Positions 1 to 64,000 of a stretch of 64,000 nucleotides of DNA are shown here, piece by piece. The stretch lies in assembly GCA_902363825.1 (NCBI GenBank), contig CABJBK010000002.1:124001-188000 (forward strand), given 5' to 3'. The DNA is from Lachnospiraceae bacterium (GTDB taxonomy: Bacteria; Bacillota; Clostridia; Lachnospirales; Lachnospiraceae). The notes under the pieces are model-generated. The model was not told where the DNA came from and made no database searches. It saw nothing but the letters and a program-made list of their open reading frames with translations. Positions within the stretch are counted from its first letter, which is position 1; each line of letters opens with the position of its first letter. The position numbers were made by a program, and so were the translations under genes.

Positions 1-922
1 CCCGGTTGCTGATCAGGCTGTATTTCACTTCGGAAATGGCAGGTACGCCGCCCGCGCTCTCGTAACTCGGATGATACGCCCGCATATACGGAAGGTCATA
101 TACCTGATCCATTTCCAGTTTTGACAACGGTTTCTGCGGCGGGTTCTGCACAACAAACATTTTTTCGTCATACGTTTCAAAGAGCCGCTTCCCGAAAAAC
201 GGGTCGGTATTGCAGTACTGTGTATAAAAGCTTTTCGCATAGGCGCGCTTGTCCGACTTAATCTCCTCAAAATGCGGCAGCTCAATGGCATCGTAGATAT
301 CCTCACGGTTTCTGGTCTTGTAAACCGTACCGTCAATAAAGGTAATGTCTTTGACCGCAAGTCCGCTGTCCAGAGCTTCCGCGATCTGTACGACACTGCG
401 TTCGCCCATGCCGTACATAATAAGATCCGCACCGGAATCCAAAAGGATCGAACGTTTCACCCTGCCCGACCAGTAATCGTAATGTCCGAGTCTGCGCAGG
501 CTCGCCTCGATGCCGCCGATCAGGATCGGGGTATGTTTATAGGTCTGCCTTATCAGGTTGCAGTAAACGATCGTCGCATAGTCCGGGCGCTTTCCCATCA
601 CACCGCCCGGGGTAAAGGAATCCATGTTCCGTCTGTGTTTGGACACCGAATAATGATTTACCATGGAGTCCATGTTTCCCGCAGTCACAAGAAAACCGAG
701 ACGCGGCTCACCAAGGATCGAAATGCTGTCCTTATCCCGCCAGTCCGGCTGTGAAATGATGCCGACCGTATAGCCATGCAGCTGCAAAATGCGGCTGATA
801 ATGGCATGTCCGAACGAGGGATGATCCACATAGGCATCCCCGATCACATACACAAAGTCAAGCTGCGTGATGTGTTCCCTTTCCATATCTTCTTTTGAAA
901 TTGGTAAAAATCCGTTACTCAT
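1..922 (-). CDS. YgiQ family radical SAM protein, N-terminal part (cut by window edge)
   Basis: The reading frame starts at an ATG at 922 and runs off the left edge, so about 307 N-terminal residues are visible. The segments PGGVMGKRPDYATIVYCN, LIGGIEASLRRLGHYDYW and GADLIMYGMGER are typical of the YgiQ/UPF0313 family. The CxxxCxxC cluster motif of radical SAM enzymes normally follows a stretch like the last visible residues (SEVKYSLISNR), so it lies just outside the window. The start overlaps the stop of the upstream HAD gene by 8 bases (ATGAGTAA), which indicates translational coupling. The biochemical role of YgiQ is not settled. The family call is firm; the function is not. Confidence 0.88.
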   Translation of the reverse strand, partial: MSNGFLPISKEDMEREHITQLDFVYVIGDAYVDHPSFGHAIISRILQLHGYTVGIISQPDWRDKDSISILGEPRLGFLVTAGNMDSMVNHYSVSKHRRNMDSFTPGGVMGKRPDYATIVYCNLIRQTYKHTPILIGGIEASLRRLGHYDYWSGRVKRSILLDSGADLIMYGMGERSVVQIAEALDSGLAVKDITFIDGTVYKTRNREDIYDAIELPHFEEIKSDKRAYAKSFYTQYCNTDPFFGKRLFETYDEKMFVVQNPPQKPLSKLEMDQVYDLPYMRAYHPSYESAGGVPAISEVKYSLISNR

Positions 923-1589
923 TTCTCAAATCCTCATACGAATGATCCAGTACCTGCTCATAGGACGTAATATAAAAATCCGCCAGTTTCTTTTTGATGT
1001 CGATAAGATCCTCAGAATATTGATCCGCGACCGCGCACACTGTCATCCCCGCGTTTTTTCCTGACAGAATACCGTTTGGAATGTCCTCAAATACCAGACA
1101 GTCCGCCGGGTCAACCTTCAAATGCTTCGCCGCACTTAAAAACACATCCGGCGCCGGTTTGCCTTTTTTGACTTCATCCGAGGTCTGAAACACCTCAATG
1201 TAGGAATACAGATCGTGTGCCGTGGCAACCGCGTTCAAAAGTTCTCTCGAATTACTGGTCGCGATCCCGGTCCGGATCCCGTTCGTTTTCAGGTATTGCA
1301 AAAATTTCAGTGCCCCAGGTTTAAAAGGAACTTCCTTTTCGTATTTTTCCCGTGCCATATTATTCCAGATCACTTTTAATTCTTCCGGTGTCTCTGGGAT
1401 TGGAAATGCTTTTGCAAAGTACTCCGCCGTCTCATCAAAACTCATGCCCTCGATCTTTGCCTCTAAATCTTCCGGATAGGCAAGCCCTTTTTTTGCCAGA
1501 AATTCTATGTCAATGCCCTTCCACATCCACATGGAATCCACCAGCGTGCCGTCCAGATCAAATATCACCGCTTTTTTATTTTTTAACAT
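915..1589 (-). CDS. HAD family hydrolase (beta-phosphoglucomutase/phosphatase-like, subfamily IA)
   Basis: A 224-residue soluble protein with the haloacid dehalogenase motifs in order: motif I FDLDGTLVD (nucleophile Asp11, acid/base Asp13), motif II with ATSNS after residue 110, motif III lysine in KKGKPAPDVF, and motif IV VFEDIPNG. The residues between motifs I and II form a helical cap as in subfamily IA phosphatases and beta-phosphoglucomutases. The substrate cannot be read from sequence. It overlaps the pseudouridine synthase upstream by 7 bases and the ygiQ-like gene downstream by 8, so the three are probably one transcript. Confidence 0.9.
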   Translation of the reverse strand: MLKNKKAVIFDLDGTLVDSMWMWKGIDIEFLAKKGLAYPEDLEAKIEGMSFDETAEYFAKAFPIPETPEELKVIWNNMAREKYEKEVPFKPGALKFLQYLKTNGIRTGIATSNSRELLNAVATAHDLYSYIEVFQTSDEVKKGKPAPDVFLSAAKHLKVDPADCLVFEDIPNGILSGKNAGMTVCAVADQYSEDLIDIKKKLADFYITSYEQVLDHSYEDLRNE

Positions 1590-2308
1590 GTCTGATTTCC
1601 CTTCAAATCTTCGATTTCTTTTTCTGTGAGCGGCCGGTACTGTCCGCTCTCCAATGTCTCATCCAGTGTGAGTGTTCCCATGGAAAGCCGCTTTAAATAA
1701 AGGACTTCCTTCCCGACTGCCTCAAACATCCGCTTTACCTGATGGAATTTTCCCTCTGTGATCGTAAGCGTGATCTCCGATATGTCGCCCGCTTTTAAGA
1801 TCACAAGTTCTGCCGGAAGTGTCGGCTGTTTTTCACCGATATCCAATCCTTCCTTCATCTTTGCTGCATCCGTCTCATCCACACATCCCCGGATCCGGGC
1901 AAAATAGGTTTTGGCCACATGCTTTTTCGGGGCAAGCAGGCGGTGCGCGAGTTCCCCGTCATTGGTGATAAGGAGCAGCCCTTCGGTATCGATATCGAGC
2001 CTGCCAACCGGGAACAGATCTTTTTTGCCCGGCACATCAATGAGATCGAGCACCGTTTCATGTCTTAAGTCCTCGGTAGCGGACACGCAGCCCACCGGTT
2101 TGTTTAACATATAGTAGGAAAATGTGGCATAAGAAACCACCGCACCATTTACCGTGACCTGATCTTCTCCCGGTATCACCTTGACTTCCGGCCGCCCGGC
2201 GGTTTCCCCGTTTACCGTGACAAGCCCTTTTTTTATTTTTTCCTTGATCTCACTTCTTGTTCCGATCCCCATATCGGCAAGATATTTATCCAGTCTTAAA
2301 CTTTTCAT
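1583..2308 (-). CDS. rsuA: 16S rRNA pseudouridine synthase, RsuA/RluB family
   Basis: A 241-residue enzyme with an N-terminal S4 RNA-binding domain (about residues 1-60, beginning MKSLRLDKYLADMG) followed by the pseudouridine synthase domain. The catalytic motif GRLDIDTEGLLLITNDG carries the nucleophilic aspartate at residue 105. Length and domain order fit RsuA, which isomerises U516 of 16S rRNA, but RluB/RluE-type 23S enzymes share this layout, so the exact target is inferred. The stop overlaps the HAD gene by 7 bases. The M23 peptidase gene lies 9 bases upstream. Confidence 0.88.
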   Translation of the reverse strand: MKSLRLDKYLADMGIGTRSEIKEKIKKGLVTVNGETAGRPEVKVIPGEDQVTVNGAVVSYATFSYYMLNKPVGCVSATEDLRHETVLDLIDVPGKKDLFPVGRLDIDTEGLLLITNDGELAHRLLAPKKHVAKTYFARIRGCVDETDAAKMKEGLDIGEKQPTLPAELVILKAGDISEITLTITEGKFHQVKRMFEAVGKEVLYLKRLSMGTLTLDETLESGQYRPLTEKEIEDLKGNQTC

Positions 2309-2317
2309 TTTTATCCT

Positions 2318-3136
2318 TTAATAATCATACACTAATTTTTTGTCATCGAGCGCGCACAGGACCCAGTATGGATTTACACTGACCTCATTTCCATCCGCAT
2401 CATTGATATAGATCCCGATATGCAGATGCACCGGGAAATTTCCAACGGTTCCGGGCGTATCACCATACCCGCTGTCTCCCATAAAACCAAGGAGCTCTCC
2501 GGCATTTATCTCTTCTCCGACTTCAAAGTCCGCAGCATATTCCGCAAGATGCGCATAATAGAAATATCCTCCGCTCGGACTTCGGATCCCGATGCGCCAG
2601 CCGCCAAGCTTAAGCCAGCCGACCGCTTCCACTATGCCGTCCGTCATGCTGACAACGGGATAGACACCCCGCGTATTGACCGATGCCATGATATCGCAGC
2701 CTTCATGTCCCCGCTTTCCGCCGAACGTCCGGCTCTGCATCCAGGAATCGCAATAACTCACATCCATCTCTTCCCTGGTCTGTGACTGCGGTATCGGAAA
2801 ATATGTGACATCCTGCCAGACCGCATCGATATAGGAAGTAAATTCATCCAGGATCGGACTTTTCTTTCGTTCCAGCTTCTTTTGCAGATGCCCGGCGGCA
2901 TCCGATCCGGTGTCCCCGGTAATAAAATAGCAGAACAGTCTTTCCGAAAATTCCTCTTTCTTCCCATCCGCGATCGTCTCATAGACTTCAAGCGGAACCT
3001 GTTCATCCCGAAAAGCCGTATACAGGCGATCACGGTCGATCACACAGGCAAACTCCGCCTCCTGCCTTACATGGGAAAAAAGCTGAACATCCAGACAGAG
3101 TATTCCGATCAACAGGAAAAATCCGATTTTTTTCAT
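2318..3136 (-). CDS. M23 family metallopeptidase (LytM type), membrane-anchored
   Basis: About 272 residues from the ATG at 3136; a GTG at 3142 is a possible alternative. Residues 4-22 are a hydrophobic signal or anchor. The C-terminal half is a LytM peptidase with the zinc and catalytic set complete (numbered from the GTG start): HEGCD (His146, Asp150), YYAHL (His198) and HLHIG (His239, His241). Such enzymes cleave peptide cross-links in peptidoglycan outside the membrane. The middle region (about 30-130) has no recognised domain. The gene is divergent from ylbJ with about 45 bases between them, so a sporulation or envelope role is possible but unproven. The ribosome site is weak. Confidence 0.88.
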   Translation of the reverse strand: MKKIGFFLLIGILCLDVQLFSHVRQEAEFACVIDRDRLYTAFRDEQVPLEVYETIADGKKEEFSERLFCYFITGDTGSDAAGHLQKKLERKKSPILDEFTSYIDAVWQDVTYFPIPQSQTREEMDVSYCDSWMQSRTFGGKRGHEGCDIMASVNTRGVYPVVSMTDGIVEAVGWLKLGGWRIGIRSPSGGYFYYAHLAEYAADFEVGEEINAGELLGFMGDSGYGDTPGTVGNFPVHLHIGIYINDADGNEVSVNPYWVLCALDDKKLVYDY

Positions 3137-3183
3137 TTTCACACACTTGTCATATCATTTCTTCCTTAAAAATATATTGAAGT

Positions 3184-4110
3184 ATGAGAAAAACTATTTC
3201 CGTCATTTGTGTATTTGTTTTTATTCTTTTTATATTGCTGTTCCCGGAAGTAACCGTTCATGCCGCTGCCGACGGGCTCTTGCTCTGGTATACCTCACTG
3301 CTTCCCACGCTCCTGCCGCTTGGCATTTTATCGAACATCCTGATCGCATCCGGTTATTTCCATTATATCACAAAATATCTCTATGCAGTGATAAAACCGT
3401 TTTATCCGATCAGCCGCGCCGGCGTGTTTCCTCTTTTTGCCGGCCTGCTGTTCGGCTTTCCTCTGGGCAGTAAGATCACCGCAGATCTCGTGAGCAGCCA
3501 TGAAATGTCCAAAGCCGAGGGCAATATCCTGATCTGCATCTGCAATAACCTAAGCCCGGTATTTCTAAACGGCTATGTATTTTGTACCTGCTTAAAGCGC
3601 CCGGATCTTTTGCCGGTCGGAATTGTTTCTCTTTACCTTCCGCCGCTTTTTTATGGCTTTTTTGGGCTGCTCCGCTGTAAAAAGGGAACCGTTTTTTCTC
3701 CAGATACAAAAAAACCGACATCACGATCTCAACTGAATTTCAAAATCATTGACGCCGGTATTCTAAATGGGTTTGAAACCCTGACCAAACTCGGTGGCTA
3801 TATCATGTTTTTTTCCATTTTGACCGCCTTCATCCGTATGTTCCCGTTCGGCAGTGAACTGACCCAGACGCTCTGCGCGGGCATCCTTGAAGTAACGACC
3901 GGGATCCATAAGACTTCCGCCATCCGTTCCTTTCCGCTGCGCTTTGCGCTCGCCCTTGGTTTTACTTCCTTCGGCGGGATCTGCGGACTGGCTCAGACTT
4001 CTTCCATGATCAAAGACGCCGGGCTTTCTACCATGCATTATCTCAGGATGAAAATGGTCTTTGCCATAAGCAGTGTCTGTATCGGTATGCTTCTTCTTTC
4101 CGGTATGTGA
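3184..4110 (+). CDS. ylbJ: YlbJ-like sporulation integral membrane protein (nucleoside-recognition/Gate domain)
   Basis: A 308-residue, strongly hydrophobic protein with about seven or eight predicted membrane segments and the conserved stretches LLPTLLPLGILSNILI and FPLFAGLLFGFPLGSKI. It is shorter than Bacillus YlbJ (about 400 residues) but keeps the core. In Bacillus subtilis the order is rsmD-coaD-ylbJ; here rsmD and coaD lie just beyond one intervening gene on the other strand, which supports the assignment. YlbJ is needed for sporulation and heat-resistant spores in Bacillus; its transported substrate is unknown. It ends 1 base before the stop of the convergent neighbour, with no terminator between. 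Confidence 0.82.
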   Translation: MRKTISVICVFVFILFILLFPEVTVHAAADGLLLWYTSLLPTLLPLGILSNILIASGYFHYITKYLYAVIKPFYPISRAGVFPLFAGLLFGFPLGSKITADLVSSHEMSKAEGNILICICNNLSPVFLNGYVFCTCLKRPDLLPVGIVSLYLPPLFYGFFGLLRCKKGTVFSPDTKKPTSRSQLNFKIIDAGILNGFETLTKLGGYIMFFSILTAFIRMFPFGSELTQTLCAGILEVTTGIHKTSAIRSFPLRFALALGFTSFGGICGLAQTSSMIKDAGLSTMHYLRMKMVFAISSVCIGMLLLSGM

Positions 4111-4111
4111 T

Positions 4112-4744
4112 CTAAGAAAGCATATCGGTATTCAGATTTGCTTCACCGCTTTCTGTTTTCTCCTGTGCTTCGGAGGCAGGCTTGTCTTCTTCTGCTTCCT
4201 CGATCTCCTGCGGCATAAGCTCCGCGCGGTTCGCAGTCACGACATTCATGCAGTCCTGAAGGGAATTGATCAGGTTGTCATATCTTGCATGGGAGGAATC
4301 GATCGCATGGGAAAGGATCTCCTCTGTATTTTTTAACAGTTCATCGGTATAGCCGATCGCACCCATACGGATATCATTCGCGTCACTGGTCGCCTTGTCA
4401 AGGATCTCCTGTGCCTGCTTGGTAGCGATCATAACGACTTCATTTGCCTGCGCATACGCCTGCTGCATGATCTGATGCTCATTGACCAGCTCAGTTGTCT
4501 GCACCTGCGCCTGTGCGATGATCGCGTCCGCCTTCGCCTGCGCATCGGCAAGGATCGCTTCTTTATTGCTGATGATCTTCTGGTAACGCTTGATTTCTTC
4601 CGGTGTCTTCATACGAAGTTCTGTCAGCAACTCTTCCAGTTCTTCCTTATTGACTAATATCTTGGTACTGGATAATGGCTGAAATTTACAGCTGTCTATG
4701 TATTCTTCGATTTCCTCTATGATCTGTTCCATCCTGCTGCTCAT
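4112..4744 (-). CDS. Conserved coiled-coil protein, function unknown (DivIVA/ATP-synthase-B-like helix)
   Basis: 210 residues from the ATG at 4744, which has AGGAGC seven bases upstream; a GTG at 4750 is too close to that site. The protein is almost entirely charged helix: after an N-terminal 50 residues come long Ala/Glu/Gln heptad-like runs (KEAILADAQAKADAIIAQAQ and QAQEILDKATSDANDIR), then an acidic low-complexity tail. There is no membrane segment. Similar proteins in clostridia are often labelled ATPase or cell-division initiation protein on coiled-coil similarity alone, and I do not accept either as a function. It directly follows coaD (15 bases) on the same strand. Confidence 0.8.
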   Translation of the reverse strand: MSSRMEQIIEEIEEYIDSCKFQPLSSTKILVNKEELEELLTELRMKTPEEIKRYQKIISNKEAILADAQAKADAIIAQAQVQTTELVNEHQIMQQAYAQANEVVMIATKQAQEILDKATSDANDIRMGAIGYTDELLKNTEEILSHAIDSSHARYDNLINSLQDCMNVVTANRAELMPQEIEEAEEDKPASEAQEKTESGEANLNTDMLS

Positions 4745-4759
4745 GTACACCGCTCCTTT

Positions 4760-5245
4760 TTATTTTGTTATATGATATTTTGCATAAATTTTATCGATAA
4801 GCTGCTTCGGGACAAACTGGGAAATGTCGCCGCCGTAAGAAGCAAACTCTTTTACAATGGTAGAACTCAAATATGCATACTCCAGACTGGAGGTCAGAAA
4901 AACCGTATCTACCTTCGGATTGACCTTATGGTTTGTCTGTGCGATCTGAAGCTCATATTCGTAATCGGAGATTGCGCGCAGTCCGCGGATAATGATGGTC
5001 GCATCGATCTGCTCCATGAAATCCACCAGAAGTCCGTCAAAGGATGCCACCGTCACATTCGGCATCTCCCGCGTCATCTCTTTTAACATACTAACACGTT
5101 CTTCCACAGAAAACAACGAATTTTTTGCACTGTTGTTCAGCACGCCGACCACCAGTTCATCTACCATTTTTGAAGATCTCTCGATAATATCAAGATGTCC
5201 GTTTGTAATCGGGTCAAAGCTGCCCGGATAAATCGCTCTTGTCAT
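4760..5245 (-). CDS. coaD: Phosphopantetheine adenylyltransferase
   Basis: 161 residues, the usual CoaD length, when started at the ATG at 5245 that is preceded by AGGAAAAG. The nucleotidyltransferase signature [15 protein letters not shown] (TxGH motif, His17) opens the protein, and [16 protein letters not shown] near the C terminus matches the ISSTxxR-type second motif. It transfers AMP from ATP to 4'-phosphopantetheine, the penultimate step of coenzyme A synthesis, in the cytosol. It sits immediately after rsmD, the conserved Firmicute pairing. Confidence 0.97.
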
Positions 5246-5249
5246 AATT

Positions 5250-5804
5250 TCACTTTTCCTTTTGTAAAAACACATGTTTATTGGTTTTATAGCATTTTTC
5301 CTTCAAAACGGTATAACCAAGCTCCTCCGCGTAGGAAAAATCGGTTTCCAGCGCTGCCTCTACAATGATCTTCGCGGATGGCTTTACCAGTGAGGAATGA
5401 CTTAAAAAAGTAAGTACTTCCTTTTCCAGTTCCTTTTTGTAAGGCGGATCCATAAAGATCAGATCAAACCGGTATTTGCCTTCCAGCGTACGAAGTCCCG
5501 ATATCACATCGGTCTGAAGAAGTGTACACGCATCCTCAAATTTGGTAAAACGGATATTGTCCTGTATACAGGCCGCCGCGTTTTTCGCGTTTTCGATAAA
5601 AAAAGCCTTTGCGGCGCCGCGGCTCACTGCTTCCAGTCCGATCTGTCCGCTTCCCGCAAACAGATCCAGAAAATAACAGTCCGGGACATCCTGCTGGATC
5701 ATATTAAACAAGGTCTCCTTGATCCGGTCCGTGGTCGGTCTGGTATCCAGACCATCTATAGTTTTTAACGGCAGACTTCTTGCCGTTCCTGCGATAATTC
5801 TCAT
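5250..5804 (-). CDS. rsmD: 16S rRNA (guanine(966)-N(2))-methyltransferase RsmD
   Basis: A 184-residue class I methyltransferase. Visible motifs are the N-terminal [15 protein letters not shown], the [14 protein letters not shown] stretch characteristic of RsmD, the SAM-binding [19 protein letters not shown], and the catalytic MDPPYKKE. It methylates G966 of 16S rRNA in the assembled 30S subunit. The start overlaps the cinA-like stop by 4 bases and coaD begins 4 bases after its stop, so the three genes are tightly coupled. Confidence 0.96.
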
Positions 5805-6289
5805 TTTGTTTCCTCATCCAACTCTAAAATCTTTTCTTTCACAAAACATAACGCTTCTGTAACCGCATGTTTTCTTACCGTCTGGCGGTCTCCCTCAAAT
5901 ACGAAACGCTTTGCGGAAACCTCATCGTTTATGGCGCATCCGATGTATACAAGTCCCACCGGCTGATCCAGGCTGCCACCGTCCGGTCCCGCGATCCCGG
6001 TTGCCGAAACACAGATATTGCTGCCTGCCGCCTTTGCACCGCCGTACGCCATCGCCTCGGCTGTCTCCCGGCTGACCACCGTATAAGTCTCAATGATCTT
6101 TGGATCCACACCGAGCAGTTTTTCCTTTGCTTCATCCGAATAGGTGATATATGCCTCTTTTAAGTACTCCGATACGCCGGCCACATTGATCAGTGTTCCT
6201 GCGATCAGTCCGCCGGTACAGGATTCTGCTGTCGTAATCGTAAGATGATGTTCTCTTAACAGGGATACGACTTCTTCTTCCAGTGTCAT
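5801..6289 (-). CDS. CinA-family nicotinamide-nucleotide amidohydrolase (PncC-type, stand-alone C-terminal domain)
   Basis: 162 residues matching only the C-terminal CinA domain: TTAESCTGGLIAGTLINVAG, YSDEAKEKLLGV, VSRETAEAMA and SATGIAGPDGGSLDQPVGLVY. The N-terminal molybdopterin-binding-like domain of full-length CinA is absent, as in PncC. PncC enzymes deamidate nicotinamide mononucleotide to nicotinate mononucleotide in NAD recycling, and the conserved AESCTGG serine fits that. It lies between pgsA and rsmD in an overlapping run; pgsA-cinA adjacency is common in Firmicutes. Confidence 0.92.
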   Translation of the reverse strand: MTLEEEVVSLLREHHLTITTAESCTGGLIAGTLINVAGVSEYLKEAYITYSDEAKEKLLGVDPKIIETYTVVSRETAEAMAYGGAKAAGSNICVSATGIAGPDGGSLDQPVGLVYIGCAINDEVSAKRFVFEGDRQTVRKHAVTEALCFVKEKILELDEETK

Positions 6290-6291
6290 TT

Positions 6292-6834
6292 TTACTTCTG
6301 CTCCTTTAATACCTGCTTATTTTTTACGATATAGTCGATCAAGGATACGACCGTTAAGATCAGCGCCACATAGGTTAAGATCACGCCGAGTACCTGGAAT
6401 CCCGCATTCTGGATATCAAGGATCAGCACAATGATCATAAGCATCTGAAATACGGTTTTGAATTTGCCCCAGTAGCTTGCGGCGATCACGATCCCGTTGT
6501 CCGCAGCGATCAGACGGAATCCGCTGATGATAAATTCACGGCTGATGATGATGATGACGATCCAGCTTGCCAGCTGACCGGTCGCTACCAGACAGATCAT
6601 CGCAGAGCAGACCAAAAGCTTGTCCGCAAGCGGATCCATGAATTTTCCGAAATTGGTGACCAGGTTATATTTTCTCGCGATCTTTCCATCCAGCATGTCG
6701 GTCAGACTTGCTATGATAAAGATGGCTACCGCAATGTATTTTCCGTTATCCGGGAAATAAGGTGCCAGCATGAAAAATACAAAAAACGGGATTAATATCA
6801 CACGAAAAATCGTTAATTTGTTTGGTAAATTCAT
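6292..6834 (-). CDS. pgsA: CDP-diacylglycerol--glycerol-3-phosphate 3-phosphatidyltransferase
   Basis: 180 residues with about five membrane helices and the CDP-alcohol phosphatidyltransferase signature DGKIARKYNLVTNFGKFMDP followed by LADK (pattern DGxxARx8Gx3Dx3D), which binds the metal and the CDP moiety. It makes phosphatidylglycerol phosphate, the first committed step to phosphatidylglycerol and cardiolipin, at the cytoplasmic membrane. The gene starts 2 bases after the rimO stop and is followed at 2 bases by the cinA-like gene. Confidence 0.96.
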   Translation of the reverse strand: MNLPNKLTIFRVILIPFFVFFMLAPYFPDNGKYIAVAIFIIASLTDMLDGKIARKYNLVTNFGKFMDPLADKLLVCSAMICLVATGQLASWIVIIIISREFIISGFRLIAADNGIVIAASYWGKFKTVFQMLMIIVLILDIQNAGFQVLGVILTYVALILTVVSLIDYIVKNKQVLKEQK

Positions 6835-6835
6835 T

Positions 6836-8158
6836 TTAGATTATCTCTCCTATCAGATCATATTCATATGCGCCGGTAACTCTTACTTTCACAAAAGCAC
6901 CGGACATCAGTTCTTCCTCTGTATTGATAAAGATATAGCCATCCACACCCGGAGCATCGCGGTATGTTCTGCCCACATAAGCATTTTCATCCGCAACCTT
7001 GCCCTCAATGAACGCCCAGATCTCCTGTCCCTTTAACTCCTCATTCTGCTCAAAGATGATCTCCTGTTCCAGTTCCATGACATCATCTTTCCAGGTGAGT
7101 TTTGTCTCCTCGTCCAGCTGATCCGGAAATTCCGCCGCCGGTGTTCCCTCTTCCGGAGAATAGGTAAACGCTCCGAGGCGCTCAAATTCCATATCATTGA
7201 CAAACTGCATCAGTGTCTCATGCTGTTCCGCCGTCTCTCCCGGGAACCCGCAGATCAACGTTGTGCGCAGCGCGATATCCGGTATCTCGGTGCGCAGTTT
7301 TTTTATGATGCGCTCAAGATCCGCACGATCCGTTCTTCTTCCCATACGTTTTAAGATCGTATCATCCGCGTGCTGGATCGGCATATCCAGATAATGACAG
7401 ACTTTGCTGTTGCGCTTGATGGACGCGATCAGCTCGTCGTAAATTTCTTCCGGATAGCAGTAAAGGATACGGATCCATACCAGACCCGGAATCTTATTTA
7501 ACGCGTCGAGCAGCCGGTGCAGGCTCTTTTCACCATAGAGATCCACGCCGTAAAGAGTCGTCTCCTGTGCGACCAGGATCAGTTCCTTTACGCCAGAAGC
7601 CGCAAGCTCTTTTGCCTGCGCAACCAGATCTTCCAACGGTACACTGCGGTAATTTCCACGGATAGACGGGATGATACAATACGTACAATGCTTGTTGCAT
7701 CCTTCCGCGATCTTAAGATACGCGTAATGCCCGCCGGTGGTAAGGATACGTCCGGCATCCGCCTTCGGCAGTCCTTCGAGTGCGGCAAAACGCTCGTATT
7801 TTTTTCCTTTTAACGCTTCGTTGACCGCGTTTACAATGGCATCATAGGAATTCGTTCCCAAAATAGCATCCACTTCCGGGATCTCTGTCTCGATCTCTTC
7901 CCGGTAGCGCTCTGCCAGACATCCGGTCACCAGAAGTGCCTTACATTTTCCCTCTGTCTTTAACTGCGCCATCTCTAAAATGGTATTGACGCTCTCTTCT
8001 TTTGCGTCATTGATAAAGCAGCAGGTATTGACCACGATAATATCTGCGTCATTCTCATCATCTGTAATTTCAATGCCGGCCTTTTCAAGCATACCGAGCA
8101 TATATTCGCTGTCGACCAGATTTTTATCACAGCCAAGTGAAACAAAAAGCAGTTTCAT
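6836..8158 (-). CDS. rimO: Ribosomal protein S12 methylthiotransferase RimO
   Basis: 440 residues from the ATG at 8158, preceded by GGAGG at good spacing; an upstream ATG at 8191 would lie in the terminator stem and is rejected. The N-terminal UPF0004 domain has cysteines in SLGCDKNLVDSE, NTCCFINDA and VTGCLAERY. The radical SAM cluster motif is GCNKHCTYCIIPSIRG, and a TRAM domain ends the protein. RimO methylthiolates Asp88 of ribosomal protein S12. The LGCDKN signature separates it from MiaB, which is also present in this window (33077-34516). Confidence 0.97.
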   Translation of the reverse strand: MKLLFVSLGCDKNLVDSEYMLGMLEKAGIEITDDENDADIIVVNTCCFINDAKEESVNTILEMAQLKTEGKCKALLVTGCLAERYREEIETEIPEVDAILGTNSYDAIVNAVNEALKGKKYERFAALEGLPKADAGRILTTGGHYAYLKIAEGCNKHCTYCIIPSIRGNYRSVPLEDLVAQAKELAASGVKELILVAQETTLYGVDLYGEKSLHRLLDALNKIPGLVWIRILYCYPEEIYDELIASIKRNSKVCHYLDMPIQHADDTILKRMGRRTDRADLERIIKKLRTEIPDIALRTTLICGFPGETAEQHETLMQFVNDMEFERLGAFTYSPEEGTPAAEFPDQLDEETKLTWKDDVMELEQEIIFEQNEELKGQEIWAFIEGKVADENAYVGRTYRDAPGVDGYIFINTEEELMSGAFVKVRVTGAYEYDLIGEII

Positions 8159-8175
8159 GAAAACCTCCATATTGT

Positions 8176-8209
8176 GAAAAAGGGGAGCCAAATCTTTTTG
8201 GACACCCCT
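8176..8209 (-). terminator. Intrinsic terminator between rpoZ and rimO
   Basis: On the minus strand AGGGG, T, G, one bulged T and CCAAA pair with TTTGG, C, T and CCCCT around an AAGA loop, followed directly by a run of six T. It lies 10 bases after the rpoZ stop and 18 bases before the rimO start, so it should separate the yicC-remA-gmk-rpoZ transcript from rimO onward, at least in part. Confidence 0.75.
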
Positions 8210-8218
8210 CCTTGTTTT

Positions 8219-8464
8219 TTACTGTTCGCTTTCTTCGTCGCTCATGATCTTGACTTTTCCGGTGTAAAGCTCCTCTACCGCGATAGAGAGAGGTTTCTTT
8301 CCTTCCGGATGCGGAACTAACGGTTCGTCTCCTCCGATGATCTGTCTTGCGCGTTTCGCAGTTGCGATCACGATCGAGTAACGGCTGTTTACTACCGGTT
8401 CCTCACCGATTTCAACGTCATGGTTTACTACTTTCATAAGTTCTACATAAGATGGATGTATCAT
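8219..8464 (-). CDS. rpoZ: DNA-directed RNA polymerase subunit omega
   Basis: An 81-residue omega subunit recognised by SRYSIVIATAKRARQI and the tail KPLSIAVEELYTGKVKIM. Omega helps assemble and stabilise beta-prime in core RNA polymerase. It follows gmk by 4 bases, the standard gmk-rpoZ order, and is followed by an intrinsic terminator. Confidence 0.95.
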   Translation of the reverse strand: MIHPSYVELMKVVNHDVEIGEEPVVNSRYSIVIATAKRARQIIGGDEPLVPHPEGKKPLSIAVEELYTGKVKIMSDEESEQ

Positions 8465-8468
8465 AAAT

Positions 8469-9092
8469 TCATTCTCCTTTCAGTTCTGATTTGATCTCAT
8501 TGATAAAATTTATATTTCGTGATACACGAAGTTTTTCCGCCTGGATAATGGAATGTACTTCCTCCACACAGGTATCCAGATCATCGTTTACCACAAGATA
8601 ATCATACTCTTCTACGCCATCCGCTTCCTCAATGGCTCTGCCCAGACGTTTTTTGACCGTCTCGGCGTCTTCCGTTCCCCGCCCGATCAGGCGCTCCCGT
8701 AAGACATCCACCGAAGGCGGTGTCACGAAAAGGAGCAGGGTATCCGGGAACTTTTTCTTTACTTTCAAAGCGCCCTGTATCTCAATTTCCAATATCACAT
8801 CTTTTCCTGCCGCAAGCTGCTGCTCAACATATGCTTTCGGCGTGCCGTAATAGTTGCCGACATACTGTGCATACTCGATCAGCGCATCCTGTCCGATCAT
8901 TTCCTCAAACTGCTCTGTGGTACGGAAAAAATACTCCCGTCCGTCCACTTCTCCCGGACGCGGCTGTCTGGTCGTTGCCGAAACGGACAGCGCATATTGT
9001 TCTTCGTATTTTTTCAGCAGTTGTTTCATGATCGTACCTTTTCCGGAACCGGAGAACCCGGAAACAACGATCAAAAGTCCTTTTTTCTTCAT
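8469..9092 (-). CDS. gmk: Guanylate kinase
   Basis: 207 residues from the ATG at 9092, which has GAGGAA seven bases upstream; an ATG at 9113 would overlap remA by 17 bases and has a poorer site. The P-loop is SGFSGSGKGTI. The GMP-binding region includes TTRQPRPGEVDGREYFF and the YGTPKAYVE stretch. It phosphorylates GMP to GDP with ATP. Position between remA and rpoZ is conserved in Bacillus and clostridia. Confidence 0.96.
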   Translation of the reverse strand: MKKKGLLIVVSGFSGSGKGTIMKQLLKKYEEQYALSVSATTRQPRPGEVDGREYFFRTTEQFEEMIGQDALIEYAQYVGNYYGTPKAYVEQQLAAGKDVILEIEIQGALKVKKKFPDTLLLFVTPPSVDVLRERLIGRGTEDAETVKKRLGRAIEEADGVEEYDYLVVNDDLDTCVEEVHSIIQAEKLRVSRNINFINEIKSELKGE

Positions 9093-9096
9093 TTCT

Positions 9097-9354
9097 TTAT
9101 TCCTCTGTTTCATTTTCCCTGCCGTTAAAACGACCTGCCAGTGTATCCGGCTGGAGTGCGGACAGGATCACCTTATTTCCATCTACCAGAATGATCCCTC
9201 TTGTACGCCTTCCCTGTGTCGCATCGACAATTCGGTCTTCTTCTTTCGCCTTCTGGATCAGCCTTTTGGCCGGAGCCGAATCCGGCGTGATGATCGAAAC
9301 GATCTTATCCGTATTGACTACATTTCCAAAACCGATATTTAAAAGTCTTGCCAT
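9097..9354 (-). CDS. remA: RemA family regulator (DUF370, extracellular matrix regulatory protein A)
   Basis: 85 residues with the RemA pattern LLNIGFGNVVNTDKIVSI and TQGRRTRGIILVDG. In Bacillus subtilis RemA is a small DNA-binding protein that forms ring-like oligomers and activates biofilm matrix and osmoprotection genes. In clostridia the same gene is fixed between yicC and gmk. The role here is inferred from family and position only. Confidence 0.93.
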   Translation of the reverse strand: MARLLNIGFGNVVNTDKIVSIITPDSAPAKRLIQKAKEEDRIVDATQGRRTRGIILVDGNKVILSALQPDTLAGRFNGRENETEE

Positions 9355-9363
9355 CGTATTTTC

Positions 9364-10242
9364 CTATTCTATGTTCTGGATCTGCTCTCTTACTTTTTCG
9401 ATATCGGTCTTTAAATTGATCCCGGTATCCGAGATTGCCAGATCATTTGCCTTGGAAAGGATCGTATTTGCTTCACGGTTCATTTCCTGCGCGATAAAAT
9501 CGAGTTTTCTTCCGATACAGCCGCCTTTTTTCAATTCTTCTTCCATATTATTGATATGGCTGCGCAGCCGCACGGTCTCCTCGTCTACACAGATCTTATC
9601 GGAAAAGATCGTAACTTCTGTCGCGATCCTCGCCTCATCCATACTGGTATCCCCGAGTAATTCCGTTACTTTGGCTTCTAACTTTTCACGGTAATCACGC
9701 ATGATCTCCGGGGAGCGCTCCTCGATAAAATCCACATAGGAAAGCATGACATCCAGCTTTTCCAACAGATCCTTCTTTAAATGTTCCCCTTCTTTTTTGC
9801 GTGATTCCACGAACTGTAAGGCAGCACCACGGATCGCACGCTCCAAAAGCGGCCAGACGGTATTTTCATCGATCTCCTGTTCCTCCAGGGTAAAGACTTC
9901 CGGGTAACGGGAAAGCGTGCTCGTCTTGATGTCATCCTCAAGTCCGAACTGTTCCGCCATACGCTTTAAATGTGTTAAATATTCCGCGGCAACTGCCTCG
10001 TTGTAATTCAATGTGAAATTATTCTCCGTATAGTCTTCGTAAGTAAAGAATACATCCACTTTTCCTCTCTGGATATATTCTTTTAACAGACTGCGGATCG
10101 CTCCCTCAAACAGATTTAATTTTTTCGGAAGCTTTATATTCATATCGAGATAACGATGATTTACTGATTTTAGCTCTACGGCGATCTTGCGGTTGCCCTC
10201 TAAGATCTCACATCTTCCAAATCCTGTCATACTCTCAATCAT
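9364..10242 (-). CDS. yicC: YicC/YloC family endoribonuclease
   Basis: 292 residues from the ATG at 10242, preceded by AAGGTG; the frame continues upstream but without a ribosome site. It opens MIESMTGFGRCEIL, the family hallmark, and closes with RKLDFIAQEMNREANTILSK and a final helix. E. coli YicC has been described as an RNase; clostridial orthologues are little studied. It is the first gene of the transcript starting from the promoter at 10293-10321 and is followed by remA, gmk and rpoZ. Confidence 0.94.
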   Translation of the reverse strand: MIESMTGFGRCEILEGNRKIAVELKSVNHRYLDMNIKLPKKLNLFEGAIRSLLKEYIQRGKVDVFFTYEDYTENNFTLNYNEAVAAEYLTHLKRMAEQFGLEDDIKTSTLSRYPEVFTLEEQEIDENTVWPLLERAIRGAALQFVESRKKEGEHLKKDLLEKLDVMLSYVDFIEERSPEIMRDYREKLEAKVTELLGDTSMDEARIATEVTIFSDKICVDEETVRLRSHINNMEEELKKGGCIGRKLDFIAQEMNREANTILSKANDLAISDTGINLKTDIEKVREQIQNIE

Positions 10243-10292
10243 CGTGTTCACCTTCTTATCCTGTATTCTGCTTTCATGCACAGATAAGGTAT

Positions 10293-10321
10293 ATTATAGA
10301 TGATAAATTTCTATTCGTCAA
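10293..10321 (-). promoter_or_regulatory. Sigma-A type promoter of yicC-remA-gmk-rpoZ
   Basis: On the minus strand a TTGACG -35 box (10316-10321) and a perfect TATAAT -10 box (10293-10298) are separated by 17 bases, about 50 bases upstream of the yicC start. The -35 box lies right at the end of the preceding phosphatase gene. Confidence 0.8.
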
Positions 10322-10322
10322 A

Positions 10323-11147
10323 TCAAATTAACTGAAGCTTTAAAAAAGCTTTGTAAATGCCGTCGGAATCGACAGCATCCGCCACCATGTCCGCCCGTTC
10401 TTTCAATGCTTCGATCGCATTTCCCATCGCAACACCGCATGCGGCGAAATCGATCATTTCCATATCATTCGCACTGTCTCCAAACGCAATGGCGTCTTCT
10501 TTGGTCTGTCCCACATGAGAAAGATATGCCTGCATCCCGGTTGCCTTATTGATCCCCGCGATCCCGATCTCTCCACTGTTTCGCTCGGTCTGCTTAAAGC
10601 TCATATCCGTGACCGAAAAATCCGGGGCAAGATCCTTTTGCACCTGCGCAACCGTAAACGGCGCCAGCTGATACACCACTTTTTCGGATCTTTCGTAATT
10701 TACGATATCCTCGCGCACCATCAGTTTCCCCTCGAGATCCGCGCGCTGTTTTTCTGTCAGTTTCATAATCTCGCGATACACCCGCTCTGCCTGCTCGTGG
10801 CACCGGTTGTTGATCAAAGTACCGACATCTGTCTGCACGGTATAGAAAAATTTATTTTCCTCAAGATAAGAAATGAGCCGTTTTCTCGGCTCAGGTTTGA
10901 TGTAATGATGAAATAATTCTTTTCCATCCGCGATCACAAAAGCTCCGGCTCCTCCGATCATTCCGTCAAATGGCAGTGACCGGATCTCCTCGGATATCTG
11001 ATAGCGGCTCCGGCCGGTACAGACCACCAGCCGGTGGCCTGCCTGTTTTGCCAGAGTAAGTGCTTTCTTCGCAGATTCCGGAATTTTTCCGCCAAAGTCC
11101 GTCAGTGTCCCGTCAATGTCAAGAAAAATCACTTTCTGATTACTCAT
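10323..11147 (-). CDS. Cof-type HAD-IIB family phosphatase
   Basis: 274 residues with Cof/HAD-IIB features: motif I FLDIDGTLTDFGG (nucleophile Asp, second Asp two residues on), motif II CTGRSRYQI, and the C-terminal motif IV IAFGDSANDMEMI followed by GVAMGNAIEALK. Enzymes of this class dephosphorylate sugar phosphates or flavin and vitamin B6 phosphates; the substrate is not deducible. It starts 31 bases after the EI stop with AAGGAG upstream, so it is probably the last gene of the PTS operon, where a sugar-phosphate phosphatase would make sense. Confidence 0.9.
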   Translation of the reverse strand: MSNQKVIFLDIDGTLTDFGGKIPESAKKALTLAKQAGHRLVVCTGRSRYQISEEIRSLPFDGMIGGAGAFVIADGKELFHHYIKPEPRKRLISYLEENKFFYTVQTDVGTLINNRCHEQAERVYREIMKLTEKQRADLEGKLMVREDIVNYERSEKVVYQLAPFTVAQVQKDLAPDFSVTDMSFKQTERNSGEIGIAGINKATGMQAYLSHVGQTKEDAIAFGDSANDMEMIDFAACGVAMGNAIEALKERADMVADAVDSDGIYKAFLKLQLI

Positions 11148-11177
11148 TGTTCTGTTCTGTACTCCTTAATTCCTGTC

Positions 11178-12791
11178 TTATTCCGCTTCACGGATTGCCT
11201 TGCGGACCGGAAGGATGCATCCCGGAGATACGGACAGTTCATCCAGTCCCATCTGAAGGAAGCGTTCCGTCAGTTCCGTATCCGCGCCCAGCTCTCCACA
11301 GATGCCTGCCCAGATGCCTGCCGCATGCGCATTTTTAACTACGCGTTCGATCAGGCGGAGCACTGCCTCGTGATGTGGATTGTAGAAGCGGTCCAGCTTG
11401 CTGTTCTGCCTGTCGATCGCCAGTGTATACTGTGTCAGATCATTGGTTCCGATACTGAAAAAGTCTACTTCTTTCGCAAGTTCGTCACTCATCACTGCTG
11501 CCGCCGGTGTCTCGATCATGATTCCCTGTTCTACTTCACCGAACGGAATGTTCTCCGCAGTCAGTTCCGCTTTTACTTCCGCAACGATCTCTTTGATCTG
11601 GCGTACCTCATCCACGGAAATGATCATCGGATACATGATCGCGATATTTCCGTAATTGCTTGCGCGGAACAGCGCGCGTAACTGTGTTTTGAAAATTTCC
11701 GGCTGTGTCAGACAGATACGGATCGCACGGTAGCCAAGTGCCGGATTGTCTTCTTTTCCGAGATTGAAATAATCTACCTGCTTGTCTGCTCCGATGTCTA
11801 ACGTACGGATGATGACTTTTTTGCCCGCCATGGTCTCTGCCACTTTGCGGTATACGGCAAACTGTTCTTCTTCTGTTGGGAAATCATCTTTTTCCAGATA
11901 CAGAAATTCGCTTCGGAACAGTCCGATTCCGCCCGCGTCATTTTCCAGTACGCTTGCAAGATCGGATACATTTCCGATATTGGCATAAAGATTGATCTTC
12001 TGTCCGCTCTTTGTCACATTCTCTTTTCCTTTTAAGGTGAGCAGCAGTTCCTTCTGTTCTTCGTCTTTCTTTTTCTTTTCCTCATATTCGGCAAGTGTCG
12101 CTGCATCCGGATCTACAATGATCTTTCCTGCATAGCCATCCAGGATCGCCATCTTTCCATTCCAGGAAGTCTCGATATCCACACTGATGAGCGCCGGGAT
12201 ACCCATGGTTCTCGCAAGAATTGCCGTATGGGAGTTTGCGGAGCCAAGATGTGTTACAAATCCGAGAAGTTTGCTCTTATCCATCTGTACCGTTTCACTT
12301 GGTGCAAGATCTTCCGCAACGATGATAACCGGATCTTCTCCGATATCGGATGCGGTATCATTTCCGTTTAAGATTGTGATCACGCGTTCGGAAATATCCT
12401 TGACATCCACGGAACGTGCCTTGAAATATTCATCATCCATATCCGCGAACATTTTCGCGAAATTATCACCGGTCTGCGCAACCGCGTATTCCGCGTTTAC
12501 ATTCTGTCCTTCGATCAGGTTATGGATGGAATCAATGTAATCGCCATCATCCAACATCATGGCATGTACATCGAAGATCTGTGCATTAACTTCGCCGACT
12601 TCCTTGAGTGCCTTCTCATACAGTGCATGCAGCTGATCGATCGCTTTTTGTTTCGCGTCCTCAAAACGCGCTACCTCCGCCTGGGTATCTTCGATCTTTC
12701 TTCGTGATACCTGGTTTTCCGTCTTTGCGAACACACGAACTTTTCCGATCGCGATTCCATGGAAAACTTTCTTTCCTTCTCTAATTTCCAT
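11178..12791 (-). CDS. ptsI: PTS enzyme I (phosphoenolpyruvate--protein phosphotransferase)
   Basis: 537 residues, slightly shorter than the usual 570 but complete at both ends. The phosphorylated histidine is His188 in GSANSHTAILARTMGIPAL. The C-terminal PEP-binding half shows GGIGLFRSEFLYLE, the GTNDLTQYTLAIDR signature and the active-site cysteine in GICGELGAD. It takes phosphate from PEP and passes it to HPr in the cytosol. The gene follows an HPr gene by 17 bases in an operon headed by a LicT-type antiterminator, an unusual setting for a general PTS enzyme. Confidence 0.96.
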   Translation of the reverse strand: MEIREGKKVFHGIAIGKVRVFAKTENQVSRRKIEDTQAEVARFEDAKQKAIDQLHALYEKALKEVGEVNAQIFDVHAMMLDDGDYIDSIHNLIEGQNVNAEYAVAQTGDNFAKMFADMDDEYFKARSVDVKDISERVITILNGNDTASDIGEDPVIIVAEDLAPSETVQMDKSKLLGFVTHLGSANSHTAILARTMGIPALISVDIETSWNGKMAILDGYAGKIIVDPDAATLAEYEEKKKKDEEQKELLLTLKGKENVTKSGQKINLYANIGNVSDLASVLENDAGGIGLFRSEFLYLEKDDFPTEEEQFAVYRKVAETMAGKKVIIRTLDIGADKQVDYFNLGKEDNPALGYRAIRICLTQPEIFKTQLRALFRASNYGNIAIMYPMIISVDEVRQIKEIVAEVKAELTAENIPFGEVEQGIMIETPAAAVMSDELAKEVDFFSIGTNDLTQYTLAIDRQNSKLDRFYNPHHEAVLRLIERVVKNAHAAGIWAGICGELGADTELTERFLQMGLDELSVSPGCILPVRKAIREAE

Positions 12792-12808
12792 CTTTGGATT
12801 CTCCTTAC

Positions 12809-13066
12809 TTACAGATTTGCTTCAAAAAACTGTTTTAAAGCTTCGATCGCTTTTTCTTCATCAGCGCCTTCTGCGGATACGGTTACCTCGTCTCCACATT
12901 TGATTCCCATGCCCATAACTGCCATCAGTCTTGTAACATCTGCTTCTTTTCCTTTTGCTGCAAGTGTGATCTTTGACTCAAAAGCTTTTGCTTCTTTTGC
13001 GAGCATTCCTGCCGGTCTTGCGTGAATTCCGATTTCGTCCTTGATTACATAATTGAATGATACCAT
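12809..13066 (-). CDS. ptsH: HPr phosphocarrier protein with catalytic His15 but Arg in place of Ser46
   Basis: 85 residues. The active site is intact: EIGIHARPAGML places the phosphorylated His at 15 and Arg at 17. The second site, where Firmicute HPr has a serine phosphorylated by HPr kinase (usually KSIMGVMSL), reads VTRLMAVMGMGI, so residue 46 is Arg (codon at 12929-12931) and residue 52 is Gly. The protein should carry phosphate from EI to EIIA but should not be a substrate for HPrK/P or form the P-Ser-HPr:CcpA complex. It is flanked by EIIBA and EI. Compare the His-less relative at 38657-38893. Confidence 0.95.
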   Translation of the reverse strand: MVSFNYVIKDEIGIHARPAGMLAKEAKAFESKITLAAKGKEADVTRLMAVMGMGIKCGDEVTVSAEGADEEKAIEALKQFFEANL

Positions 13067-13099
13067 AATGTTGTCCTCCTTATTTTTGACTTATTTGAT

Positions 13100-13852
13100 T
13101 TATAATATTTTTATTAATGTTTCTCCTGCTTCCACAGTTGGCAAAGCAGTTGGAACAATGTTTCCATATTGATCTGAATTGGTGACGATCACAGCCGTCG
13201 TTGTTGCGTAACCGGCGGATCGCAATGCTTCAAGATCCACTTCAAGGAGCAGCTCTCCGGTTTTTATCCGGTCGCCCTGTTTCTTTTTGGGGGAAAATCC
13301 CGTTCCGCTTAACTGAACGGTGTCCACACCGACATGGATCAGTATCTCGGGGCCCGCTTCTGCCGTCAGGCTGATCGCGTGTCCCGTCGAAAAAAATGTG
13401 GTGATCGTTCCATCTGCCGGCGCATAAATTTTTCCATCCGATGGAAGGATCGCGGCTCCCTGACCAAGCACGCCGCTTGCGAACGCTTCGTCTTCGATCT
13501 GTGAAAGAGCGATCACCCGGCCGGATACCGGCGCCGCAATGTGGATTTCCTTTTCTCCCGGCTGTCCCGGCTTTTGCCTGGTCCCCGGTTCTTCTCCGGG
13601 AACGCCCGCACAGCTTACAAGTTCGGCAAAAACTTCTTTTACCTGACTGCCGATCATGATCTGCAGCTGTCCGCCGCGCCAGAACGTTCCGGCGATTCCA
13701 TCCATGGCGTTTAACGCATCCAGATCCGCTTTTTTATCATCCTTTAATTCCAGACGCAGCCTTGTCACACAGTGTGTCATATGGATGATATTGTCTTTTC
13801 CACCGATGTGAGAAAGAATGTTTTCTGCCAACGCGGCATACTTACGTTCCAT
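13100..13852 (-). CDS. PTS EIIB-EIIA fusion, glucose/beta-glucoside family, without an EIIC domain
   Basis: 250 residues from the ATG at 13852 (GGAGGGG upstream). Residues 1-80 are an EIIB domain with the phosphorylated cysteine Cys28 in HMTHCVTRLRLEL. A Pro/Gly/Glu linker (about 83-101) leads to an EIIA-Glc (Crr-like) domain with His158 in STGHAISL and the phosphorylated His173 in EILIHVGVDTVQL. BglP-type proteins are B-C-A; here the membrane EIIC transport domain is missing and nothing in the window supplies it. The gene lies just after a RAT/terminator element and before HPr and EI. Confidence 0.92.
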   Translation of the reverse strand: MERKYAALAENILSHIGGKDNIIHMTHCVTRLRLELKDDKKADLDALNAMDGIAGTFWRGGQLQIMIGSQVKEVFAELVSCAGVPGEEPGTRQKPGQPGEKEIHIAAPVSGRVIALSQIEDEAFASGVLGQGAAILPSDGKIYAPADGTITTFFSTGHAISLTAEAGPEILIHVGVDTVQLSGTGFSPKKKQGDRIKTGELLLEVDLEALRSAGYATTTAVIVTNSDQYGNIVPTALPTVEAGETLIKIL

Positions 13853-13901
13853 AGTTTTCCCCTCCATTCCCAAAATTATTTTTCTTCTTACTGAATATAG
13901 A

Positions 13902-13951
13902 AAAACCCGAACGAAATCAAGACTACTGCCTTTTCATTTCATTCGGGTTTT
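13902..13951 (-). terminator. Intrinsic terminator in the licT-EIIBA gap, target of antitermination
   Basis: On the minus strand AAAACCCGAATGAAAT pairs with ATTTCGTTCGGGTTTT (16 pairs, one T:G) around an 18-base loop, followed by TTTTT. Its 5' arm overlaps the last six bases of RAT2, so terminator and RAT hairpin exclude each other, as in sac and bgl leaders. Confidence 0.85.
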
Positions 13952-13972
13952 GCCGACCAAACGTAACAATCC
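13946..13972 (-). promoter_or_regulatory. RAT2: ribonucleic antiterminator site for a LicT/BglG-type protein
   Basis: On the minus strand the sequence is GGATTGTTAC, eight bases, GGCAAAACC. Both blocks match known BglG/LicT/SacY target sites exactly, except that the spacer is eight rather than about ten bases. Binding of LicT would stabilise this hairpin and prevent the overlapping terminator, allowing transcription into EIIBA-HPr-EI. Confidence 0.85.
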
Positions 13973-13985
13973 AAATTCTATTTAT

Positions 13986-14834
13986 TTAACGATCCTGATC
14001 CGAACTATCTCTTCGGATAATTCTCGCAATATGCATCGTAAGATAGGTAAGTTCCTCTTCTTCCACCTCATACTTCATACGCTTTTTCATATAAGCGCGG
14101 ATCTTGTCCGCACAGGCATATTCCTTCGGATAGCGTGTCCGTATGATCTCGTCCAGTTCCGGGTCGTCATTGTCATAGCTGGCATTCTGCACCGCGCGCT
14201 GTAAGAAAAACTTCAGATGCGTGACGAAGCGCTCGTAAGAAAGTTCGCTCTCGTCAATCTCAACGTTAAAAGTATAACGGACAATATTTAAAATGTCCTT
14301 TATCATCTCCGGGACAGTTCCCGCTTTGCGGATATCACCATCCATCTCCGCGTTCACAATGTGGAGCGCGATAAATCCTGCCTCATCCTCCGACAGCTCC
14401 ACACCGGTCTTCTCTTTGACCAATGCCACCGCCCTGCATCCGATCTGGAATTCCTCTTCATAGAATTTGCGGATCTCCCAAAGCAATGCATTCTGGAAAA
14501 CCGTTCCCTGTTTCTGGCGCTCGATCGCACAGTCCAGATGATCTGTCAGCGTAATGTAAATGTTCTTATTTAAATGACGCTTTAATGTCCTGGCTGCATA
14601 CTGAATGATCTCCTCCGCCATCTTAATATGCTCATACGGCATATTGCTGACCAGACGCTCATACTGATTGGTGTGTTCTTTGGGAAGCTGGAAAATCTTT
14701 TCAATCCTGGATGCATCTACCAAATCTCCTGCTTTCTTCTGAAAGCCGACGCCCTTTCCCATCACAACCACTTCACGTTTTTCATCATCCAGTGAACTGA
14801 TCACATTGTTATTAATGACTCTCAAGATCTGCAT
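13986..14834 (-). CDS. licT: LicT/BglG-family transcription antiterminator (CAT-RBD plus two PRDs)
   Basis: 282 residues. Residues 1-55 (MQILRVINNNVISSLDDE and GKGVGFQKKAGD) are the CAT RNA-binding domain. PRD1 (about 65-170) has conserved histidines in LTDHLDCAIER and ALHIVNAE; PRD2 (about 175-282) has them in RFVTHLKFFLQR and TMHIARI. Such proteins are phosphorylated on PRD histidines by EIIB and HPr, dimerise and bind RAT RNA. RAT elements lie both upstream and downstream of this gene, so it should control itself and the PTS genes after it. It could equally be called GlcT-like; the inducing sugar is not known. Confidence 0.92.
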   Translation of the reverse strand: MQILRVINNNVISSLDDEKREVVVMGKGVGFQKKAGDLVDASRIEKIFQLPKEHTNQYERLVSNMPYEHIKMAEEIIQYAARTLKRHLNKNIYITLTDHLDCAIERQKQGTVFQNALLWEIRKFYEEEFQIGCRAVALVKEKTGVELSEDEAGFIALHIVNAEMDGDIRKAGTVPEMIKDILNIVRYTFNVEIDESELSYERFVTHLKFFLQRAVQNASYDNDDPELDEIIRTRYPKEYACADKIRAYMKKRMKYEVEEEELTYLTMHIARIIRRDSSDQDR

Positions 14835-14917
14835 GCCAAAAACCCCTTACTGCCAGCTTCTTACCCATTGTCACACAGCCGCAGGCATATTTGTCGAACT
14901 CTGTTGCCTTCCAAAGC

Positions 14918-14988
14918 AAAAAAGCTGGTATTATACCTCCTATCAACGATTTCAATAAATCCATTCATAATAAAAAAGTATAACCCAG
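14918..14988 (-). terminator. Candidate leader terminator overlapping RAT1
   Basis: On the minus strand CTGG, G, TTATAC pairs with GTATAA, TA, CCAG (ten pairs with a small internal loop) across a large loop of about 41 bases, followed by CTTTTTT. The 5' arm begins at the 3' end of RAT1, giving the same mutually exclusive layout as at RAT2. The large loop makes this weaker than the RAT2 terminator. Confidence 0.45.
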
Positions 14989-15013
14989 TCTTGCCTCGTA
15001 TGAGTAACAATCT
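14987..15013 (-). promoter_or_regulatory. RAT1: second ribonucleic antiterminator site, in the licT leader
   Basis: On the minus strand AGATTGTTAC, eight bases, GGCAAGACT. It shares GATTGTTAC and GGCAA(A/G)AC with RAT2 at the same eight-base spacing; GGCAAGAC is the variant seen in sac-type RATs. The internal CTC/GAG forms a short stem around ATAC. It begins about 15 bases after the start expected from the promoter at 15035-15063. Confidence 0.75.
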
Positions 15014-15034
15014 GTTCTTGTTTTCTATGGGTAC

Positions 15035-15063
15035 ATCATACTATGATTTTTTCCGTTCGTCAA
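15035..15063 (-). promoter_or_regulatory. Promoter of the licT-PTS operon
   Basis: On the minus strand TTGACG (15058-15063), 17 bases, TATGAT (15035-15040). It is about 200 bases upstream of licT; the leader in between holds RAT1 and a candidate terminator and no gene. Confidence 0.78.
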
Positions 15064-15124
15064 CCACAATTTGAAATATTGTACACTCAACATAATTTCA
15101 TGTAGCCGTTTTTGTGCAACTTTT

Positions 15125-15592
15125 CTAAAATCCTTCCTTTTTTCTCTGGATCCGCAGCTCCCTGCGTCTTTTTCCGGCTTCCCACTCGGCTTTTTCACTC
15201 TCCGTCTCCAAAATGACCGACGGTACTTTCGTTGGACTCCCGTTCTTGTCCACTGCGACCAGTGTCAGATACGCGCGGTTGATCGGTCTCCGTATTCCGT
15301 CTAACGTCTCCACATAGGTGTCCACGCGAACCTCCATGGAAGTCGTTCCGACATAAGTAAGTCTTCCCGCAAGCACCAGCAGATCGTTCTGATATGCTCC
15401 ACGGATGAAACGGAGATTATCCACGGACGCTGTGATCACATTGCACTGGGAATGGCGGATCCCCACCAGCCCGGCGGCTTCATCGATCCATTCCATCAGC
15501 CGTCCTCCGAAAAGTCTTCCCGCCCCGTTCAAATGCTCGGGTCTGACCTGATACACCTGTTCTATTTTCGAATCCGAAATCTTTTTTTCCAT
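15125..15592 (-). CDS. Acyl-CoA thioesterase, hotdog fold (YciA type)
   Basis: 155 residues from the ATG at 15592; the frame extends to 15637, but that start falls in a promoter -10 region, so the shorter form is preferred. The pattern RPEHLNGAGRLFGGRLMEWID with the following EAAG, and VDNLRFIRG, are typical of YciA/BFIT-type single hotdog thioesterases, where the Asp of the MEWID segment is catalytic. It would hydrolyse acyl-CoA in the cytosol; substrate range unknown. It stands alone, divergent from rqcH. Confidence 0.9.
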   Translation of the reverse strand: MEKKISDSKIEQVYQVRPEHLNGAGRLFGGRLMEWIDEAAGLVGIRHSQCNVITASVDNLRFIRGAYQNDLLVLAGRLTYVGTTSMEVRVDTYVETLDGIRRPINRAYLTLVAVDKNGSPTKVPSVILETESEKAEWEAGKRRRELRIQRKKEGF

Positions 15593-15620
15593 AAATAACT
15601 TCAATCCTTTCCGTCTGTTT

Positions 15621-15629
15621 AGTATAGCA
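15621..15629 (-). promoter_or_regulatory. Extended -10 promoter of the thioesterase gene
   Basis: Minus strand TGC followed by TATACT, about 30 bases before the ATG at 15592. No good -35 box is visible; the TGn extension may compensate. Confidence 0.5.
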
Positions 15630-15661
15630 CAAAACATCCGGCGCCATCCATATCTTTTACA

Positions 15662-15691
15662 TTGTATTTTCCCCCTGCTATCGTGTATAAT
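15662..15691 (+). promoter_or_regulatory. Promoter of rqcH
   Basis: TTGTAT (15662-15667), 18 bases, perfect TATAAT (15686-15691), about 57 bases before the rqcH ATG. It is divergent from the thioesterase promoter. Confidence 0.6.
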
Positions 15692-15748
15692 AAATGTTTA
15701 GATACTGCGGCAGTAAACCTTCCGCAGAGAACTGGAGGTACAATAATC

Positions 15749-17485
15749 ATGGCTTTGGATGGAATTGTCATTGCCAATCTGGTACATGAATTAAACGAAA
15801 CGGTTTTAAATACAAGGATCAGCAAGATCGCGCAGCCGGAAACGGACGAGTTACTTTTTACTTTAAAAGGAAAGGACGGACAGAAGCGTCTGCTCCTCTC
15901 CGCAAGTGCTTCCCTTCCGCTCATTTATCTGACCGGGAACAACAAGCCAAGTCCGATGACTGCGCCGAATTTCTGTATGCTGCTGCGCAAGCATATCGCA
16001 AACGGACGCATTACAAAGATCTGGCAGCCGGATATGGAGCGTATCATCAATTTTGAGATCGAACATTTAAACGAGCTCGGCGATCTGTGCCGTAAAACAC
16101 TGATCGTAGAGATCATGGGAAAGCACAGCAATATCATCTTCTGTGATGACACCGGAAGGATCATCGACAGTATCAAACATATTCCGGCGCAGGTAAGCTC
16201 CGTCCGTGAAGTCCTTCCCGGGCGCGACTATTTCATTCCGAAAACACAGGAAAAATACAATCCCCTGCATACCGATCTGGATTTTTTCCGCTCGCATGTA
16301 TGTAAAAAACCGATGAGCATCTCAAAGGCGATCTACTCTACATACACCGGGATCAGCCCCGTCATCGCAAACGAGATCTGCCACCGCGCTTCCATTGACG
16401 GAGATCAGGCGACCGATGCGCTGAGCGAGGATGCCGCACTGCATCTGTACCACAATTTTTCCTGGATGATGGAGGATGTCACCGCATGCAACTTCTCTCC
16501 GAATATCATTATGAACGGAAAAGAACCGGTTGAATTCAGTGCCTTCCATCTTTCGATCTATGAGGATTCCACCTGTGTGGATTACCCTTCGATCTCCGCT
16601 GTTTTGGAACAGTATTATGCAAAAAAGAACGAATACACCCGTATCCGCCAGAAATCCGTGGATCTGCGAAAGATCGTATCCAACACCCTCGAGCGGGAAC
16701 GGAAAAAATACGAGCTTCAGAAAAAGCAGTTAAAGGACACCGAAAAACGGGAAAAATACAAAGTATACGGCGAACTGCTCACAACTTACGGCTATCAGGC
16801 AAAGGAAGGTGACAAAAGCCTTGAGGCGATGAACTATTACACCAACGAGATGATCAAAATCCCGCTTGATGAGACGCTCTCCCCTTTGGAAAATGCGAAA
16901 AAATATTTTAACAAGTACGCGAAATTAAAACGGACTTACCAGGCTTTGACCGAACTCACCACGGAAACCGAAACCGAGATCGAGCACCTCGAATCCATCG
17001 CCACCTCACTCGACATCGCGACACAGGAGGATGATCTTTCCGAGATCCGCGAGGAACTTGTCGCTTACGGTTATCTCCGCAAAAAGAGCGGCGAAAAGAA
17101 GAAAAAGTCCAAAAGCAAACCGCTTCACTATGTTTCCTCCGACGGCTATCATATGTATGTGGGCAAAAATAATTACCAGAACGATGCACTCACCTTTAAA
17201 TTTGCTGTGGGAAACGACTGGTGGTTCCACGCCAAGGGCATGCCGGGATCACATGTCATTGTAAAGACCAACGGAGATGAACTCCCGGACGCGACTTTTG
17301 AGGAAGCGGCAAAGCTTGCCGCCTACTATTCCAAGGGCAGGGAAAATCCAAAAGTCGAGATCGACTATCTGGAAAAGAAAAATGTGAAAAAGCCAAGCGG
17401 AGCCGCTCCCGGTTTTGTGATCTACTACACGAACTACTCGATGCCGATCGAACCGGACATCACAGGGATCACACAGATCGAGTAA
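15749..17485 (+). CDS. rqcH: RqcH/NFACT family ribosome-associated quality control protein
   Basis: 578 residues from the ATG at 15749, preceded by GGAGG. It starts MALDGIVIANLVHELN, the NFACT-N domain. Middle HhH and long charged coiled-coil regions (about 290-440) follow, and then the C-terminal NFACT-R domain (YHMYVGKNNYQNDALTFK, then HAKGMPGSHVIVK). Older annotation calls such proteins fibronectin-binding. The characterised Bacillus orthologue RqcH binds obstructed 50S subunits and recruits tRNA-Ala to add degradative alanine tails. The Asp-Arg type residues needed for that activity cannot be checked reliably by eye. Confidence 0.93.
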   Translation: MALDGIVIANLVHELNETVLNTRISKIAQPETDELLFTLKGKDGQKRLLLSASASLPLIYLTGNNKPSPMTAPNFCMLLRKHIANGRITKIWQPDMERIINFEIEHLNELGDLCRKTLIVEIMGKHSNIIFCDDTGRIIDSIKHIPAQVSSVREVLPGRDYFIPKTQEKYNPLHTDLDFFRSHVCKKPMSISKAIYSTYTGISPVIANEICHRASIDGDQATDALSEDAALHLYHNFSWMMEDVTACNFSPNIIMNGKEPVEFSAFHLSIYEDSTCVDYPSISAVLEQYYAKKNEYTRIRQKSVDLRKIVSNTLERERKKYELQKKQLKDTEKREKYKVYGELLTTYGYQAKEGDKSLEAMNYYTNEMIKIPLDETLSPLENAKKYFNKYAKLKRTYQALTELTTETETEIEHLESIATSLDIATQEDDLSEIREELVAYGYLRKKSGEKKKKSKSKPLHYVSSDGYHMYVGKNNYQNDALTFKFAVGNDWWFHAKGMPGSHVIVKTNGDELPDATFEEAAKLAAYYSKGRENPKVEIDYLEKKNVKKPSGAAPGFVIYYTNYSMPIEPDITGITQIE

Positions 17486-17596
17486 TAAAATTTTTGTAAA
17501 ATTATAAGAACTTTCCAGTTTAAACTTCGGATTTTGTCACATACTATTCCTGTAACAAAAGGTTACAATCCATTCAACCACAAGGAGGAATATGAT

Positions 17597-17800
17597 ATGA
17601 CATCATCTAACAGAACTGCTGTACCGGAAGCAAAAAGCGCACTGAATAGATTCAAATACGAAGTAGCAAGTGAACTGGGAGTTCCACTTTCCGATGGGTA
17701 TAATGGTGATCTGACCTCCTGGCAGAATGGCTCTGTCGGCGGCTACATGGTCAAAAAAATGATCGAGGCCCAGGAAAGACAGATGGCAGAAAAAGAATAA
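17597..17800 (+). CDS. Small acid-soluble spore protein, alpha/beta type
   Basis: 67 residues from the ATG at 17597 with a strong AAGGAGGA site. Both family signatures are present: VPEAKSALNRFKYEVASELG, which contains the Glu-Ala site cut by the GPR germination protease, and the C-terminal NGSVGGYMVKKMIE. These proteins coat spore DNA and protect it from UV and chemicals. A single free-standing gene with its own terminator fits forespore-specific expression. It is direct evidence of a spore-former. A CATACTA at 17540-17546 resembles a sigma-G -10 box, without a clear -35 partner. Confidence 0.95.
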   Translation: MTSSNRTAVPEAKSALNRFKYEVASELGVPLSDGYNGDLTSWQNGSVGGYMVKKMIEAQERQMAEKE

Positions 17801-17823
17801 TCTCTTTTTGCCCGTAAAATAAA

Positions 17824-17876
17824 AGAAAAGCTGTTGCCAGAACTTGGATAAAGTTCCCGCTTCAGCTTTTCTTTTT
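17824..17876. terminator. Bidirectional terminator between the SASP gene and recG
   Basis: AGAAAAGCTG (17824-17833) pairs perfectly with CAGCTTTTCT (17863-17872), followed by a T run on the plus strand. The minus strand also ends in T-rich sequence, so it can serve both convergent genes. Confidence 0.8.
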
Positions 17877-19934
17877 TTAAAGATTTAACATTCCGCTCTG
17901 CTCCTGCCAGTAGCTGTCGATCCGTTCTTTCAATCCACGGTTCTGCTCTGTTTCCAGCAAAAAATCAGCCTTTAAGATCGCATCGCATTCCTCGGACGCC
18001 TGTTTTAACACTTCCGCGTCCTGATAAATATCGCCGAGTTTAAAATCCATCACACCGCTCTGACGGATCCCGAAAAAGTCTCCGGGCCCGCGCAGCTTTA
18101 AATCTTCACTTGCAATATAAAATCCGTCATTTGATTTGTTTAAGATCTGAAGGCGTTTGGATACCTGTCCACTGTCCGATCCGTTCACCATAATGCAGTA
18201 AGACTGCGCGTCTCCTCTGCCCACACGTCCTCTGAGCTGATGCAGCTGCGCAAGTCCAAAGCGTTCCGCGTTTTCGATCATCATCACCGTCGCGTTCGGC
18301 ACATTCACGCCGACCTCAATGACGGTAGTGGAAACTAACACCTGGATCTCGTTTTTTAAAAACTGTTCCATGATCCTGTTTTTCTCATCTGCTTTCATTT
18401 TTCCATGCAGACAGGCGACCACGATCCGCTCATCCAGCTGTGACCGGAGTTTTTCGGTATAATCGGTCACATTTTCGCAGTCCGAATTTTCACTTGCCTC
18501 CACCAGCGGACAGATCAGGTAAACCTGATGTCCCGCCGCCACTTCCTTCTGGATAAAATTGTAGGCTTTGGGACGGTACGCCGTGTTGACCACACAGTTT
18601 TTGATCGGCAGGCGCTTTGCTGGCACTTCATTCATGACAGAAATATCCAGATCCCCGTAAAGAATGATCGCGAGCGTACGCGGTATCGGTGTTGCGCTCA
18701 TGACAAGGATATGCGGATGACAGCCTTTTAATGCCAGCCGCTCCCGCTGTTTCACACCAAAGCGATGCTGTTCATCGGTAATGACCAATGCAAGGTTCTG
18801 ATAGATCACTTTTTCCTGGATCAGCGCGTTTGTCCCGATGATCATCGCATTCGGAAACAGCTGAATGCGCTCATAGGCATCTCTTTTCTGCTTTGGCGTA
18901 AGGGAACCTGTCACCAGAATCACCGGTATGTCAAGCCCGAACTGCCTGCAGTTTTCCAGAAACGTCTCATAGTGCTGTCTCGCAAGCACTTCCGTTGGTG
19001 CCATGATCGCAGACTGCAGTCCGTTGTGCGCCATCTCCGCCATTGCAAGGAATGCCACGATCGTCTTTCCCGATCCGACATCTCCCTGAACCAGACGCTG
19101 CATCACATAGTTTCCGTGTACATCCGCGCGGATCTCCTCCAGTGTATGCTTCTGCGCCCCTGTCAGCGGATACGGAAGCTGGCCGATCAGCTGTTCCACG
19201 AAATCATCATCGACCAGTGTAAACGGATTTTCCTCTTTCTGCGTAATTTCTTTCTGCTTACGCATATTTAAGATAAAAAGGAAAAACTCATCAAAGACCA
19301 GACGGCGTCTTGCCACGATCAGATGGGCCATATCATCCGGGAAATGGATCTGCCGGATTGCCTCGGCATACGGGATCAGATCATATTTTTGCAGCAGTTC
19401 TTCCGGCAAATACTCTTTTAACAGTTCATCCGACGCAAGTGCCTGGCGCACCGCCTTTTGCACCGCGTGATTGGTCAGCCCGAATGCCAGCGGATACACC
19501 GGAGTCAGGTTGTTCTCCACACTGTCATATTGTTCTGCCGTATAGATCGTCGGCTGTTCCATTGCAAGATCCTCGTTTTTTGCAATGACTTTTCCATAGA
19601 AAACATAGACGTTTCCAGGTTTTAACATATTTTTGATATAAGGCATCCGAAACCAGATAAACTGCATCGTCACCCCGTCCGCCTCCGCGTGTGTGGTGGT
19701 GATCTGCATCCTCCGTGTCTTTCTCACAAGCGGCGTGTTCTGTATCCGCACCACAACTGCCGCCGTCTCGCCGACAGCCACCTCGCTTATGTATTTTCTC
19801 TCTGGAAATTTTACATAATCCCGGGGATAATGAAGGAGTATATCACGCAAGGTGTATACTCCTATCTTTTGAAACAGTTTTTCTGTTTTTTCGCCAATGC
19901 CTTTGAGTTCCCGAATCGGCGAATTTAATTCCAT
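17877..19934 (-). CDS. recG: ATP-dependent DNA helicase RecG
   Basis: 685 residues. An N-terminal OB-fold wedge domain (about 60-150) precedes superfamily 2 helicase motifs: Walker A GDVGSGKTIVA, motif Ib MAPTEVLARQHYE, Walker B-type ITDEQHRFGV, MSATPIPRTLA, and motif VI QLRGRVGRGDAQSYC. RecG remodels stalled replication forks and Holliday junctions. It follows yloV by 13 bases in the conserved asp23-yloV-recG order. Confidence 0.97.
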   Translation of the reverse strand: MELNSPIRELKGIGEKTEKLFQKIGVYTLRDILLHYPRDYVKFPERKYISEVAVGETAAVVVRIQNTPLVRKTRRMQITTTHAEADGVTMQFIWFRMPYIKNMLKPGNVYVFYGKVIAKNEDLAMEQPTIYTAEQYDSVENNLTPVYPLAFGLTNHAVQKAVRQALASDELLKEYLPEELLQKYDLIPYAEAIRQIHFPDDMAHLIVARRRLVFDEFFLFILNMRKQKEITQKEENPFTLVDDDFVEQLIGQLPYPLTGAQKHTLEEIRADVHGNYVMQRLVQGDVGSGKTIVAFLAMAEMAHNGLQSAIMAPTEVLARQHYETFLENCRQFGLDIPVILVTGSLTPKQKRDAYERIQLFPNAMIIGTNALIQEKVIYQNLALVITDEQHRFGVKQRERLALKGCHPHILVMSATPIPRTLAIILYGDLDISVMNEVPAKRLPIKNCVVNTAYRPKAYNFIQKEVAAGHQVYLICPLVEASENSDCENVTDYTEKLRSQLDERIVVACLHGKMKADEKNRIMEQFLKNEIQVLVSTTVIEVGVNVPNATVMMIENAERFGLAQLHQLRGRVGRGDAQSYCIMVNGSDSGQVSKRLQILNKSNDGFYIASEDLKLRGPGDFFGIRQSGVMDFKLGDIYQDAEVLKQASEECDAILKADFLLETEQNRGLKERIDSYWQEQSGMLNL

Positions 19935-19947
19935 TCCTGTTCTCCTG

Positions 19948-21657
19948 TTATTCTACTGAAATCACATAGTAATAGATCGGCTGTCCGCCAAAGTGAACCT
20001 CGATCTCTACATCCGGATTGTCTTCCTGAATGTCCTCTGCCAGCTTATTTGCCGCTTCTTCGTCTGTCTCAGCGCCATAGTAGATGCAGATAATGGAAGA
20101 TTCTTCGTCTAACATCTGCGCAACCATATCCTTGGTCACCGCTTCCATATCAGCTCCGACAGAGAGGATCGTCTTATCGCCGATTCCCATGTAATCGCCC
20201 TGTCTGATCTGCTTGTCATCGATCACGGTATCTCTGACTGCATAAGTCACCTGACCGGTCTTTACATTATCAAGTTCCTCTGTCATACGTTTCGCATTGT
20301 CCTCCGCGGATGACTCCGGAATATAATTGATGAGCGCGGTAATACCCTGCGGTACGGTTCTGGTCGGAATGACAAAGATATTTTTATCTTCTACCAGAGA
20401 AACTGCCTGATTCGCCGCCAGAATGATGTTCTTATTGTTCGGCAGGATAAAGATGTTCTTTGCGTTTACTTTCTCGATCGCATTTAACATATCTTCCGTA
20501 CTCGGGTTCATGGTCTGACCGCCTTCGATGATATAGTCAACGCCCAGTCCACGGAAGATCTCATTGATCCCTTCTCCGATCGATACAGAGATAAATCCCA
20601 TCTCTTTTGGCTCTTCCTGTGTCTTTTCTTCTGCTGTCTCTTCCGTTTTGTCTTCCGGGAGACCTGCCGCTTGCATTTCTTTTTCTTTCATGGCGGAAAC
20701 TTTCTCATCCCGCTCAAGCTTCATGTTTTCGATAATGATCGTAGTCAGGCTTCCATAGGTCAGCGCACGCTGCATTGCCATACCCGGATCATTGGTATGT
20801 ACATGTACCTTTACGATCTCATCATCCGCTACCACAACGATAGAATCACCGATGGATTCCAGATAGGATTTGAATTCATTTTCTTTCTTGCTGCTAAACG
20901 GTTTATCCAGCATGATCAAAAACTGTGTACAGTAAGTAAATTTGATCTCCTGATTTGCCTGTGCGTCAATATAAGGATTCGATGCACTCTCAGCCGTCTG
21001 CTTCTTTGGTGCGGCACCTTCGATCGTATAGTCGATCTCCTTGCCGAGCAGTGCGTCCAGTCCGCCCTTTAAGACCTGAACGAGTCCCTGTCCGCCGGAA
21101 TCCACTACACCTGCCTGTTTTAAGACCGGAAGCATATCCGGGGTCTTTGCGAGTACCAGGTCTGCCTCTTTGATCACTTCTTCGATAAAGAATACCAGAT
21201 CATCGGTCTCATCGACCAGCTCTAACGCCTTATCCGCTCCGCCCTTTGCAACGGTAAGGATCGTACCTTCCTTCGGCTTCATAACCGCCTTGTAAGCAGT
21301 CTCGACTGCTTTCTGAAGTGCGTCACAGAGTACATTGACATCGATCACGTCATACTCCGCGATCACCTTGGCGAATCCACGGAATAACTGGGATAAGATT
21401 ACACCGGAGTTACCTCTGGCTCCTCTTAAAGAACCGGATGAAATTGCCTTTGCAAGGGATTTCATGTCCGGATTCTCAAGTGCGCTCACTTCCTTTGCGG
21501 CAGACATGATCGTCATCGACATATTGGTTCCGGTATCACCATCCGGTACCGGAAATACATTCAATTCATTGATCCATTCTTTCTTTGCATCCAGATTTTT
21601 GGCTCCAGCCAGAAACATCTTCGCCAGAACGGACGCATCTATTGTATTGATTTCCAA
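19948..21657 (-). CDS. fakA: DAK2 domain fatty-acid kinase, YloV/FakA family
   Basis: 569 residues. The N-terminal DAK2/DhaL kinase domain (about 1-205) has NVFPVPDGDTGTNMSMT with the Asp cluster that binds magnesium-ATP, and SLRGARGNSGVILSQL. A middle domain (about 235-320) and a C-terminal FakA domain follow, joined by a Glu/Lys-rich linker near 325-350. In Staphylococcus FakA phosphorylates fatty acids held by FakB; no fakB is present in this window. It lies between an Asp23 gene and recG. Confidence 0.93.
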   Translation of the reverse strand: MEINTIDASVLAKMFLAGAKNLDAKKEWINELNVFPVPDGDTGTNMSMTIMSAAKEVSALENPDMKSLAKAISSGSLRGARGNSGVILSQLFRGFAKVIAEYDVIDVNVLCDALQKAVETAYKAVMKPKEGTILTVAKGGADKALELVDETDDLVFFIEEVIKEADLVLAKTPDMLPVLKQAGVVDSGGQGLVQVLKGGLDALLGKEIDYTIEGAAPKKQTAESASNPYIDAQANQEIKFTYCTQFLIMLDKPFSSKKENEFKSYLESIGDSIVVVADDEIVKVHVHTNDPGMAMQRALTYGSLTTIIIENMKLERDEKVSAMKEKEMQAAGLPEDKTEETAEEKTQEEPKEMGFISVSIGEGINEIFRGLGVDYIIEGGQTMNPSTEDMLNAIEKVNAKNIFILPNNKNIILAANQAVSLVEDKNIFVIPTRTVPQGITALINYIPESSAEDNAKRMTEELDNVKTGQVTYAVRDTVIDDKQIRQGDYMGIGDKTILSVGADMEAVTKDMVAQMLDEESSIICIYYGAETDEEAANKLAEDIQEDNPDVEIEVHFGGQPIYYYVISVE

Positions 21658-21671
21658 CTTAAAAATCCTCC

Positions 21672-22031
21672 TTAATCAATTACTCTGACACCCTCTACGA
21701 AAATGTTGATCTTCTCAAGCTCCATTCCCGTAAATTCTTCTACTTTATATTTTACTGTCTCAATCAGGTTATCAGATACGGTACTGATGCTAACGCCATA
21801 AGAAATGATCACATGAAAATCAATCGTGATTTTGTTGTCTGCATTTACAACTACATTGATACCGTGTGTGAGATAGTCTCTCTTTAACAGTTTTACAAGG
21901 CCATCTTTCATATTTACAGCAGCCATACCGACAATTCCGAAACACTCTACTGCCACTGAGCCGGCATAAGTCGCGATTACGTCTGGATCGATTACGATTT
22001 TTCCATACTGAGTTTCCATTTGTCCTCTCAT
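21672..22031 (-). CDS. Asp23/Gls24 family envelope stress protein (YloU)
   Basis: 119 residues, starting at the ATG at 22031 (GGAGGG upstream); a second ATG at 22019 also has a possible site. The pattern GKIVIDPDVIATYAGSVAVECFG and the alternating hydrophobic core VVVNADNKITIDFHVIISYG are typical of Asp23/DUF322. These small proteins are linked to cell-envelope homeostasis. The gene is first in the asp23-yloV-recG transcript. Confidence 0.92.
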   Translation of the reverse strand: MRGQMETQYGKIVIDPDVIATYAGSVAVECFGIVGMAAVNMKDGLVKLLKRDYLTHGINVVVNADNKITIDFHVIISYGVSISTVSDNLIETVKYKVEEFTGMELEKINIFVEGVRVID

Positions 22032-22096
22032 AATTTGCCCTCCATATATCTTACCGGTTGCACAATGCCCACTGCACTGAATCCAGTATGTGATAT

Positions 22097-22125
22097 ATTA
22101 TAACCTGTTTTTTGCAAAAAAGAAA
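22097..22125 (-). promoter_or_regulatory. Probable promoter of asp23-yloV-recG
   Basis: Perfect TATAAT on the minus strand (22097-22102), about 65 bases before the gene; the -35 position reads TTTCTT (weak). Directly upstream is an imperfect inverted repeat with arms CTGTTT and AAACAG whose middle is A/T-rich. Confidence 0.5.
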
Positions 22126-22164
22126 CAGCAATTTCAGGATTTTATAATTTTTTCAAATTTTTCC

Positions 22165-22193
22165 TTGCATTTTATATTGGTTTCTGTTATTAT
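22165..22193 (+). promoter_or_regulatory. Promoter of rpmB
   Basis: TTGCAT (22165-22170), 17 bases, TATTAT (22188-22193) with a TGT extension directly before the -10 box. Confidence 0.7.
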
Positions 22194-22251
22194 ATACACG
22201 TTGTGAGCCTGCGCGACAGCAGGTTTAGTATATTCCAAGGAGGTGCTGGCG

Positions 22252-22437
22252 ATGGCAAAATGTGCAGTTTGTGGAAAAGGCGCTCATTACGGAAACAATG
22301 TGAGCCATTCTCATAGAAGATCGAATAGAATGTGGAAATCAAACATCAAATCTGTAAAATGTAAAGTAAACGGAACTCCGAAGACACTTTATGTATGTAC
22401 TTCCTGTTTGAAATCCGGAAAAGTTGAAAGAGCTTAG
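22252..22437 (+). CDS. rpmB: 50S ribosomal protein L28, zinc-binding form
   Basis: 61 residues from the ATG at 22252 with AAGGAGGT seven bases upstream. It opens MAKCAVCGKGAHYGNNVSHS and ends YVCTSCLKSGKVERA. The CxxC pairs at residues 3-6 and near 51-54 make this the zinc-ribbon form of L28. It is a lone gene with its own promoter and terminator, divergent from the asp23 operon, as in Bacillus. Confidence 0.97.
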   Translation: MAKCAVCGKGAHYGNNVSHSHRRSNRMWKSNIKSVKCKVNGTPKTLYVCTSCLKSGKVERA

Positions 22438-22443
22438 AAAATT

Positions 22444-22472
22444 AGAACTGTCGATTGCGGCAGTTCTTTTTT
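22444..22472 (+). terminator. Terminator of rpmB
   Basis: AGAACTGTCG pairs with CGGCAGTTCT (one T:G) around an ATTG loop, followed by six T. Confidence 0.85.
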
Positions 22473-22504
22473 AGTGCTTATTTTTCCGCTCTTCTCTTCT
22501 TATC

Positions 22505-22642
22505 TTAACAGCAGAACAGATTATATCCGATCACCAGACAGGCACAGATCAGCAGTATCCCGATCATCTCGTTGGCGATGAGAAGCATGAGGATCATTCC
22601 TACCGCCACGAAGAACAATGCAAAACCACAGACTCTTTTCAT
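22505..22642 (-). CDS. Small hydrophobic membrane protein, 45 residues, function unknown
   Basis: Starting at the ATG at 22642 the frame encodes MKRVCGFALFFVAVGMILML, then LIANEMIGILLICACLVIGY, then NLFCC and stop. It has two membrane segments (about 5-22 and 25-42) and four cysteines, two of them the last residues. Very similar small proteins occur widely in clostridia without assigned function, from memory rather than a search. The ribosome site is weak (GGTG). A 15-base-pair hairpin (22655-22688) ends 12 bases before the start. It follows gerW on the same strand. Confidence 0.65.
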   Translation of the reverse strand: MKRVCGFALFFVAVGMILMLLIANEMIGILLICACLVIGYNLFCC

Positions 22643-22654
22643 GACATTACACCA

Positions 22655-22688
22655 AATGGGCATATCTTATTACTAAGATATGCCCATT
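22655..22688. terminator. Perfect 15-bp inverted repeat after gerW, probable terminator or attenuator
   Basis: AATGGGCATATCTTA and TAAGATATGCCCATT flank a four-base loop. The plus-strand side is followed by a T-rich stretch and the minus-strand side by only three T, so termination downstream of gerW may be partial, with readthrough into the small membrane protein gene. Confidence 0.6.
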
Positions 22689-22709
22689 CTTATTTTCTGA
22701 TACCGACTG

Positions 22710-23171
22710 TTATGCGTTTTTTTGATCGGTCTCTTTTCCAGATACCGCGTCCGATAAGATCTCTTCCATCTCATCTCCCGCTTTCTTTTTTGCGTCCTCA
22801 TCTACGATCGCATCATTTGCGGAATTGCTTTCTTCTTTTTTTCCGGTAAAACGGTTTACAAAATCCGGCACCATATCAAGCACTTTTGTGATGCCATCCT
22901 GATTTTTGATATTCACCAACTTTGTGGTTCCATTCTGGATCACCAAAACCGCGCTCGGTGTGATCTTTCCGCCCATTCCGCCGGCTCCGTTGTTTTTCTT
23001 CTCCTGCGTGAGCGCCCCTGCCGCAACACCGAAAGAGACATCCACCAGCGGCAGAATGATCGTATCTCCAATATGGATCGCGTCCCCGACTACCGTTTTT
23101 GTTGTAATAAAGCTGTCCATTCCTTTGAATAAGGATTCTACTGTCTGATTAAATGTATTATTTTCTGCCAT
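22710..23171 (-). CDS. ytfJ: GerW family sporulation protein (YtfJ)
   Basis: 153 residues. The core VVGDAIHIGDTIILPLVDVSFGVAAGA, a Gly-rich GGMGGKITPSAVLVIQNG and a Val/Asp helix match YtfJ/GerW. The tail from about residue 115 is charged and disordered. In Bacillus the protein is forespore-made and needed for normal germination. The DUF2953 protein next upstream is its usual partner (ytfI-ytfJ), which supports the call. Confidence 0.93.
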   Translation of the reverse strand: MAENNTFNQTVESLFKGMDSFITTKTVVGDAIHIGDTIILPLVDVSFGVAAGALTQEKKNNGAGGMGGKITPSAVLVIQNGTTKLVNIKNQDGITKVLDMVPDFVNRFTGKKEESNSANDAIVDEDAKKKAGDEMEEILSDAVSGKETDQKNA

Positions 23172-23197
23172 GTTGTTTTCCTCCTGTTTCCTGCTTA

Positions 23198-24061
23198 CTA
23201 TTTTCTGATCTTTCGTATGATCTTTCGTATGTTTTTATCACGCCAGATGCGGATTCCGCTGCCAAGCGCATGTATCAGGCGGATCCGCCCTTTTACTGAA
23301 AACGTCCCCCTGATGTAAAAATCTTCTGTCTCAAAATCCGGCACGATGCTGACCTCATTCCGATATATCACCGGGAAAATACAGATCACGCCGAGAAGCT
23401 GTCCCGTCCGCGCGGGATCTCCTGTCGCAAATGTGAGATCCGCTTTTAGCTTCCTCGGTCCAAAGTGGCGCAGCAGATACCGGATCTCTGCGCATCCGTG
23501 GGAAAAAGCCGACCGGTTACTTTCATCATAAATCATCTCTTTTATATGTGCAAGATTTTTTATGATCTGTTTTAGTTTCTGCCATATTTCTGTCAGCATA
23601 CGCCGGAAATCTCTTTTTTTCCGATGCTTCGCTTTTTGTTTTTTCTTCTGTTCTTTTGGATCATTCTCCGGAAGCTCCGGGAGCTTCCGGACACTGTCCG
23701 CATCGCTTTTCTTTTCTTCTGTGAAATATGCGATTTCTTTTTCTATTTCTGTTGTTTCATCTGGAAGCTTGGTATCTGTCTGTTTTTCTTTCTGTTTTTT
23801 CCGCTTCGGATAAGTAAATACCGGTATCCCGAACAGCCGCACACACGCTGTGACCTCACCGTTTTTTATACTGCATGCCACGCGCAGCACAAAAAGCAGC
23901 CAGTTTGCCGAAATATCCGCTTTCTTTTTCTCAAGAAGCGTCCCGTCTGCCCGGTAACGGACAGGCGCAAAAAGCACCGCCAGAACAAAAAGGAGCAAAA
24001 GTCCGAGAAGGATCAAAAGCAGGATCCCGATGATCTTTAAGATTAAAAGGAGGATGTGCAT
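23198..24061 (-). CDS. DUF2953 domain membrane protein (YtfI-like)
   Basis: 287 residues from the ATG at 24061, preceded by AAAAGGAGGAT. An N-terminal membrane helix (HILLLILKIIGILLLILL and onward) is followed by a beta-rich region, a Lys/Glu-rich linker (about 90-165) and a C-terminal DUF2953 segment. The function is unknown; the gene is regularly paired with ytfJ, so a sporulation link is likely. The last codons contain a 12-base tandem duplication. Its start overlaps the upstream gene by 19 bases. Confidence 0.85.
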   Translation of the reverse strand: MHILLLILKIIGILLLILLGLLLLFVLAVLFAPVRYRADGTLLEKKKADISANWLLFVLRVACSIKNGEVTACVRLFGIPVFTYPKRKKQKEKQTDTKLPDETTEIEKEIAYFTEEKKSDADSVRKLPELPENDPKEQKKKQKAKHRKKRDFRRMLTEIWQKLKQIIKNLAHIKEMIYDESNRSAFSHGCAEIRYLLRHFGPRKLKADLTFATGDPARTGQLLGVICIFPVIYRNEVSIVPDFETEDFYIRGTFSVKGRIRLIHALGSGIRIWRDKNIRKIIRKIRK

Positions 24062-24396
24062 TGCGTCTCCTCCTTCTTTTTGGTCTTGTTTTCTCCGAGA
24101 TAGTCCGCCACACAAAAACTTCCCGTTTTCGCGTAAGCCTCACAGACGATCATTACCGCAAGTGTGACTGCCTCATCATAATCTCCCGCAAGTCCTATGA
24201 TATAAAGCTGCTTTTTCGGATAATGTTTCTGCATCAGTTCCCACGCAGGGATCAGATCTAACAGATTTTTTTCATTGGACGGTAGCGCGATCACATAGAT
24301 CCCGATCTGTCCCGCATTGTGGATGATCTTCCATTTGATGCGGTTTTTCCTGTGCGCAACGCTCTCTCCCGTATATAAATTTTTATACCATTTCAT
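24043..24396 (-). CDS. Conserved hypothetical protein upstream of ytfI-ytfJ
   Basis: A 117-residue protein I do not recognise. It has no signal peptide and no strong membrane segment; the middle (QLYIIGLAGDYDEAVTLAVM) looks like an alpha/beta fold, and the C terminus is Lys/Glu-rich. Its last 19 bases overlap the start of the DUF2953 gene, so the two are translationally coupled. Position suggests sporulation involvement, but nothing in the sequence shows a biochemical role. Confidence 0.75.
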   Translation of the reverse strand: MKWYKNLYTGESVAHRKNRIKWKIIHNAGQIGIYVIALPSNEKNLLDLIPAWELMQKHYPKKQLYIIGLAGDYDEAVTLAVMIVCEAYAKTGSFCVADYLGENKTKKKEETQCTSSF

Positions 24397-24424
24397 GAAA
24401 AGTCCTCATACCCACGAACCTGTT

Positions 24425-24877
24425 TTAAAAATATTTATGGTTTCCCCATAAATTATTGCGTTTCAATTCCAGATACTCCTGATACGCCTGCTCCAAAATC
24501 TGCTTTTCATTCGCGAACTTGAGCAGATGATATGCCTCATGGAACTTATAATATCCGGAATCCACAAAAAATTCTTCCCGCTGTGGCTTGCTGTAATAAC
24601 TGTCTGCCATCATCAGATACCAGTGAACATCTTTCTCCACGGTATCTTCCGGAACCGTAAAGGAATAGCGGCTCTTTCCTACATATTTAATAATGGAAGC
24701 ACTGACCCCTGTCTCTTCCCGCACCTCGCGGAGCGCAGTATCTTTATACTCTTCGCCCTGCTCTACGGTTCCCTTGGGCAATACCCATCCTTCGTATCGG
24801 TTCCGGTAATTTTTGTAAAGAACCAGTATCTTTCCCCGAAAGATTACCACACCACCACAGCTTGTTGCTTCGATCAT
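24425..24877 (-). CDS. NUDIX hydrolase
   Basis: 150 residues with the full Nudix box, GTVEQGEEYKDTALREVREE then TGV (pattern GX5EX7REUXEEXGU). The protein starts MIEATSCGGVVIFRGKIL. The box binds magnesium and positions a pyrophosphate link for hydrolysis; the nucleotide substrate is not deducible. A clear promoter lies upstream. The gene ends about 28 bases before the unknown protein at 24043-24396, so it may head that sporulation-linked group. Confidence 0.9.
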   Translation of the reverse strand: MIEATSCGGVVIFRGKILVLYKNYRNRYEGWVLPKGTVEQGEEYKDTALREVREETGVSASIIKYVGKSRYSFTVPEDTVEKDVHWYLMMADSYYSKPQREEFFVDSGYYKFHEAYHLLKFANEKQILEQAYQEYLELKRNNLWGNHKYF

Positions 24878-24919
24878 TGCAATTCCTCCTGATGTGGTTA
24901 AAATAGATAAACTAAGGTT

Positions 24920-24948
24920 AGTATACCTCTTTTCCGGTTATCTTGCAA
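24920..24948 (-). promoter_or_regulatory. Promoter of the NUDIX gene
   Basis: Minus strand TTGCAA (24943-24948), 17 bases, TATACT (24920-24925), about 45 bases before the start. Confidence 0.75.
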
Positions 24949-24975
24949 GGAAACAAACCGTTTCCGGTCAACCGC

Positions 24976-26466
24976 CTACCTGCTGTAATATGCGTCAAAG
25001 ATCTGCTTTGCCGCAGGAACCGCATAAGTGCTTCCGGCGCCTGCGCCCTCCACTACGACCGCGAGCGCGATATCGGTCTTATCTTCTCTGTGCGCGTAAC
25101 CGACAAACCATGCATGGCTTGAATCATCCGCGTCACTGTATTCCGCCGATCCTGTTTTTCCTGCCGCCGTATAACTCTGTCCCTTTAATTTCCGTCCGGT
25201 TCCTTCCTGCACGACCGTCTGCATAAAATTCTGCATGGTCTCGGCTTCCTCTTTTTTTAAAAGTGTTCCATATTCAGAGGGAGAATATTCCTTTACCGTT
25301 TTTCCCTCATAGTTCTCGGTATGATCGATCAGGTATGGCTTCATCAGCACACCGTCGTTTGCGATCGCAGACACGACAAGTGCCATATGAAGCGGCGTGA
25401 CAAGCGTCTCCCCCTGCCCAATGGCAGTTTCCATGATGTCATGCGTGGAAGCGTCTTTTTCCAGTGAAAAACTGCTCTGTTTATAACCATACGCATACGG
25501 AAGCTTCTGATTGAACAGCAGCGAGTCACAGGTGTCCGTAAATTTCACCGGATTCAACATAAGTCCCAGATTTGCATAGGAGGAATTACAGGAATTGGAA
25601 AATGAGGAAAGCAGATCTTCCTCTCCATGTACATCATTGTTATAACAGTGGATCACGGTATCTTCTTTTTCGAGTTCCCCGTCGCAGGTAAACCGGTAGC
25701 TGGTATAATCTGAATTTTCACGGATATATTCCAGTGTAGTAAAGATCTTAAAGGTAGATCCCGGCGGATACAGCCCCTGTGTCGCCCGGTTTAAAAGCAC
25801 TGACTCCGTGTTGTCCGGCGAAGTGATGCTATCCCACTTCTCCGCTATGGTATTCGGATCATAATCTGGTTTTGAAACCATCGCGAGTATTTTTCCGGTT
25901 GACGGCTCTAATACAATCACTGCGCCGTTGTGGCTTCCAAGCGCATCGTAAGCCGTCTGTTGAAGATCTAAATCCAGCGTTGTCACCACATTGTCACCGG
26001 TATTTTTTTCTCCTTTGAACTCATTGCCGAGCCGCTCCAGGATGAATGCGTGGGACGTAAGAAGCCGGAAATTCATATACGACTCGATCCCGGATTTTCC
26101 GTTTGTCGCATATCCGACGACATGCGCAAAAGTCTTTCCGTACGGATATTTACGCGTCTCCGTTCCGTCTTCCCCCACAACTGTTTTCGCAAGCACTTCT
26201 CCGTTTCGGTCTAAAATTTCACCGCGGACTACGGTCTTTGCAAACAGATCCTGCCTTTTGTTATAGGAACTGTTGATAAAGACTTCGCTTTTTACAGCCT
26301 CAAAATAAACAAAATATCCGATCAGCGCCACAAACAGAGCGACGAACAGATAGGTGACCACGACCAGTTCCCGGTTTTTAGAATTCTTCCAGCTCCCGGT
26401 CGAATCCTGTTTTCTTCCGTTTTCTCTTCGTGGTCTGCGCTTTGTATTCCCTCTGTCTTTTTTCAT
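24976..26466 (-). CDS. Penicillin-binding protein, class B transpeptidase (PBP2/PbpA type)
   Basis: 496 residues from the ATG at 26466 (AAGGTGA upstream); an ATG at 26481 lacks a good site. A basic cytoplasmic tail, one membrane anchor (about residues 33-55) and the transpeptidase domain follow. Catalytic motifs are SxxK in PPGSTFKIF, SxN in SNSCNSSYA, and KTG in AAGKTGSAEY. It cross-links peptidoglycan with the RodA/FtsW glycosyltransferase encoded just upstream, whose gene it overlaps by 89 bases. It lacks the large N-terminal extensions of elongation PBP2 in some species. Confidence 0.93.
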   Translation of the reverse strand: MKKDRGNTKRRPRRENGRKQDSTGSWKNSKNRELVVVTYLFVALFVALIGYFVYFEAVKSEVFINSSYNKRQDLFAKTVVRGEILDRNGEVLAKTVVGEDGTETRKYPYGKTFAHVVGYATNGKSGIESYMNFRLLTSHAFILERLGNEFKGEKNTGDNVVTTLDLDLQQTAYDALGSHNGAVIVLEPSTGKILAMVSKPDYDPNTIAEKWDSITSPDNTESVLLNRATQGLYPPGSTFKIFTTLEYIRENSDYTSYRFTCDGELEKEDTVIHCYNNDVHGEEDLLSSFSNSCNSSYANLGLMLNPVKFTDTCDSLLFNQKLPYAYGYKQSSFSLEKDASTHDIMETAIGQGETLVTPLHMALVVSAIANDGVLMKPYLIDHTENYEGKTVKEYSPSEYGTLLKKEEAETMQNFMQTVVQEGTGRKLKGQSYTAAGKTGSAEYSDADDSSHAWFVGYAHREDKTDIALAVVVEGAGAGSTYAVPAAKQIFDAYYSR

Positions 26467-27778
26467 GGTATTCACCTTCATCTTCTTTCTTTAAATAGAG
26501 CCCCTGAATGATCGCAAAGATAATAAATGTAGATAATAAGGAGCTTCCACCGTAACTGACAAACGGTAATGTAACACCAGTGGACGGGATGAATTTCGTC
26601 ACACCGCCAAGTGTCAGAAATACCTGGAACCCGTAGACGGTTCCAAGTCCGACCGCCACATATTTGTAATAAGTGTCACGCATCTGCATGGCTATGTTAA
26701 AAAACATCAGCACACAGCTCACGCAGATCAAAATCAGACACAGCGCAAAGAGCCCGCCGAGTTCTTCCGCAATGGCAGAGAACACGAAATCCTGCTCTAC
26801 CACCGGGATTGTCCCCGGCACTCCCTGATACAGTCCCATTCCAAACCATCCGCCGGTTCCGATCGCAAACAGGGACTGGCAGATCTGATAGCCTTCATTG
26901 TCGATCACTCCAAGCGGATTTTTCCATGCCACGACACGGACACGGACATGGCGGAATATTTTATAAGACACTGCTGCCGCAGCCGCTCCCGCCGCCAGGC
27001 CGCCCGAAAAATAGAGGAGTCTTTGGGTTGCCACATAAAGCATGATCAGATAGACCATAAAAAAGATCAATGCTCCTCCGAGATCTTTGGATACCACAAG
27101 GATCAGCACATGCAGCGCCGCCATCACGGTTGTCTTTACCACCTGTGAAAATTCGGTTGACTCATAAAACATTCCGGCGATAAAAAACACATAAAGGATC
27201 TTGATAAATTCGGATGGCTGCAGGGTAATGCCCGCAACCGTAAAGGAGATCTTGGCACCATAGCTGACCGCGCCCGCGATCGCCACAACTCCAAGCAGGG
27301 CAATACCGATCCCGGCATAGACCCAGGTAAATTTGCGCAGTGCCCGCGCTTTCCTTATGATGAGCGGAATGAAAAACGTAATTCCGGCTGATATCACCGC
27401 GATCAGAAACTGCTTTTTCGCCTTGTCAAAATTTAACCTGGTCAGGATGACGAAGCCCGCCATCAAAAGCATGCACATGTTGTTCAGCACCAGACGGTTG
27501 CTGTTTTTATAGACCACGGTATAACCGAAATGTAACGACAGGAAAAAAATCAGCTGCACGAGATACATTCCGATCATTTCCAGATTGAGCGTTGCCGCAA
27601 ACAGTACGAGAAACGCGTCCAGATGGATGAGATATACGCACGCCATCTGCCTTTTATATATTTTTTTCCGCTCAAAATCACCATATTTTTTCCGAAATAC
27701 CGCAAAACATTCATAGGTGTAAAATGCCGCCAGACATATGATCAGATATTTTGAAATTTCTGTAATCAGATTTAACAT
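26378..27778 (-). CDS. FtsW/RodA/SpoVE family peptidoglycan glycosyltransferase
   Basis: 466 residues with about ten to twelve membrane segments. The SEDS signatures are present: LQPSEFIKILYVFF, the catalytic-loop region EQDFVFSAIAEELGG, and GVTLPFVSYGGSSLL. It polymerises lipid II at the membrane together with a class B PBP. The C-terminal about 40 residues are very basic (KAQTTKRKRKKTG) and are encoded by the region that overlaps the PBP gene. RodA, FtsW and SpoVE cannot be separated by eye, and the extended first third resembles clostridial variants. Confidence 0.92.
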   Translation of the reverse strand: MLNLITEISKYLIICLAAFYTYECFAVFRKKYGDFERKKIYKRQMACVYLIHLDAFLVLFAATLNLEMIGMYLVQLIFFLSLHFGYTVVYKNSNRLVLNNMCMLLMAGFVILTRLNFDKAKKQFLIAVISAGITFFIPLIIRKARALRKFTWVYAGIGIALLGVVAIAGAVSYGAKISFTVAGITLQPSEFIKILYVFFIAGMFYESTEFSQVVKTTVMAALHVLILVVSKDLGGALIFFMVYLIMLYVATQRLLYFSGGLAAGAAAAAVSYKIFRHVRVRVVAWKNPLGVIDNEGYQICQSLFAIGTGGWFGMGLYQGVPGTIPVVEQDFVFSAIAEELGGLFALCLILICVSCVLMFFNIAMQMRDTYYKYVAVGLGTVYGFQVFLTLGGVTKFIPSTGVTLPFVSYGGSSLLSTFIIFAIIQGLYLKKEDEGEYHEKRQREYKAQTTKRKRKKTGFDRELEEF

Positions 27779-27783
27779 AACTT

Positions 27784-30000
27784 TTATTCTACTCCACGTT
27801 TAAAATGCCCATTTGTATAATCCGAAAGATAAGGGATATCCTCCGCCTTTTTCCCTTCCATCCACAGCTTTTGATACATTGCGAGCACTTCTTTTACCTG
27901 TTTTTCTGTCTCATTGGTAAAGCAGAGACGATAGCCAACAAATCCCATGCGGTCGATCTCCCGCTTCTGATGGATCAGTGACAGGGGGCTTGAATTATAA
28001 AGAACCATATAGCAGTCATTACAGTTATTTTTCACCGCAAACCGCTTATGATACCGGTCTTTTAAATAACAGACGCATCGCGTATGGTCACATTTTTCCG
28101 TATTGGCATGTACACACTGCGCACTGACCATCAGCGGCAGATATCCATACAGGATCAGCTCACTTCCGGCATTTACGCGCTCTGAAAGCTCATGCCTGTT
28201 TAATTCCACCGGCGCGGTATCATATCGTATCCCGTCACTGCGGTATGCCGCTCTCGCGGCTGTTGACCAGGTATACATATTATGGTCGAGGATCATCTTT
28301 TCTGCCGGAACACCCTGTTCTCTGCAAAATCCAAGTGCGTCATAGCTTTTGATCAAAAATCCATCGAGACCGGCACTTTGTATCGTTTCCCAGTTTGCGG
28401 CAAACCGTTCTTTCGTGCGTTTCCGGAAGATCATCGGAAATACATAGTATGCCTCTTTCCCGGCATCCCTGATCTGTCTTACCGCACGCTGCAATGCTTT
28501 CCCGTCTTCCGGCGGAAACAGCATTCCGCCGTCAAGGTAGATCCGCTGGATGAAGTCCGTATGCAGTGCCGCCTCAAGCGCCTGTTTTTGTTCCACCGAA
28601 ACCGCGAGATACGGTGCGTTTCCGGATTCACATTCCGCCGCTTCTTCCCCGACACCCGCTGTAAATGTCTGATAAGAAACCTGTGCCGGCGCTTCTCTCC
28701 GGTCTTTTGCCGTCTCCGCAGCCATAAGCTGTTCTAACGCCTCACGCCTTAACTGGTTTAACGCCACGACCGGAAGAAAGATATCGGGATCCATCGTAAT
28801 TTCCAGTTCGTCAAACTGGTATGGCGTATTTCCGGTCTTCTTTATTTTCTCCCGCACGGTCTCTTCTGACATCGGTCTTTTTACCGCCTGCTGGACAATC
28901 TCGCCGGATACCGTTACCGTATGCTCCTTTGTCCCCGCCGTGAGACAGGCAGGATGCTTCTTTTTTAATACCAGTTTTCCAGAGATTGCTTCTTTTTTAT
29001 CGGTTTCGATATAAGTCTTTCGGATCTGCTCCTGTAACTTTTCGCCGCCCTTGGTATGTCCCGGCCGGTCAAAAGTGATCATCTCTTTTCCGTTATGTCT
29101 GAGGTAATAGCCATCTGTAAATCCACTGCGGTTTCCAAAATCAAAGAGTTTCTGTTTATCCTCTTTGGATACCAGGTAGCCCTCTTTTCCATAGGAAAGA
29201 TATCGATCCATGTATTTCCGGTAAACACTTACCACACCCGCCGCGTACTCTGCCTGTTTCATACGGCCTTCGATCTTAAAAGAATACAGGCCACACTCCG
29301 CAAGCTCCGGGATATGGTCGATCGTACACAGATCCTTTGGACTTAAAACATAATTTTCCGCTTTTCCAATACGCCTGCCCGCCTCATCCAGCACTTCATA
29401 GGGAAGCCTGCATGGCTGTGCGCAGCGTCCGCGGTTTCCACTCCTTCCGCCGAGCATACTGCTTAACAGGCACTGACCCGAATAGCAGTAACAGAGCGCG
29501 CCATGCACAAAGCCTTCGAGTTCCACATCCACCGCTTCATGTATCTTTTTTATCTCCGCAAAAGAAAGTTCACGCGCCATCACGATCCTGGATGCCCCGT
29601 GCTCCACCAAAAGCTTTGCGCCCTCCGCACCGGTAACCGTCATCTGCGTGCTGGTATGAAGCGCAAGATCCGGGAACTGTGCATGCAAAAAGTCCATCAC
29701 GCCAAGATCCTGCACGATCAGCGCATCGATCCCGTACTCATAATAGGGAAGGATATAATCGTATAACTGATCCTTTATCTCTTCTTCCTTTAACAGCGTA
29801 TTTACTGCCAGAATGACCCGGCTGCCATGGCGATGTCCATAATCAATCCCCGCAAAAAGCTCCTCTTTTGTAAAATTATTGGCATAGGCTCTCGCCCCAA
29901 ACATCTCGCCTCCGAGATAGACCGCATCCGCCCCGGCGTTTACCACCGCCTTCAATGTTGTAAGCGATCCCGCAGGAGCCAAAAGTTCCAGTTTTTCCAT
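27784..30000 (-). CDS. Peptidase U32 family protein with C-terminal DUF3656-like region (RlhA type)
   Basis: 738 residues from the ATG at 30000 (GGAG upstream). The start MEKLELLAPAGSLTTLKAVV and the signature FVHGALCYCYSGQCLLSS with following GNRGRCAQPCR identify U32. A long second half, with cysteines in NNCNDCYMVLYN near the end, matches the double-domain form. Some members (RlhA, TrhP, UbiU/V) hydroxylate RNA bases or quinones and hold iron-sulfur clusters; protease activity is doubtful. RlhA-like 23S rRNA hydroxylation is an inference. Confidence 0.88.
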   Translation of the reverse strand: MEKLELLAPAGSLTTLKAVVNAGADAVYLGGEMFGARAYANNFTKEELFAGIDYGHRHGSRVILAVNTLLKEEEIKDQLYDYILPYYEYGIDALIVQDLGVMDFLHAQFPDLALHTSTQMTVTGAEGAKLLVEHGASRIVMARELSFAEIKKIHEAVDVELEGFVHGALCYCYSGQCLLSSMLGGRSGNRGRCAQPCRLPYEVLDEAGRRIGKAENYVLSPKDLCTIDHIPELAECGLYSFKIEGRMKQAEYAAGVVSVYRKYMDRYLSYGKEGYLVSKEDKQKLFDFGNRSGFTDGYYLRHNGKEMITFDRPGHTKGGEKLQEQIRKTYIETDKKEAISGKLVLKKKHPACLTAGTKEHTVTVSGEIVQQAVKRPMSEETVREKIKKTGNTPYQFDELEITMDPDIFLPVVALNQLRREALEQLMAAETAKDRREAPAQVSYQTFTAGVGEEAAECESGNAPYLAVSVEQKQALEAALHTDFIQRIYLDGGMLFPPEDGKALQRAVRQIRDAGKEAYYVFPMIFRKRTKERFAANWETIQSAGLDGFLIKSYDALGFCREQGVPAEKMILDHNMYTWSTAARAAYRSDGIRYDTAPVELNRHELSERVNAGSELILYGYLPLMVSAQCVHANTEKCDHTRCVCYLKDRYHKRFAVKNNCNDCYMVLYNSSPLSLIHQKREIDRMGFVGYRLCFTNETEKQVKEVLAMYQKLWMEGKKAEDIPYLSDYTNGHFKRGVE

Positions 30001-30059
30001 AAAATATCTCCATAACAAGAAAGAGACAGACGCATTCCGATTTCTGTCCCCTTTTTGTT

Positions 30060-30491
30060 TTATTCTTTTTCTTCTTTATTTTCTGTCGCAGCATTCTGCT
30101 CCAATGCCGCTTCCAGCTTTGTTTTTTCCAAAAGAAGCCTGCGGTTCTCCGCCTCAAGTTCCTCATATGCCTTGGTATTTCGTTCCTGTTCGATCTGTCT
30201 GGATACCAGTTCGTTTTTCAGATCACTGCTTTCGTCTTCTTTCTGCTGTAGTTCACGCTCAAGGCGTTCTACCTGTGCTTTTGCCTTAAAGTAATCATCC
30301 GCGATATTCAGTTCCAGCAAAACGGATTTCATGTCACCGGACAGCTTTGTGTAATCCGGCATTTCCTTAAACTCCTCAAGCTTACCGTTTAAATAGGATG
30401 CCACCTTCTGCAGATACGCTTCTTCCTCGTAACCGCTTAATGTATATACTCTTCCGCCAATGATAACCTGCGCACTCGTTTTGGATGACAT
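30060..30491 (-). CDS. zapA: Cell division protein ZapA
   Basis: 143 residues: the ZapA head (SAQVIIGGRVYTLSGYEEEAY and YLNGKLEEF, about 1-60) followed by a long coiled coil rich in Glu/Lys (about 70-140). The coiled coil is longer than in E. coli ZapA (109 residues). ZapA bundles FtsZ filaments at the division ring. It has its own promoter and is followed by the U32 gene after 59 bases. Confidence 0.9.
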   Translation of the reverse strand: MSSKTSAQVIIGGRVYTLSGYEEEAYLQKVASYLNGKLEEFKEMPDYTKLSGDMKSVLLELNIADDYFKAKAQVERLERELQQKEDESSDLKNELVSRQIEQERNTKAYEELEAENRRLLLEKTKLEAALEQNAATENKEEKE

Positions 30492-30522
30492 AAAAAGCCC
30501 CCTTTATTTTCCATATTGTATT

Positions 30523-30551
30523 ATTATAAAGTGTTTTCCCCGGAAAGACAA
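30523..30551 (-). promoter_or_regulatory. Promoter of zapA
   Basis: Minus strand TTGTCT (30546-30551), 17 bases, perfect TATAAT (30523-30528), about 32 bases before zapA and starting just after the ruvB stop. Confidence 0.78.
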
Positions 30552-30556
30552 CTCTT

Positions 30557-31549
30557 TTATCTTGTCATCCCGAAATGGCGGTAAGCCAGATCCGTCACGA
30601 CACGCCCCTTTGGTGTCCGGTTGATAAATCCGTTCTTTACCAGATACGGCTCATACACATCTTCGATCGTACCGCCGTCCTCACCGATCGCCGCCGCAAG
30701 CGTATCGAGCCCCACCGGCCCGCCGGAAAATTTTTCCATGATCGTGAGCAAGATGTTGCGGTCATTCTGATCCAGCCCCAGCTTGTCCACTTCGAGCAGA
30801 TCCAGTGCAAAAGATGCCACCTCTTTGGTGATCACGCCGTCATATTTGACCTGCGCAAAATCACGCACCCGCTTTAACAGACGGTTTGCCAGCCGCGGCG
30901 TTCCACGGGAACGTCTGGCAAGCTCATACGCGCCATCCGGCTCGATCTCCACCTCCAGCTTATGCGCCGAGTGTTCGATGATCGTGGTGAGTTCCTCCAC
31001 ATTATAAAATTCCAGATGATGTACCACGCCGAAACGATCCCTTAAAGGTGCCGATAAAAGTCCTGCCCTGGTCGTTGCGCCCACCAGCGTAAACTTCGGC
31101 AGATCCAGACGGATTGAACGCGCGGTCGCGCCCTTTCCGATCATAATATCGATCACATAGTCCTCCATTGCCGGATAAAGCACTTCTTCTACCTGACGGT
31201 TCAGACGGTGGATCTCATCCACAAAGAGGACGTCTCCCTCCTGGAGATTACTTAAGATCGCCGCCATCTCGCCCGGTTTTCCGATCGCCGGCCCGGAAGT
31301 GATCTTGATATGTGTTCCCATCTCATTGGCGATGATCCCCGCAAGCGTCGTCTTACCAAGTCCCGGAGGTCCGTAAAACAGCACATGATCCAGCGGCTCT
31401 TCCCGCTGCTTTGCCGCTTCAATATAGACTTTTAACTTTTCTTTTGTTTTTTTCTGTCCGATGTATTCATCCAGCGTCTGCGGGCGGAGATTGGTTTCAA
31501 TCTTAATATCTTCATCCTGCAGCTGTGTTGAGATCACTCTTTTTTCCAT
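30557..31549 (-). CDS. ruvB: Holliday junction branch migration helicase RuvB
   Basis: 330 residues. Walker A is [15 protein letters not shown], Walker B is LFVDEIHRL, with sensor [10 protein letters not shown] and the C-terminal winged helix ending [12 protein letters not shown]. The hexamer drives branch migration with RuvA, encoded 12 bases upstream. No ruvC is present nearby, as usual in Firmicutes (which use RecU). Confidence 0.98.
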
Positions 31550-31561
31550 GTAAAACTCCTT

Positions 31562-32182
31562 TTATAGGAACGCCATCTGTTTTAATGCCTGTTTCAGCAC
31601 GGTTTCCACGTCCATACCATCCGTAATTTCCACGTTCTGCAGCGCCTTTAGGGCCTCACTCGAAGAATAGCCCAGTGCTGTAAGCGCCTGTACCGCCTCG
31701 TTTTTCACCGCATTGGTACCCTGTCCCGGCGCACTGCCGCTTTCTCCATTATGTTCAAGGGCACTCTCAAACGCATCCTCCAGCTTTAATTTATCCTTCA
31801 GTTCCAGGATCAGGCGTTTTGCTGTCTTTGCCCCGATTCCGGGAGCCTTGGCGATCGTCTTTTCATCATCCCCGAGCACTGCAAAACGCAGGTCATCCGT
31901 CGTCATGACCGAAAGGATCGCAAGCGCTCCCTTAGGTCCGATACCGGATACCCCGAGCAGCAGTTTAAACACATTCAGGTCATCTCTTGTCAGAAATCCG
32001 TAAAGCATCATGGCGTCTTCCCGTATGTAGAGATAGGTATAAATCTTTACCTCACTTCCACGCTCCGGCAGATAGGATAATACCTGTCCCGGCACATGGA
32101 TATTGTAGCCGATATTATTCGCCTCTACGACGATCAGATCTTCCGCGATCTCAACCAATTCGCCTTTGATATAGGAATACAT
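31562..32182 (-). CDS. ruvA: Holliday junction branch migration protein RuvA
   Basis: 206 residues with the three RuvA domains: OB fold (MYSYIKGELVEIAEDLIVVE), tandem helix-hairpin-helix (GVSGIGPKGALAIL and APGIGAKTAKRLILELK), and a C-terminal UBA-like domain (EAVQALTALGYSSSEALKAL) that contacts RuvB. A variable Gly/Ser-rich linker lies near 140-155. Operon with ruvB. Confidence 0.98.
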   Translation of the reverse strand: MYSYIKGELVEIAEDLIVVEANNIGYNIHVPGQVLSYLPERGSEVKIYTYLYIREDAMMLYGFLTRDDLNVFKLLLGVSGIGPKGALAILSVMTTDDLRFAVLGDDEKTIAKAPGIGAKTAKRLILELKDKLKLEDAFESALEHNGESGSAPGQGTNAVKNEAVQALTALGYSSSEALKALQNVEITDGMDVETVLKQALKQMAFL

Positions 32183-32194
32183 AGTTTTTCTCCT

Positions 32195-32692
32195 TTAAAA
32201 ATGAAACTGTTTTTCAAAACGCAGGATAAATTCCTGTGCCAGCATGCCGATCACAAACCCGGTCGCAACACCGGCGATCAGAAGAAACGGCATGTAATAA
32301 AAGATATCGTAGGTTTCCACCACGAATGCCGCCGCGATCAGCTGACCGAGATTATGTGAGATACCGCCCGTGACGCTGACCGAGATCACATGGAATCTGC
32401 CCGTTTTTTTGAGCAGACACATTACGATAAAACTGAGCACGCCGCCCGCCAGACTGTAAAGGATGCTAAACAGGTTTCCAAACAGAAACCCCGCCAGCAG
32501 TATCCTCGCCACGGAAACACCAAACGCCTCCTTTGTCCCGGTGCAGTAAAGCATGACCACCACGATCAGGTTGGTAAGCCCCAGTTTGACACCCGGTATG
32601 CCAAAGTAAAACGGGATCAGTGATTCCACATAGCTTAAGATCAGCGCAAGCGCCAGAAATACCCCAAGGTATGCAATTTTTCTTGTCTTCAT
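32195..32692 (-). CDS. Gx transporter family membrane protein (heptaprenyl diphosphate synthase component I-like)
   Basis: 165 residues from the ATG at 32692 (AGGGTGA upstream). Five or six membrane segments and the pattern IPFYFGIPGVKLGLTNLIVVV followed by LLAGFLFGNLFSILYSLAGG identify the Gx transporter/HepI family. Its substrate is unknown; the fold resembles small ECF-type S components. It is regularly paired with the NusG-II protein encoded just upstream. Confidence 0.88.
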   Translation of the reverse strand: MKTRKIAYLGVFLALALILSYVESLIPFYFGIPGVKLGLTNLIVVVMLYCTGTKEAFGVSVARILLAGFLFGNLFSILYSLAGGVLSFIVMCLLKKTGRFHVISVSVTGGISHNLGQLIAAAFVVETYDIFYYMPFLLIAGVATGFVIGMLAQEFILRFEKQFHF

Positions 32693-32697
32693 AGTTA

Positions 32698-33093
32698 TCA
32701 CCCTGCGACAGAGTCCAGATCACTCTTTTGTTTTGCTCCAACGACCTTTACGACCACCTTGTTCGGCAGGCATACGATCGTTTCATCTTCTTTGTCGATT
32801 GCCCTCTGGTGTACGCACAACAGATCCGGGCAGTCCGCATCTGTCATATCCGCTTTTCCGTCCTTTATCGTGAGTGTGTTTGTCACTCTTCCATTCTGTC
32901 GGATCAAAACTTCCTGATCTTCCTTTAATGCGTATGTTCCATACACATCCCCGTTTACGGTCACTTCCACATATGCGCCCGCGGTTCCATGAAAGATCCC
33001 CCGGATCAAAAAGAGCACAACCGCTGCCGCGATCAGTCCCCCGATCAGCAGCAGATCATTTTTTCCAAAACGTTTTTTATTCAACTGCCTCAC
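32698..33093 (-). CDS. NusG domain II-containing membrane-anchored protein
   Basis: 131 residues: a basic start, one membrane helix (about 14-32) and an extracytoplasmic NusG-II-like beta domain (VEVTVNGDVYGTYALKEDQ, then CPDLLCVHQ and IVCLPNKVVVKVVG). It is not the transcription factor NusG. Conserved cysteines are present in the domain. It overlaps miaB by 17 bases and precedes the Gx transporter, a common clostridial pair of unknown function. Confidence 0.88.
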   Translation of the reverse strand: MRQLNKKRFGKNDLLLIGGLIAAAVVLFLIRGIFHGTAGAYVEVTVNGDVYGTYALKEDQEVLIRQNGRVTNTLTIKDGKADMTDADCPDLLCVHQRAIDKEDETIVCLPNKVVVKVVGAKQKSDLDSVAG

Positions 33094-34516
33094 CCAGATA
33101 ATAAAATCCTTTACATTCTTTTAAGTATACCGGGATCAGTTTTCCGATCATATCTTCGGTTCCCGGCAGATGCACCGTAGAATTATTGGATAATCTTCCC
33201 GTCACCAGATGGGAATCCTGCTCATTGATATGCTCCACCAGCACCTCCATGGTCTTTCCGGTAAGTGCTCCGGCTTTTTGTGCCGCGATCGTCTGTACCC
33301 GCGCAAGCAGGCGGTCAAAACGCGCCTTCACCACTTCCTCCGGTACCTGATCTTCCATCTCCGCTGCCGGTGTTCCGGTACGTTTGGAATAGATAAAGGT
33401 AAACGCGCTATCATAGCCGACTTTTTCCACGACATCCATGGTTTCCATGAAATCTTCATCGGTTTCACCCGGAAATCCTACAATGATGTCTGTGGTAAGC
33501 GCGATATCCGGCACTGCCGCACGGATCTTTTCTACCAGCTCCAGATACTGCTCTTTGGTATAGTGGCGGTTCATGATCTTTAAAAGTCTTGAACTGCCGG
33601 ACTGCAACGGAAGATGCAGATGTTTACAGATTTTTTTCGAATGTTTCATCACTTCGATCAGATCATCCGAGAGATCCTTCGGATGCGAGGTCATAAAACG
33701 GATCCGCTCGAGTCCCTCGATTTTTTCCACTTCCTGTAAAAGCTGCGCAAACGTAACCGGATGCTCTAAATTTTTTCCATAGGAATTGACATTCTGCCCA
33801 AGGAGCATGACCTCAACAACGCCGTCCTCCACCAGATGTTCGATCTCGCGGATGATGTCTTTCGGCTCTCTGCTCCGCTCTCTTCCGCGGACATACGGAA
33901 CGATGCAGTAACTGCAGAAGTTGTTGCAGCCAAACATGATATTGACACCGGACTTAAAGGAATATTTCCGTTCCACTGGAAGATCTTCCACGATCTTGTC
34001 CGTATCCTTCCATACATCCACGACCATCCGGTCTGCTTCTAACGCCTGTACCAGCAGTTCTGCGAATTTATAGATATTATGTGTTCCGAAGATCAGATCC
34101 ACAAAACGGTAACTTGACCTTATCTTTTCAACGACCTTTTCTTCCTGCATCATACAGCCACAGAGTGCGATCATCATGTCGTGATCCTTTTTCTTAAACC
34201 CGTTCAAATAACCAAGTCTTCCATACACCTTGTTATTCGCGTTTTCCCGCACCGTACAGGTATTATAGATCACAAAGTCCGCCTCTTCGGTATCTGTCTC
34301 CACATACCCGATCGTTTCGAGGATACCGGTCAGCTTTTCGGAATCTCTCGCGTTCATCTGACATCCGAACGTTGAGACATGAAAAGTCAGTTTTCTGCCT
34401 TTTTTTTCCTCTAACTGCCGCACATATTCCTTTGCGACCTCCATATAGTAGAACTGGCGCTGCGGCTCCATTTCCGGAACCGGAGTACTCATTTTTACTT
34501 CTGTTAATTCCCTCAT
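33077..34516 (-). CDS. miaB: tRNA-2-methylthio-N6-dimethylallyladenosine synthase MiaB
   Basis: 479 residues. The N-terminal UPF0004 domain has the MiaB form STFGCQMNARDSE, with cysteines in NTCTVRENA and LCGCMMQEE. The radical SAM motif is MFGCNNFCSYCIVPYVRGRE, and a TRAM domain closes the protein. It adds the 2-methylthio group to i6A37 of tRNAs. The N-terminal 40-residue extension is normal for clostridial MiaB. Its stop region overlaps the next gene by 17 bases. Confidence 0.97.
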   Translation of the reverse strand: MRELTEVKMSTPVPEMEPQRQFYYMEVAKEYVRQLEEKKGRKLTFHVSTFGCQMNARDSEKLTGILETIGYVETDTEEADFVIYNTCTVRENANNKVYGRLGYLNGFKKKDHDMMIALCGCMMQEEKVVEKIRSSYRFVDLIFGTHNIYKFAELLVQALEADRMVVDVWKDTDKIVEDLPVERKYSFKSGVNIMFGCNNFCSYCIVPYVRGRERSREPKDIIREIEHLVEDGVVEVMLLGQNVNSYGKNLEHPVTFAQLLQEVEKIEGLERIRFMTSHPKDLSDDLIEVMKHSKKICKHLHLPLQSGSSRLLKIMNRHYTKEQYLELVEKIRAAVPDIALTTDIIVGFPGETDEDFMETMDVVEKVGYDSAFTFIYSKRTGTPAAEMEDQVPEEVVKARFDRLLARVQTIAAQKAGALTGKTMEVLVEHINEQDSHLVTGRLSNNSTVHLPGTEDMIGKLIPVYLKECKGFYYLGEAVE

Positions 34517-34535
34517 AAAATCCTCTTTCTATTTC

Positions 34536-35789
34536 TTACTTTCTGACCTGACCATTTCCATAAATGATATATTTTGTACTGGTCAGCGCAAGCAGTCCCA
34601 TCGGTCCTCTTGCGTGAAGCTTCTGCGTACTGATCCCGATCTCAGCACCAAAGCCAAATTCAAATCCATCCGTAAACCGGGTGGACGCGTTTACATAGAC
34701 CGCAGCCGCATCGACTTCATTTAAAAACTTCTCGGCATTGGTATAATTTTCTGTAATGATCGCTTCCGAATGTCCGGTGTTGTATTTATTGATATGGGCG
34801 ATCGCCTCATCTACCCCGGCAACGGTCTTTGCCGAAATAATATAATCCAGGTATTCCGTTCCCCAGTCTTCCTCGGTTGCTTTCTTTACATCTTCCTGCC
34901 CGGCAAGCGCCTGCATAACCCGCTCATCCCCACGGATCTCAACATGCTTTTCTTTCAAACGCTCCGCAAGCACCGGCATAAAGGCATCCACGATCTTTTC
35001 ATGGATCACGATCGATTCACAGGCATTGCAGACCCCGATACGCTGTGTTTTTGCATTGTAGATGATGTTGACTGCCATGTCAAAGTCCGCGCTCTCGTCC
35101 ACAAAAATATGACAGTTTCCGGTTCCCGTCTCAATGACCGGAACCGTCGCATTCTTCACCACGGTACGGATCAGTCCGGCGCCTCCGCGCGGGATCAGGA
35201 CATCCACATAGCCATTCATCCGCATGAATTTTTCCGCCGTCTCATGGCTTGTATCACAAATTAACTGGATCGCTGTTTCCGGAAGAGAAAGTTCACCCAG
35301 TGTATGCTGGATGCTCTCTACGATCGCCTGATTGGAATGTAACGCATCACTGCCGCCCTTTAAAATAACGACATTTCCCGTTTTAAAGCACAGCGCAAAC
35401 GCATCTGCCGTTACATTTGGTCTTGCTTCATAGATGATCCCGACAACTCCGAGCGGAACGCGTTTCTGTCCGATCAGAAGACCGTTCGGACGTTTTTTCA
35501 TAGAAAGAACCTCTCCGATCGGGTCTTCCAGGGCAGCGACCTGACAAAGACCTTCTGCCATCTGGGCGATCCTTGCTTCGGTCAGCAAAAGACGATCCAG
35601 CAAACCGTCTGACATTCCCTTTTTTTTGCCGTTTTCCATATCGACCGCATTGGCGCTCAAGATCTTTTCTTTATCTTTTTTCAGATTCTCTGCCGCTTTC
35701 TGCAATACCTCATTCTTCGTGTTGGTATCGAGTACACGCATCACACTCTCTGCTTCTTTTGCCTTTTTCCCAATCTCTTCCAACTGCAT
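34536..35789 (-). CDS. proA: Glutamate-5-semialdehyde dehydrogenase (gamma-glutamyl phosphate reductase)
   Basis: 417 residues, the usual ProA length. The aldehyde dehydrogenase fold is seen from [30 protein letters not shown], the catalytic cysteine in [12 protein letters not shown] and the C-terminal [16 protein letters not shown]. It reduces gamma-glutamyl phosphate with NADPH in proline synthesis. proB (36558-37406) is separated from it by the cyclo-ligase and DUF896 genes, which is slightly unusual. Confidence 0.97.
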
Positions 35790-35793
35790 TCCC

Positions 35794-36351
35794 TTATCCT
35801 CCTATTTTTGTTATTCCATCCTCCGTCACCAGATACTGCATACGCACATCCTGTGGTTCTGCCGGTATCTGACCGGTCACCTGCATCCGGTACGCGATCC
35901 CTGCCCGGATACAATCCGGATGTGCCGTAAGATAACGGTCATAATATCCTTTTCCGTAGCCTGCCCGGTTTCCAAATCCGTCAAATACCACGCCGGGAAT
36001 TAAGATCAGCTCCGGCACTACGGGTTCTGCACAGGATTCTACCGGTTCCATCACATGAAAGCATCCTTCTTCCAGCTGCGAGAAATCCGAAATCTCATAA
36101 AATTCCATATTTTCTCCGCTCACTCTGGGGAAACAGGTCTTTTTTCCCGCCGCCCACGCTTTTGTTACCAGACCGGTCAGCTGTACTTCACTGCCAAGCG
36201 GATAATAAAATCCTACGCGCTCCGCCTCATGATACCATGCGCTGTTTTCAACCGCGGCACAGATGGCTTCTGACATCACCCGCACGCTTTCCTCGTTTAG
36301 CATTGCCCGCTTTTGTTTGTAGCTTTTTCTAATTTGCGCTTTTGTTTCCAT
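35794..36351 (-). CDS. 5-formyltetrahydrofolate cyclo-ligase
   Basis: 185 residues from the ATG at 36351 (CGGAGA upstream). It opens [15 protein letters not shown]. The nucleotide-binding region [20 protein letters not shown] with following [10 protein letters not shown] is the family signature. It converts 5-formyl-THF to 5,10-methenyl-THF with ATP, recycling folate. The start overlaps the DUF896 gene by 23 bases; proA follows after 4 bases. Confidence 0.94.
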
Positions 36352-36553
36352 ATTTTTCTCCGAGATTTTCCACGGAGCCATCCGCATTCTGGATATCAAT
36401 ATTGTCCAGCTGACTCTTTAAATTTTTCCGGACACTCGCGACGAACTCCTGTCTTAAGATTGCCTGTTCCTCGCGTTCGGCCTCTGTAAGTCCTTCTGCT
36501 TTTGATTTTTTATACAATTCATTGATCCTTGCGATCTTGCTGTCGTTCATCAT
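36329..36553 (-). CDS. DUF896 domain protein (YnzC family)
   Basis: 74 residues, helical: ARINELYKKSKAEGLTEAER followed by EEQAILRQEF and NLKSQLDNIDI are the DUF896/YnzC pattern. YnzC is a short two-helix protein; in Bacillus it lies in the yneA SOS operon and its role is uncertain. Here it sits between proB and the cyclo-ligase, overlapping the latter. Confidence 0.92.
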   Translation of the reverse strand: MMNDSKIARINELYKKSKAEGLTEAEREEQAILRQEFVASVRKNLKSQLDNIDIQNADGSVENLGEKYGNKSAN

Positions 36554-36557
36554 TTCT

Positions 36558-37406
36558 TTACCCTATACTTTCTTCAATATAATCCGCAATATAAAAATCT
36601 TCATTTTTATTTGCCCGGAACAAGGTTCCTACATAATCATCCTCAAATATCTTATGGATGATCCCGACATCCTCACCGTTTGCGATGACCATGTCCGCTC
36701 CGGAAAGTGTCGCGATATGTGCCGCTGTCAGCTTGGTCGCCATACCGCCTGTCCCGACATCACTGCCTGTCGATCCCTTTGCCATATGTAAGATCTGATT
36801 ATCCAGTTTTTCCACCACACGAACCAGTTTTGCGTCTTTATTCTTGTGTGGATCATCGGTAAACAACCCGTCAATGTCCGATAACAGAATCAGAAGATCC
36901 GCGCCCACCAGCGATGCCACGATGGCGGAAAGCGTATCATTGTCACCAAAGCACATTTCATAGGTAGATATCGTATCATTCTCATTTACGATCGGGATCA
37001 CGCCAAGATGAAACAGCTCCTCAAACGTATTCTGCGCATTCTTGCGTGAAACATTGTTGATCATTGTATTCTTCGTCATCAGAACCTGTCCGACCATCTG
37101 GTTGTATTCCGCAAACATTTTCTGATAGATCATCATGAGCTTTGCCTGCCCCACTGCGGCACACGCCTGCTTGACCGAAGTGTTTTTCGGCCGTTCCGTC
37201 AGACCGATGGTCTTTCTTCCGGTTGCGATAGCTCCGGAAGATACCAGGCAGACATCCATTCCCTGATTGCGCAGATCACACAGTTCTCTCGCAAGATGCT
37301 CCATCTTGATCAGGTTCATGTCCCCGGTTTCGGGATGCTGTAACGAAGACGAACCGATTTTTACAACGACACGCCGATTTCTGGTTTCCTGTTTTTTATC
37401 TTCCAT
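36558..37406 (-). CDS. proB: Glutamate 5-kinase (short form without PUA domain)
   Basis: 282 residues from the ATG at 37406 (GAGG upstream). The amino acid kinase fold is shown by RRVVVKIGSSSLQH, VSSGAIATGRKTIGL, NENDTIST and ASLVGADLLILLSDIDGLF, plus GTGGMATKLTAA. It phosphorylates glutamate, the first step of proline synthesis, and is normally feedback-inhibited by proline. The C-terminal PUA domain of E. coli ProB is missing, as in many Firmicutes. Confidence 0.95.
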   Translation of the reverse strand: MEDKKQETRNRRVVVKIGSSSLQHPETGDMNLIKMEHLARELCDLRNQGMDVCLVSSGAIATGRKTIGLTERPKNTSVKQACAAVGQAKLMMIYQKMFAEYNQMVGQVLMTKNTMINNVSRKNAQNTFEELFHLGVIPIVNENDTISTYEMCFGDNDTLSAIVASLVGADLLILLSDIDGLFTDDPHKNKDAKLVRVVEKLDNQILHMAKGSTGSDVGTGGMATKLTAAHIATLSGADMVIANGEDVGIIHKIFEDDYVGTLFRANKNEDFYIADYIEESIG

Positions 37407-37501
37407 TTTATAAGGCCTCATTATTTTCTTAATATTCACTAACTATATACTTTACCATATCTCCCCCGAAAAATCATCTCCTATTTCATTTTTATCGCAT
37501 C

Positions 37502-37530
37502 TTGTCTACTCCGCGCGGTTGTGCTATCTT
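37502..37530 (+). promoter_or_regulatory. Promoter of apbE
   Basis: TTGTCT (37502-37507), 17 bases, TATCTT (37525-37530) with a TGC extension just before the -10 box; the gene starts about 43 bases downstream. Confidence 0.6.
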
Positions 37531-37572
37531 AGATAGGTGTAAAACAAATGAATAGAAAAGGAATTATAGCTT

Positions 37573-38595
37573 ATGCGTAAAAAAATATTGTCTGTTCTCG
37601 GCATTCTCGTTTTCGCGGGGCTGATCTATGGTGTCTACCGGAATTCTTCTGTCGAAGAGACCGATACCTCTATCTCCAAAACAGGATTTTATTTTGATAC
37701 TGTGATCAAGATCACGCTCTATAATTCGGATGATGCCGACTACCTCGATGGATGTTTTGCATTGGCGGACAAATATGAGAATCTGCTCAGTGCCACGATC
37801 GAATCAAGCGATGTTTCAAAGATCAACGCCGCGAACGGATCTCCGGTCACCGTCTCCCCCGAGACAGCAGAACTGATCCGGGAAGGGATCGATTACGGCA
37901 CTTTAAGCAGCGGACAGTTTGACATCACGATCGGAAAGCTTTCCTCTCTCTGGGATTTTTCCGAAAATCCGGGTATCGTACCGGATGCCGATGCCATCGC
38001 CTCTGCGGTATCCACCATCAACTATCAGAACATAACGGTGTCCGGAAATACCGTTACCTTAAATGATCCAGACGAAGCGATCGACCTCGGCGGCATTGCC
38101 AAAGGCTTCATCGCCGATAAAATGAAGGCCTACTTGAACGAGAACGGGATCACAAGCGGCATTATCAATCTTGGCGGCAACGTTTTAATCATTGGGCCAA
38201 AAGAGGACGGTTCTGACTACCGGATCGGCATCCAAAAGCCATTCTCGGATACCGGAACCGCACTTGCCACCGTATCCATCCCGGATGGTACCGTAGTCAG
38301 CTCCGGCGTCTATGAACGGTATTTCAAAAAAGACGGTGTGTTGTATCACCATCTTTTGAATCCGAAAACCGGATATCCTTATGAAAATGATCTGACCGGC
38401 GTCACGATCATCTGCTCCCGTTCTGTTGACGGGGACGGACTGAGCACCACCTGTTTTTCCCTCGGACTGGAAGACGGAATGAAACTGATCGAATCACTTC
38501 CTGACACCGAAGCAATCTTTATCACGTCCGATGGAGAGCTTCATACTTCTTCCGGTATCGGAACCACCATTCCGTTTCAGATGATGCAGGAATAA
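37573..38595 (+). CDS. apbE: FAD:protein FMN transferase (ApbE), membrane-anchored
   Basis: 340 residues: an N-terminal hydrophobic anchor (about 5-22, no lipobox cysteine) and the ApbE domain with YFDTVIKITLYN, IDLGGIAKGFIADKM, INLGGNVLIIGP and HLLNPKTGYPYEND. ApbE uses FAD to attach FMN through a phosphoester bond to threonine in S/T-G-A-T motifs on exported proteins. RnfG and RnfD, encoded just beyond (39176-44158), both carry such motifs, so they are the likely clients. Confidence 0.95.
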   Translation: MRKKILSVLGILVFAGLIYGVYRNSSVEETDTSISKTGFYFDTVIKITLYNSDDADYLDGCFALADKYENLLSATIESSDVSKINAANGSPVTVSPETAELIREGIDYGTLSSGQFDITIGKLSSLWDFSENPGIVPDADAIASAVSTINYQNITVSGNTVTLNDPDEAIDLGGIAKGFIADKMKAYLNENGITSGIINLGGNVLIIGPKEDGSDYRIGIQKPFSDTGTALATVSIPDGTVVSSGVYERYFKKDGVLYHHLLNPKTGYPYENDLTGVTIICSRSVDGDGLSTTCFSLGLEDGMKLIESLPDTEAIFITSDGELHTSSGIGTTIPFQMMQE

Positions 38596-38611
38596 CAAAA
38601 AACGCTGTTAC

Positions 38612-38647
38612 AAAAAGGACTTTCACCCAAAGGTAAAAGTCCTTTTT
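38612..38647. terminator. Terminator after apbE, shared with the convergent HPr-like gene
   Basis: AAAAAGGACTTT (38612-38623) pairs with AAAGTCCTTTTT (38636-38647) around a 12-base loop, with T runs on both strands. Confidence 0.85.
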
Positions 38648-38656
38648 TGATACAGT

Positions 38657-38893
38657 CTATTCTACCACATAGTCCTGTATATTCTGAATGATCTTTCCCG
38701 CCTCAGCGTCATCCGCATGTATGGATAACTGCGCACACTTTTTCAGATTCAGGCTCATCACGCCGATCATTGACTTTGCATCCACACATCCGCGTCCGGA
38801 TTCGAGATCAAAGTTGCAGTTAAATTTTTGCAGAATCTGAATAAATTTTCCCACTTTTTCCGGGGAATTCAATAATACATTCACCTTTTTCAT
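38657..38893 (-). CDS. HPr-like (Crh-like) protein: Ser46 region kept, catalytic His15 missing
   Basis: 78 residues from the ATG at 38893; a TTG at 38902 with AGGAAAAGG just upstream could add three. AKSMIGVMSLNL reproduces the regulatory site of HPr (Ser41 here equals Ser46). The catalytic region reads LLNSPEKVGKF: aligned without gaps from Ser46, His15 becomes Ser10 and Arg17 becomes Glu12. It therefore cannot carry phosphate from EI but could be phosphorylated by HPr kinase, like Bacillus Crh. It has its own promoter. It is the complement of the Ser46-less HPr at 12809-13066. Confidence 0.88.
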   Translation of the reverse strand: MKKVNVLLNSPEKVGKFIQILQKFNCNFDLESGRGCVDAKSMIGVMSLNLKKCAQLSIHADDAEAGKIIQNIQDYVVE

Positions 38894-38934
38894 AACATCC
38901 AATACCCTTTTCCTACATAATTCATTACTTAATA

Positions 38935-38963
38935 AATATACACTGAAACGTATCTATTTACAA
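38935..38963 (-). promoter_or_regulatory. Promoter of the HPr-like gene
   Basis: Minus strand TTGTAA (38958-38963), 17 bases, TATATT (38935-38940). The rest of the gap up to 39124 holds no gene; a near-palindrome TGAAAACATTTTCA at 39075-39088 is only loosely like a CcpA site. Confidence 0.65.
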
Positions 38964-39124
38964 CCACTGCTCAAAGATTTGTCAGTATGGCAATATTTTC
39001 CGATAAATATGTGCTTTTCTGACATTTTTCCCGTTTTTTCTGCATGTTTTTGGAAAGTGATGTTGTCATATGTATGAAAACATTTTCATATATTCCACTT
39101 TTTTCAGTCACATTGCTGTAATAC

Positions 39125-39158
39125 AAAAGAGGAATGCACTTTCATGCATCCCTCTTTT
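39125..39158 (-). terminator. Terminator of the rnf operon
   Basis: On the minus strand AAAAGAGGGATGCA pairs with TGCATTCCTCTTTT around a six-base loop; one G:T pair. It lies 17 bases after the rnfB stop. Confidence 0.8.
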
Positions 39159-39175
39159 TCGTTTTCCAATTTTTA

Positions 39176-39967
39176 CTATAAAATGATCTTCTTCGGGCAC
39201 TTCTGCGCACATACGCCACAGCCGGTACACTTTGTCTGATCAATATAAGCAACATTGTCAATCACATGAACCGCGTCGCTCGGGCAGTTCTTCTCACAGA
39301 GATGACAGCCGATACATCCGACAGAGCATGCTTTCATAACATCTTTACCTTTATCTTTGGAACTGCACTGTACCAGATGTTTTGCATCATACGGTACCAG
39401 TTCGATCAAATGTTTCGGACATGCCGCAACACATTTACCACAGGCTTTACATACTTCTTTGTCAACCTTTGCGATACCGTCTACGATATGGATCGCGTCA
39501 AACGGACAAGCCTTTACACAGCTGCCATATCCAAGACAGCCATAGTTACAGGATTTTGGTCCGCCATTCGGTACGAATGCCATTGCCGCGCAATCTTCCA
39601 CACCGGTATACTCATAATCACGATTTGCCTTTTCACAGTTTCCTGCACATTTTACAAAGGCAACCTGTTTTGCGCCTTCTTCTGCCTTGACGCCCATGAT
39701 CTCACCAACTTTAGCGGCAACCGGAGCTCCACCGACCGGACACTGATTGACCGGAGCTTCACCCTTTACAATTGCAGCAGCAAGACCGGAACATCCGGCA
39801 TAACCACAACCACCACAGTTGTTTCCCGGAAGAACGCCAAGAATGGCTTCTTCTCTCTCATCTACTTCTACTTTGAACTTTTCTCCGGCGATTCCAAGGA
39901 AAAATCCAATAAGAATACCTACGCATCCAACTACAATGGCTGCAGTAATAATCGCTGTTACGCTCAT
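39176..39967 (-). CDS. rnfB: Rnf complex subunit B (polyferredoxin)
   Basis: 263 residues. One N-terminal membrane helix is followed by the RnfB cluster domain (NNCGGCGYAGCSGLAAAIV and NQCPVGG) and three or four further 4Fe-4S motifs: YGSCVKACP, CKACGKCVAACP, CIGCHLCEKNCP and CTGCGVCAQKCP. It takes electrons from reduced ferredoxin and feeds the Rnf membrane complex. It is the last gene of the operon, order C-D-G-E-A-B, as in Acetobacterium and clostridia. Confidence 0.96.
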   Translation of the reverse strand: MSVTAIITAAIVVGCVGILIGFFLGIAGEKFKVEVDEREEAILGVLPGNNCGGCGYAGCSGLAAAIVKGEAPVNQCPVGGAPVAAKVGEIMGVKAEEGAKQVAFVKCAGNCEKANRDYEYTGVEDCAAMAFVPNGGPKSCNYGCLGYGSCVKACPFDAIHIVDGIAKVDKEVCKACGKCVAACPKHLIELVPYDAKHLVQCSSKDKGKDVMKACSVGCIGCHLCEKNCPSDAVHVIDNVAYIDQTKCTGCGVCAQKCPKKIIL

Positions 39968-39980
39968 TTTATTTTCCCTC

Positions 39981-40556
39981 CTAAATCATACCTGAAAATC
40001 CCATAAATGCGATTGACATCAGGCAAGCTGTGATCAAAACGATCGCTGTTCCCTGAAATGTCTTCGGGATATCATTATATTCAATCTTTTCACGAAGTCC
40101 AGCCATAAGTACAATAGCAATGAAAAATCCGAATGCTGTTGCAAAACCGTTGATCACGCTTTCCAAGATACCATATTCCTTTGTAACGTTGGTCAGGCAG
40201 ACACCAAGTACCGCACAGTTTGTTGTGATAAGTGGCAGATATACGCCCAATGACTCATACAATGGAGGCATTGATTTTTTCAAAAACATTTCTACAAACT
40301 GAACGAGTGCCGCAATCACAAGGATGTATACGATTGTCTTCAGATAATCAATATTTAACGGTAACAGGATAAACTTGTAAATCAGTGCCGTGATAAAGGA
40401 CGAGATCGTAATTACGAAAATTACCGCTCCGCCCATGCCGGCAGCTGTCTCTGTTTTCTTGGATACACCTAAGAACGGACAGATACCAAGGAACTGACTT
40501 AATACAACGTTGTTTACGATTGCAGCTCCAACTGCAAGTAAAATTAATTCTTTCAT
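39981..40556 (-). CDS. rnfA: Rnf complex subunit A
   Basis: 191 residues with six membrane segments; NNVVLSQFLGICPFLGVSKK near the N terminus and GLREKIEYNDIPKTFQGTAI near the C terminus are family hallmarks. The conserved cysteine in LGICPF and that in TTNCAVLGVCL are thought to hold a membrane-embedded 2Fe-2S cluster with RnfE. Inner membrane subunit. Confidence 0.96.
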   Translation of the reverse strand: MKELILLAVGAAIVNNVVLSQFLGICPFLGVSKKTETAAGMGGAVIFVITISSFITALIYKFILLPLNIDYLKTIVYILVIAALVQFVEMFLKKSMPPLYESLGVYLPLITTNCAVLGVCLTNVTKEYGILESVINGFATAFGFFIAIVLMAGLREKIEYNDIPKTFQGTAIVLITACLMSIAFMGFSGMI

Positions 40557-40570
40557 CTGTATCTATCCCC

Positions 40571-41266
40571 CTATTCTGCTTTTTTGCCGGTACACATTGC
40601 AGACTGACCACAGGATGCACAATCTCCTGTCAGGCAGCCAGACGGCTCTGCAAGCGGTTTTCCCTTTGCATCCATCTTCTTACGGATGATGTTCATTCCT
40701 GCTACGAGGAAAGAAAGTACAAGGAATGCTCCAGGTGCCATTACGAAAATTGTGATCGGTGTAAACCAGCTTAAAGAAAGTACCTGGAAACCGAAAAGCT
40801 GTCCGGCGCCAAGGAACTCTCTGACAAGACCGATACTGGTAAGTCCTACGGTAAATCCAAGTCCCATTCCAAGTCCGTCAAAGATAGACGGTACTACCGG
40901 GTTCTTGGATGCATAGCTTTCCGCACGTCCAAGGATGATACAGTTTACTACGATAAGTGGAATGTAAACACCAAGGGATGCTGACAGGCTCGGCGTATAA
41001 GCTTCCATGATAAACTGTACCACGGTAACCAGTGACGCAACGATCACGATGTATGCCGGCATACGGACACCGCCCGGGATCACCTTACGGAATGCTGAGA
41101 TCAAAAGGTTTGATAAAATAAGTACTACGGTTGTGGAAAGTCCCATTCCGAGTCCGTTGATCGCTGAGGATGTAACCGCAAGTGTCGGACACATACCAAG
41201 CATCAGTACGAAGGTCGGGTTTTCCTTAATAATACCGTTATACAGACGTTCTACATTTTTATTCAT
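40571..41266 (-). CDS. rnfE: Rnf complex subunit E with a cysteine-rich C-terminal tail
   Basis: 231 residues with six membrane segments, homologous to RnfA: NPTFVLMLGMCPTLAVT and IVVNCIILGRAESYA. After the last helix there is a tail of about 35 residues containing GCLTGDCASCGQSAMC, four cysteines within 16 residues, not needed for the membrane core. The start shares one base with the rnfG stop. Confidence 0.95.
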   Translation of the reverse strand: MNKNVERLYNGIIKENPTFVLMLGMCPTLAVTSSAINGLGMGLSTTVVLILSNLLISAFRKVIPGGVRMPAYIVIVASLVTVVQFIMEAYTPSLSASLGVYIPLIVVNCIILGRAESYASKNPVVPSIFDGLGMGLGFTVGLTSIGLVREFLGAGQLFGFQVLSLSWFTPITIFVMAPGAFLVLSFLVAGMNIIRKKMDAKGKPLAEPSGCLTGDCASCGQSAMCTGKKAE

Positions 41267-41874
41267 TACTGTGCACCTCCCAAATCACTGTTGAAATATG
41301 CAAGTGCAGCATTTACACCATTTGCCATTGCTCTGGAAGTAATGGTCGCACCAGAGATGGACTCGATCTGATTATCAGAAGAAGGTGCCTGTTTTACTAC
41401 TTCAAAAGAATCTACTTTTTTGTTCTGGAACTGTGAGTAGAAATCTTCATCTTCCGCTTTCATACCAAGACCAGGTGTCTCACTGATACTTGTAATGGAA
41501 TAACCGTTTACGGTTCCATCGCTCTGGATACCAACGGAAAATGTGATGTTTGCCTGGCTGGCATCTTTGGCTGTTACGGTAATAACATAACCGATGACAT
41601 TGCCGCTTGCGTCCAGTGCTTCCTGTGCATCATCAACAGAATCTTCATATCCCTGTGCCACAACTGTTTCGGTAGCGGCATCTTTGTCAAATCCGTCTAC
41701 TGCCTGGAAAGAATCCGCATCTTCAAACACTTTCTGATATGCTGCCTGTGTTGTAGCCAGGTTTGCAGCTTCGATCGGTGCCTTTGTAATTTCATGTACG
41801 AGTCCGAGGATCAGACCGAGAACCAATGTGAAAGCCGTTAAAATAAGGGCATCATGAACAATTTTCTTATTCAT
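41266..41874 (-). CDS. rnfG: Rnf complex subunit G (covalent FMN protein)
   Basis: 202 residues: an N-terminal membrane anchor (about 9-28) and an extracytoplasmic FMN-binding domain. The flavinylation motif SGATITSRAM places FMN on the threonine. ETPGLGMKAEDEDF is the other family signature. ApbE encoded nearby should attach the flavin. It overlaps rnfD by 8 bases. Confidence 0.96.
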   Translation of the reverse strand: MNKKIVHDALILTAFTLVLGLILGLVHEITKAPIEAANLATTQAAYQKVFEDADSFQAVDGFDKDAATETVVAQGYEDSVDDAQEALDASGNVIGYVITVTAKDASQANITFSVGIQSDGTVNGYSITSISETPGLGMKAEDEDFYSQFQNKKVDSFEVVKQAPSSDNQIESISGATITSRAMANGVNAALAYFNSDLGGAQ

Positions 41875-42808
41875 TCTTCTTTCCCTCCTTTACCTGACCA
41901 AATGCTCTTGGTATTGTAAATTTCTCAATGATCGGTACAAACAGGTTGCATAAGATGATCGAGAAGGATACGCCTTCTGCGTTTGCACCACAGACACGGA
42001 AAAGTCCGGTCAGGATTCCAAGACAGATACCGAAAATGATCTGTCCTCTCGGTGTGATCGGTGATGTTACATAATCGGTTGCCATGAAGAATGCACCAAG
42101 CATCAGACCACCACCGCAAAGCTCTGCTACGATGTAATTCCAGTCAAAGCCATGTCCGCCAAATAACAGCAGGAAGATCACAAATGTTACGATGTAAGTT
42201 CCCGGGATGCGAAGATCAATGACGCCCATGAGGATCAAAAAGATCGCTCCGATCAGGATGCAGATCACAGATGTCTCACCGATGGTTCCAGGGATACGTC
42301 CGATCAGCATGTCCATAACATTTACTTCTTCACCGTTTCTGATCTGTGCAAGCGGAGTTGCCCCGGTCACACCATCATAAGCGAATTTTGTCATATCTGC
42401 CGCAAACGCGATCAGAAGGAAACATCTTGCGCCAAGCGCCGGGTTCATGAAGTTCTGTCCCAGTCCGCCAAACATCATTTTTACGATCGCGATCGCGAAC
42501 ACACCGCCGATCACTGCTTCCCACCAAGGAAGTGTCGGCGGAAGGTTCAGTGCCAGGAGAAGTCCGGTCACAACCGCACTCAGGTCATTTATTGTACTCT
42601 TTTTATGTATTATTTTCTCAAAAACCCATTCTGTAGCCACACAGCTTGCAATGGTTACCAGAATCAGGACCAAAGCATGAAGTCCGAAGTTAATGATACC
42701 AAAAACGCTGGCTGGTAATAATGCGATAATCACATACAACATGATCTTGCTTGTTGTATCTTTGTCCCGCACATGTGGTGATGAAGAAACATGATATAAA
42801 TCACTCAC
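41867..42808 (-). CDS. rnfD: Rnf complex subunit D (covalent FMN, membrane)
   Basis: 313 residues with eight to ten membrane segments. The motif DGVTGATPLAQIR carries the threonine for covalent FMN. The N-terminal sequence VSSSPHVRDKDTTSKIMLYV is typical. RnfD is the main candidate for the ion path of the complex. Confidence 0.96.
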   Translation of the reverse strand: MSDLYHVSSSPHVRDKDTTSKIMLYVIIALLPASVFGIINFGLHALVLILVTIASCVATEWVFEKIIHKKSTINDLSAVVTGLLLALNLPPTLPWWEAVIGGVFAIAIVKMMFGGLGQNFMNPALGARCFLLIAFAADMTKFAYDGVTGATPLAQIRNGEEVNVMDMLIGRIPGTIGETSVICILIGAIFLILMGVIDLRIPGTYIVTFVIFLLLFGGHGFDWNYIVAELCGGGLMLGAFFMATDYVTSPITPRGQIIFGICLGILTGLFRVCGANAEGVSFSIILCNLFVPIIEKFTIPRAFGQVKEGKKNE

Positions 42809-42838
42809 AAATATCCACCTCTTTCTATTGTATTTAAG

Positions 42839-44158
42839 TTATTTCTTTTTTCTTTCTGCGATAATCGTCTTTTTCATTGTCTTGATGGACTGTGCAAGCT
42901 GTCTCTTTGCCGGGCAGATAAAACTGCAGCTGCCGCATTCAACACATTCCATACCATTCCATTTTTCAAACATATCGGACAGACCGTTGTTTGCGAATTT
43001 GGCAAGTCTGGATGGAACTAACAGCTCCGGACAGGCCTCTACGCAGCGTCCACAGTTGATACACGGAGATTCCGCGAACTCTGCCACTTCGTCTTTGGTC
43101 AGACATAACAGCGCAGATGTTGTTTTGGTCGTCGGGATATTAAGATCAAACAGGGCAAATCCCATCATAGGACCACCTGCAATGATCTTTTCCGGCTGCT
43201 CTTTGAATCCGCCTGCCGCATCCAGAAGTTCCTGGAAATTCATACCGATACTGAAACGGAAATTACAAGGTTCGCTCACTGCGTCACCTGTTACGGTAAA
43301 GATTCTTTCCATAACCGGTTTACCAAGTTTTACTGCATTGTAAACAGAAACAAGTGTCTCTACGTTGTCTACGACACAGCCTGCATCTGCAGGAAGCATC
43401 TTGGAATTGATCGCGCGTCCTGTGACAGCGTAGATCAGCTGACGCTCACCACCCTGCGGGTACTTTGTCATCAGTTCCGCTACTTCCATACGCGGTTCGT
43501 CTTTTACCAGTTCTTTTAACTTTTCAATACAATCCGGTTTGTTGTTCTCTACACCGAACACACCCTTTGCATTGTCAAACAGCTTGAGTGCGATGCGCAT
43601 ACCTTCTACTAATTTTTCCGGATCTTCCATCATTCTGCGGTAATCCGATGTCAGATAAGGCTCACATTCCGCGCAGTTTGCAATGACATAGTCGATCTTG
43701 TCCGGTTCTTTCGGTGATAATTTTACATGGGTCGGGAAACCTGCGCCACCCATACCTACAACACCTGCGTTTTTAATACGCTCAATGATCTCTTCTTTTG
43801 AAAGTGAATCAATGTCGTCAACCGGTGTATAGGAAACCTCCTTGTATTCACCGTCATTTTCAATGATAATGGAATTCACCATATCACCTACCGCAACGCG
43901 GCGCGGCTCGATTGCTTTTACCGTTCCGGATACCGATGAAAATATCGGAGACGATACAAAGCCTCCTGCTTCTGCAATCATCTGGCCTTTCAATACCGTA
44001 TCGCCAACAGCAACAATCGGTTTTGCCGGTGCCCCGATATGCTGAGATACCGGATAGACCAGTTCGCCTTTGGGTAATAATTCACGTGTCGGCGTATCTT
44101 TGGATAAGTCCTTTCCTTCATAGGGATGGACACCGCCTTTAAATGTCAATAAACCCAT
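42839..44158 (-). CDS. rnfC: Rnf complex subunit C (NADH-binding, 4Fe-4S)
   Basis: 439 residues from the ATG at 44158; a GTG at 44200 in frame has a weaker case. The protein opens MGLLTFKGGVHPYEGKDL. The nucleotide- and FMN-binding segment is VVGMGGAGFPTHVKL, the SLBB domain follows, and two cluster motifs are CINCGRCVEACP and CVECGSCSFICP. RnfC passes electrons to NAD+ as ferredoxin is oxidised. First gene of the operon. Confidence 0.96.
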   Translation of the reverse strand: MGLLTFKGGVHPYEGKDLSKDTPTRELLPKGELVYPVSQHIGAPAKPIVAVGDTVLKGQMIAEAGGFVSSPIFSSVSGTVKAIEPRRVAVGDMVNSIIIENDGEYKEVSYTPVDDIDSLSKEEIIERIKNAGVVGMGGAGFPTHVKLSPKEPDKIDYVIANCAECEPYLTSDYRRMMEDPEKLVEGMRIALKLFDNAKGVFGVENNKPDCIEKLKELVKDEPRMEVAELMTKYPQGGERQLIYAVTGRAINSKMLPADAGCVVDNVETLVSVYNAVKLGKPVMERIFTVTGDAVSEPCNFRFSIGMNFQELLDAAGGFKEQPEKIIAGGPMMGFALFDLNIPTTKTTSALLCLTKDEVAEFAESPCINCGRCVEACPELLVPSRLAKFANNGLSDMFEKWNGMECVECGSCSFICPAKRQLAQSIKTMKKTIIAERKKK

Positions 44159-44229
44159 TTTTCGTGCCCCACTTTCTCTTAAAATTGTTATCTCTTTCAC
44201 TTGTACAATACCACTGTACTAACGTAATA

Positions 44230-44238
44230 ATTATAACA
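44230..44238 (-). promoter_or_regulatory. Extended -10 promoter of the rnf operon
   Basis: Minus strand TGT followed by perfect TATAAT (44230-44235), about 72 bases before the rnfC ATG; no good -35 box. Divergent from the yprB promoter. Confidence 0.6.
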
Positions 44239-44308
44239 CAATATTGCTGTGAAGCCACATCAAATTTGTATTTTTTTTGTATTTTTTCCAGAAATATCAA
44301 CAATTTTA

Positions 44309-44317
44309 TGCTATAAT
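44309..44317 (+). promoter_or_regulatory. Extended -10 promoter of the yprB-like gene
   Basis: TGC followed by perfect TATAAT (44312-44317), 33 bases before the ATG. Confidence 0.6.
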
Positions 44318-44349
44318 TACTCTCACAAAAACAGGAAAAGAGGCATTTT

Positions 44350-45447
44350 ATGATTACAAAAAAAGACAGCATTTCCTATCAACCGGCCAACCGGCTCGAA
44401 GAAAAATATTTTACGCAAAACAGTATTTTTTTTGACATTGAAACTACCGGATTTTCCGCAGTCCGGAATGATCTTTATCTGATCGGATGCGGGTATCGTG
44501 ATGATAAAGATTTTCATATTGTGCAGTTTTTTGCTGAAAATCCAAAGGAGCAGTCCGCGGTTTTAAGCGAATTTTTCTCATTATTGTCCCGTTTTAATAC
44601 GATTCTGTCCTTCAACGGACTTGGTTTTGACATTCCGTTTTTAAAGGCGAAATGCAGTCAGCTTGAGCTCTCTGATCCTTTCCCTGATTTTACCTATATT
44701 GATATTTTCAAATCTGTTTCCAAATATAAAAAAGTTCTCGGGCTTCCGAATTATAAGCAGAAAACCTTAGAGGCATTTTTAAATATCAGCCGGGACGACG
44801 AAAAAAGCGGCGGGGATCTGATTCCGGTCTATGAGGACTATAAAAAATCGCCCTCTGATGCCGCACTTTCGCTCCTGCTCCTGCACAACCACGACGATGT
44901 GCTCGGTATGCTGCCGTTGATCCAGCTTATGGCATATGATGAGTTTTTCTGCGGCAATTACCACATCACCGGCGCAGCTCCGCACGCCTACACCGATGTG
45001 GACGGCAGACCTGCCAGGGAGCTTCTGATCCAGGGAACGGCAGCACACCCGTTTCCAAGCCAGTTATCCATCCGAAAGGACGATCTTTTCCTGCGTCTGG
45101 CAAACGATCAGTTTGCGCTTTCCGTTCCGCTCTACGAAGGTTCTCTGAAATATTTCTATCCGGATTATAAAAACTATTATTATCTCCCTGTGGAAGATGT
45201 CGCGATCCACAAAAGTGTAGCGGTATATGTCGAGAAAGAATACCGCACACAGGCGAAAGCATCTACCTGTTACACAAAAAAGGAAGGAACCTTCCTGCCG
45301 CAATACCGGGAACTGTTTTCTCCTGCTTTTTTTCAGAAATACAAAGAAAAAACATCTTACTTTTCCTACGACCCGGATGCTTTTTCCTGCGATGGCAAAG
45401 CACAAAGCAGCTATACCGCTCATCTGCTGTCCCATTTTCTCGCATAA
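44350..45447 (+). CDS. YprB-like ribonuclease H-fold 3'-5' exonuclease
   Basis: 365 residues. The N-terminal 200 form a DnaQ-like exonuclease: Exo I FFDIETTGFSAVRNDLYLIG (acidic Asp and Glu), Exo II LSFNGLGFDIPFLKAKC, and Exo III in LHNHDDVLGMLPL. This matches the RNase_H_2/YprB family, whose substrate is not established. The C-terminal about 160 residues have no recognised domain. Single-gene plus-strand transcript between two minus-strand operons. Confidence 0.88.
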   Translation: MITKKDSISYQPANRLEEKYFTQNSIFFDIETTGFSAVRNDLYLIGCGYRDDKDFHIVQFFAENPKEQSAVLSEFFSLLSRFNTILSFNGLGFDIPFLKAKCSQLELSDPFPDFTYIDIFKSVSKYKKVLGLPNYKQKTLEAFLNISRDDEKSGGDLIPVYEDYKKSPSDAALSLLLLHNHDDVLGMLPLIQLMAYDEFFCGNYHITGAAPHAYTDVDGRPARELLIQGTAAHPFPSQLSIRKDDLFLRLANDQFALSVPLYEGSLKYFYPDYKNYYYLPVEDVAIHKSVAVYVEKEYRTQAKASTCYTKKEGTFLPQYRELFSPAFFQKYKEKTSYFSYDPDAFSCDGKAQSSYTAHLLSHFLA

Positions 45448-45468
45448 CTGACATCGCAGCCATAAGAA

Positions 45469-45505
45469 AAGAGGCATTGCATCCGGTGCAGATGCAATGC
45501 CTCTT
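45469..45505. terminator. Bidirectional terminator between yprB and cheR
   Basis: AAGAGGCATTGCATC pairs perfectly with GATGCAATGCCTCTT (15 pairs, 7-base loop); T-rich flanks on both sides. Confidence 0.88.
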
Positions 45506-45523
45506 CTTGCTTCATACGTTTTT

Positions 45524-46300
45524 TTAAATTTTCTGAAAAAAGAAAGACTGATTCCGCTTGTAGTTCAAATCCTTGTAGTTCATGATCTGTTCCGTGCTTC
45601 CGATAAAAAGCATGCCATCGGTCACGAGTGCCTGATTGAACTTCTTATAAATCTCATCCTTGGCTTCTTCCGTAAAATAGATCACGACATTCCTGCAGAC
45701 GATCAGATGACATCCACTCGGATACGGATCCTTCAGGAGATTATGTTCCTTAAATTCAACCCGTTTCTTGATCTCATCTGAAATCTGATAAGATGTTCCG
45801 ATCTGCTTAAAATATTTCTTTTTAAACTCTTCCGGAACGGACGCAATGCTCTTTTCATTGTAGAGACCCATGCGTGCCTTATCTAAGACCTGCTTATCAA
45901 TATCTGTCGCTATGATCTTGATCTGGTTTAACGGCACATGCTTTGACAACGCCATGACCAGTGAATACGGTTCATCGCCCGTCGAACACGCCGCGCTCCA
46001 GATCTTAAGATTTTTTCCAAACCGCTGTACCAACTGAGGAAACACTTCCTTATCCAAAAACCCCCACTGTTCCGGATTTCTGTAAAACTCTGAGACATTG
46101 ATCGTCAGAAAATTGACGAACTGCTCAAACTTGGACTTATCCTTTTTGATAAACTCGACATAAGCATTATAAGAGTCTATTTTATTTTTTGTGATGAGCG
46201 TATCGATTCTGCGTTTCATCTGCTTTTCTTTGTAGCAGTTCAGATCAATGCTCGTCAACGCATAAACATCCTTTTTAAACTTTTCGTATCCGTCCAACAT
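45524..46300 (-). CDS. cheR: CheR-type protein-glutamate O-methyltransferase
   Basis: 258 residues. An N-terminal helical domain (CYKEKQMKRRIDTLITKNK) is followed by the SAM-binding domain: LTINVSEFYRNPEQWGFLD, KIWSAACSTGDEPYSLVMAL, and IVCRNVVIYFTEEAKDEIYK. CheR methylates glutamates on chemoreceptors. No other chemotaxis gene is in the window; this one follows rpsA by 31 bases in a housekeeping operon. Confidence 0.93.
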   Translation of the reverse strand: MLDGYEKFKKDVYALTSIDLNCYKEKQMKRRIDTLITKNKIDSYNAYVEFIKKDKSKFEQFVNFLTINVSEFYRNPEQWGFLDKEVFPQLVQRFGKNLKIWSAACSTGDEPYSLVMALSKHVPLNQIKIIATDIDKQVLDKARMGLYNEKSIASVPEEFKKKYFKQIGTSYQISDEIKKRVEFKEHNLLKDPYPSGCHLIVCRNVVIYFTEEAKDEIYKKFNQALVTDGMLFIGSTEQIMNYKDLNYKRNQSFFFQKI

Positions 46301-46331
46301 GTATCGCTCCTCGGTATGGTATATTTATTTT

Positions 46332-47414
46332 TTATTCCTCGGTATCCGCAGCATCCTCTGCATCATCGTTCAGAGCTTTTACGCTGAGGCTGATCTTCTT
46401 TTCTTCTTCGTTGAAATCAACGATCTTTGCTTCGATCTCCTGTCCGACTTTTAATACATCAGACGGTTTTTCTACATGTTCTCTTGAGATCTGTGATACA
46501 TGAAGTAATGCATCTACGCCCGGTGCAAGTTCAACGAATGCGCCGAAGTCTGTCATTCTTGCAACTTTTCCGGTTACTACAGTTCCAACTGCATATTTCT
46601 CAGCAGCATTGTTCCAAGGATTTGTCTCCTCAAATTTCATGCTGAGTGCGATCTTGTCATCGTTGATCTCTTTTACAAATACTTTGACAACGTCTCCGAC
46701 TTTAAATACTTTCTTCGGATTTTCAACTCTGCCCCAGGACATTTCGGAAATGTGAAGCAGTCCGTCTGCTCCGCCAAGATCAATGAATGCGCCAAAGTCT
46801 GTTACATTCTTTACGGTACCTTCTACTACATCATTTACATGAAGACGTTCGAAAAGTTCTTTTCTCATTTCTTCTTTCTTTGCGGTAAGAAGCTGTTTTC
46901 TGTCACCGATGATTCTTCTCTTTCTCGGGTTGAACTCAGTGATGACAAATTCGATCTCCTGTCCTTCGTATTTGCTTAAATCTTTTTCATAGGTATCAGA
47001 AACCAGGCTTGCCGGGATAAACACTCTTGTTTCATCCACAACAACACTCAGTCCGCCTGCAAGTACCTGTGTTACTTTTGCTTTTAAAACTTCCTGGCTT
47101 TCAAAAGCCTCTTCCAGACGTTTGCTGCCTTTTTCTGCTGCAAGACGTTTGTAAGAAAGGAGCACCTGTCCTTCGCCATCGTTTACCTTTACAACTTTGG
47201 CTTCCATTGTATCACCTACGGATACAACTGTGGTAAGGTCTGTGTTCGGTTCGTTTGTATATTCATTACGGCTAATTATACCGTCTGCTTTGTAACCGAT
47301 ATTCAAGATAATCTCATCCGGTTTCACGTCGATAACAGTACCTTCAACCACCTCTCCATTTCTTATTGTTTTAAATGATTCGTCTAACATTTGTTCAAAA
47401 CTCATTTCTGACAT
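46332..47414 (-). CDS. rpsA: 30S ribosomal protein S1, four S1 domains
   Basis: 360 residues from the ATG at 47414 (GGAGG upstream). Four S1 RNA-binding repeats: GEVVEGTVIDVKPDEIILNI, LKAKVTQVLAGGLSVVVDE, VVEGTVKNVTDFGAFIDLGG and VVTGKVARMTDFGAFVELAP. Only the last two keep the DFGAF signature. The tail is acidic. The start overlaps the ispH stop by 20 bases in another frame. In several clostridia IspH and S1 are one fused protein; here they are two overlapping genes. Confidence 0.94.
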   Translation of the reverse strand: MSEMSFEQMLDESFKTIRNGEVVEGTVIDVKPDEIILNIGYKADGIISRNEYTNEPNTDLTTVVSVGDTMEAKVVKVNDGEGQVLLSYKRLAAEKGSKRLEEAFESQEVLKAKVTQVLAGGLSVVVDETRVFIPASLVSDTYEKDLSKYEGQEIEFVITEFNPRKRRIIGDRKQLLTAKKEEMRKELFERLHVNDVVEGTVKNVTDFGAFIDLGGADGLLHISEMSWGRVENPKKVFKVGDVVKVFVKEINDDKIALSMKFEETNPWNNAAEKYAVGTVVTGKVARMTDFGAFVELAPGVDALLHVSQISREHVEKPSDVLKVGQEIEAKIVDFNEEEKKISLSVKALNDDAEDAADTEE

Positions 47415-48252
47415 TCGTTTGAACCTCCTCAATAATATTATTTGGGGTTGAAGCCCCTGCGGTAATACCTACATTATCAACTGAATTAAATTCGGATAAA
47501 TCTAAATCTTTATAGGTTTGCACATAGTAAGTATTTTCACATTCGTTTTTACATATTTCAAATAGCTTCTGCGTGTTCGAACTGTGCCGGCCGCCGATCA
47601 CGATCATGGCGTCTACCTCCCCGGCAATCCGCCTCGCTTCTGTCTGCCGCTCCTCTGTCGCATTACAGATTGTATTTAAAACATTTATATTGTAACCTTT
47701 TTTTTGAATAATTTCAACTAATTCTTTAAATTTATTGTTGTTAAATGTCGTCTGCGCCACAATGCAGATCCGGGACTGGTCCGAAACCGCAAATTCTTCC
47801 GCTTCCGCCACGGTCTCGATCACCGTTGTCCTGCCCGGATCACACCACCCGCAGATCCCCAAAACCTCGGGATGGCTGCTGTTTCCGATGATCACGATAT
47901 GATATCCTTCGAGACTGTATTTTTCTACAATTTTATGAATTTTTAATACAAAAGGACAGGTGGCATCCACGATCGTATGACCGAGTTTTTTGATCTCCTC
48001 GTAAACTGCTTTTTCCACACCATGGGAACGTATGATGACGGTTCCCTTTTTTGCCGTGCGCAGTTCCTCAACCGAATGGATCACGATCACTCCGCGTTTT
48101 TCCAGATCTTCCACAACCGCTTCGTTGTGAATGATTGGTCCATAAGTATAGATCGGTTCCTTTTCTTTTTTTGCCTGTTCATATACGGTATCCACCGCCC
48201 GCTTTACGCCAAAACAGAATCCTGCGCTTTTTGCCACGATCAGATGTTTCAT
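47395..48252 (-). CDS. ispH: 4-hydroxy-3-methylbut-2-enyl diphosphate reductase
   Basis: 285 residues. The three cluster-ligating cysteines lie in AGFCFGVKRAVD, VDATCPFVLKIHK and LNTICNATEERQ; the catalytic glutamate is in the last of these. GGRHSSNT and VGITAGASTPNNII are further hallmarks. It makes IPP and DMAPP in the last step of the MEP pathway. The start overlaps the cmk stop by 4 bases (ATGA). Confidence 0.97.
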   Translation of the reverse strand: MKHLIVAKSAGFCFGVKRAVDTVYEQAKKEKEPIYTYGPIIHNEAVVEDLEKRGVIVIHSVEELRTAKKGTVIIRSHGVEKAVYEEIKKLGHTIVDATCPFVLKIHKIVEKYSLEGYHIVIIGNSSHPEVLGICGWCDPGRTTVIETVAEAEEFAVSDQSRICIVAQTTFNNNKFKELVEIIQKKGYNINVLNTICNATEERQTEARRIAGEVDAMIVIGGRHSSNTQKLFEICKNECENTYYVQTYKDLDLSEFNSVDNVGITAGASTPNNIIEEVQTNVRNEF

Positions 48253-48920
48253 ACTATTCCCTTCTCTTTGCAGATTTTTTCTATTGCAAGAACCACTTCA
48301 TCTATATTCAGTTCGGATGAATCGAGAAGCACCGCGTCCTCTGCCTGTTTTAACGGAGACATTTCCCGGTGCATATCACGGTAGTCACGGTCTTCGATGT
48401 CTTTTTGGATCTCTTCTATATTACAGGAAACTCCTTTTTCTTTCAGTTCATCATATCGTCTTTTCGCACGCGTCTGCACACTGGCGGTCAGATAGATCTT
48501 TACCTGCGCATCCGGGAGCACACAGGTTCCAATATCCCGGCCGTCCATGATGACATTGCTTTTCTTTGCGAGTTCCTTTTGAAGTTCCACAAGTTTTTCG
48601 CGTACTTTCGGATAAACACTGGTCGCGGATGCCATGTTTCCCACTTCTTCTTTCCTTATATAAGCAGTCACATTCTCTCCGTTTAAGATCACCTGCTGTT
48701 CCCCGTTCTGATAGGCGATCGAAATTTCGGCATTTTTGCATTCCTCCGAGATCTTTCCCTCATCTTCCGGTGAAATTCCTTTTTGCAGGAAATAGTATGC
48801 CATCGCGCGGTACATTGCTCCGGTATCTACATAAATATATTCCAGTTCTTTCGCCACTCTCTTTGCTATGGTACTCTTTCCCGCTCCCGCAGGTCCGTCA
48901 ATCGCAATATTGATACTCAT
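48249..48920 (-). CDS. cmk: Cytidylate kinase
   Basis: 223 residues. P-loop AIDGPAGAGKSTIAKRVA, YVDTGAMYRAMAYYF, MDGRDIGTCVLPDAQVKIYL and RDYRDMHREMSPLKQAEDAV match Cmk. It phosphorylates CMP and dCMP. Order cmk-ispH-rpsA is conserved in clostridia. An upstream flavoprotein gene is 23 bases away. Confidence 0.96.
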   Translation of the reverse strand: MSINIAIDGPAGAGKSTIAKRVAKELEYIYVDTGAMYRAMAYYFLQKGISPEDEGKISEECKNAEISIAYQNGEQQVILNGENVTAYIRKEEVGNMASATSVYPKVREKLVELQKELAKKSNVIMDGRDIGTCVLPDAQVKIYLTASVQTRAKRRYDELKEKGVSCNIEEIQKDIEDRDYRDMHREMSPLKQAEDAVLLDSSELNIDEVVLAIEKICKEKGIV

Positions 48921-48943
48921 ATTCTTCCTCTTTTCTTTTACCC

Positions 48944-50185
48944 TTATTTTTTATTCTGCGCGCTGTTTGCTCCGGCGAGATACCCGGTGGACCAGGCAAT
49001 CTGCAGATTGAAGCCTCCGGTCAGCGCATCCACATCCAGAACTTCTCCCGCAAAGTAAAGTCCCTCTGTCTTTTTTGATTCCATCGTTGAAGGATTTACA
49101 TCCTTTACGGACACACCGCCTCTTGTGATGATCGCCTCATTATAATCACGCCGTCCGGTCAGTGTCAATGGAATTTCTTTGATACAGCGGACAAGAGCGC
49201 TCCGCTCATCCTTTGTGATCTCATTTACCTTTTTGTCCGGATGGATTCCGCTCAATTCCACGATGACCGGAACCATCTTCGCCGGCATAAGCTTTTGAAG
49301 GGAATTTTTAAACTGGCGGTTTTTATTTTCATCAAAATCACGCAGGACCCGTTTGTCCAGCTGTTCTTCCGACAGCGCCGGTTTTAAGTCGATCTCCATA
49401 TGAAGTTCCGCGGTTTCATCTTTTCCACCGATCCTGCTGCTTGCGCTTAAGATCAGAGGGCCGCTGACGCCGAAATGTGTAAATAACATCTCACCGAAAT
49501 CTTCATATATTTTTTTGTTTTTCCGGAAAATTGAAACATTCACATTTTTTAAAGAAAGTCCTTGCATTTCTTTCACATAACTCTCTTTTGTATTGAACGG
49601 AACCAGCGACGGCTGACGCTCCACCAGCGTATGCCCCGTCTCTTCCGCGAAGCGGTATCCGTCTCCGGTCGATCCGGTACTCTGGTAGGAAAAACCGCCT
49701 GTCGCAACGATCACCGCATCCGCATATAACTTTTCTCCGTTTTTCAGGCATACACCCTGCACCGTCTGCTGACCGGTTATGATCTGTTTTACTTCCGTAA
49801 AAAGGCGGATCTCCACGCCCGCCTGCTTTAACGCATTCTGCAGCGTCCGTATCACATCGGAGGAATGATCCGACTCCGGGAACACCCGGTTTCCACGCTC
49901 TGTCTTTAATTTCAGTCCGTGTTCTTCAAAAAAACGCATCACCTGAAAGTTGTCAAACGTATAAAACGCGCTGTACAAAAATTTGGCATTTCGCGGCACA
50001 TTCAAAAACAGTTCTTCGGTATCACAGGCATTTGTGATATTACATCTTCCTTTTCCTGTAATATAAAGCTTCTTTCCGAGTTTTTCGTTTTTTTCCAGCA
50101 AAATCGTTTTTGCGCCTTCTTTTGCAGCTGCAAGCGCTGCCGCCATACCTGCGGCTCCACCGCCGATCACAATTACTTTATTCAT
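48944..50185 (-). CDS. BaiN/HI0933-like NAD(P)/FAD-dependent oxidoreductase
   Basis: 413 residues. The N-terminal dinucleotide-binding motif is VIVIGGGAAGMAAALAAAKEGA. GKGRCNITNACD, ATGGFSYQSTGSTGDGYRFAEE and the C-terminal GLYFAGEVLDVDALTGGFNLQ are typical of the HI0933/BaiN family. Many relatives are annotated as aminoacetone oxidase or bile-acid enzyme; the true reaction is not deducible. It overlaps the RpiR gene by 8 bases and usually precedes cmk in Lachnospiraceae. Confidence 0.9.
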   Translation of the reverse strand: MNKVIVIGGGAAGMAAALAAAKEGAKTILLEKNEKLGKKLYITGKGRCNITNACDTEELFLNVPRNAKFLYSAFYTFDNFQVMRFFEEHGLKLKTERGNRVFPESDHSSDVIRTLQNALKQAGVEIRLFTEVKQIITGQQTVQGVCLKNGEKLYADAVIVATGGFSYQSTGSTGDGYRFAEETGHTLVERQPSLVPFNTKESYVKEMQGLSLKNVNVSIFRKNKKIYEDFGEMLFTHFGVSGPLILSASSRIGGKDETAELHMEIDLKPALSEEQLDKRVLRDFDENKNRQFKNSLQKLMPAKMVPVIVELSGIHPDKKVNEITKDERSALVRCIKEIPLTLTGRRDYNEAIITRGGVSVKDVNPSTMESKKTEGLYFAGEVLDVDALTGGFNLQIAWSTGYLAGANSAQNKK

Positions 50186-51104
50186 CTGTTTCTCCTAAAT
50201 TTGCATAATGCATCCGCACACCGTCTTCCATATAATCAATCTCATCGTTTCCGAAAACCTGATAGTCATCCCAGATCCGCTCTAGGGTATCCAGCGTTCT
50301 TACAACATCCTGCTGTTTTTTCATGCAGAGTGCAACCAAAAGCGCGTTGATCACACTGAGCGGTGCCACAAGGGAATCCAGTATGGAAGACATATCGCTC
50401 TTTGCAAGCAGATTGCAGGAAGAATACAGATTCATCGGAGAGTGAATGCTGTCCGTGATCGTGATCACCCTCGCATTCCGGTTGTTGGCAAATTCCAGTG
50501 CCTTTAACGTGCGCATCGAATACCTCGGAAAGCTGATACCAATGATCACATCCCTTTCTCCGATATGTACCATCTGTTCAAACAGCTCCGACGCGCTGGA
50601 GGTATGAAGCACCTTTACATGTTCAAACATCATGTTCAGATAAAAGCCCAAAAATTCTGCCAGCGGCGCACAGCTCCTGAGGCCTGCAACATAGATCGTA
50701 TCCGCCTGCAAGATCGTGTCCACCGCAGACTCAAACGCATGGGCATCGATTTCCTCCAGTGTATTTTTGATCCGCAGCGCATCTGACCTTAAAATGTTGT
50801 CTAAGATCTCGGACTGGCTGCTCCCGCCATAGACCGCTTCCATCTTATGCACCGCATCCAGTTTTCCGCGCACCATTTCTTCCAGTGCCCTCTGAAACTG
50901 CGGATACCCTTTGTATCCCAGCATGGACGCAAAACGAACGACGGTTGACTCACTGACACCAACTTCTTCACCGAGTTTCGCCGCCGTCAAAAACACTGCC
51001 CTGTCATAATGATCTGTAATATATGCCGCCAAAAGTCTCTGCCCTTTGCTCATTCCGCCATAATGTTCATTGAGCCGGCTGCCAAGATCGTTTGTATGAT
51101 TCAT
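50178..51104 (-). CDS. MurR/RpiR family transcriptional regulator
   Basis: 308 residues from the ATG at 51104 (GTGGAAG upstream). N-terminal helix-turn-helix (LAAYITDHYDRAVFLTAAKL and VGVSESTVVRFASMLGYKG) and a C-terminal SIS sugar-phosphate isomerase domain (TIYVAGLRSCAPLAEFLG and GERDVIIGISFPRYS). Such regulators sense phosphosugars. No sugar operon is adjacent; its target is not obvious. It heads the run RpiR-BaiN-cmk-ispH-rpsA-cheR. Confidence 0.92.
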   Translation of the reverse strand: MNHTNDLGSRLNEHYGGMSKGQRLLAAYITDHYDRAVFLTAAKLGEEVGVSESTVVRFASMLGYKGYPQFQRALEEMVRGKLDAVHKMEAVYGGSSQSEILDNILRSDALRIKNTLEEIDAHAFESAVDTILQADTIYVAGLRSCAPLAEFLGFYLNMMFEHVKVLHTSSASELFEQMVHIGERDVIIGISFPRYSMRTLKALEFANNRNARVITITDSIHSPMNLYSSCNLLAKSDMSSILDSLVAPLSVINALLVALCMKKQQDVVRTLDTLERIWDDYQVFGNDEIDYMEDGVRMHYANLGETDE

Positions 51105-51144
51105 TCTTCCACTTCCCCGCACTTCATTTCCAGTTCATGCAAAA

Positions 51145-51174
51145 CCGAATGCATCATTTTGCTGATACATTCGG
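51145..51174 (-). terminator. Hairpin after the PilZ gene, probable terminator
   Basis: Minus strand CCGAATGTATCA pairs with TGATGCATTCGG (one T:G) around a six-base loop, followed by TTTTG. Confidence 0.65.
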
Positions 51175-51185
51175 CTTTATTTTCT

Positions 51186-51845
51186 TTATTCTTCCCGCGC
51201 CTCTTTTAATCTGCGGCGCTTGGCTTCTTTCTTTTGTTTATGTGCGATATAGCTTCCTATATTTAAACTCGTCTCCACGATACGACAGCCATAAAGCGTT
51301 CTCGTATCCGGCAGTTCCTCGATCCGCACAACTTCACCGGACACCTGCACCGGGATTCCGAATTCCTCATCCGTATAATTCAGATGAAAGAGTCCGATAT
51401 CTTTTTTCTCATATTTTTGAACCGACACAAAAGATATTCCGGTCACGCTGATATCTTTTACTGTAACGTCAATGGTTTTCCGGTTCGGTCCAAGCTGGAG
51501 GATCGCGTTGTATCCCACATACTGACGATACGTTTCTCTGCGGTTGATATGTTTTCCTTCATGCACACAGTAAAGAATGTGATAGCGTTTTCCGCCATAA
51601 ACAATGTCTTTTACCGTACAGCCTTTCCACAAAACCGGCATCTCATCTTTCGGCACATAGGTGACCATAATACGGAGATTTTCTCCCTTAAAACTGACAA
51701 GTCTGTCATTTACACGGATCGGATCAATAAACAGAATATCCTGCTTGCAGAACAATACCTGCGCGCGGTATTCGATCTCCGCATCCTCTTTATTCTTTAC
51801 CGTAATTACGATCGGTTCGCCTTCTTTTATCTCTTGTAATTTCAT
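51186..51845 (-). CDS. PilZ domain protein, YcgR-like c-di-GMP receptor
   Basis: 219 residues from the ATG at 51845 (GGGTG upstream). The N-terminal YcgR-type domain (about 1-95) is followed by a PilZ domain with both c-di-GMP contacts: RRETYR (RxxxR) and DISVTGIS (DxSxxG). The C terminus is a very basic helix (KQKKEAKRRRLKEA). YcgR proteins act as flagellar brakes when c-di-GMP is bound. With the cheR in this window it suggests a motile organism, but no flagellar gene is present here. Confidence 0.9.
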   Translation of the reverse strand: MKLQEIKEGEPIVITVKNKEDAEIEYRAQVLFCKQDILFIDPIRVNDRLVSFKGENLRIMVTYVPKDEMPVLWKGCTVKDIVYGGKRYHILYCVHEGKHINRRETYRQYVGYNAILQLGPNRKTIDVTVKDISVTGISFVSVQKYEKKDIGLFHLNYTDEEFGIPVQVSGEVVRIEELPDTRTLYGCRIVETSLNIGSYIAHKQKKEAKRRRLKEAREE

Positions 51846-51866
51846 TTTGAACACCCAATCTCAGAT

Positions 51867-51895
51867 TTCATACTTCAAATATAACAGACTGCCAA
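51867..51895 (-). promoter_or_regulatory. Probable promoter of the PilZ gene
   Basis: Minus strand TTGGCA (51890-51895), 17 bases, TATGAA (51867-51872), 21 bases before the ATG. It does not look like a sigma-D (flagellar) promoter. Confidence 0.5.
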
Positions 51896-51903
51896 ATAAA
51901 TGT

Positions 51904-52809
51904 CTATATCTTTTCTGCAAGCATTTTCTCTACCTGCGCGCCGGTCGCAAGACCCTCTCCGCAAGCCGATGCGCTTCCCGCGCACAGTCCGTACCACAGC
52001 GCTTTCTCGTAGTCTTTGTACTTCTCATAACCCGCAAGAAATCCCGCTACCATGGAATCACCGGCTCCGACTGAATTGACTAACGTCCCACCCGGCGCGT
52101 CTTTCTCCAAGATCTGTCCATCTTCGGTCAGAAGAACCGCGCCTTTTGCGCCCATGGATACCAGTACATTCCGTGCGCCTGCCTGCTGCAGTTTTTCCCC
52201 ATATACCGCAGCATCTTTTTTGGTATCTATTTTCACGTCAAACAGTGCTCCGAGTTCATGATGGTTCGGTTTTACTAAAAATGGATGGTAGCTTAATACA
52301 TTTCGCAGTAATGCTCCGGTCGCGTCAACCACGGTCCGGATCTTTTTTCCTTCCAGTGTACGCAGTATTTCCTGATATACATTTTCCGGCATCCCGGCAG
52401 GAATACTGCCCGCAAGCACAAGGGTATCTCCCTCTTTTAAAAGTGCAAGTTTTTCATAAAGCCGGCTCATTTCATCAGTTCCGATCACCGGTCCGCTGCC
52501 GTTGATCTCTGTTTCCACGCCGGAACGCATTTTCACATTGATCCGTGACATACCCTCCGGTACCCGGATGAAATCCGTCCGGATCTTTTGTTCCTTCAAC
52601 CGCCTTTCAATTTCATCCCCGGTAAATCCGCCTAAAAATCCAAGCGTCGTACTGGGCATCCCGAGGTTTTTTAACACGATGGATACGTTGATCCCCTTGC
52701 CGCCCGGATAGATCTGCTCCCGGACTGTCCGGTTGATTGTTCCGGTCTTAAAATCTTTTACTACGATACAGTAATCCAGTGACGGATTGAATGTTATGGT
52801 ATAGATCAT
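51904..52809 (-). CDS. pfkB: PfkB family 1-phosphofructokinase/tagatose-6-phosphate kinase
   Basis: 301 residues from the ATG at 52809 (GAGGA upstream). PfkB signatures: YPGGKGINVSIVLKNLG near the N terminus and VNSVGAGDSMVAGFLAGYE with the catalytic Asp. The start MIYTITFNPSLDYCI is the FruK/LacC form. It phosphorylates a sugar phosphate, most likely fructose-1-phosphate or tagatose-6-phosphate. It is not accompanied by fru or lac genes, so the substrate stays open. Confidence 0.92.
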   Translation of the reverse strand: MIYTITFNPSLDYCIVVKDFKTGTINRTVREQIYPGGKGINVSIVLKNLGMPSTTLGFLGGFTGDEIERRLKEQKIRTDFIRVPEGMSRINVKMRSGVETEINGSGPVIGTDEMSRLYEKLALLKEGDTLVLAGSIPAGMPENVYQEILRTLEGKKIRTVVDATGALLRNVLSYHPFLVKPNHHELGALFDVKIDTKKDAAVYGEKLQQAGARNVLVSMGAKGAVLLTEDGQILEKDAPGGTLVNSVGAGDSMVAGFLAGYEKYKDYEKALWYGLCAGSASACGEGLATGAQVEKMLAEKI

Positions 52810-52832
52810 TTTATTTCCTCTGTTTCTATCTG

Positions 52833-52870
52833 AAAAAGAGATCACCGTTTCTTTACGGCAACCCCTTTTT
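52833..52870 (-). terminator. Terminator of the decarboxylase operon
   Basis: Minus strand: AAAAAGGGGTTGCCGT pairs with ACGGTGATCTCTTTTT (several G:T pairs), loop AAAGAA, 30 bases after the oadA stop. Confidence 0.7.
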
Positions 52871-52899
52871 CTGATTGGATTTATTTTCTTTTTCTTTCC

Positions 52900-54318
52900 T
52901 TAGACCGGATACGCTCCGTTTGCGGTATCTGCCACCGCAGGATCGATCTTTGTCTGCTGTGCCTGACGGTATTTGAAAAATTCCGTAGCAACCTGCGGGA
53001 ACAGTGCGTAGGTCAGAACATCCTCATCCTGCTCTTTCCACTGTTTCATCTCAGATTCGATCTTTGCAAGTTCCGGCTCAAGCAGATCTGCCGGACGGCA
53101 GGTGATCGCGTTCTTCTTTTCATCTCCGAGTACTTTGTCTACGATCTCCGGATTGAACGGTTTTGCTGTCTGACCATATTTTCCAAGCAGAATATCCTTG
53201 GTCTCTTTGGTCGCAACTTTGTAACGCTCGCCCATCAGCACGTTAAATACAGCCTGTGTTCCCACGATCTGGGAAGACGGTGTAACAAGTGGCGGCTCTC
53301 CGAGGTCTTTTCTTACACGAGGTACTTCTTCGAGTACTTCCTGGAATTTGTCTTCCTTGCCCTGTTCCTTCAACTGGGACAGCAGGTTGGATAACATACC
53401 ACCCGGAACCTGATACAGTAATGTCTTGATGTTGACACCTAATACCTTTGGGTTCATCAGTCCGCTTTCCAGTGCCTCTTCACGCATCGGGCGGAAATAA
53501 TCCGCGATCTCCGCCAACAGATTCTGATCCAGTCCGGTATCATATTCAGTGCCTTTGAACGCCTCTACCATAACCTCAGTTGCCGGCTGGCTGGTGCCAA
53601 GTGCGAACGGAGACATTGCGGTATCGATAATATCGCAGCCTGCCTCAACCGCCTTCATATAGGTCATGGATGCCACACCGGAAGTATAGTGTGTATGAAG
53701 GTCGATCGGCAGAGATGTCGCACACTTTAATGCCTGTACAAGCTCGGTCGCTTTCGCCGGAACCAAAAGTCCAGCCATATCCTTGATACATAATGAGTCA
53801 GCACCCATATCTTCTACACGTTTTGCCATATCGGTCCAGTAATCCAGTGTATACGCATCTCCGAGTGTATACGCCAGTGCTACCTGCGCATGTCCTTTTT
53901 CCTTGTTGCAGGCAGTAACCGCTGTCTGAAGATTTCGAATATCATTCAGGCAGTCAAAGATTCGGATAATATCGATTCCGTTTGCGATGGATTTCTGAAC
54001 GAAGTATTCCACCACGTCATCCGCATACGGACGATATCCCAAAATATTCTGTCCACGAAACAGCATCTGCAGTTTTGTGTTCTTAAATCCATCTCTTAAT
54101 TTACGTAGTCTGTCCCACGGATCTTCTTTTAAGAAACGTAAGGACGCGTCAAATGTTGCGCCACCCCAGCACTCTACTGCATGATAGCCAACCTTGTCCA
54201 TTTTATCTATGATCGGAAGCATCTGTTCCGTTGTCATTCTTGTGGCAATCAGAGACTGATGCGCGTCACGTAATACCGTTTCGGTAATTTTTAAAGGTTT
54301 TTTCACCTGTTCTGCCAT
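52900..54318 (-). CDS. oadA: Oxaloacetate decarboxylase alpha/transcarboxylase 5S-type carboxyltransferase, without biotin domain
   Basis: 472 residues. KITETVLRDAHQSLIATRM, the metal-binding DLHTHYTSGVASMTYMKA and ADSLCIKDMAGLL are the pyruvate/oxaloacetate carboxyltransferase signature (HMGL-like barrel plus conserved carboxylase domain). The biotin-carrier domain found at the C terminus of classical OadA (about 590 residues) is missing; a separate biotin protein is encoded at 55502-55864. It should transfer CO2 between oxaloacetate/pyruvate and biotin. Confidence 0.94.
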   Translation of the reverse strand: MAEQVKKPLKITETVLRDAHQSLIATRMTTEQMLPIIDKMDKVGYHAVECWGGATFDASLRFLKEDPWDRLRKLRDGFKNTKLQMLFRGQNILGYRPYADDVVEYFVQKSIANGIDIIRIFDCLNDIRNLQTAVTACNKEKGHAQVALAYTLGDAYTLDYWTDMAKRVEDMGADSLCIKDMAGLLVPAKATELVQALKCATSLPIDLHTHYTSGVASMTYMKAVEAGCDIIDTAMSPFALGTSQPATEVMVEAFKGTEYDTGLDQNLLAEIADYFRPMREEALESGLMNPKVLGVNIKTLLYQVPGGMLSNLLSQLKEQGKEDKFQEVLEEVPRVRKDLGEPPLVTPSSQIVGTQAVFNVLMGERYKVATKETKDILLGKYGQTAKPFNPEIVDKVLGDEKKNAITCRPADLLEPELAKIESEMKQWKEQDEDVLTYALFPQVATEFFKYRQAQQTKIDPAVADTANGAYPV

Positions 54319-54333
54319 TTTTTCATACCCTCC

Positions 54334-55485
54334 TTAAATTCCAAAGATTGCCATAAATGTTCCTGCCGCTACTGCCGTACCGATTACCCCGGCAACGTTC
54401 GGTCCCATTGCATGCATGAGTAAGAAGTTGGTCGGATCTTCTTCCGCGCCCACCTTCTGAGAAACTCTTGCTGCCATCGGCACTGCGGAAACACCGGCTG
54501 ATCCGATGAGCGGATTGATCTTTCCGTGTGTAATGTGGCAAAGCAGTTTACCAAGCAGTACACCACCTGCGGTTCCGATTACAAACGCAACCAGTCCGAG
54601 GATTACAATCTTGATCGTGCTGACATTTAAGAATGCCTCCGCACTTGTAGATGCTCCGACCGAAGTTCCAAGCAGGATAACGACGATATACATCAGCGCG
54701 TTGGAAGCTGTCTCAGAGAGCTGTCTTACCACACCACTCTCGCGGAACAGGTTTCCGAGCATCAGCATACCAACCAGCGGTGCTGTCGTCGGAAGGATCA
54801 GGCACACGATCGTAGTAACGATGATCGGGAACAGGATCTTCTCCAGTTTGGAAACCGGACGCAGATTGTCCATATGGATCGCGCGTTCTTTTTTCGTAGT
54901 CAGTAACTTCATGATCGGAGGCTGAATGATCGGGACAAGGGACATATAAGAATATGCCGCGACCGCGATCGGCCCCATCAGTCCCGTCTGCCCGAGTTTT
55001 CCGGCAAGGAAAATAGAGGTAGGTCCGTCCGCCCCTCCGATGATAGAGATCGCTGCTGCCGCCTTGTCATTAAATCCAAGAAGGATTGCGATCAGATACG
55101 CCGCGAAAATACCAAACTGTGCCGCAGCTCCCATCAGGAAGCTGATCGGATTTGCGATCAGAGGTCCGAAGTCCGTCATCGCTCCTACTCCAAGGAAGAT
55201 CAGGGACGGTAAGATTGACCATTCATCCAGCTGATAAAAATAATACAGTAAACCACCGACACCGTTGCTTGTCTCCTCCGGGCTTGCGATGATATCCGGA
55301 TAGATATTTACCAAAAGCATACCAAATGCGATCGGAACTAAAAGCAATGGTTCATATCCCTTGGCAATCGCCAGATAAAGGAATACGCACGCAACCGCGA
55401 TCATGACATAGTTACCCCATGTCAGATTCAAAAAGGCTGTCTGATGAAGGAGGTTTCCCATTGTTTCTGCAATGTAACTCCACAT
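54334..55485 (-). CDS. oadB: Sodium-translocating decarboxylase beta subunit
   Basis: 383 residues, about nine to eleven membrane segments. LIFLGVGAMTDFGPLIANP, ISIIGGADGPTSIFLAGKL and SAGVSAVPMAARVSQKVGAE are hallmarks of OadB/MmdB/GcdB, including the aspartate and serine residues linked to sodium movement. It decarboxylates carboxybiotin and exports sodium. Confidence 0.96.
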   Translation of the reverse strand: MWSYIAETMGNLLHQTAFLNLTWGNYVMIAVACVFLYLAIAKGYEPLLLVPIAFGMLLVNIYPDIIASPEETSNGVGGLLYYFYQLDEWSILPSLIFLGVGAMTDFGPLIANPISFLMGAAAQFGIFAAYLIAILLGFNDKAAAAISIIGGADGPTSIFLAGKLGQTGLMGPIAVAAYSYMSLVPIIQPPIMKLLTTKKERAIHMDNLRPVSKLEKILFPIIVTTIVCLILPTTAPLVGMLMLGNLFRESGVVRQLSETASNALMYIVVILLGTSVGASTSAEAFLNVSTIKIVILGLVAFVIGTAGGVLLGKLLCHITHGKINPLIGSAGVSAVPMAARVSQKVGAEEDPTNFLLMHAMGPNVAGVIGTAVAAGTFMAIFGI

Positions 55486-55501
55486 AAGTTCATCCTCCTA
55501 A

Positions 55502-55864
55502 TTAGTTTAATGTAGCAAGTAAAGCTCCAGCTTCCACCATATCTCCTGCTTTTGCATCAATGCTTGCAACCGTACCGTCTTTTGGTGCAACGACCGGTGT
55601 CTCCATTTTCATAACTTCAAGCACTGCGATAGAATCTCCTGCTTTTACCGCATCTCCGACATTTACCTCAATGCTTAATACTTTCCCGGCTGCTCCGGCT
55701 TCTACTTTAATGCTTCCTGCGCCCTGCGGAGCTGCCGCTTTAGCAGGTGCCGGCGCTGCTGCTCTCGGAGCTGCTGCAGGTGCCGGTGCTGATACAGCGC
55801 CTCCCTTTTCCTCTACGGTAACATCGTAAACATTTCCATTTACTGTGATAGTATAATTCTTCAT
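55502..55864 (-). CDS. Biotin carboxyl carrier protein of the decarboxylase
   Basis: 120 residues: an N-terminal segment (MKNYTITVNGNVYDVTVEEK), an Ala/Pro-rich flexible linker (about 22-48), and a biotinyl domain with AVLEVMKMETPV, where the central lysine is biotinylated. It corresponds to the 1.3S/GcdC/MmdC subunit and shuttles CO2 between the carboxyltransferases and OadB. Confidence 0.96.
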   Translation of the reverse strand: MKNYTITVNGNVYDVTVEEKGGAVSAPAPAAAPRAAAPAPAKAAAPQGAGSIKVEAGAAGKVLSIEVNVGDAVKAGDSIAVLEVMKMETPVVAPKDGTVASIDAKAGDMVEAGALLATLN

Positions 55865-55886
55865 TTTATATCCTCCTGCTCTTTGC

Positions 55887-56603
55887 TTATCTTCTTCTTT
55901 TAATGGATCTTACCACAAAATCATCCGTAGATGTTCCGGTTGCCGCTGCGATCGCCGCCGCAATCACTGCCACAAGTTCCAGATCATCTTTCTTTTCTTC
56001 CATCTTTTCAATCTGTTCCACCGCTTTTTGCGCTCCGTCTGCCGGAACTTCTTTCTCCTTGCGGAATTTCTTTTCCAGGAACGGAATGATACGGAATGCG
56101 TAGATGACCAGACAGATCACGATCAGCACGACAAATACCGTCACGATACAGATCAGGGTGTTAAGTCCTGCCTTTGACATCTTCTCTCCGGTTGTGTATA
56201 CCTGATCCACCGTCACGTCCGTTACTTCCATGCTGTTATAATTAAACACATAGGTCAGAACCAACGGTCTTTTCTCATAATTTACTGTCTGCGCAGCTGT
56301 CAGCGTTTTTCCGGATTTTACGACCTCACATTCTCCAAATCCTTCAAAGTTTCCGAGATCCCTGCGGGATTCCTGCCAGCCCGATACCATGCCAACTGTA
56401 ATATCATCACCGCTCGCAAGATATTTCTGCATATCCTCATCCGACATTTCCTCTAACTGCTGAACTGTGTTCTGGCAGGCTGTTTTCAGCTGATCGTATG
56501 TATATCCGTTATAATCCACGTCAGTCTGATCTTTCTTTCCGCATGCGGTAAGGCAAAACAGGCAAAGGCACATGCAGACAAGCAGTCCTATTTTTTTCTT
56601 CAT
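55887..56603 (-). CDS. OadG-family gamma subunit with an N-terminal lipoprotein domain
   Basis: 238 residues from the ATG at 56603 (AAAGGTGAAG upstream). A lipoprotein signal peptide ends CLFCLTACGKK (lipobox Cys about residue 20). About 120 extracytoplasmic residues follow, then one membrane helix (TLICIVTVFVVLIVICLVIY) and a cytoplasmic tail ending LVAVIAAAIAAATGTSTDDF with VVRSIKRRR, which is the OadG/GcdD-like C terminus. Ordinary OadG has about 80 residues and lacks the outer domain. Confidence 0.88.
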   Translation of the reverse strand: MKKKIGLLVCMCLCLFCLTACGKKDQTDVDYNGYTYDQLKTACQNTVQQLEEMSDEDMQKYLASGDDITVGMVSGWQESRRDLGNFEGFGECEVVKSGKTLTAAQTVNYEKRPLVLTYVFNYNSMEVTDVTVDQVYTTGEKMSKAGLNTLICIVTVFVVLIVICLVIYAFRIIPFLEKKFRKEKEVPADGAQKAVEQIEKMEEKKDDLELVAVIAAAIAAATGTSTDDFVVRSIKRRR

Positions 56604-56616
56604 ACTCTTCACCTTT

Positions 56617-58053
56617 CTATTTCGTTCCATGTTTCTTGAACGGTCCGTCCATACGTTTGGTATAAAGCATTTCGAATGCCGCAACCATATATTTTCTGGT
56701 ATCCTGCGGTTCTACCACAAGATCCACATAGCCTCTCTTTGCTGCGGAAAGGACGCTGTCCTGCAGTGCGTCGTATTCTTTTGCTTTCTTTTCGATCACA
56801 TCTGCGGATTCGCCTTCATACATGATACCTGCCGCAAGCTTGGCATCCATCATTCCGACTTTAACATCCGGCCATGCATATACAAGATCCGCACCGATCG
56901 ATTTTGCATTCATGATCACGGAAGCGGAACCAAAGACATCACCTGTGATCAGATTCACCTTCGGTACTGTCGCATTCGCAAATGCATAGGTCAGTCGGCC
57001 CATTGCCTTCGCAAGTCTCTTTTCCGCACACTTGCATGCCTTAAATCCTGTCACATGTGCCATGGAAAGTACCGGAATCTCAAACGCGTCACAGAACGCG
57101 ATGAACTCAGCCGCCTTGTCACAGCCTCTTGCGGTCAGTACCGGCTCAAATTCTTCTTTCTTGCTTCCGGTCTCGTCATAGACTTCCGTGCAGTTTGCAA
57201 CCGCGCCAACCGTCATGCCATTTAATTTGATAAAACCTGTCACCATGTCTTTCGCATAGTCTTCCTTGGTTTCAAAGAATACATGTCCATCCGAAATCTC
57301 TGCCAGCAGATAGCGCGCGTCTCCACGCATATTCTCCATGCTCTCGCAGGCACGGTTTAAATCATCCGTGCATTCTCCGGTATAGACATCTGCCTGATTG
57401 TTCTCCGGCAGAATGGAAACGAGGCTTCGGATCTTCGCAAAGATCTCATCCTCCGTTCCGATACCGTCAACGATACCGGTTTCACTGCTCTGGAATTCTG
57501 CCGCTGAAGTGTCGCATTTTTCCGCGCGGTTTCCTTCGATCGCATTCGGTGAATTTACAAATACTTTTCCGCCATCCTTCTCCACGAAAGCGAAATCACA
57601 TAATGCAGGAACTACGGAAAGTCCGCCGCCACAGGTTCCAAATACCGCACAGATCTGCGGGATCACTCCGGATGCCTGCGCCTGCTTTGCGTAAATCTGT
57701 CCGAATCCATCCAGTGCATCCACGGATTCCTGCAGACGGATTCCCGCGCAGTCAAGGAAACCAATGACCGGTGCCCCCATTTTCATTGCCATATCATACA
57801 CAGACGCAATTTTCTTTGCATGCATCTCGCCGATCGTGCCGTTTAACACAGATACGTCCTGGCTGTATACAAATACCAGGCTTCCATCGATAAGACCATG
57901 TCCTGTGATCACACCATCGGAAGGTGTCTGGGTCTGTGACAGATTGAAATCTGTACTTCTTGCCGTCACAAGAGAACCAAGCTCCACAAAACTGTTTTCA
58001 TCCAGTAATCTGGAAATTCTCTGTGCTGCCAAGCAATCTTTTCTGTTACTCAT
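56617..58053 (-). CDS. Acyl-CoA carboxyltransferase subunit (MmdA/12S type)
   Basis: 478 residues of the crotonase-like carboxyltransferase fold. Repeats of the two halves are visible: VYSQDVSVLNGTIGEMHAKK, GFLDCAGIRLQESVDAL and GTCGGGLSVVPALCDF in the first; MAHVTGFKACKCAEKRLAK and NLITGDVFGSASVIMNAKSI in the second. It should move CO2 between an acyl-CoA (such as methylmalonyl- or glutaconyl-CoA) and biotin. Length is a little short for MmdA (about 510). First gene of the cluster; the acyl-CoA is not predictable. Confidence 0.9.
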   Translation of the reverse strand: MSNRKDCLAAQRISRLLDENSFVELGSLVTARSTDFNLSQTQTPSDGVITGHGLIDGSLVFVYSQDVSVLNGTIGEMHAKKIASVYDMAMKMGAPVIGFLDCAGIRLQESVDALDGFGQIYAKQAQASGVIPQICAVFGTCGGGLSVVPALCDFAFVEKDGGKVFVNSPNAIEGNRAEKCDTSAAEFQSSETGIVDGIGTEDEIFAKIRSLVSILPENNQADVYTGECTDDLNRACESMENMRGDARYLLAEISDGHVFFETKEDYAKDMVTGFIKLNGMTVGAVANCTEVYDETGSKKEEFEPVLTARGCDKAAEFIAFCDAFEIPVLSMAHVTGFKACKCAEKRLAKAMGRLTYAFANATVPKVNLITGDVFGSASVIMNAKSIGADLVYAWPDVKVGMMDAKLAAGIMYEGESADVIEKKAKEYDALQDSVLSAAKRGYVDLVVEPQDTRKYMVAAFEMLYTKRMDGPFKKHGTK

Positions 58054-58101
58054 TTCTTAGCCCTCCATCTATTTTTGAAAATATAAAACTTTCCATAAAT
58101 A

Positions 58102-58130
58102 ATTGTATTCTATTTACTACCTTTTTTCAA
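58102..58130 (-). promoter_or_regulatory. Promoter of the decarboxylase cluster
   Basis: Minus strand TTGAAA (58125-58130), 17 bases, TACAAT (58102-58107), 49 bases before the first gene. Confidence 0.75.
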
Positions 58131-58157
58131 TAGCATTGTTAATTTTTTCACTAGGTG

Positions 58158-59399
58158 TCAGAGCCTATACCGTTTCCATACAAAGGTAAAAAACCACAAA
58201 AAATCACGGCTTTCCACTGTTTTTCCGGCTGTGACCGGAATTTCATCCACGCATTCCCCCTCCAGATAATATTCCGCCTGCCCGAGGATCTCTCCTTTCT
58301 GTACCGGCGCGTTTAAGCTGCGCGGATAATCATAAATGACCTCTGTTTTTTCCCAGTCCGCCTTTAACACACATACCGGCCGGCTTTCCATGAGCGCCTG
58401 AAGTTCCATATCCGGTTTTAGCTGAAAAGAAGGATCCGCGCCATTTTTCACACACACGGTTTCCAGTCTGACATCCGGCTCCGCAATGTCCATATAGTGA
58501 TAATTGGAAAACGCGAATTCCATCAGCTTTTTCATATCCGACCACTTGTAAGTTTTGTTATTGGGCCATCCACAGCCGAGGAGTGCCGCGACAAAGGTCC
58601 GATCATCCTGCTTTACCGCACCGACATAACAGTACCCGGCATCTCCGGTAAATCCGGTTTTTCCGGTCAACGCCCCCTCCATCATATTCAAAAACGCATT
58701 GTGATTGTTGCAGGTAAAGCTCCGTTTGCCGGAAAGATCCGTAAAACTGTAGGTCGGTGTTCCCGTGATCTCCAAAAAAGCGTCCTTTTTTTCAGATTTT
58801 TCGATACAGTAACACAGGATATGCGCAAGATCCTCCGCCGTTGTCCCGTGAAATCCTTCCCCGTCCTCCGCATCCAGTCCGTTTGGTGTCACGAAATGTG
58901 AATTGGTGCATCCGATCTGTGCCGCCTTCTCGTTCATGAGCTTTGCGAATCCCTCCACGCTTCCGCCAACATGTTCGGCGATCGCAACTGCGGAATCGTT
59001 ATGCGATTCCAGCATGAGCGAATAGCAGAGATCCCGGAGCCGGTACTCCTCACCGGTACATATATTTAACTGCACATCCGGCTGTCTCGCCGCGTACTCC
59101 GAAACGGTGACCGTCTCATCCAGATCCGCGTTTTCGAGCGTCACGATCAGCGTCAGTATCTTGGTGGTGCTTGCGTTCGCGCGGCGCACATCTCCTTCTT
59201 TTTCAAATAAAATACGCCCGGAATCGGCATCCACAAGACATGCCGACAGGGCGTACAAAGAGCCTGGCTCATTTTTATTTTTTCCTGTTTCTTCACTCTG
59301 TGCGGCACAGACTGCCGGACATACCATTCCCGCAACCGGCGCAGCCGCAATCATTAAACACAGACAAAAGATCAGATGTTTCCTTTTTTTTCGTTTCAT
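58158..59399 (-). CDS. D-alanyl-D-alanine carboxypeptidase (DacF-like PBP, first copy)
   Basis: 413 residues with a signal peptide (KHLIFCLCLMIAAAPVAGMV then ...VCAAQ). Catalytic motifs: SxxK in NASTTKIL, SxN in ESHNDSAVA, and KTG in LTGKTGFTGD. The C-terminal part is the beta-rich PBP5-like domain with a final basic, amphipathic stretch. It trims the terminal D-Ala from stem peptides outside the membrane. It directly follows scpB, as dac genes do in other Firmicutes. Confidence 0.92.
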   Translation of the reverse strand: MKRKKRKHLIFCLCLMIAAAPVAGMVCPAVCAAQSEETGKNKNEPGSLYALSACLVDADSGRILFEKEGDVRRANASTTKILTLIVTLENADLDETVTVSEYAARQPDVQLNICTGEEYRLRDLCYSLMLESHNDSAVAIAEHVGGSVEGFAKLMNEKAAQIGCTNSHFVTPNGLDAEDGEGFHGTTAEDLAHILCYCIEKSEKKDAFLEITGTPTYSFTDLSGKRSFTCNNHNAFLNMMEGALTGKTGFTGDAGYCYVGAVKQDDRTFVAALLGCGWPNNKTYKWSDMKKLMEFAFSNYHYMDIAEPDVRLETVCVKNGADPSFQLKPDMELQALMESRPVCVLKADWEKTEVIYDYPRSLNAPVQKGEILGQAEYYLEGECVDEIPVTAGKTVESRDFLWFFTFVWKRYRL

Positions 59400-59451
59400 A
59401 TTCCATCCGCAAACCAGATATATTCTCTGTATCCTATTTTATTTTGCGGTA

Positions 59452-60021
59452 TTATATTCCAAGTTTTAACTGCATTTCCTCTTCTGCCTGATGTTTAAAC
59501 TCTTCCACCTGATCCTCATTCAATACCGGAAGCTCATCGACCGATTCCACGCCAAAACTGCGCAAAAATTCTTCTGTTGTGCCAAAGAGCATCGGTCTGC
59601 CCGGTGCGTCGAGCCGTCCGAGTTCACAGACCAGATTGTATTCCACCAACTTGTTGACCGCGTGATCAGAGGACACGCCACGGATCTTTTCCACTTCCGC
59701 TTTGGTGATCGGCTGCTTATAAGCAATGATCGAAAGCGTTTCCAAAAGCACGTCCGTAAGCACCCGCTTTTTCGGCTGTTTCGCGATCTTGATCAGATAT
59801 TCATAATATTCCGCTTTGGTACACATCTGGTACGCGCCATCCAGTTCGATAATCTTCATCCCGCAGGTATCTGATTCATACCGTTTCCGCAGATGCTCCA
59901 CGAGCGTTTTGGTTTTTTCTTTGTCTAATTCCAGCACTGCGGCAAGTTTTTCCAATTCTACCGATTCCCCCACCGTAAAGAGAATTGCCTCTATGATTGC
60001 CTCTTGTTTTTTTTCTTCCAT
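59452..60021 (-). CDS. scpB: Segregation and condensation protein B
   Basis: 189 residues with two winged-helix domains: EAIIEAILFTVGESVELEKL and TLSIIAYKQPITKAEVEKIR followed by GVSSDHAVNKL. GRPMLFGTTEEFLRSFG is the ScpB tail signature. It binds ScpA in the SMC complex. 16 bases after scpA. Confidence 0.96.
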   Translation of the reverse strand: MEEKKQEAIIEAILFTVGESVELEKLAAVLELDKEKTKTLVEHLRKRYESDTCGMKIIELDGAYQMCTKAEYYEYLIKIAKQPKKRVLTDVLLETLSIIAYKQPITKAEVEKIRGVSSDHAVNKLVEYNLVCELGRLDAPGRPMLFGTTEEFLRSFGVESVDELPVLNEDQVEEFKHQAEEEMQLKLGI

Positions 60022-60037
60022 TTTTCAAACTCCATTT

Positions 60038-60790
60038 TTACGCCGCGACTTTGGATTCGATCAAGATCGTATCAAACGTTTTTTCCTGATAGATCGTGAT
60101 CTTTCCGGTTTTCATCAGTTCCAGGATCGCAAGAAATGTGACGATGACCTCCATCTTGCTGCCCTGTTTTTCCAAAAGACTTTCAAAGCCAAATCTTTTA
60201 TGTTCCGCCGCATATGCTTCGAGATACTCCATTTTGTCGTTCAGGGAGATCTCCTCTTTCTCGATCTTTCCAAACTTTGACCGGATCGGATCGATCTTAT
60301 TCTCCTGCTTTGCCATGACCGACTGAAAGATCGCGTTTAATTTTTTTAAAGTCATATCACCGATCAGCTCTGCCAGATCGACCGGTTCTTCGTATGCCGC
60401 CACCTCATCCGGGATCGTCGGCTTTTTAAACATCGTCCGTCCCGCATCCATCTGCCGGTCTTTTAATTCATAGGAAATGCATTTAAACATTTTGTATTCC
60501 AGAAGCTGCTGTACCAGTTCCGCACGCGGATCTTCCGGTTCCTCTTCTTCATCCGACGCCCGTTTCGGGAGCAGCATCCTGGATTTGATATCCAAAAGCG
60601 TCGCCGCCATGACTAAAAATTCACTCATAATATTGAGATCCCGCCGCTGCATTTCCCGCATATATTCCATGTACTGGTTTGTGATCTCAACGATCGGAAT
60701 GTCATAAATATTTACTTTATTTTTTTCAAGCAGGTGCAAAAGCAGATCCAGTGGTCCCTCAAACACCTCAAGTTTTACAGATATTCCCAT
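60038..60790 (-). CDS. scpA: Segregation and condensation protein A (kleisin)
   Basis: 250 residues from the ATG at 60790 with GGAGG just upstream; the open frame upstream to 60994 is not coding. VKLEVFEGPLDLLLHLLEKN and NIYDIPIVEITNQYMEYM are the kleisin N terminus; the C-terminal winged helix ends VTFLAILELMKTGKITIYQ. It bridges the SMC heads. Confidence 0.96.
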   Translation of the reverse strand: MGISVKLEVFEGPLDLLLHLLEKNKVNIYDIPIVEITNQYMEYMREMQRRDLNIMSEFLVMAATLLDIKSRMLLPKRASDEEEEPEDPRAELVQQLLEYKMFKCISYELKDRQMDAGRTMFKKPTIPDEVAAYEEPVDLAELIGDMTLKKLNAIFQSVMAKQENKIDPIRSKFGKIEKEEISLNDKMEYLEAYAAEHKRFGFESLLEKQGSKMEVIVTFLAILELMKTGKITIYQEKTFDTILIESKVAA

Positions 60791-60815
60791 TTTTTCCTCC
60801 ACAGACACTTTGTAT

Positions 60816-60844
60816 ATTTTAACTGTTCGAAAAAAAAATGGCAA
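60816..60844 (-). promoter_or_regulatory. Promoter of scpA-scpB-dac
   Basis: Minus strand TTGCCA (60839-60844), 17 bases, TAAAAT (60816-60821), 25 bases before scpA. Confidence 0.65.
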
Positions 60845-60845
60845 G

Positions 60846-61700
60846 TTATTTTTCCGGCAGCACGCGGATAAACACCAGTTCTGCACGGTTAAAGATGCGG
60901 ATATGAAATGTATGGGTGCCAAGTCCCCTTCCGATAATGACCTCTCTTTGGCCGAAGGAAAATCTCCCGGCATCATATTTCGGGAAAAGCACAAACTGCG
61001 GCGAGATCAGGCTGCCGATCCCCGGTATCCGCACCAGACCTCCATGATTATGCCCGCACAGCGAAAGATCCGCTCCCCATGCCGCATACTTTGGACTGTA
61101 CGCCGGGTTATGGGCAAGCAGAATATTATAACTGTCTCCCGCTTTTCCGAGATGCTCCTCAAGAAAGGTGTCCGCTAACGGGACTTTTTTCCCCTTCGCG
61201 TAACACGCCATATCGATTTCCGCCCCGTAAATATTTATTTCATCCGCCCCGTGCCGGACAGTTTCGGATGCGTTGTTTAGGATATGCACCCCGAGTTTTT
61301 TTACTTTTTTTTCATACGCAAAAAAGTCCGGGCTATACGGAAGATTCTTTCTTGCCGGCTTGCTCTCATGGTTTCCATTGGAGAAATATACCGGTGCGAC
61401 CGGCACCAGCCCCTCAAACGCGCGGTACGCGGTTTCGTAAGACACCGGCTTTTTCCCGACGATCATATCGCCCGGTATCAGGATAAGATCCGGCTTTTTT
61501 TCTCTCACCGCCGAAAAAAGAGGCTCATTATCCTTTCCATACACATGCGCGTGCAGATCCGAGATCATAACGATCCGCAGTTCTTCCGTCACTTTTTTAC
61601 TGTGAAGTTCATATTCCGTCACTTCAAATTTTTTCAGTTCCTGATACTGCCAGATCAGATAACACAAAAGCAGACACAGGATTATGATCATAAGCTTCAT
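60846..61700 (-). CDS. Membrane-anchored metallophosphoesterase (YkuE-like)
   Basis: 284 residues: an N-terminal anchor (about 3-19) and a calcineurin-like domain with all motifs: MISDLHAHV, LIPGDMIVG, FSNGNHESK, LLAHNPAYS and LCGHNHGGLV. Two metal ions are expected. Relatives cleave lipid A precursors (LpxH/YkuE class) or other phosphoesters; the substrate is unknown. It precedes scpA on the same strand. Confidence 0.9.
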   Translation of the reverse strand: MKLMIIILCLLLCYLIWQYQELKKFEVTEYELHSKKVTEELRIVMISDLHAHVYGKDNEPLFSAVREKKPDLILIPGDMIVGKKPVSYETAYRAFEGLVPVAPVYFSNGNHESKPARKNLPYSPDFFAYEKKVKKLGVHILNNASETVRHGADEINIYGAEIDMACYAKGKKVPLADTFLEEHLGKAGDSYNILLAHNPAYSPKYAAWGADLSLCGHNHGGLVRIPGIGSLISPQFVLFPKYDAGRFSFGQREVIIGRGLGTHTFHIRIFNRAELVFIRVLPEK

Positions 61701-61840
61701 AAAAATCCCCTTTTTCTTTTCACTTCTTCCATCCTATCATGTTTTTTCCATGATTTACAGTAAAAAGTGAATATCTGACAGGCTGCCGTCTTAAAATGAA
61801 CTAAAGCTTCACAGAAAAACCGCACCGAAAGGGAATTCTT

Positions 61841-63004
61841 ATGAAATTGTTTTTGCCATTTCTCTTAAGCATATCACTGTTTTCCGGAAGTCTTTCTTCC
61901 GCCGCCCCGCCTCCGGCAGACACGGACACACTCGGTCTTTCTGCGCCCTCTGCCATTTTGATGGAAGCCTCGACCGGAACCATCCTCTACGAAAAGGACG
62001 CCAATACCAGTCTGCACCCGGCAAGCATCACCAAGATCATGACCATGATCTTAATCTTCGACGCGCTCTCCTCCGGCTCCATCCAGCCGGATGATACGGT
62101 GACGGTATCCGAACATGCCGCCAGTATGGGCGGATCTCAGGTCTTTTTGGAACCGGGGGAAACCCAGACCGTAGACACCATGCTCAAATGCATCAGCGTT
62201 GCAAGCGCAAACGATGCCTGCGTTGCCATGGCGGAACATATCGCAGGAAGCGAGGATGAATTTGTCGCCCGCATGAACGAACGCGCCAAGGGACTCGGGA
62301 TGAACGACACCAATTTTATTAATTGCTGCGGTCTGGACACGGACGGACATATGACCACTGCGCATGATGTCGCTCTGATGTCAAGGGAACTCATCACAAA
62401 ATACCCGCAGATCCACGATTACTGTACAATCTGGATGGATAATATCACACACGTGACCAGGCGCGGAAGTTCGGAATTTGGTCTTTCCAATACCAATAAG
62501 CTGATCCGCCAGTACGAATATGCCACCGGTTTAAAGACCGGTTCCACCGGACTTGCAAAATTCTGCGTTTCCGCAACCGCAAAAAAGGATGACATCGAAC
62601 TGATTGCAGTCATCATGGCTGCCCCGGATCCGAAAGGACGTTTTGCAGATGCCACCGCTCTTTTAAATTACGGATTTTCCAAATGCCAGCTTTACACAGA
62701 CCCGCAGGAAAAATCTCTGGAAGCACTGCCGGTAAAACGCGGTACCGAGCGTTCCGTCGCGCTCGTCTATGAGGGGCCGTTCCGGTATGTGGATACCACC
62801 GGCGCAGATCTTTCCGATATCACCAAGGAGATAAAACTTCCAGAAGAAGTCTCTGCCCCCATAAAAGCGGGTGACGTTGCCGGAAAAGCCATTTACAGAC
62901 AAAACGGAACCGAGATCGGCTCTGTTCGGATCTTATACCGCGATTCTGTGAAAGAAGCAACGTTTTTGGACTATTTTTCCGAAGTTTTAGCGTTCTACCT
63001 TTAG
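61841..63004 (+). CDS. dacF: D-alanyl-D-alanine carboxypeptidase (DacF-like PBP, second copy)
   Basis: 387 residues with a signal peptide (LFLPFLLSISLFSGSLSSAA). Motifs: SxxK in HPASITKIMTM, SxN in VASANDACVAMAEH, KTG in TGLKTGSTGLAKF. It resembles Bacillus DacF, a sporulation enzyme that trims cortex or germ-cell-wall stem peptides. Divergent from the phosphoesterase; its last 4 bases overlap the convergent S8 protease. I see no convincing sigma-F promoter in the 140-base gap upstream, only RBS AAAGGGAA. Confidence 0.92.
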   Translation: MKLFLPFLLSISLFSGSLSSAAPPPADTDTLGLSAPSAILMEASTGTILYEKDANTSLHPASITKIMTMILIFDALSSGSIQPDDTVTVSEHAASMGGSQVFLEPGETQTVDTMLKCISVASANDACVAMAEHIAGSEDEFVARMNERAKGLGMNDTNFINCCGLDTDGHMTTAHDVALMSRELITKYPQIHDYCTIWMDNITHVTRRGSSEFGLSNTNKLIRQYEYATGLKTGSTGLAKFCVSATAKKDDIELIAVIMAAPDPKGRFADATALLNYGFSKCQLYTDPQEKSLEALPVKRGTERSVALVYEGPFRYVDTTGADLSDITKEIKLPEEVSAPIKAGDVAGKAIYRQNGTEIGSVRILYRDSVKEATFLDYFSEVLAFYL

Positions 63005-63909
63005 GAAAAAGGACGGCTTTTTAAGAGCATACGCGCAACATCCAGTTTTCCCCACGCTTTTTTCTTCCCCTTAAGCGCCGTTGGCACCGCCGAATCATGC
63101 AGGATCAGTTTGACTTCTGCCGGTCTGAGTCTGGGATGCGCGGATAAAAGCACTGCGATCGCGCCGGTGACAACCGGGGTTGCCATGGATGTTCCGCTCT
63201 TCATCTCATAAAGCTTTCCCCCTGCGGAGCAGCTGATGATATTGGTTCCCGGCGCGAGGATCTCCGGTTTTACGATACACTGATCCGTCGGTCCTCTCCC
63301 GCTGTAACCGGGCATCAGACCATGCTGTTTTGCCGGAAGCCCCTCATCATCCGAGCTTCCCACGGTAATGATCGTTTTTAAAATGCCCGGTATGGTGACA
63401 CTGCCGGCATCCGGGCCGTTGTTGCCAGCCGCCGCGACCACCACGATCCCATGGTTCCATGCCCGCTCCATTGCCGCGATCAGCCGTTCCTTTTCTTCTT
63501 TTTTTGCACTCGGAAGCATACCCACCGAGATATTTAAAATCCGGATGTTATAACGCTCCTTATTCTCGATCATCCATTCGGTCGCTTCCAGAACCTCTTT
63601 CGTATTTCCGTTTCCATAGCGGTCGAGCGCTTTTAACACGATAAGATTGCATCCCGGTGCAATTCCACGGTATCTCCCACGGCTTGCGCTCCCGTTTCCA
63701 CCGATGATCCCGGAGACGTGCGTTCCATGCCCGTTATCGTCATAGGGGTATTGTTTCTGCTCGCAAAAATCGCGGAACACCAAAATTCTGTGATCAAAAT
63801 CCTTGTGTTTTATAATTCCGGTATCCATGACCGCCACACCAACGCCGGAGCCGATATACCCGGCTCTGTGTGCAAAATCCGCATGGATTTCCCTCACTGT
63901 CCGATCCAT
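63001..63909 (-). CDS. S8 family serine peptidase (subtilase), apparently cytoplasmic
   Basis: 302 residues. The catalytic triad is complete: Asp in VAVMDTGIIK, His in NGHGTHVSGIIGG and Ser in SGTSMATPVVTG, with the oxyanion Asn in AAAGNNGPD. It has no signal peptide and no separate pro-domain; the N terminus goes almost directly into the catalytic core, as in intracellular subtilisins/AprX. The start has GGGAAAGG upstream. Substrate unknown. Confidence 0.92.
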   Translation of the reverse strand: MDRTVREIHADFAHRAGYIGSGVGVAVMDTGIIKHKDFDHRILVFRDFCEQKQYPYDDNGHGTHVSGIIGGNGSASRGRYRGIAPGCNLIVLKALDRYGNGNTKEVLEATEWMIENKERYNIRILNISVGMLPSAKKEEKERLIAAMERAWNHGIVVVAAAGNNGPDAGSVTIPGILKTIITVGSSDDEGLPAKQHGLMPGYSGRGPTDQCIVKPEILAPGTNIISCSAGGKLYEMKSGTSMATPVVTGAIAVLLSAHPRLRPAEVKLILHDSAVPTALKGKKKAWGKLDVARMLLKSRPFS

Positions 63910-64000
63910 CTTGTAGCCTTTCCCGTCACTGCCTTTACTTTTATTTTATGCGCATGGAAAAGATACCGTCACCAAACCCGGTAAAATCAAAAAAAGGATG

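Follow-up and report, generated by a model that had tools for sequence, protein, structure and literature searches.

The open reading frame at positions 38657-38902 on the reverse strand of the window, i.e., the whole stretch of 64,000 nucleotides of Lachnospiraceae DNA that was analysed, was confirmed as an HPr-like gene (Table 1). The TTG at 38902 was considered a less likely start than the ATG at 38893, because the open reading frames of the relatives begin at the codon equivalent to this ATG, which is ATG in the locus of an uncultured Lachnospiraceae MAG (L001, genome G001) and GTG in the locus of Roseburia hominis An869 (L002, genome G002). Besides G001 and G002, the set examined contained no genome of the relatives' genus. 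In the window, rnfCDGEAB is followed by the HPr-like gene and then by the convergent apbE. The order of the rnf genes and the HPr-like gene is conserved in L001 and L002; beyond these genes, L002 has a different content, with feoA (by Pfam) and feoB (by recognition). A pattern scan of the genome contigs for the locus returned 11 pattern matches, two of which were confirmed, and the Rnf linkage of the HPr-like gene was seen at three loci of one genus only.

Table 1. Positions of the features around the HPr-like gene and at the ptsH locus (window coordinates)
Feature	Position	Strand	Remarks
ptsI (enzyme I)	11178..12791	-	by recognition
ptsH	12809-13066	-	GIHARP (His15 and Arg17 kept), Arg at position 46; PF00381 domain
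PTS EIIBA protein	13100..13873	-	upstream of ptsH; PF00358, PF00367
apbE (FMN transferase)	37573..38595	+	convergent neighbour; PF02424, 286 bits
Hairpin 3' of the HPr-like gene	38600..38665	-	towards convergent apbE; -26 kcal/mol, z -5.6
HPr-like gene	38657..38893	-	78 aa, start ATG 38893; Ser46 kept, His15 and Arg17 absent
Promoter-like site TTGTAA-17-TATATT	38935..38963	-	consensus match only
Palindrome TGAAAATGTTTTCA	39075-39088		cre-like with changed centre; between rnfB and the HPr-like gene
Hairpin between rnfB and the HPr-like gene	39115..39180	-	terminator-like; -21.4 kcal/mol, z -5.5
rnfB	39176..39967	-	first gene upstream of the HPr-like gene; FeS and Fer4 domains; name by recognition
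Remaining rnf genes	39981..44200	-	A, E, G and D by recognition only
rnfC	42839-44200	-	Pfam RnfC_N

The HPr-like gene probably forms its own transcription unit, as its surroundings suggest. At the place equivalent to the promoter-like site of the window, L001 and L002 have TTGAAA-17-TATATT inside a conserved block, GTGTATATTTATTAA, and the pattern TTGWAA-17-TATATT is common to all three loci at one place; in each region, shuffled sequences contained about as many promoter-like sites on average. Co-transcription with the rnf genes was considered less likely in view of the hairpin behind rnfB and the separate promoter-like site, even though the pattern scan for terminators called none in this stretch of the window and counted neither hairpin. 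In L001 and L002, the same scan called no coding-strand terminator behind rnfB. The cre-like palindrome was not found at the equivalent place in L001 or L002, and 10 of 100 shuffles reached the number of cre-like matches of the window. An Rfam scan of the window gave nothing at the gathering score.

Residues, fold and selection

The PTS-HPr domain of Pfam (PF00381) matches the protein at 41.7 bits against a gathering score of 23. The NCBIfam model of the HPr subfamily PtsH (TIGR01003) gave 33.2 bits, which is below its cut-off of 47.9 bits. The conserved serine, Ser41 of the 78 residues, corresponds to Ser46 of HPr and lies within an intact AKSxxGVMSL motif. A gapless count back from this serine puts Ser10 at the place of His15 and Glu12 at the place of Arg17; the alignment of residue 14 of the Crh structure 1mu4 onto residue 9 of the model, of which the end-points were compared, fits this count. 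In a MAFFT alignment, a five-residue gap falls over the IHARP loop of the HPr-like protein, which indicates that part of the His loop was also lost, beyond the two residues. The predicted structure (mean pLDDT 92.2) shows the topology of an HPr, helix A spanning residues 11-22, and the best solved relatives are themselves HPrs, 3le1 by Foldseek and 1ka5 by sequence. The mechanism by which HPr carries phosphate through His15 and Arg17 is established, and no carriage for the PTS is expected of the short protein because His15, Arg17 and part of the loop are missing. Thus, the protein resembles HPr (PtsH) in its PF00381 domain and fold and differs from it in these losses and in its score below the TIGR01003 cut-off; by the known mechanism, it would not take up phosphate from enzyme I.

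Compared with its counterpart in L001, the gene shows 12, 3 and 37 differences at codon positions 1, 2 and 3, with a dN of 0.09 and a saturated dS; for L002, dN is 0.17 and dS 2.7. These comparisons show that purifying selection acts on the gene. The Rnf-linked copies (window 38660-38893, L001 and L002) all have Cys26 and Cys53, and most of the thiI-linked copies have Pro at position 53. A first protein search gave 12 matches.

The window encodes a further HPr, the ptsH product, whose position 46 was read as Arg because GIHARP is followed by VTRLMAVM. The counterpart of ptsI in the syntenic contig G001:C3 matches TIGR01417 at 615 bits, the model having been run on that copy. The preliminary description had proposed that the HPr-like protein keeps the serine site, with Ser for His15 and Glu for Arg17, and that the ptsH product is complementary to it; the gapless count and the predicted fold bear out the former, and the residues of the ptsH product the latter.

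The short clade and the other HPr proteins

A profile of the Rnf-linked proteins (A1) found a relative of about 76 amino acids, typically MKTVQISLNSIDKVKSFVNDITKFDYDFDLVSGRYVIDAKSIMGIFSLDLSKPI, in all 31 genomes of the family set, i.e., 30 Lachnospiraceae genomes and G001 (E<=1.1e-16). Among 299 Lachnospiraceae genomes, 279 had a match at E<=1e-14. Scores of the Rnf type (158-170 bits) were reached in G001 and G002 only, the next best score being 87.7, and a copy of this type was not found in the other 297. The locus of the short protein is adjoined by mtaB in all 30 genomes for which it was fetched and by thiI in 28 of them; of the 46 short proteins obtained from these 31 genomes, which is a lower bound, 30 have the mtaB flank and 28 the thiI flank, one per genome. 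In a tree of 243 rows that was built on 88 columns, and in which 131 of the 240 inner branches are open, the 87 short rows form one side of a branch with a local support of 90, and the three Rnf-linked rows group together with a support of 99. Ser46 is kept in all 87 short rows of the inventory, and the gapless count found neither His15 nor Arg17 in any of 85 short proteins (0/85 for each). The conservation extends beyond the serine to the entire DAKSIMGIFSLDLSK stretch. The window protein shares the His loop that is five residues shorter, the kept Ser46 and the placement in this one clade, and by its sequence it is a genus-specific, Rnf-adjacent duplicate from the short HPr clade. Short proteins were also fetched from 27 genomes of the 40-genome class sample. 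Across the phylum, a further profile (A3) matched 13 of 299 genomes at E<=1e-12, which means that the short clade is not phylum-wide at this threshold. A wider protein search scored at least 7999 candidates, all at E<=1e-6, and among the best 120 of them seven were named, five as "HPr family phosphocarrier protein".

Positions 15, 17 and 46 were scored in the family set, with all 103 of the listed PF00381 matches at E<=1e-10 and 35 of the 47 weaker ones taken in; the counts of short proteins are lower bounds because more PF00381 matches exist than those listed. The full-length HPrs linked to ptsI have R, K, A, G or T at position 46 in 23 of 28 cases and Ser in five. In the whiA-linked proteins, which were present in 28 of the 31 genomes, Ser46 is kept and His15 absent in 28/28. 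Within the same genomes, position 46 is thus free to vary in the PTS-linked HPr, and proteins that have lost His15 retain the serine. Dual-site proteins, with both His15 and Ser46, numbered 35 and were found in 24 of the 31 genomes; both half-types with no dual-site protein detected were seen in four (G008, G010, G012 and G027) and, in the class set, in G306 and G307. The class set of 40 genomes leaves out G002 and one fused match (G339:C57:196757), and one of its members, G209, is also in the family sample. Here, the ptsI-linked HPrs keep Ser46 in 7/12 and are without it in 5/12, and 2/7 whiA-linked proteins have both His15 and Ser46. The comparison of the family and class counts indicates that the split of the two sites is a trend of the Lachnospiraceae and is clean only in a minority of their genomes. 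From the same counts, the Crh-like protein linked to whiA would be no less natural a Ser-carrying partner of ptsH than any short protein. In G023, ptsH (Arg46) and ptsI are followed on the same strand by a short Ser-only gene (L162/L024, G023:C27:9417-11900).

The two genus relatives hold several HPr paralogues. The PF00381 search gave seven matches in G001 and six in G002, and the inventory, which leaves out a weak profile match in G002 (C61:3488), comprises at least eight HPr-domain proteins in G001, including the thiI-linked copy from the A1 profile, and at least six in G002. There are two ptsH genes with Arg46 in G001 and one in G002; both genomes encode a whiA-linked Crh-like protein with Glu15, a protein with KKHDNP..AKSIMGIM and short Ser-only proteins. 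Both also encode a glmM-linked protein with His15, Arg17 and Ser46, whose AKSVLSVL is a candidate HprK site. An exclusive two-protein split was rejected on account of this dual-site protein in G001 and G002. Given the dual-site and whiA-linked proteins in these genomes, the Rnf-linked protein is neither the sole carrier of the serine nor an obvious partner of ptsH.

Across the loci, the glmM/leuA-linked paralogue with His15, Arg17 and Ser46 (AKSVLSVLGACVK; L006, L009 and relatives) adjoins glmM in eight Lachnospiraceae cases among those fetched, and we know of no role for it. In L010, L011 and their relatives, KKHDNP replaces GIHARP together with AKSIMGIM, and position 15 among the look-alikes is H, C, Y or N.

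Co-occurrence with HprK, enzyme I and CcpA

The hprK gene was found above the cut-off (PF07475) in 31/31 Lachnospiraceae and 34/40 class genomes; its absences are unsure because the PF07475 control gave no signal for B. subtilis, which has hprK. Over the 71 genomes for which co-occurrence was scored, with enzyme I called present at E<=1e-60, the short protein occurred in 58, of which 57 had hprK, 37 had enzyme I and 21 had no enzyme I match. It was associated with hprK (Fisher p 5e-4, kinship ignored). No association was obtained between its presence and that of enzyme I (p 0.12, kinship ignored), which was counted against a role as HprK substrate. A Ser46 protein was present in all 65 hprK-positive genomes, and four of the 71 had neither an HPr-domain protein nor hprK. 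The Ser46 protein without an hprK match in G322 and G331, the latter with the short protein only, was likewise counted against such a role. HPrs with His15 and Arg17 and without Ser46 were found in 31 of the 71 genomes, and each of these 31 had an enzyme I match. In G302, G312, G314, G331, G332 and G338, the short protein was the sole HPr-domain protein found and enzyme I was not matched; five of these six had hprK, in two pieces in G302, and none was matched in the 1.2-Mb assembly G331. An HPr with His15, Arg17 and Ser46 occurred without an enzyme I match (E<=1e-60) in G303, G308, G309, G317, G318, G321, G330 and G335.

The ccpA equivalog was above its cut-off in none of the 31 family and none of the 40 class genomes, and in 2 of 14 control genomes. 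The best scores were 250 bits in the family set and 358 and 342 bits in G329 and G339; it is possible that this model is tuned to Bacilli. This makes the classical CcpA unlikely as the effector. The preliminary description had suggested testing for co-occurrence with hprK and ccpA: that with hprK holds throughout the family set, and the proposed CcpA output has become doubtful. C. phytofermentans, also of the Lachnospiraceae, has LacI/GalR regulators with cre-like operators (PMC5171806), and given these regulators the partner may still be CcpA-like.

Possible role of the short HPr

The window protein is best read as a regulator that would be a substrate of HprK independently of the PTS and would act through an effector other than the classical CcpA. 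We consider it rather probable that the short proteins are regulatory HPrs that would not carry phosphate for the PTS and whose Ser41 (Ser46) would be phosphorylated by HprK, in a clade beside mtaB and thiI with the Rnf-linked duplicate probably transcribed alone. This reading draws on the sequence, the predicted fold, the clade, the synteny, the absence of His15 and Arg17, the co-occurrence with hprK and the persistence where enzyme I was not detected: at high energy, HprK would most likely phosphorylate Ser41, and the P-Ser form would have an altered binding to a partner that is presumably not the classical CcpA.

That the protein is simply a Crh, whose P-Ser form would act as corepressor of a CcpA-like regulator of the LacI family, is unlikely in our estimation. 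As in Crh of Bacillus, the HPr fold and Ser46 are kept, His15 is absent, the protein coexists with a PTS HPr and it is a likely substrate of HprK. The family has LacI-family regulators with cre-like operators (PMC5171806), and a Crh-like protein of C. cellulolyticum, Ccel_0806, was proposed to act on CcpA homologues in a species said to be without an HPr ortholog (PMC3656788). By its description, Ccel_0806 resembles the window protein in being a clostridial HPr-like protein; a solved HPr-family chain from C. cellulolyticum is 7ff5. However, the short proteins are about five residues shorter than Crh before helix A and form a clade separate from the whiA-linked proteins in the tree, and a distinct Crh-like protein is already linked to whiA in 28 of the 31 genomes. 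Position 17 is Glu in the window protein (Asp, Asn or others in the clade) and Arg in none of the 85 short proteins scored, and the known complexes have Arg17 in contact with CcpA. The crh gene of Bacillus adjoins whiA (yvcL), whereas the window copy lies between rnfB and apbE and the clade beside mtaB and thiI; in G001 and G002, it is another HPr protein that adjoins whiA. The lack of a ccpA equivalog above the cut-off in the family set points in the same direction. With NF010354/PRK13782, which we take to be the Crh model, the protein scored 33.1 bits against a curated score of 123, and two whiA-linked proteins were also below it (93 and 85 bits).

The preliminary description had favoured a clean division of labour, in which the ptsH product of the window would be the transporter carrier and the HPr-like protein its dedicated regulatory half, and had named a bifunctional HPr in the genome as the finding that would speak against it. 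The loss of Ser46 from most ptsI-linked HPrs of the family and its retention on proteins without His15 uphold the idea that the sites are sorted, as do the complementary residues of the two window proteins, the gene arrangement in G023 and the four family genomes in which no dual-site HPr was detected. A dedicated pair is nevertheless quite improbable: by sequence, G001 and G002 carry the dual-site glmM-linked protein and more Ser-only proteins among their many HPr-domain proteins, dual-site proteins occur in most of the family set, no Rnf-type copy was detected in 297 of the 299 family genomes and the short clade persists where enzyme I was undetected. We regard it as very improbable that the serine has only a structural role as a helix cap and that the protein serves as a binding domain independent of HprK or as a sink for this kinase. 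Bacteria that have no hprK retain Ser46 as well, as in the HPr of E. coli, possibly as a helix cap, which was counted against the HprK-substrate reading, and the protein has no known target. Yet, in the same genomes, the ptsI-linked HPrs mostly have other residues in place of this serine, the conserved stretch of the short proteins extends beyond it, and hprK accompanies them in 57 of 58 genomes.

The name Crh is given to HPr-like proteins that lack His15 and act in catabolite repression (PMC3526391), and the HPr of C. difficile, with His14 and a phosphorylated Ser45, represents the dual form in Clostridia (PMC8730811). In searches of the open-licence literature, no title or abstract dealt with the short clade, with the loss of Ser46 in Lachnospiraceae HPr or with an Rnf-linked HPr. 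This short Ser-only branch is widespread in gut Clostridia and, going by these searches, has not been studied.

The usual picture of catabolite control in gut Clostridia is based on Bacillus and comprises one bifunctional HPr, HprK and CcpA. The Lachnospiraceae examined retain hprK and Ser-only HPrs despite a PTS HPr that is mostly without the HprK site, and have no CcpA equivalog above the cut-off; this retention, even where enzyme I was not detected, raises the question of what the target of HprK is in this family. We tentatively propose, at somewhat less than even confidence, that the Clostridia have a PTS-independent line of HprK, in which a short Ser-only HPr would signal the energy state through P-Ser to an effector other than CcpA, alongside a PTS HPr that in Lachnospiraceae mostly lacks Ser46. 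If so, the Rnf-linked copy would couple the P-Ser signal to energy-converting metabolism; for a role of this duplicate near Rnf, in redox or energy metabolism, its position is only a hint. Among the short Ser-only proteins, a further subtype (DAKSILGVLSLDL and similar) adjoins a large conserved protein in L014, L158, L161, L162, L155 and L245.
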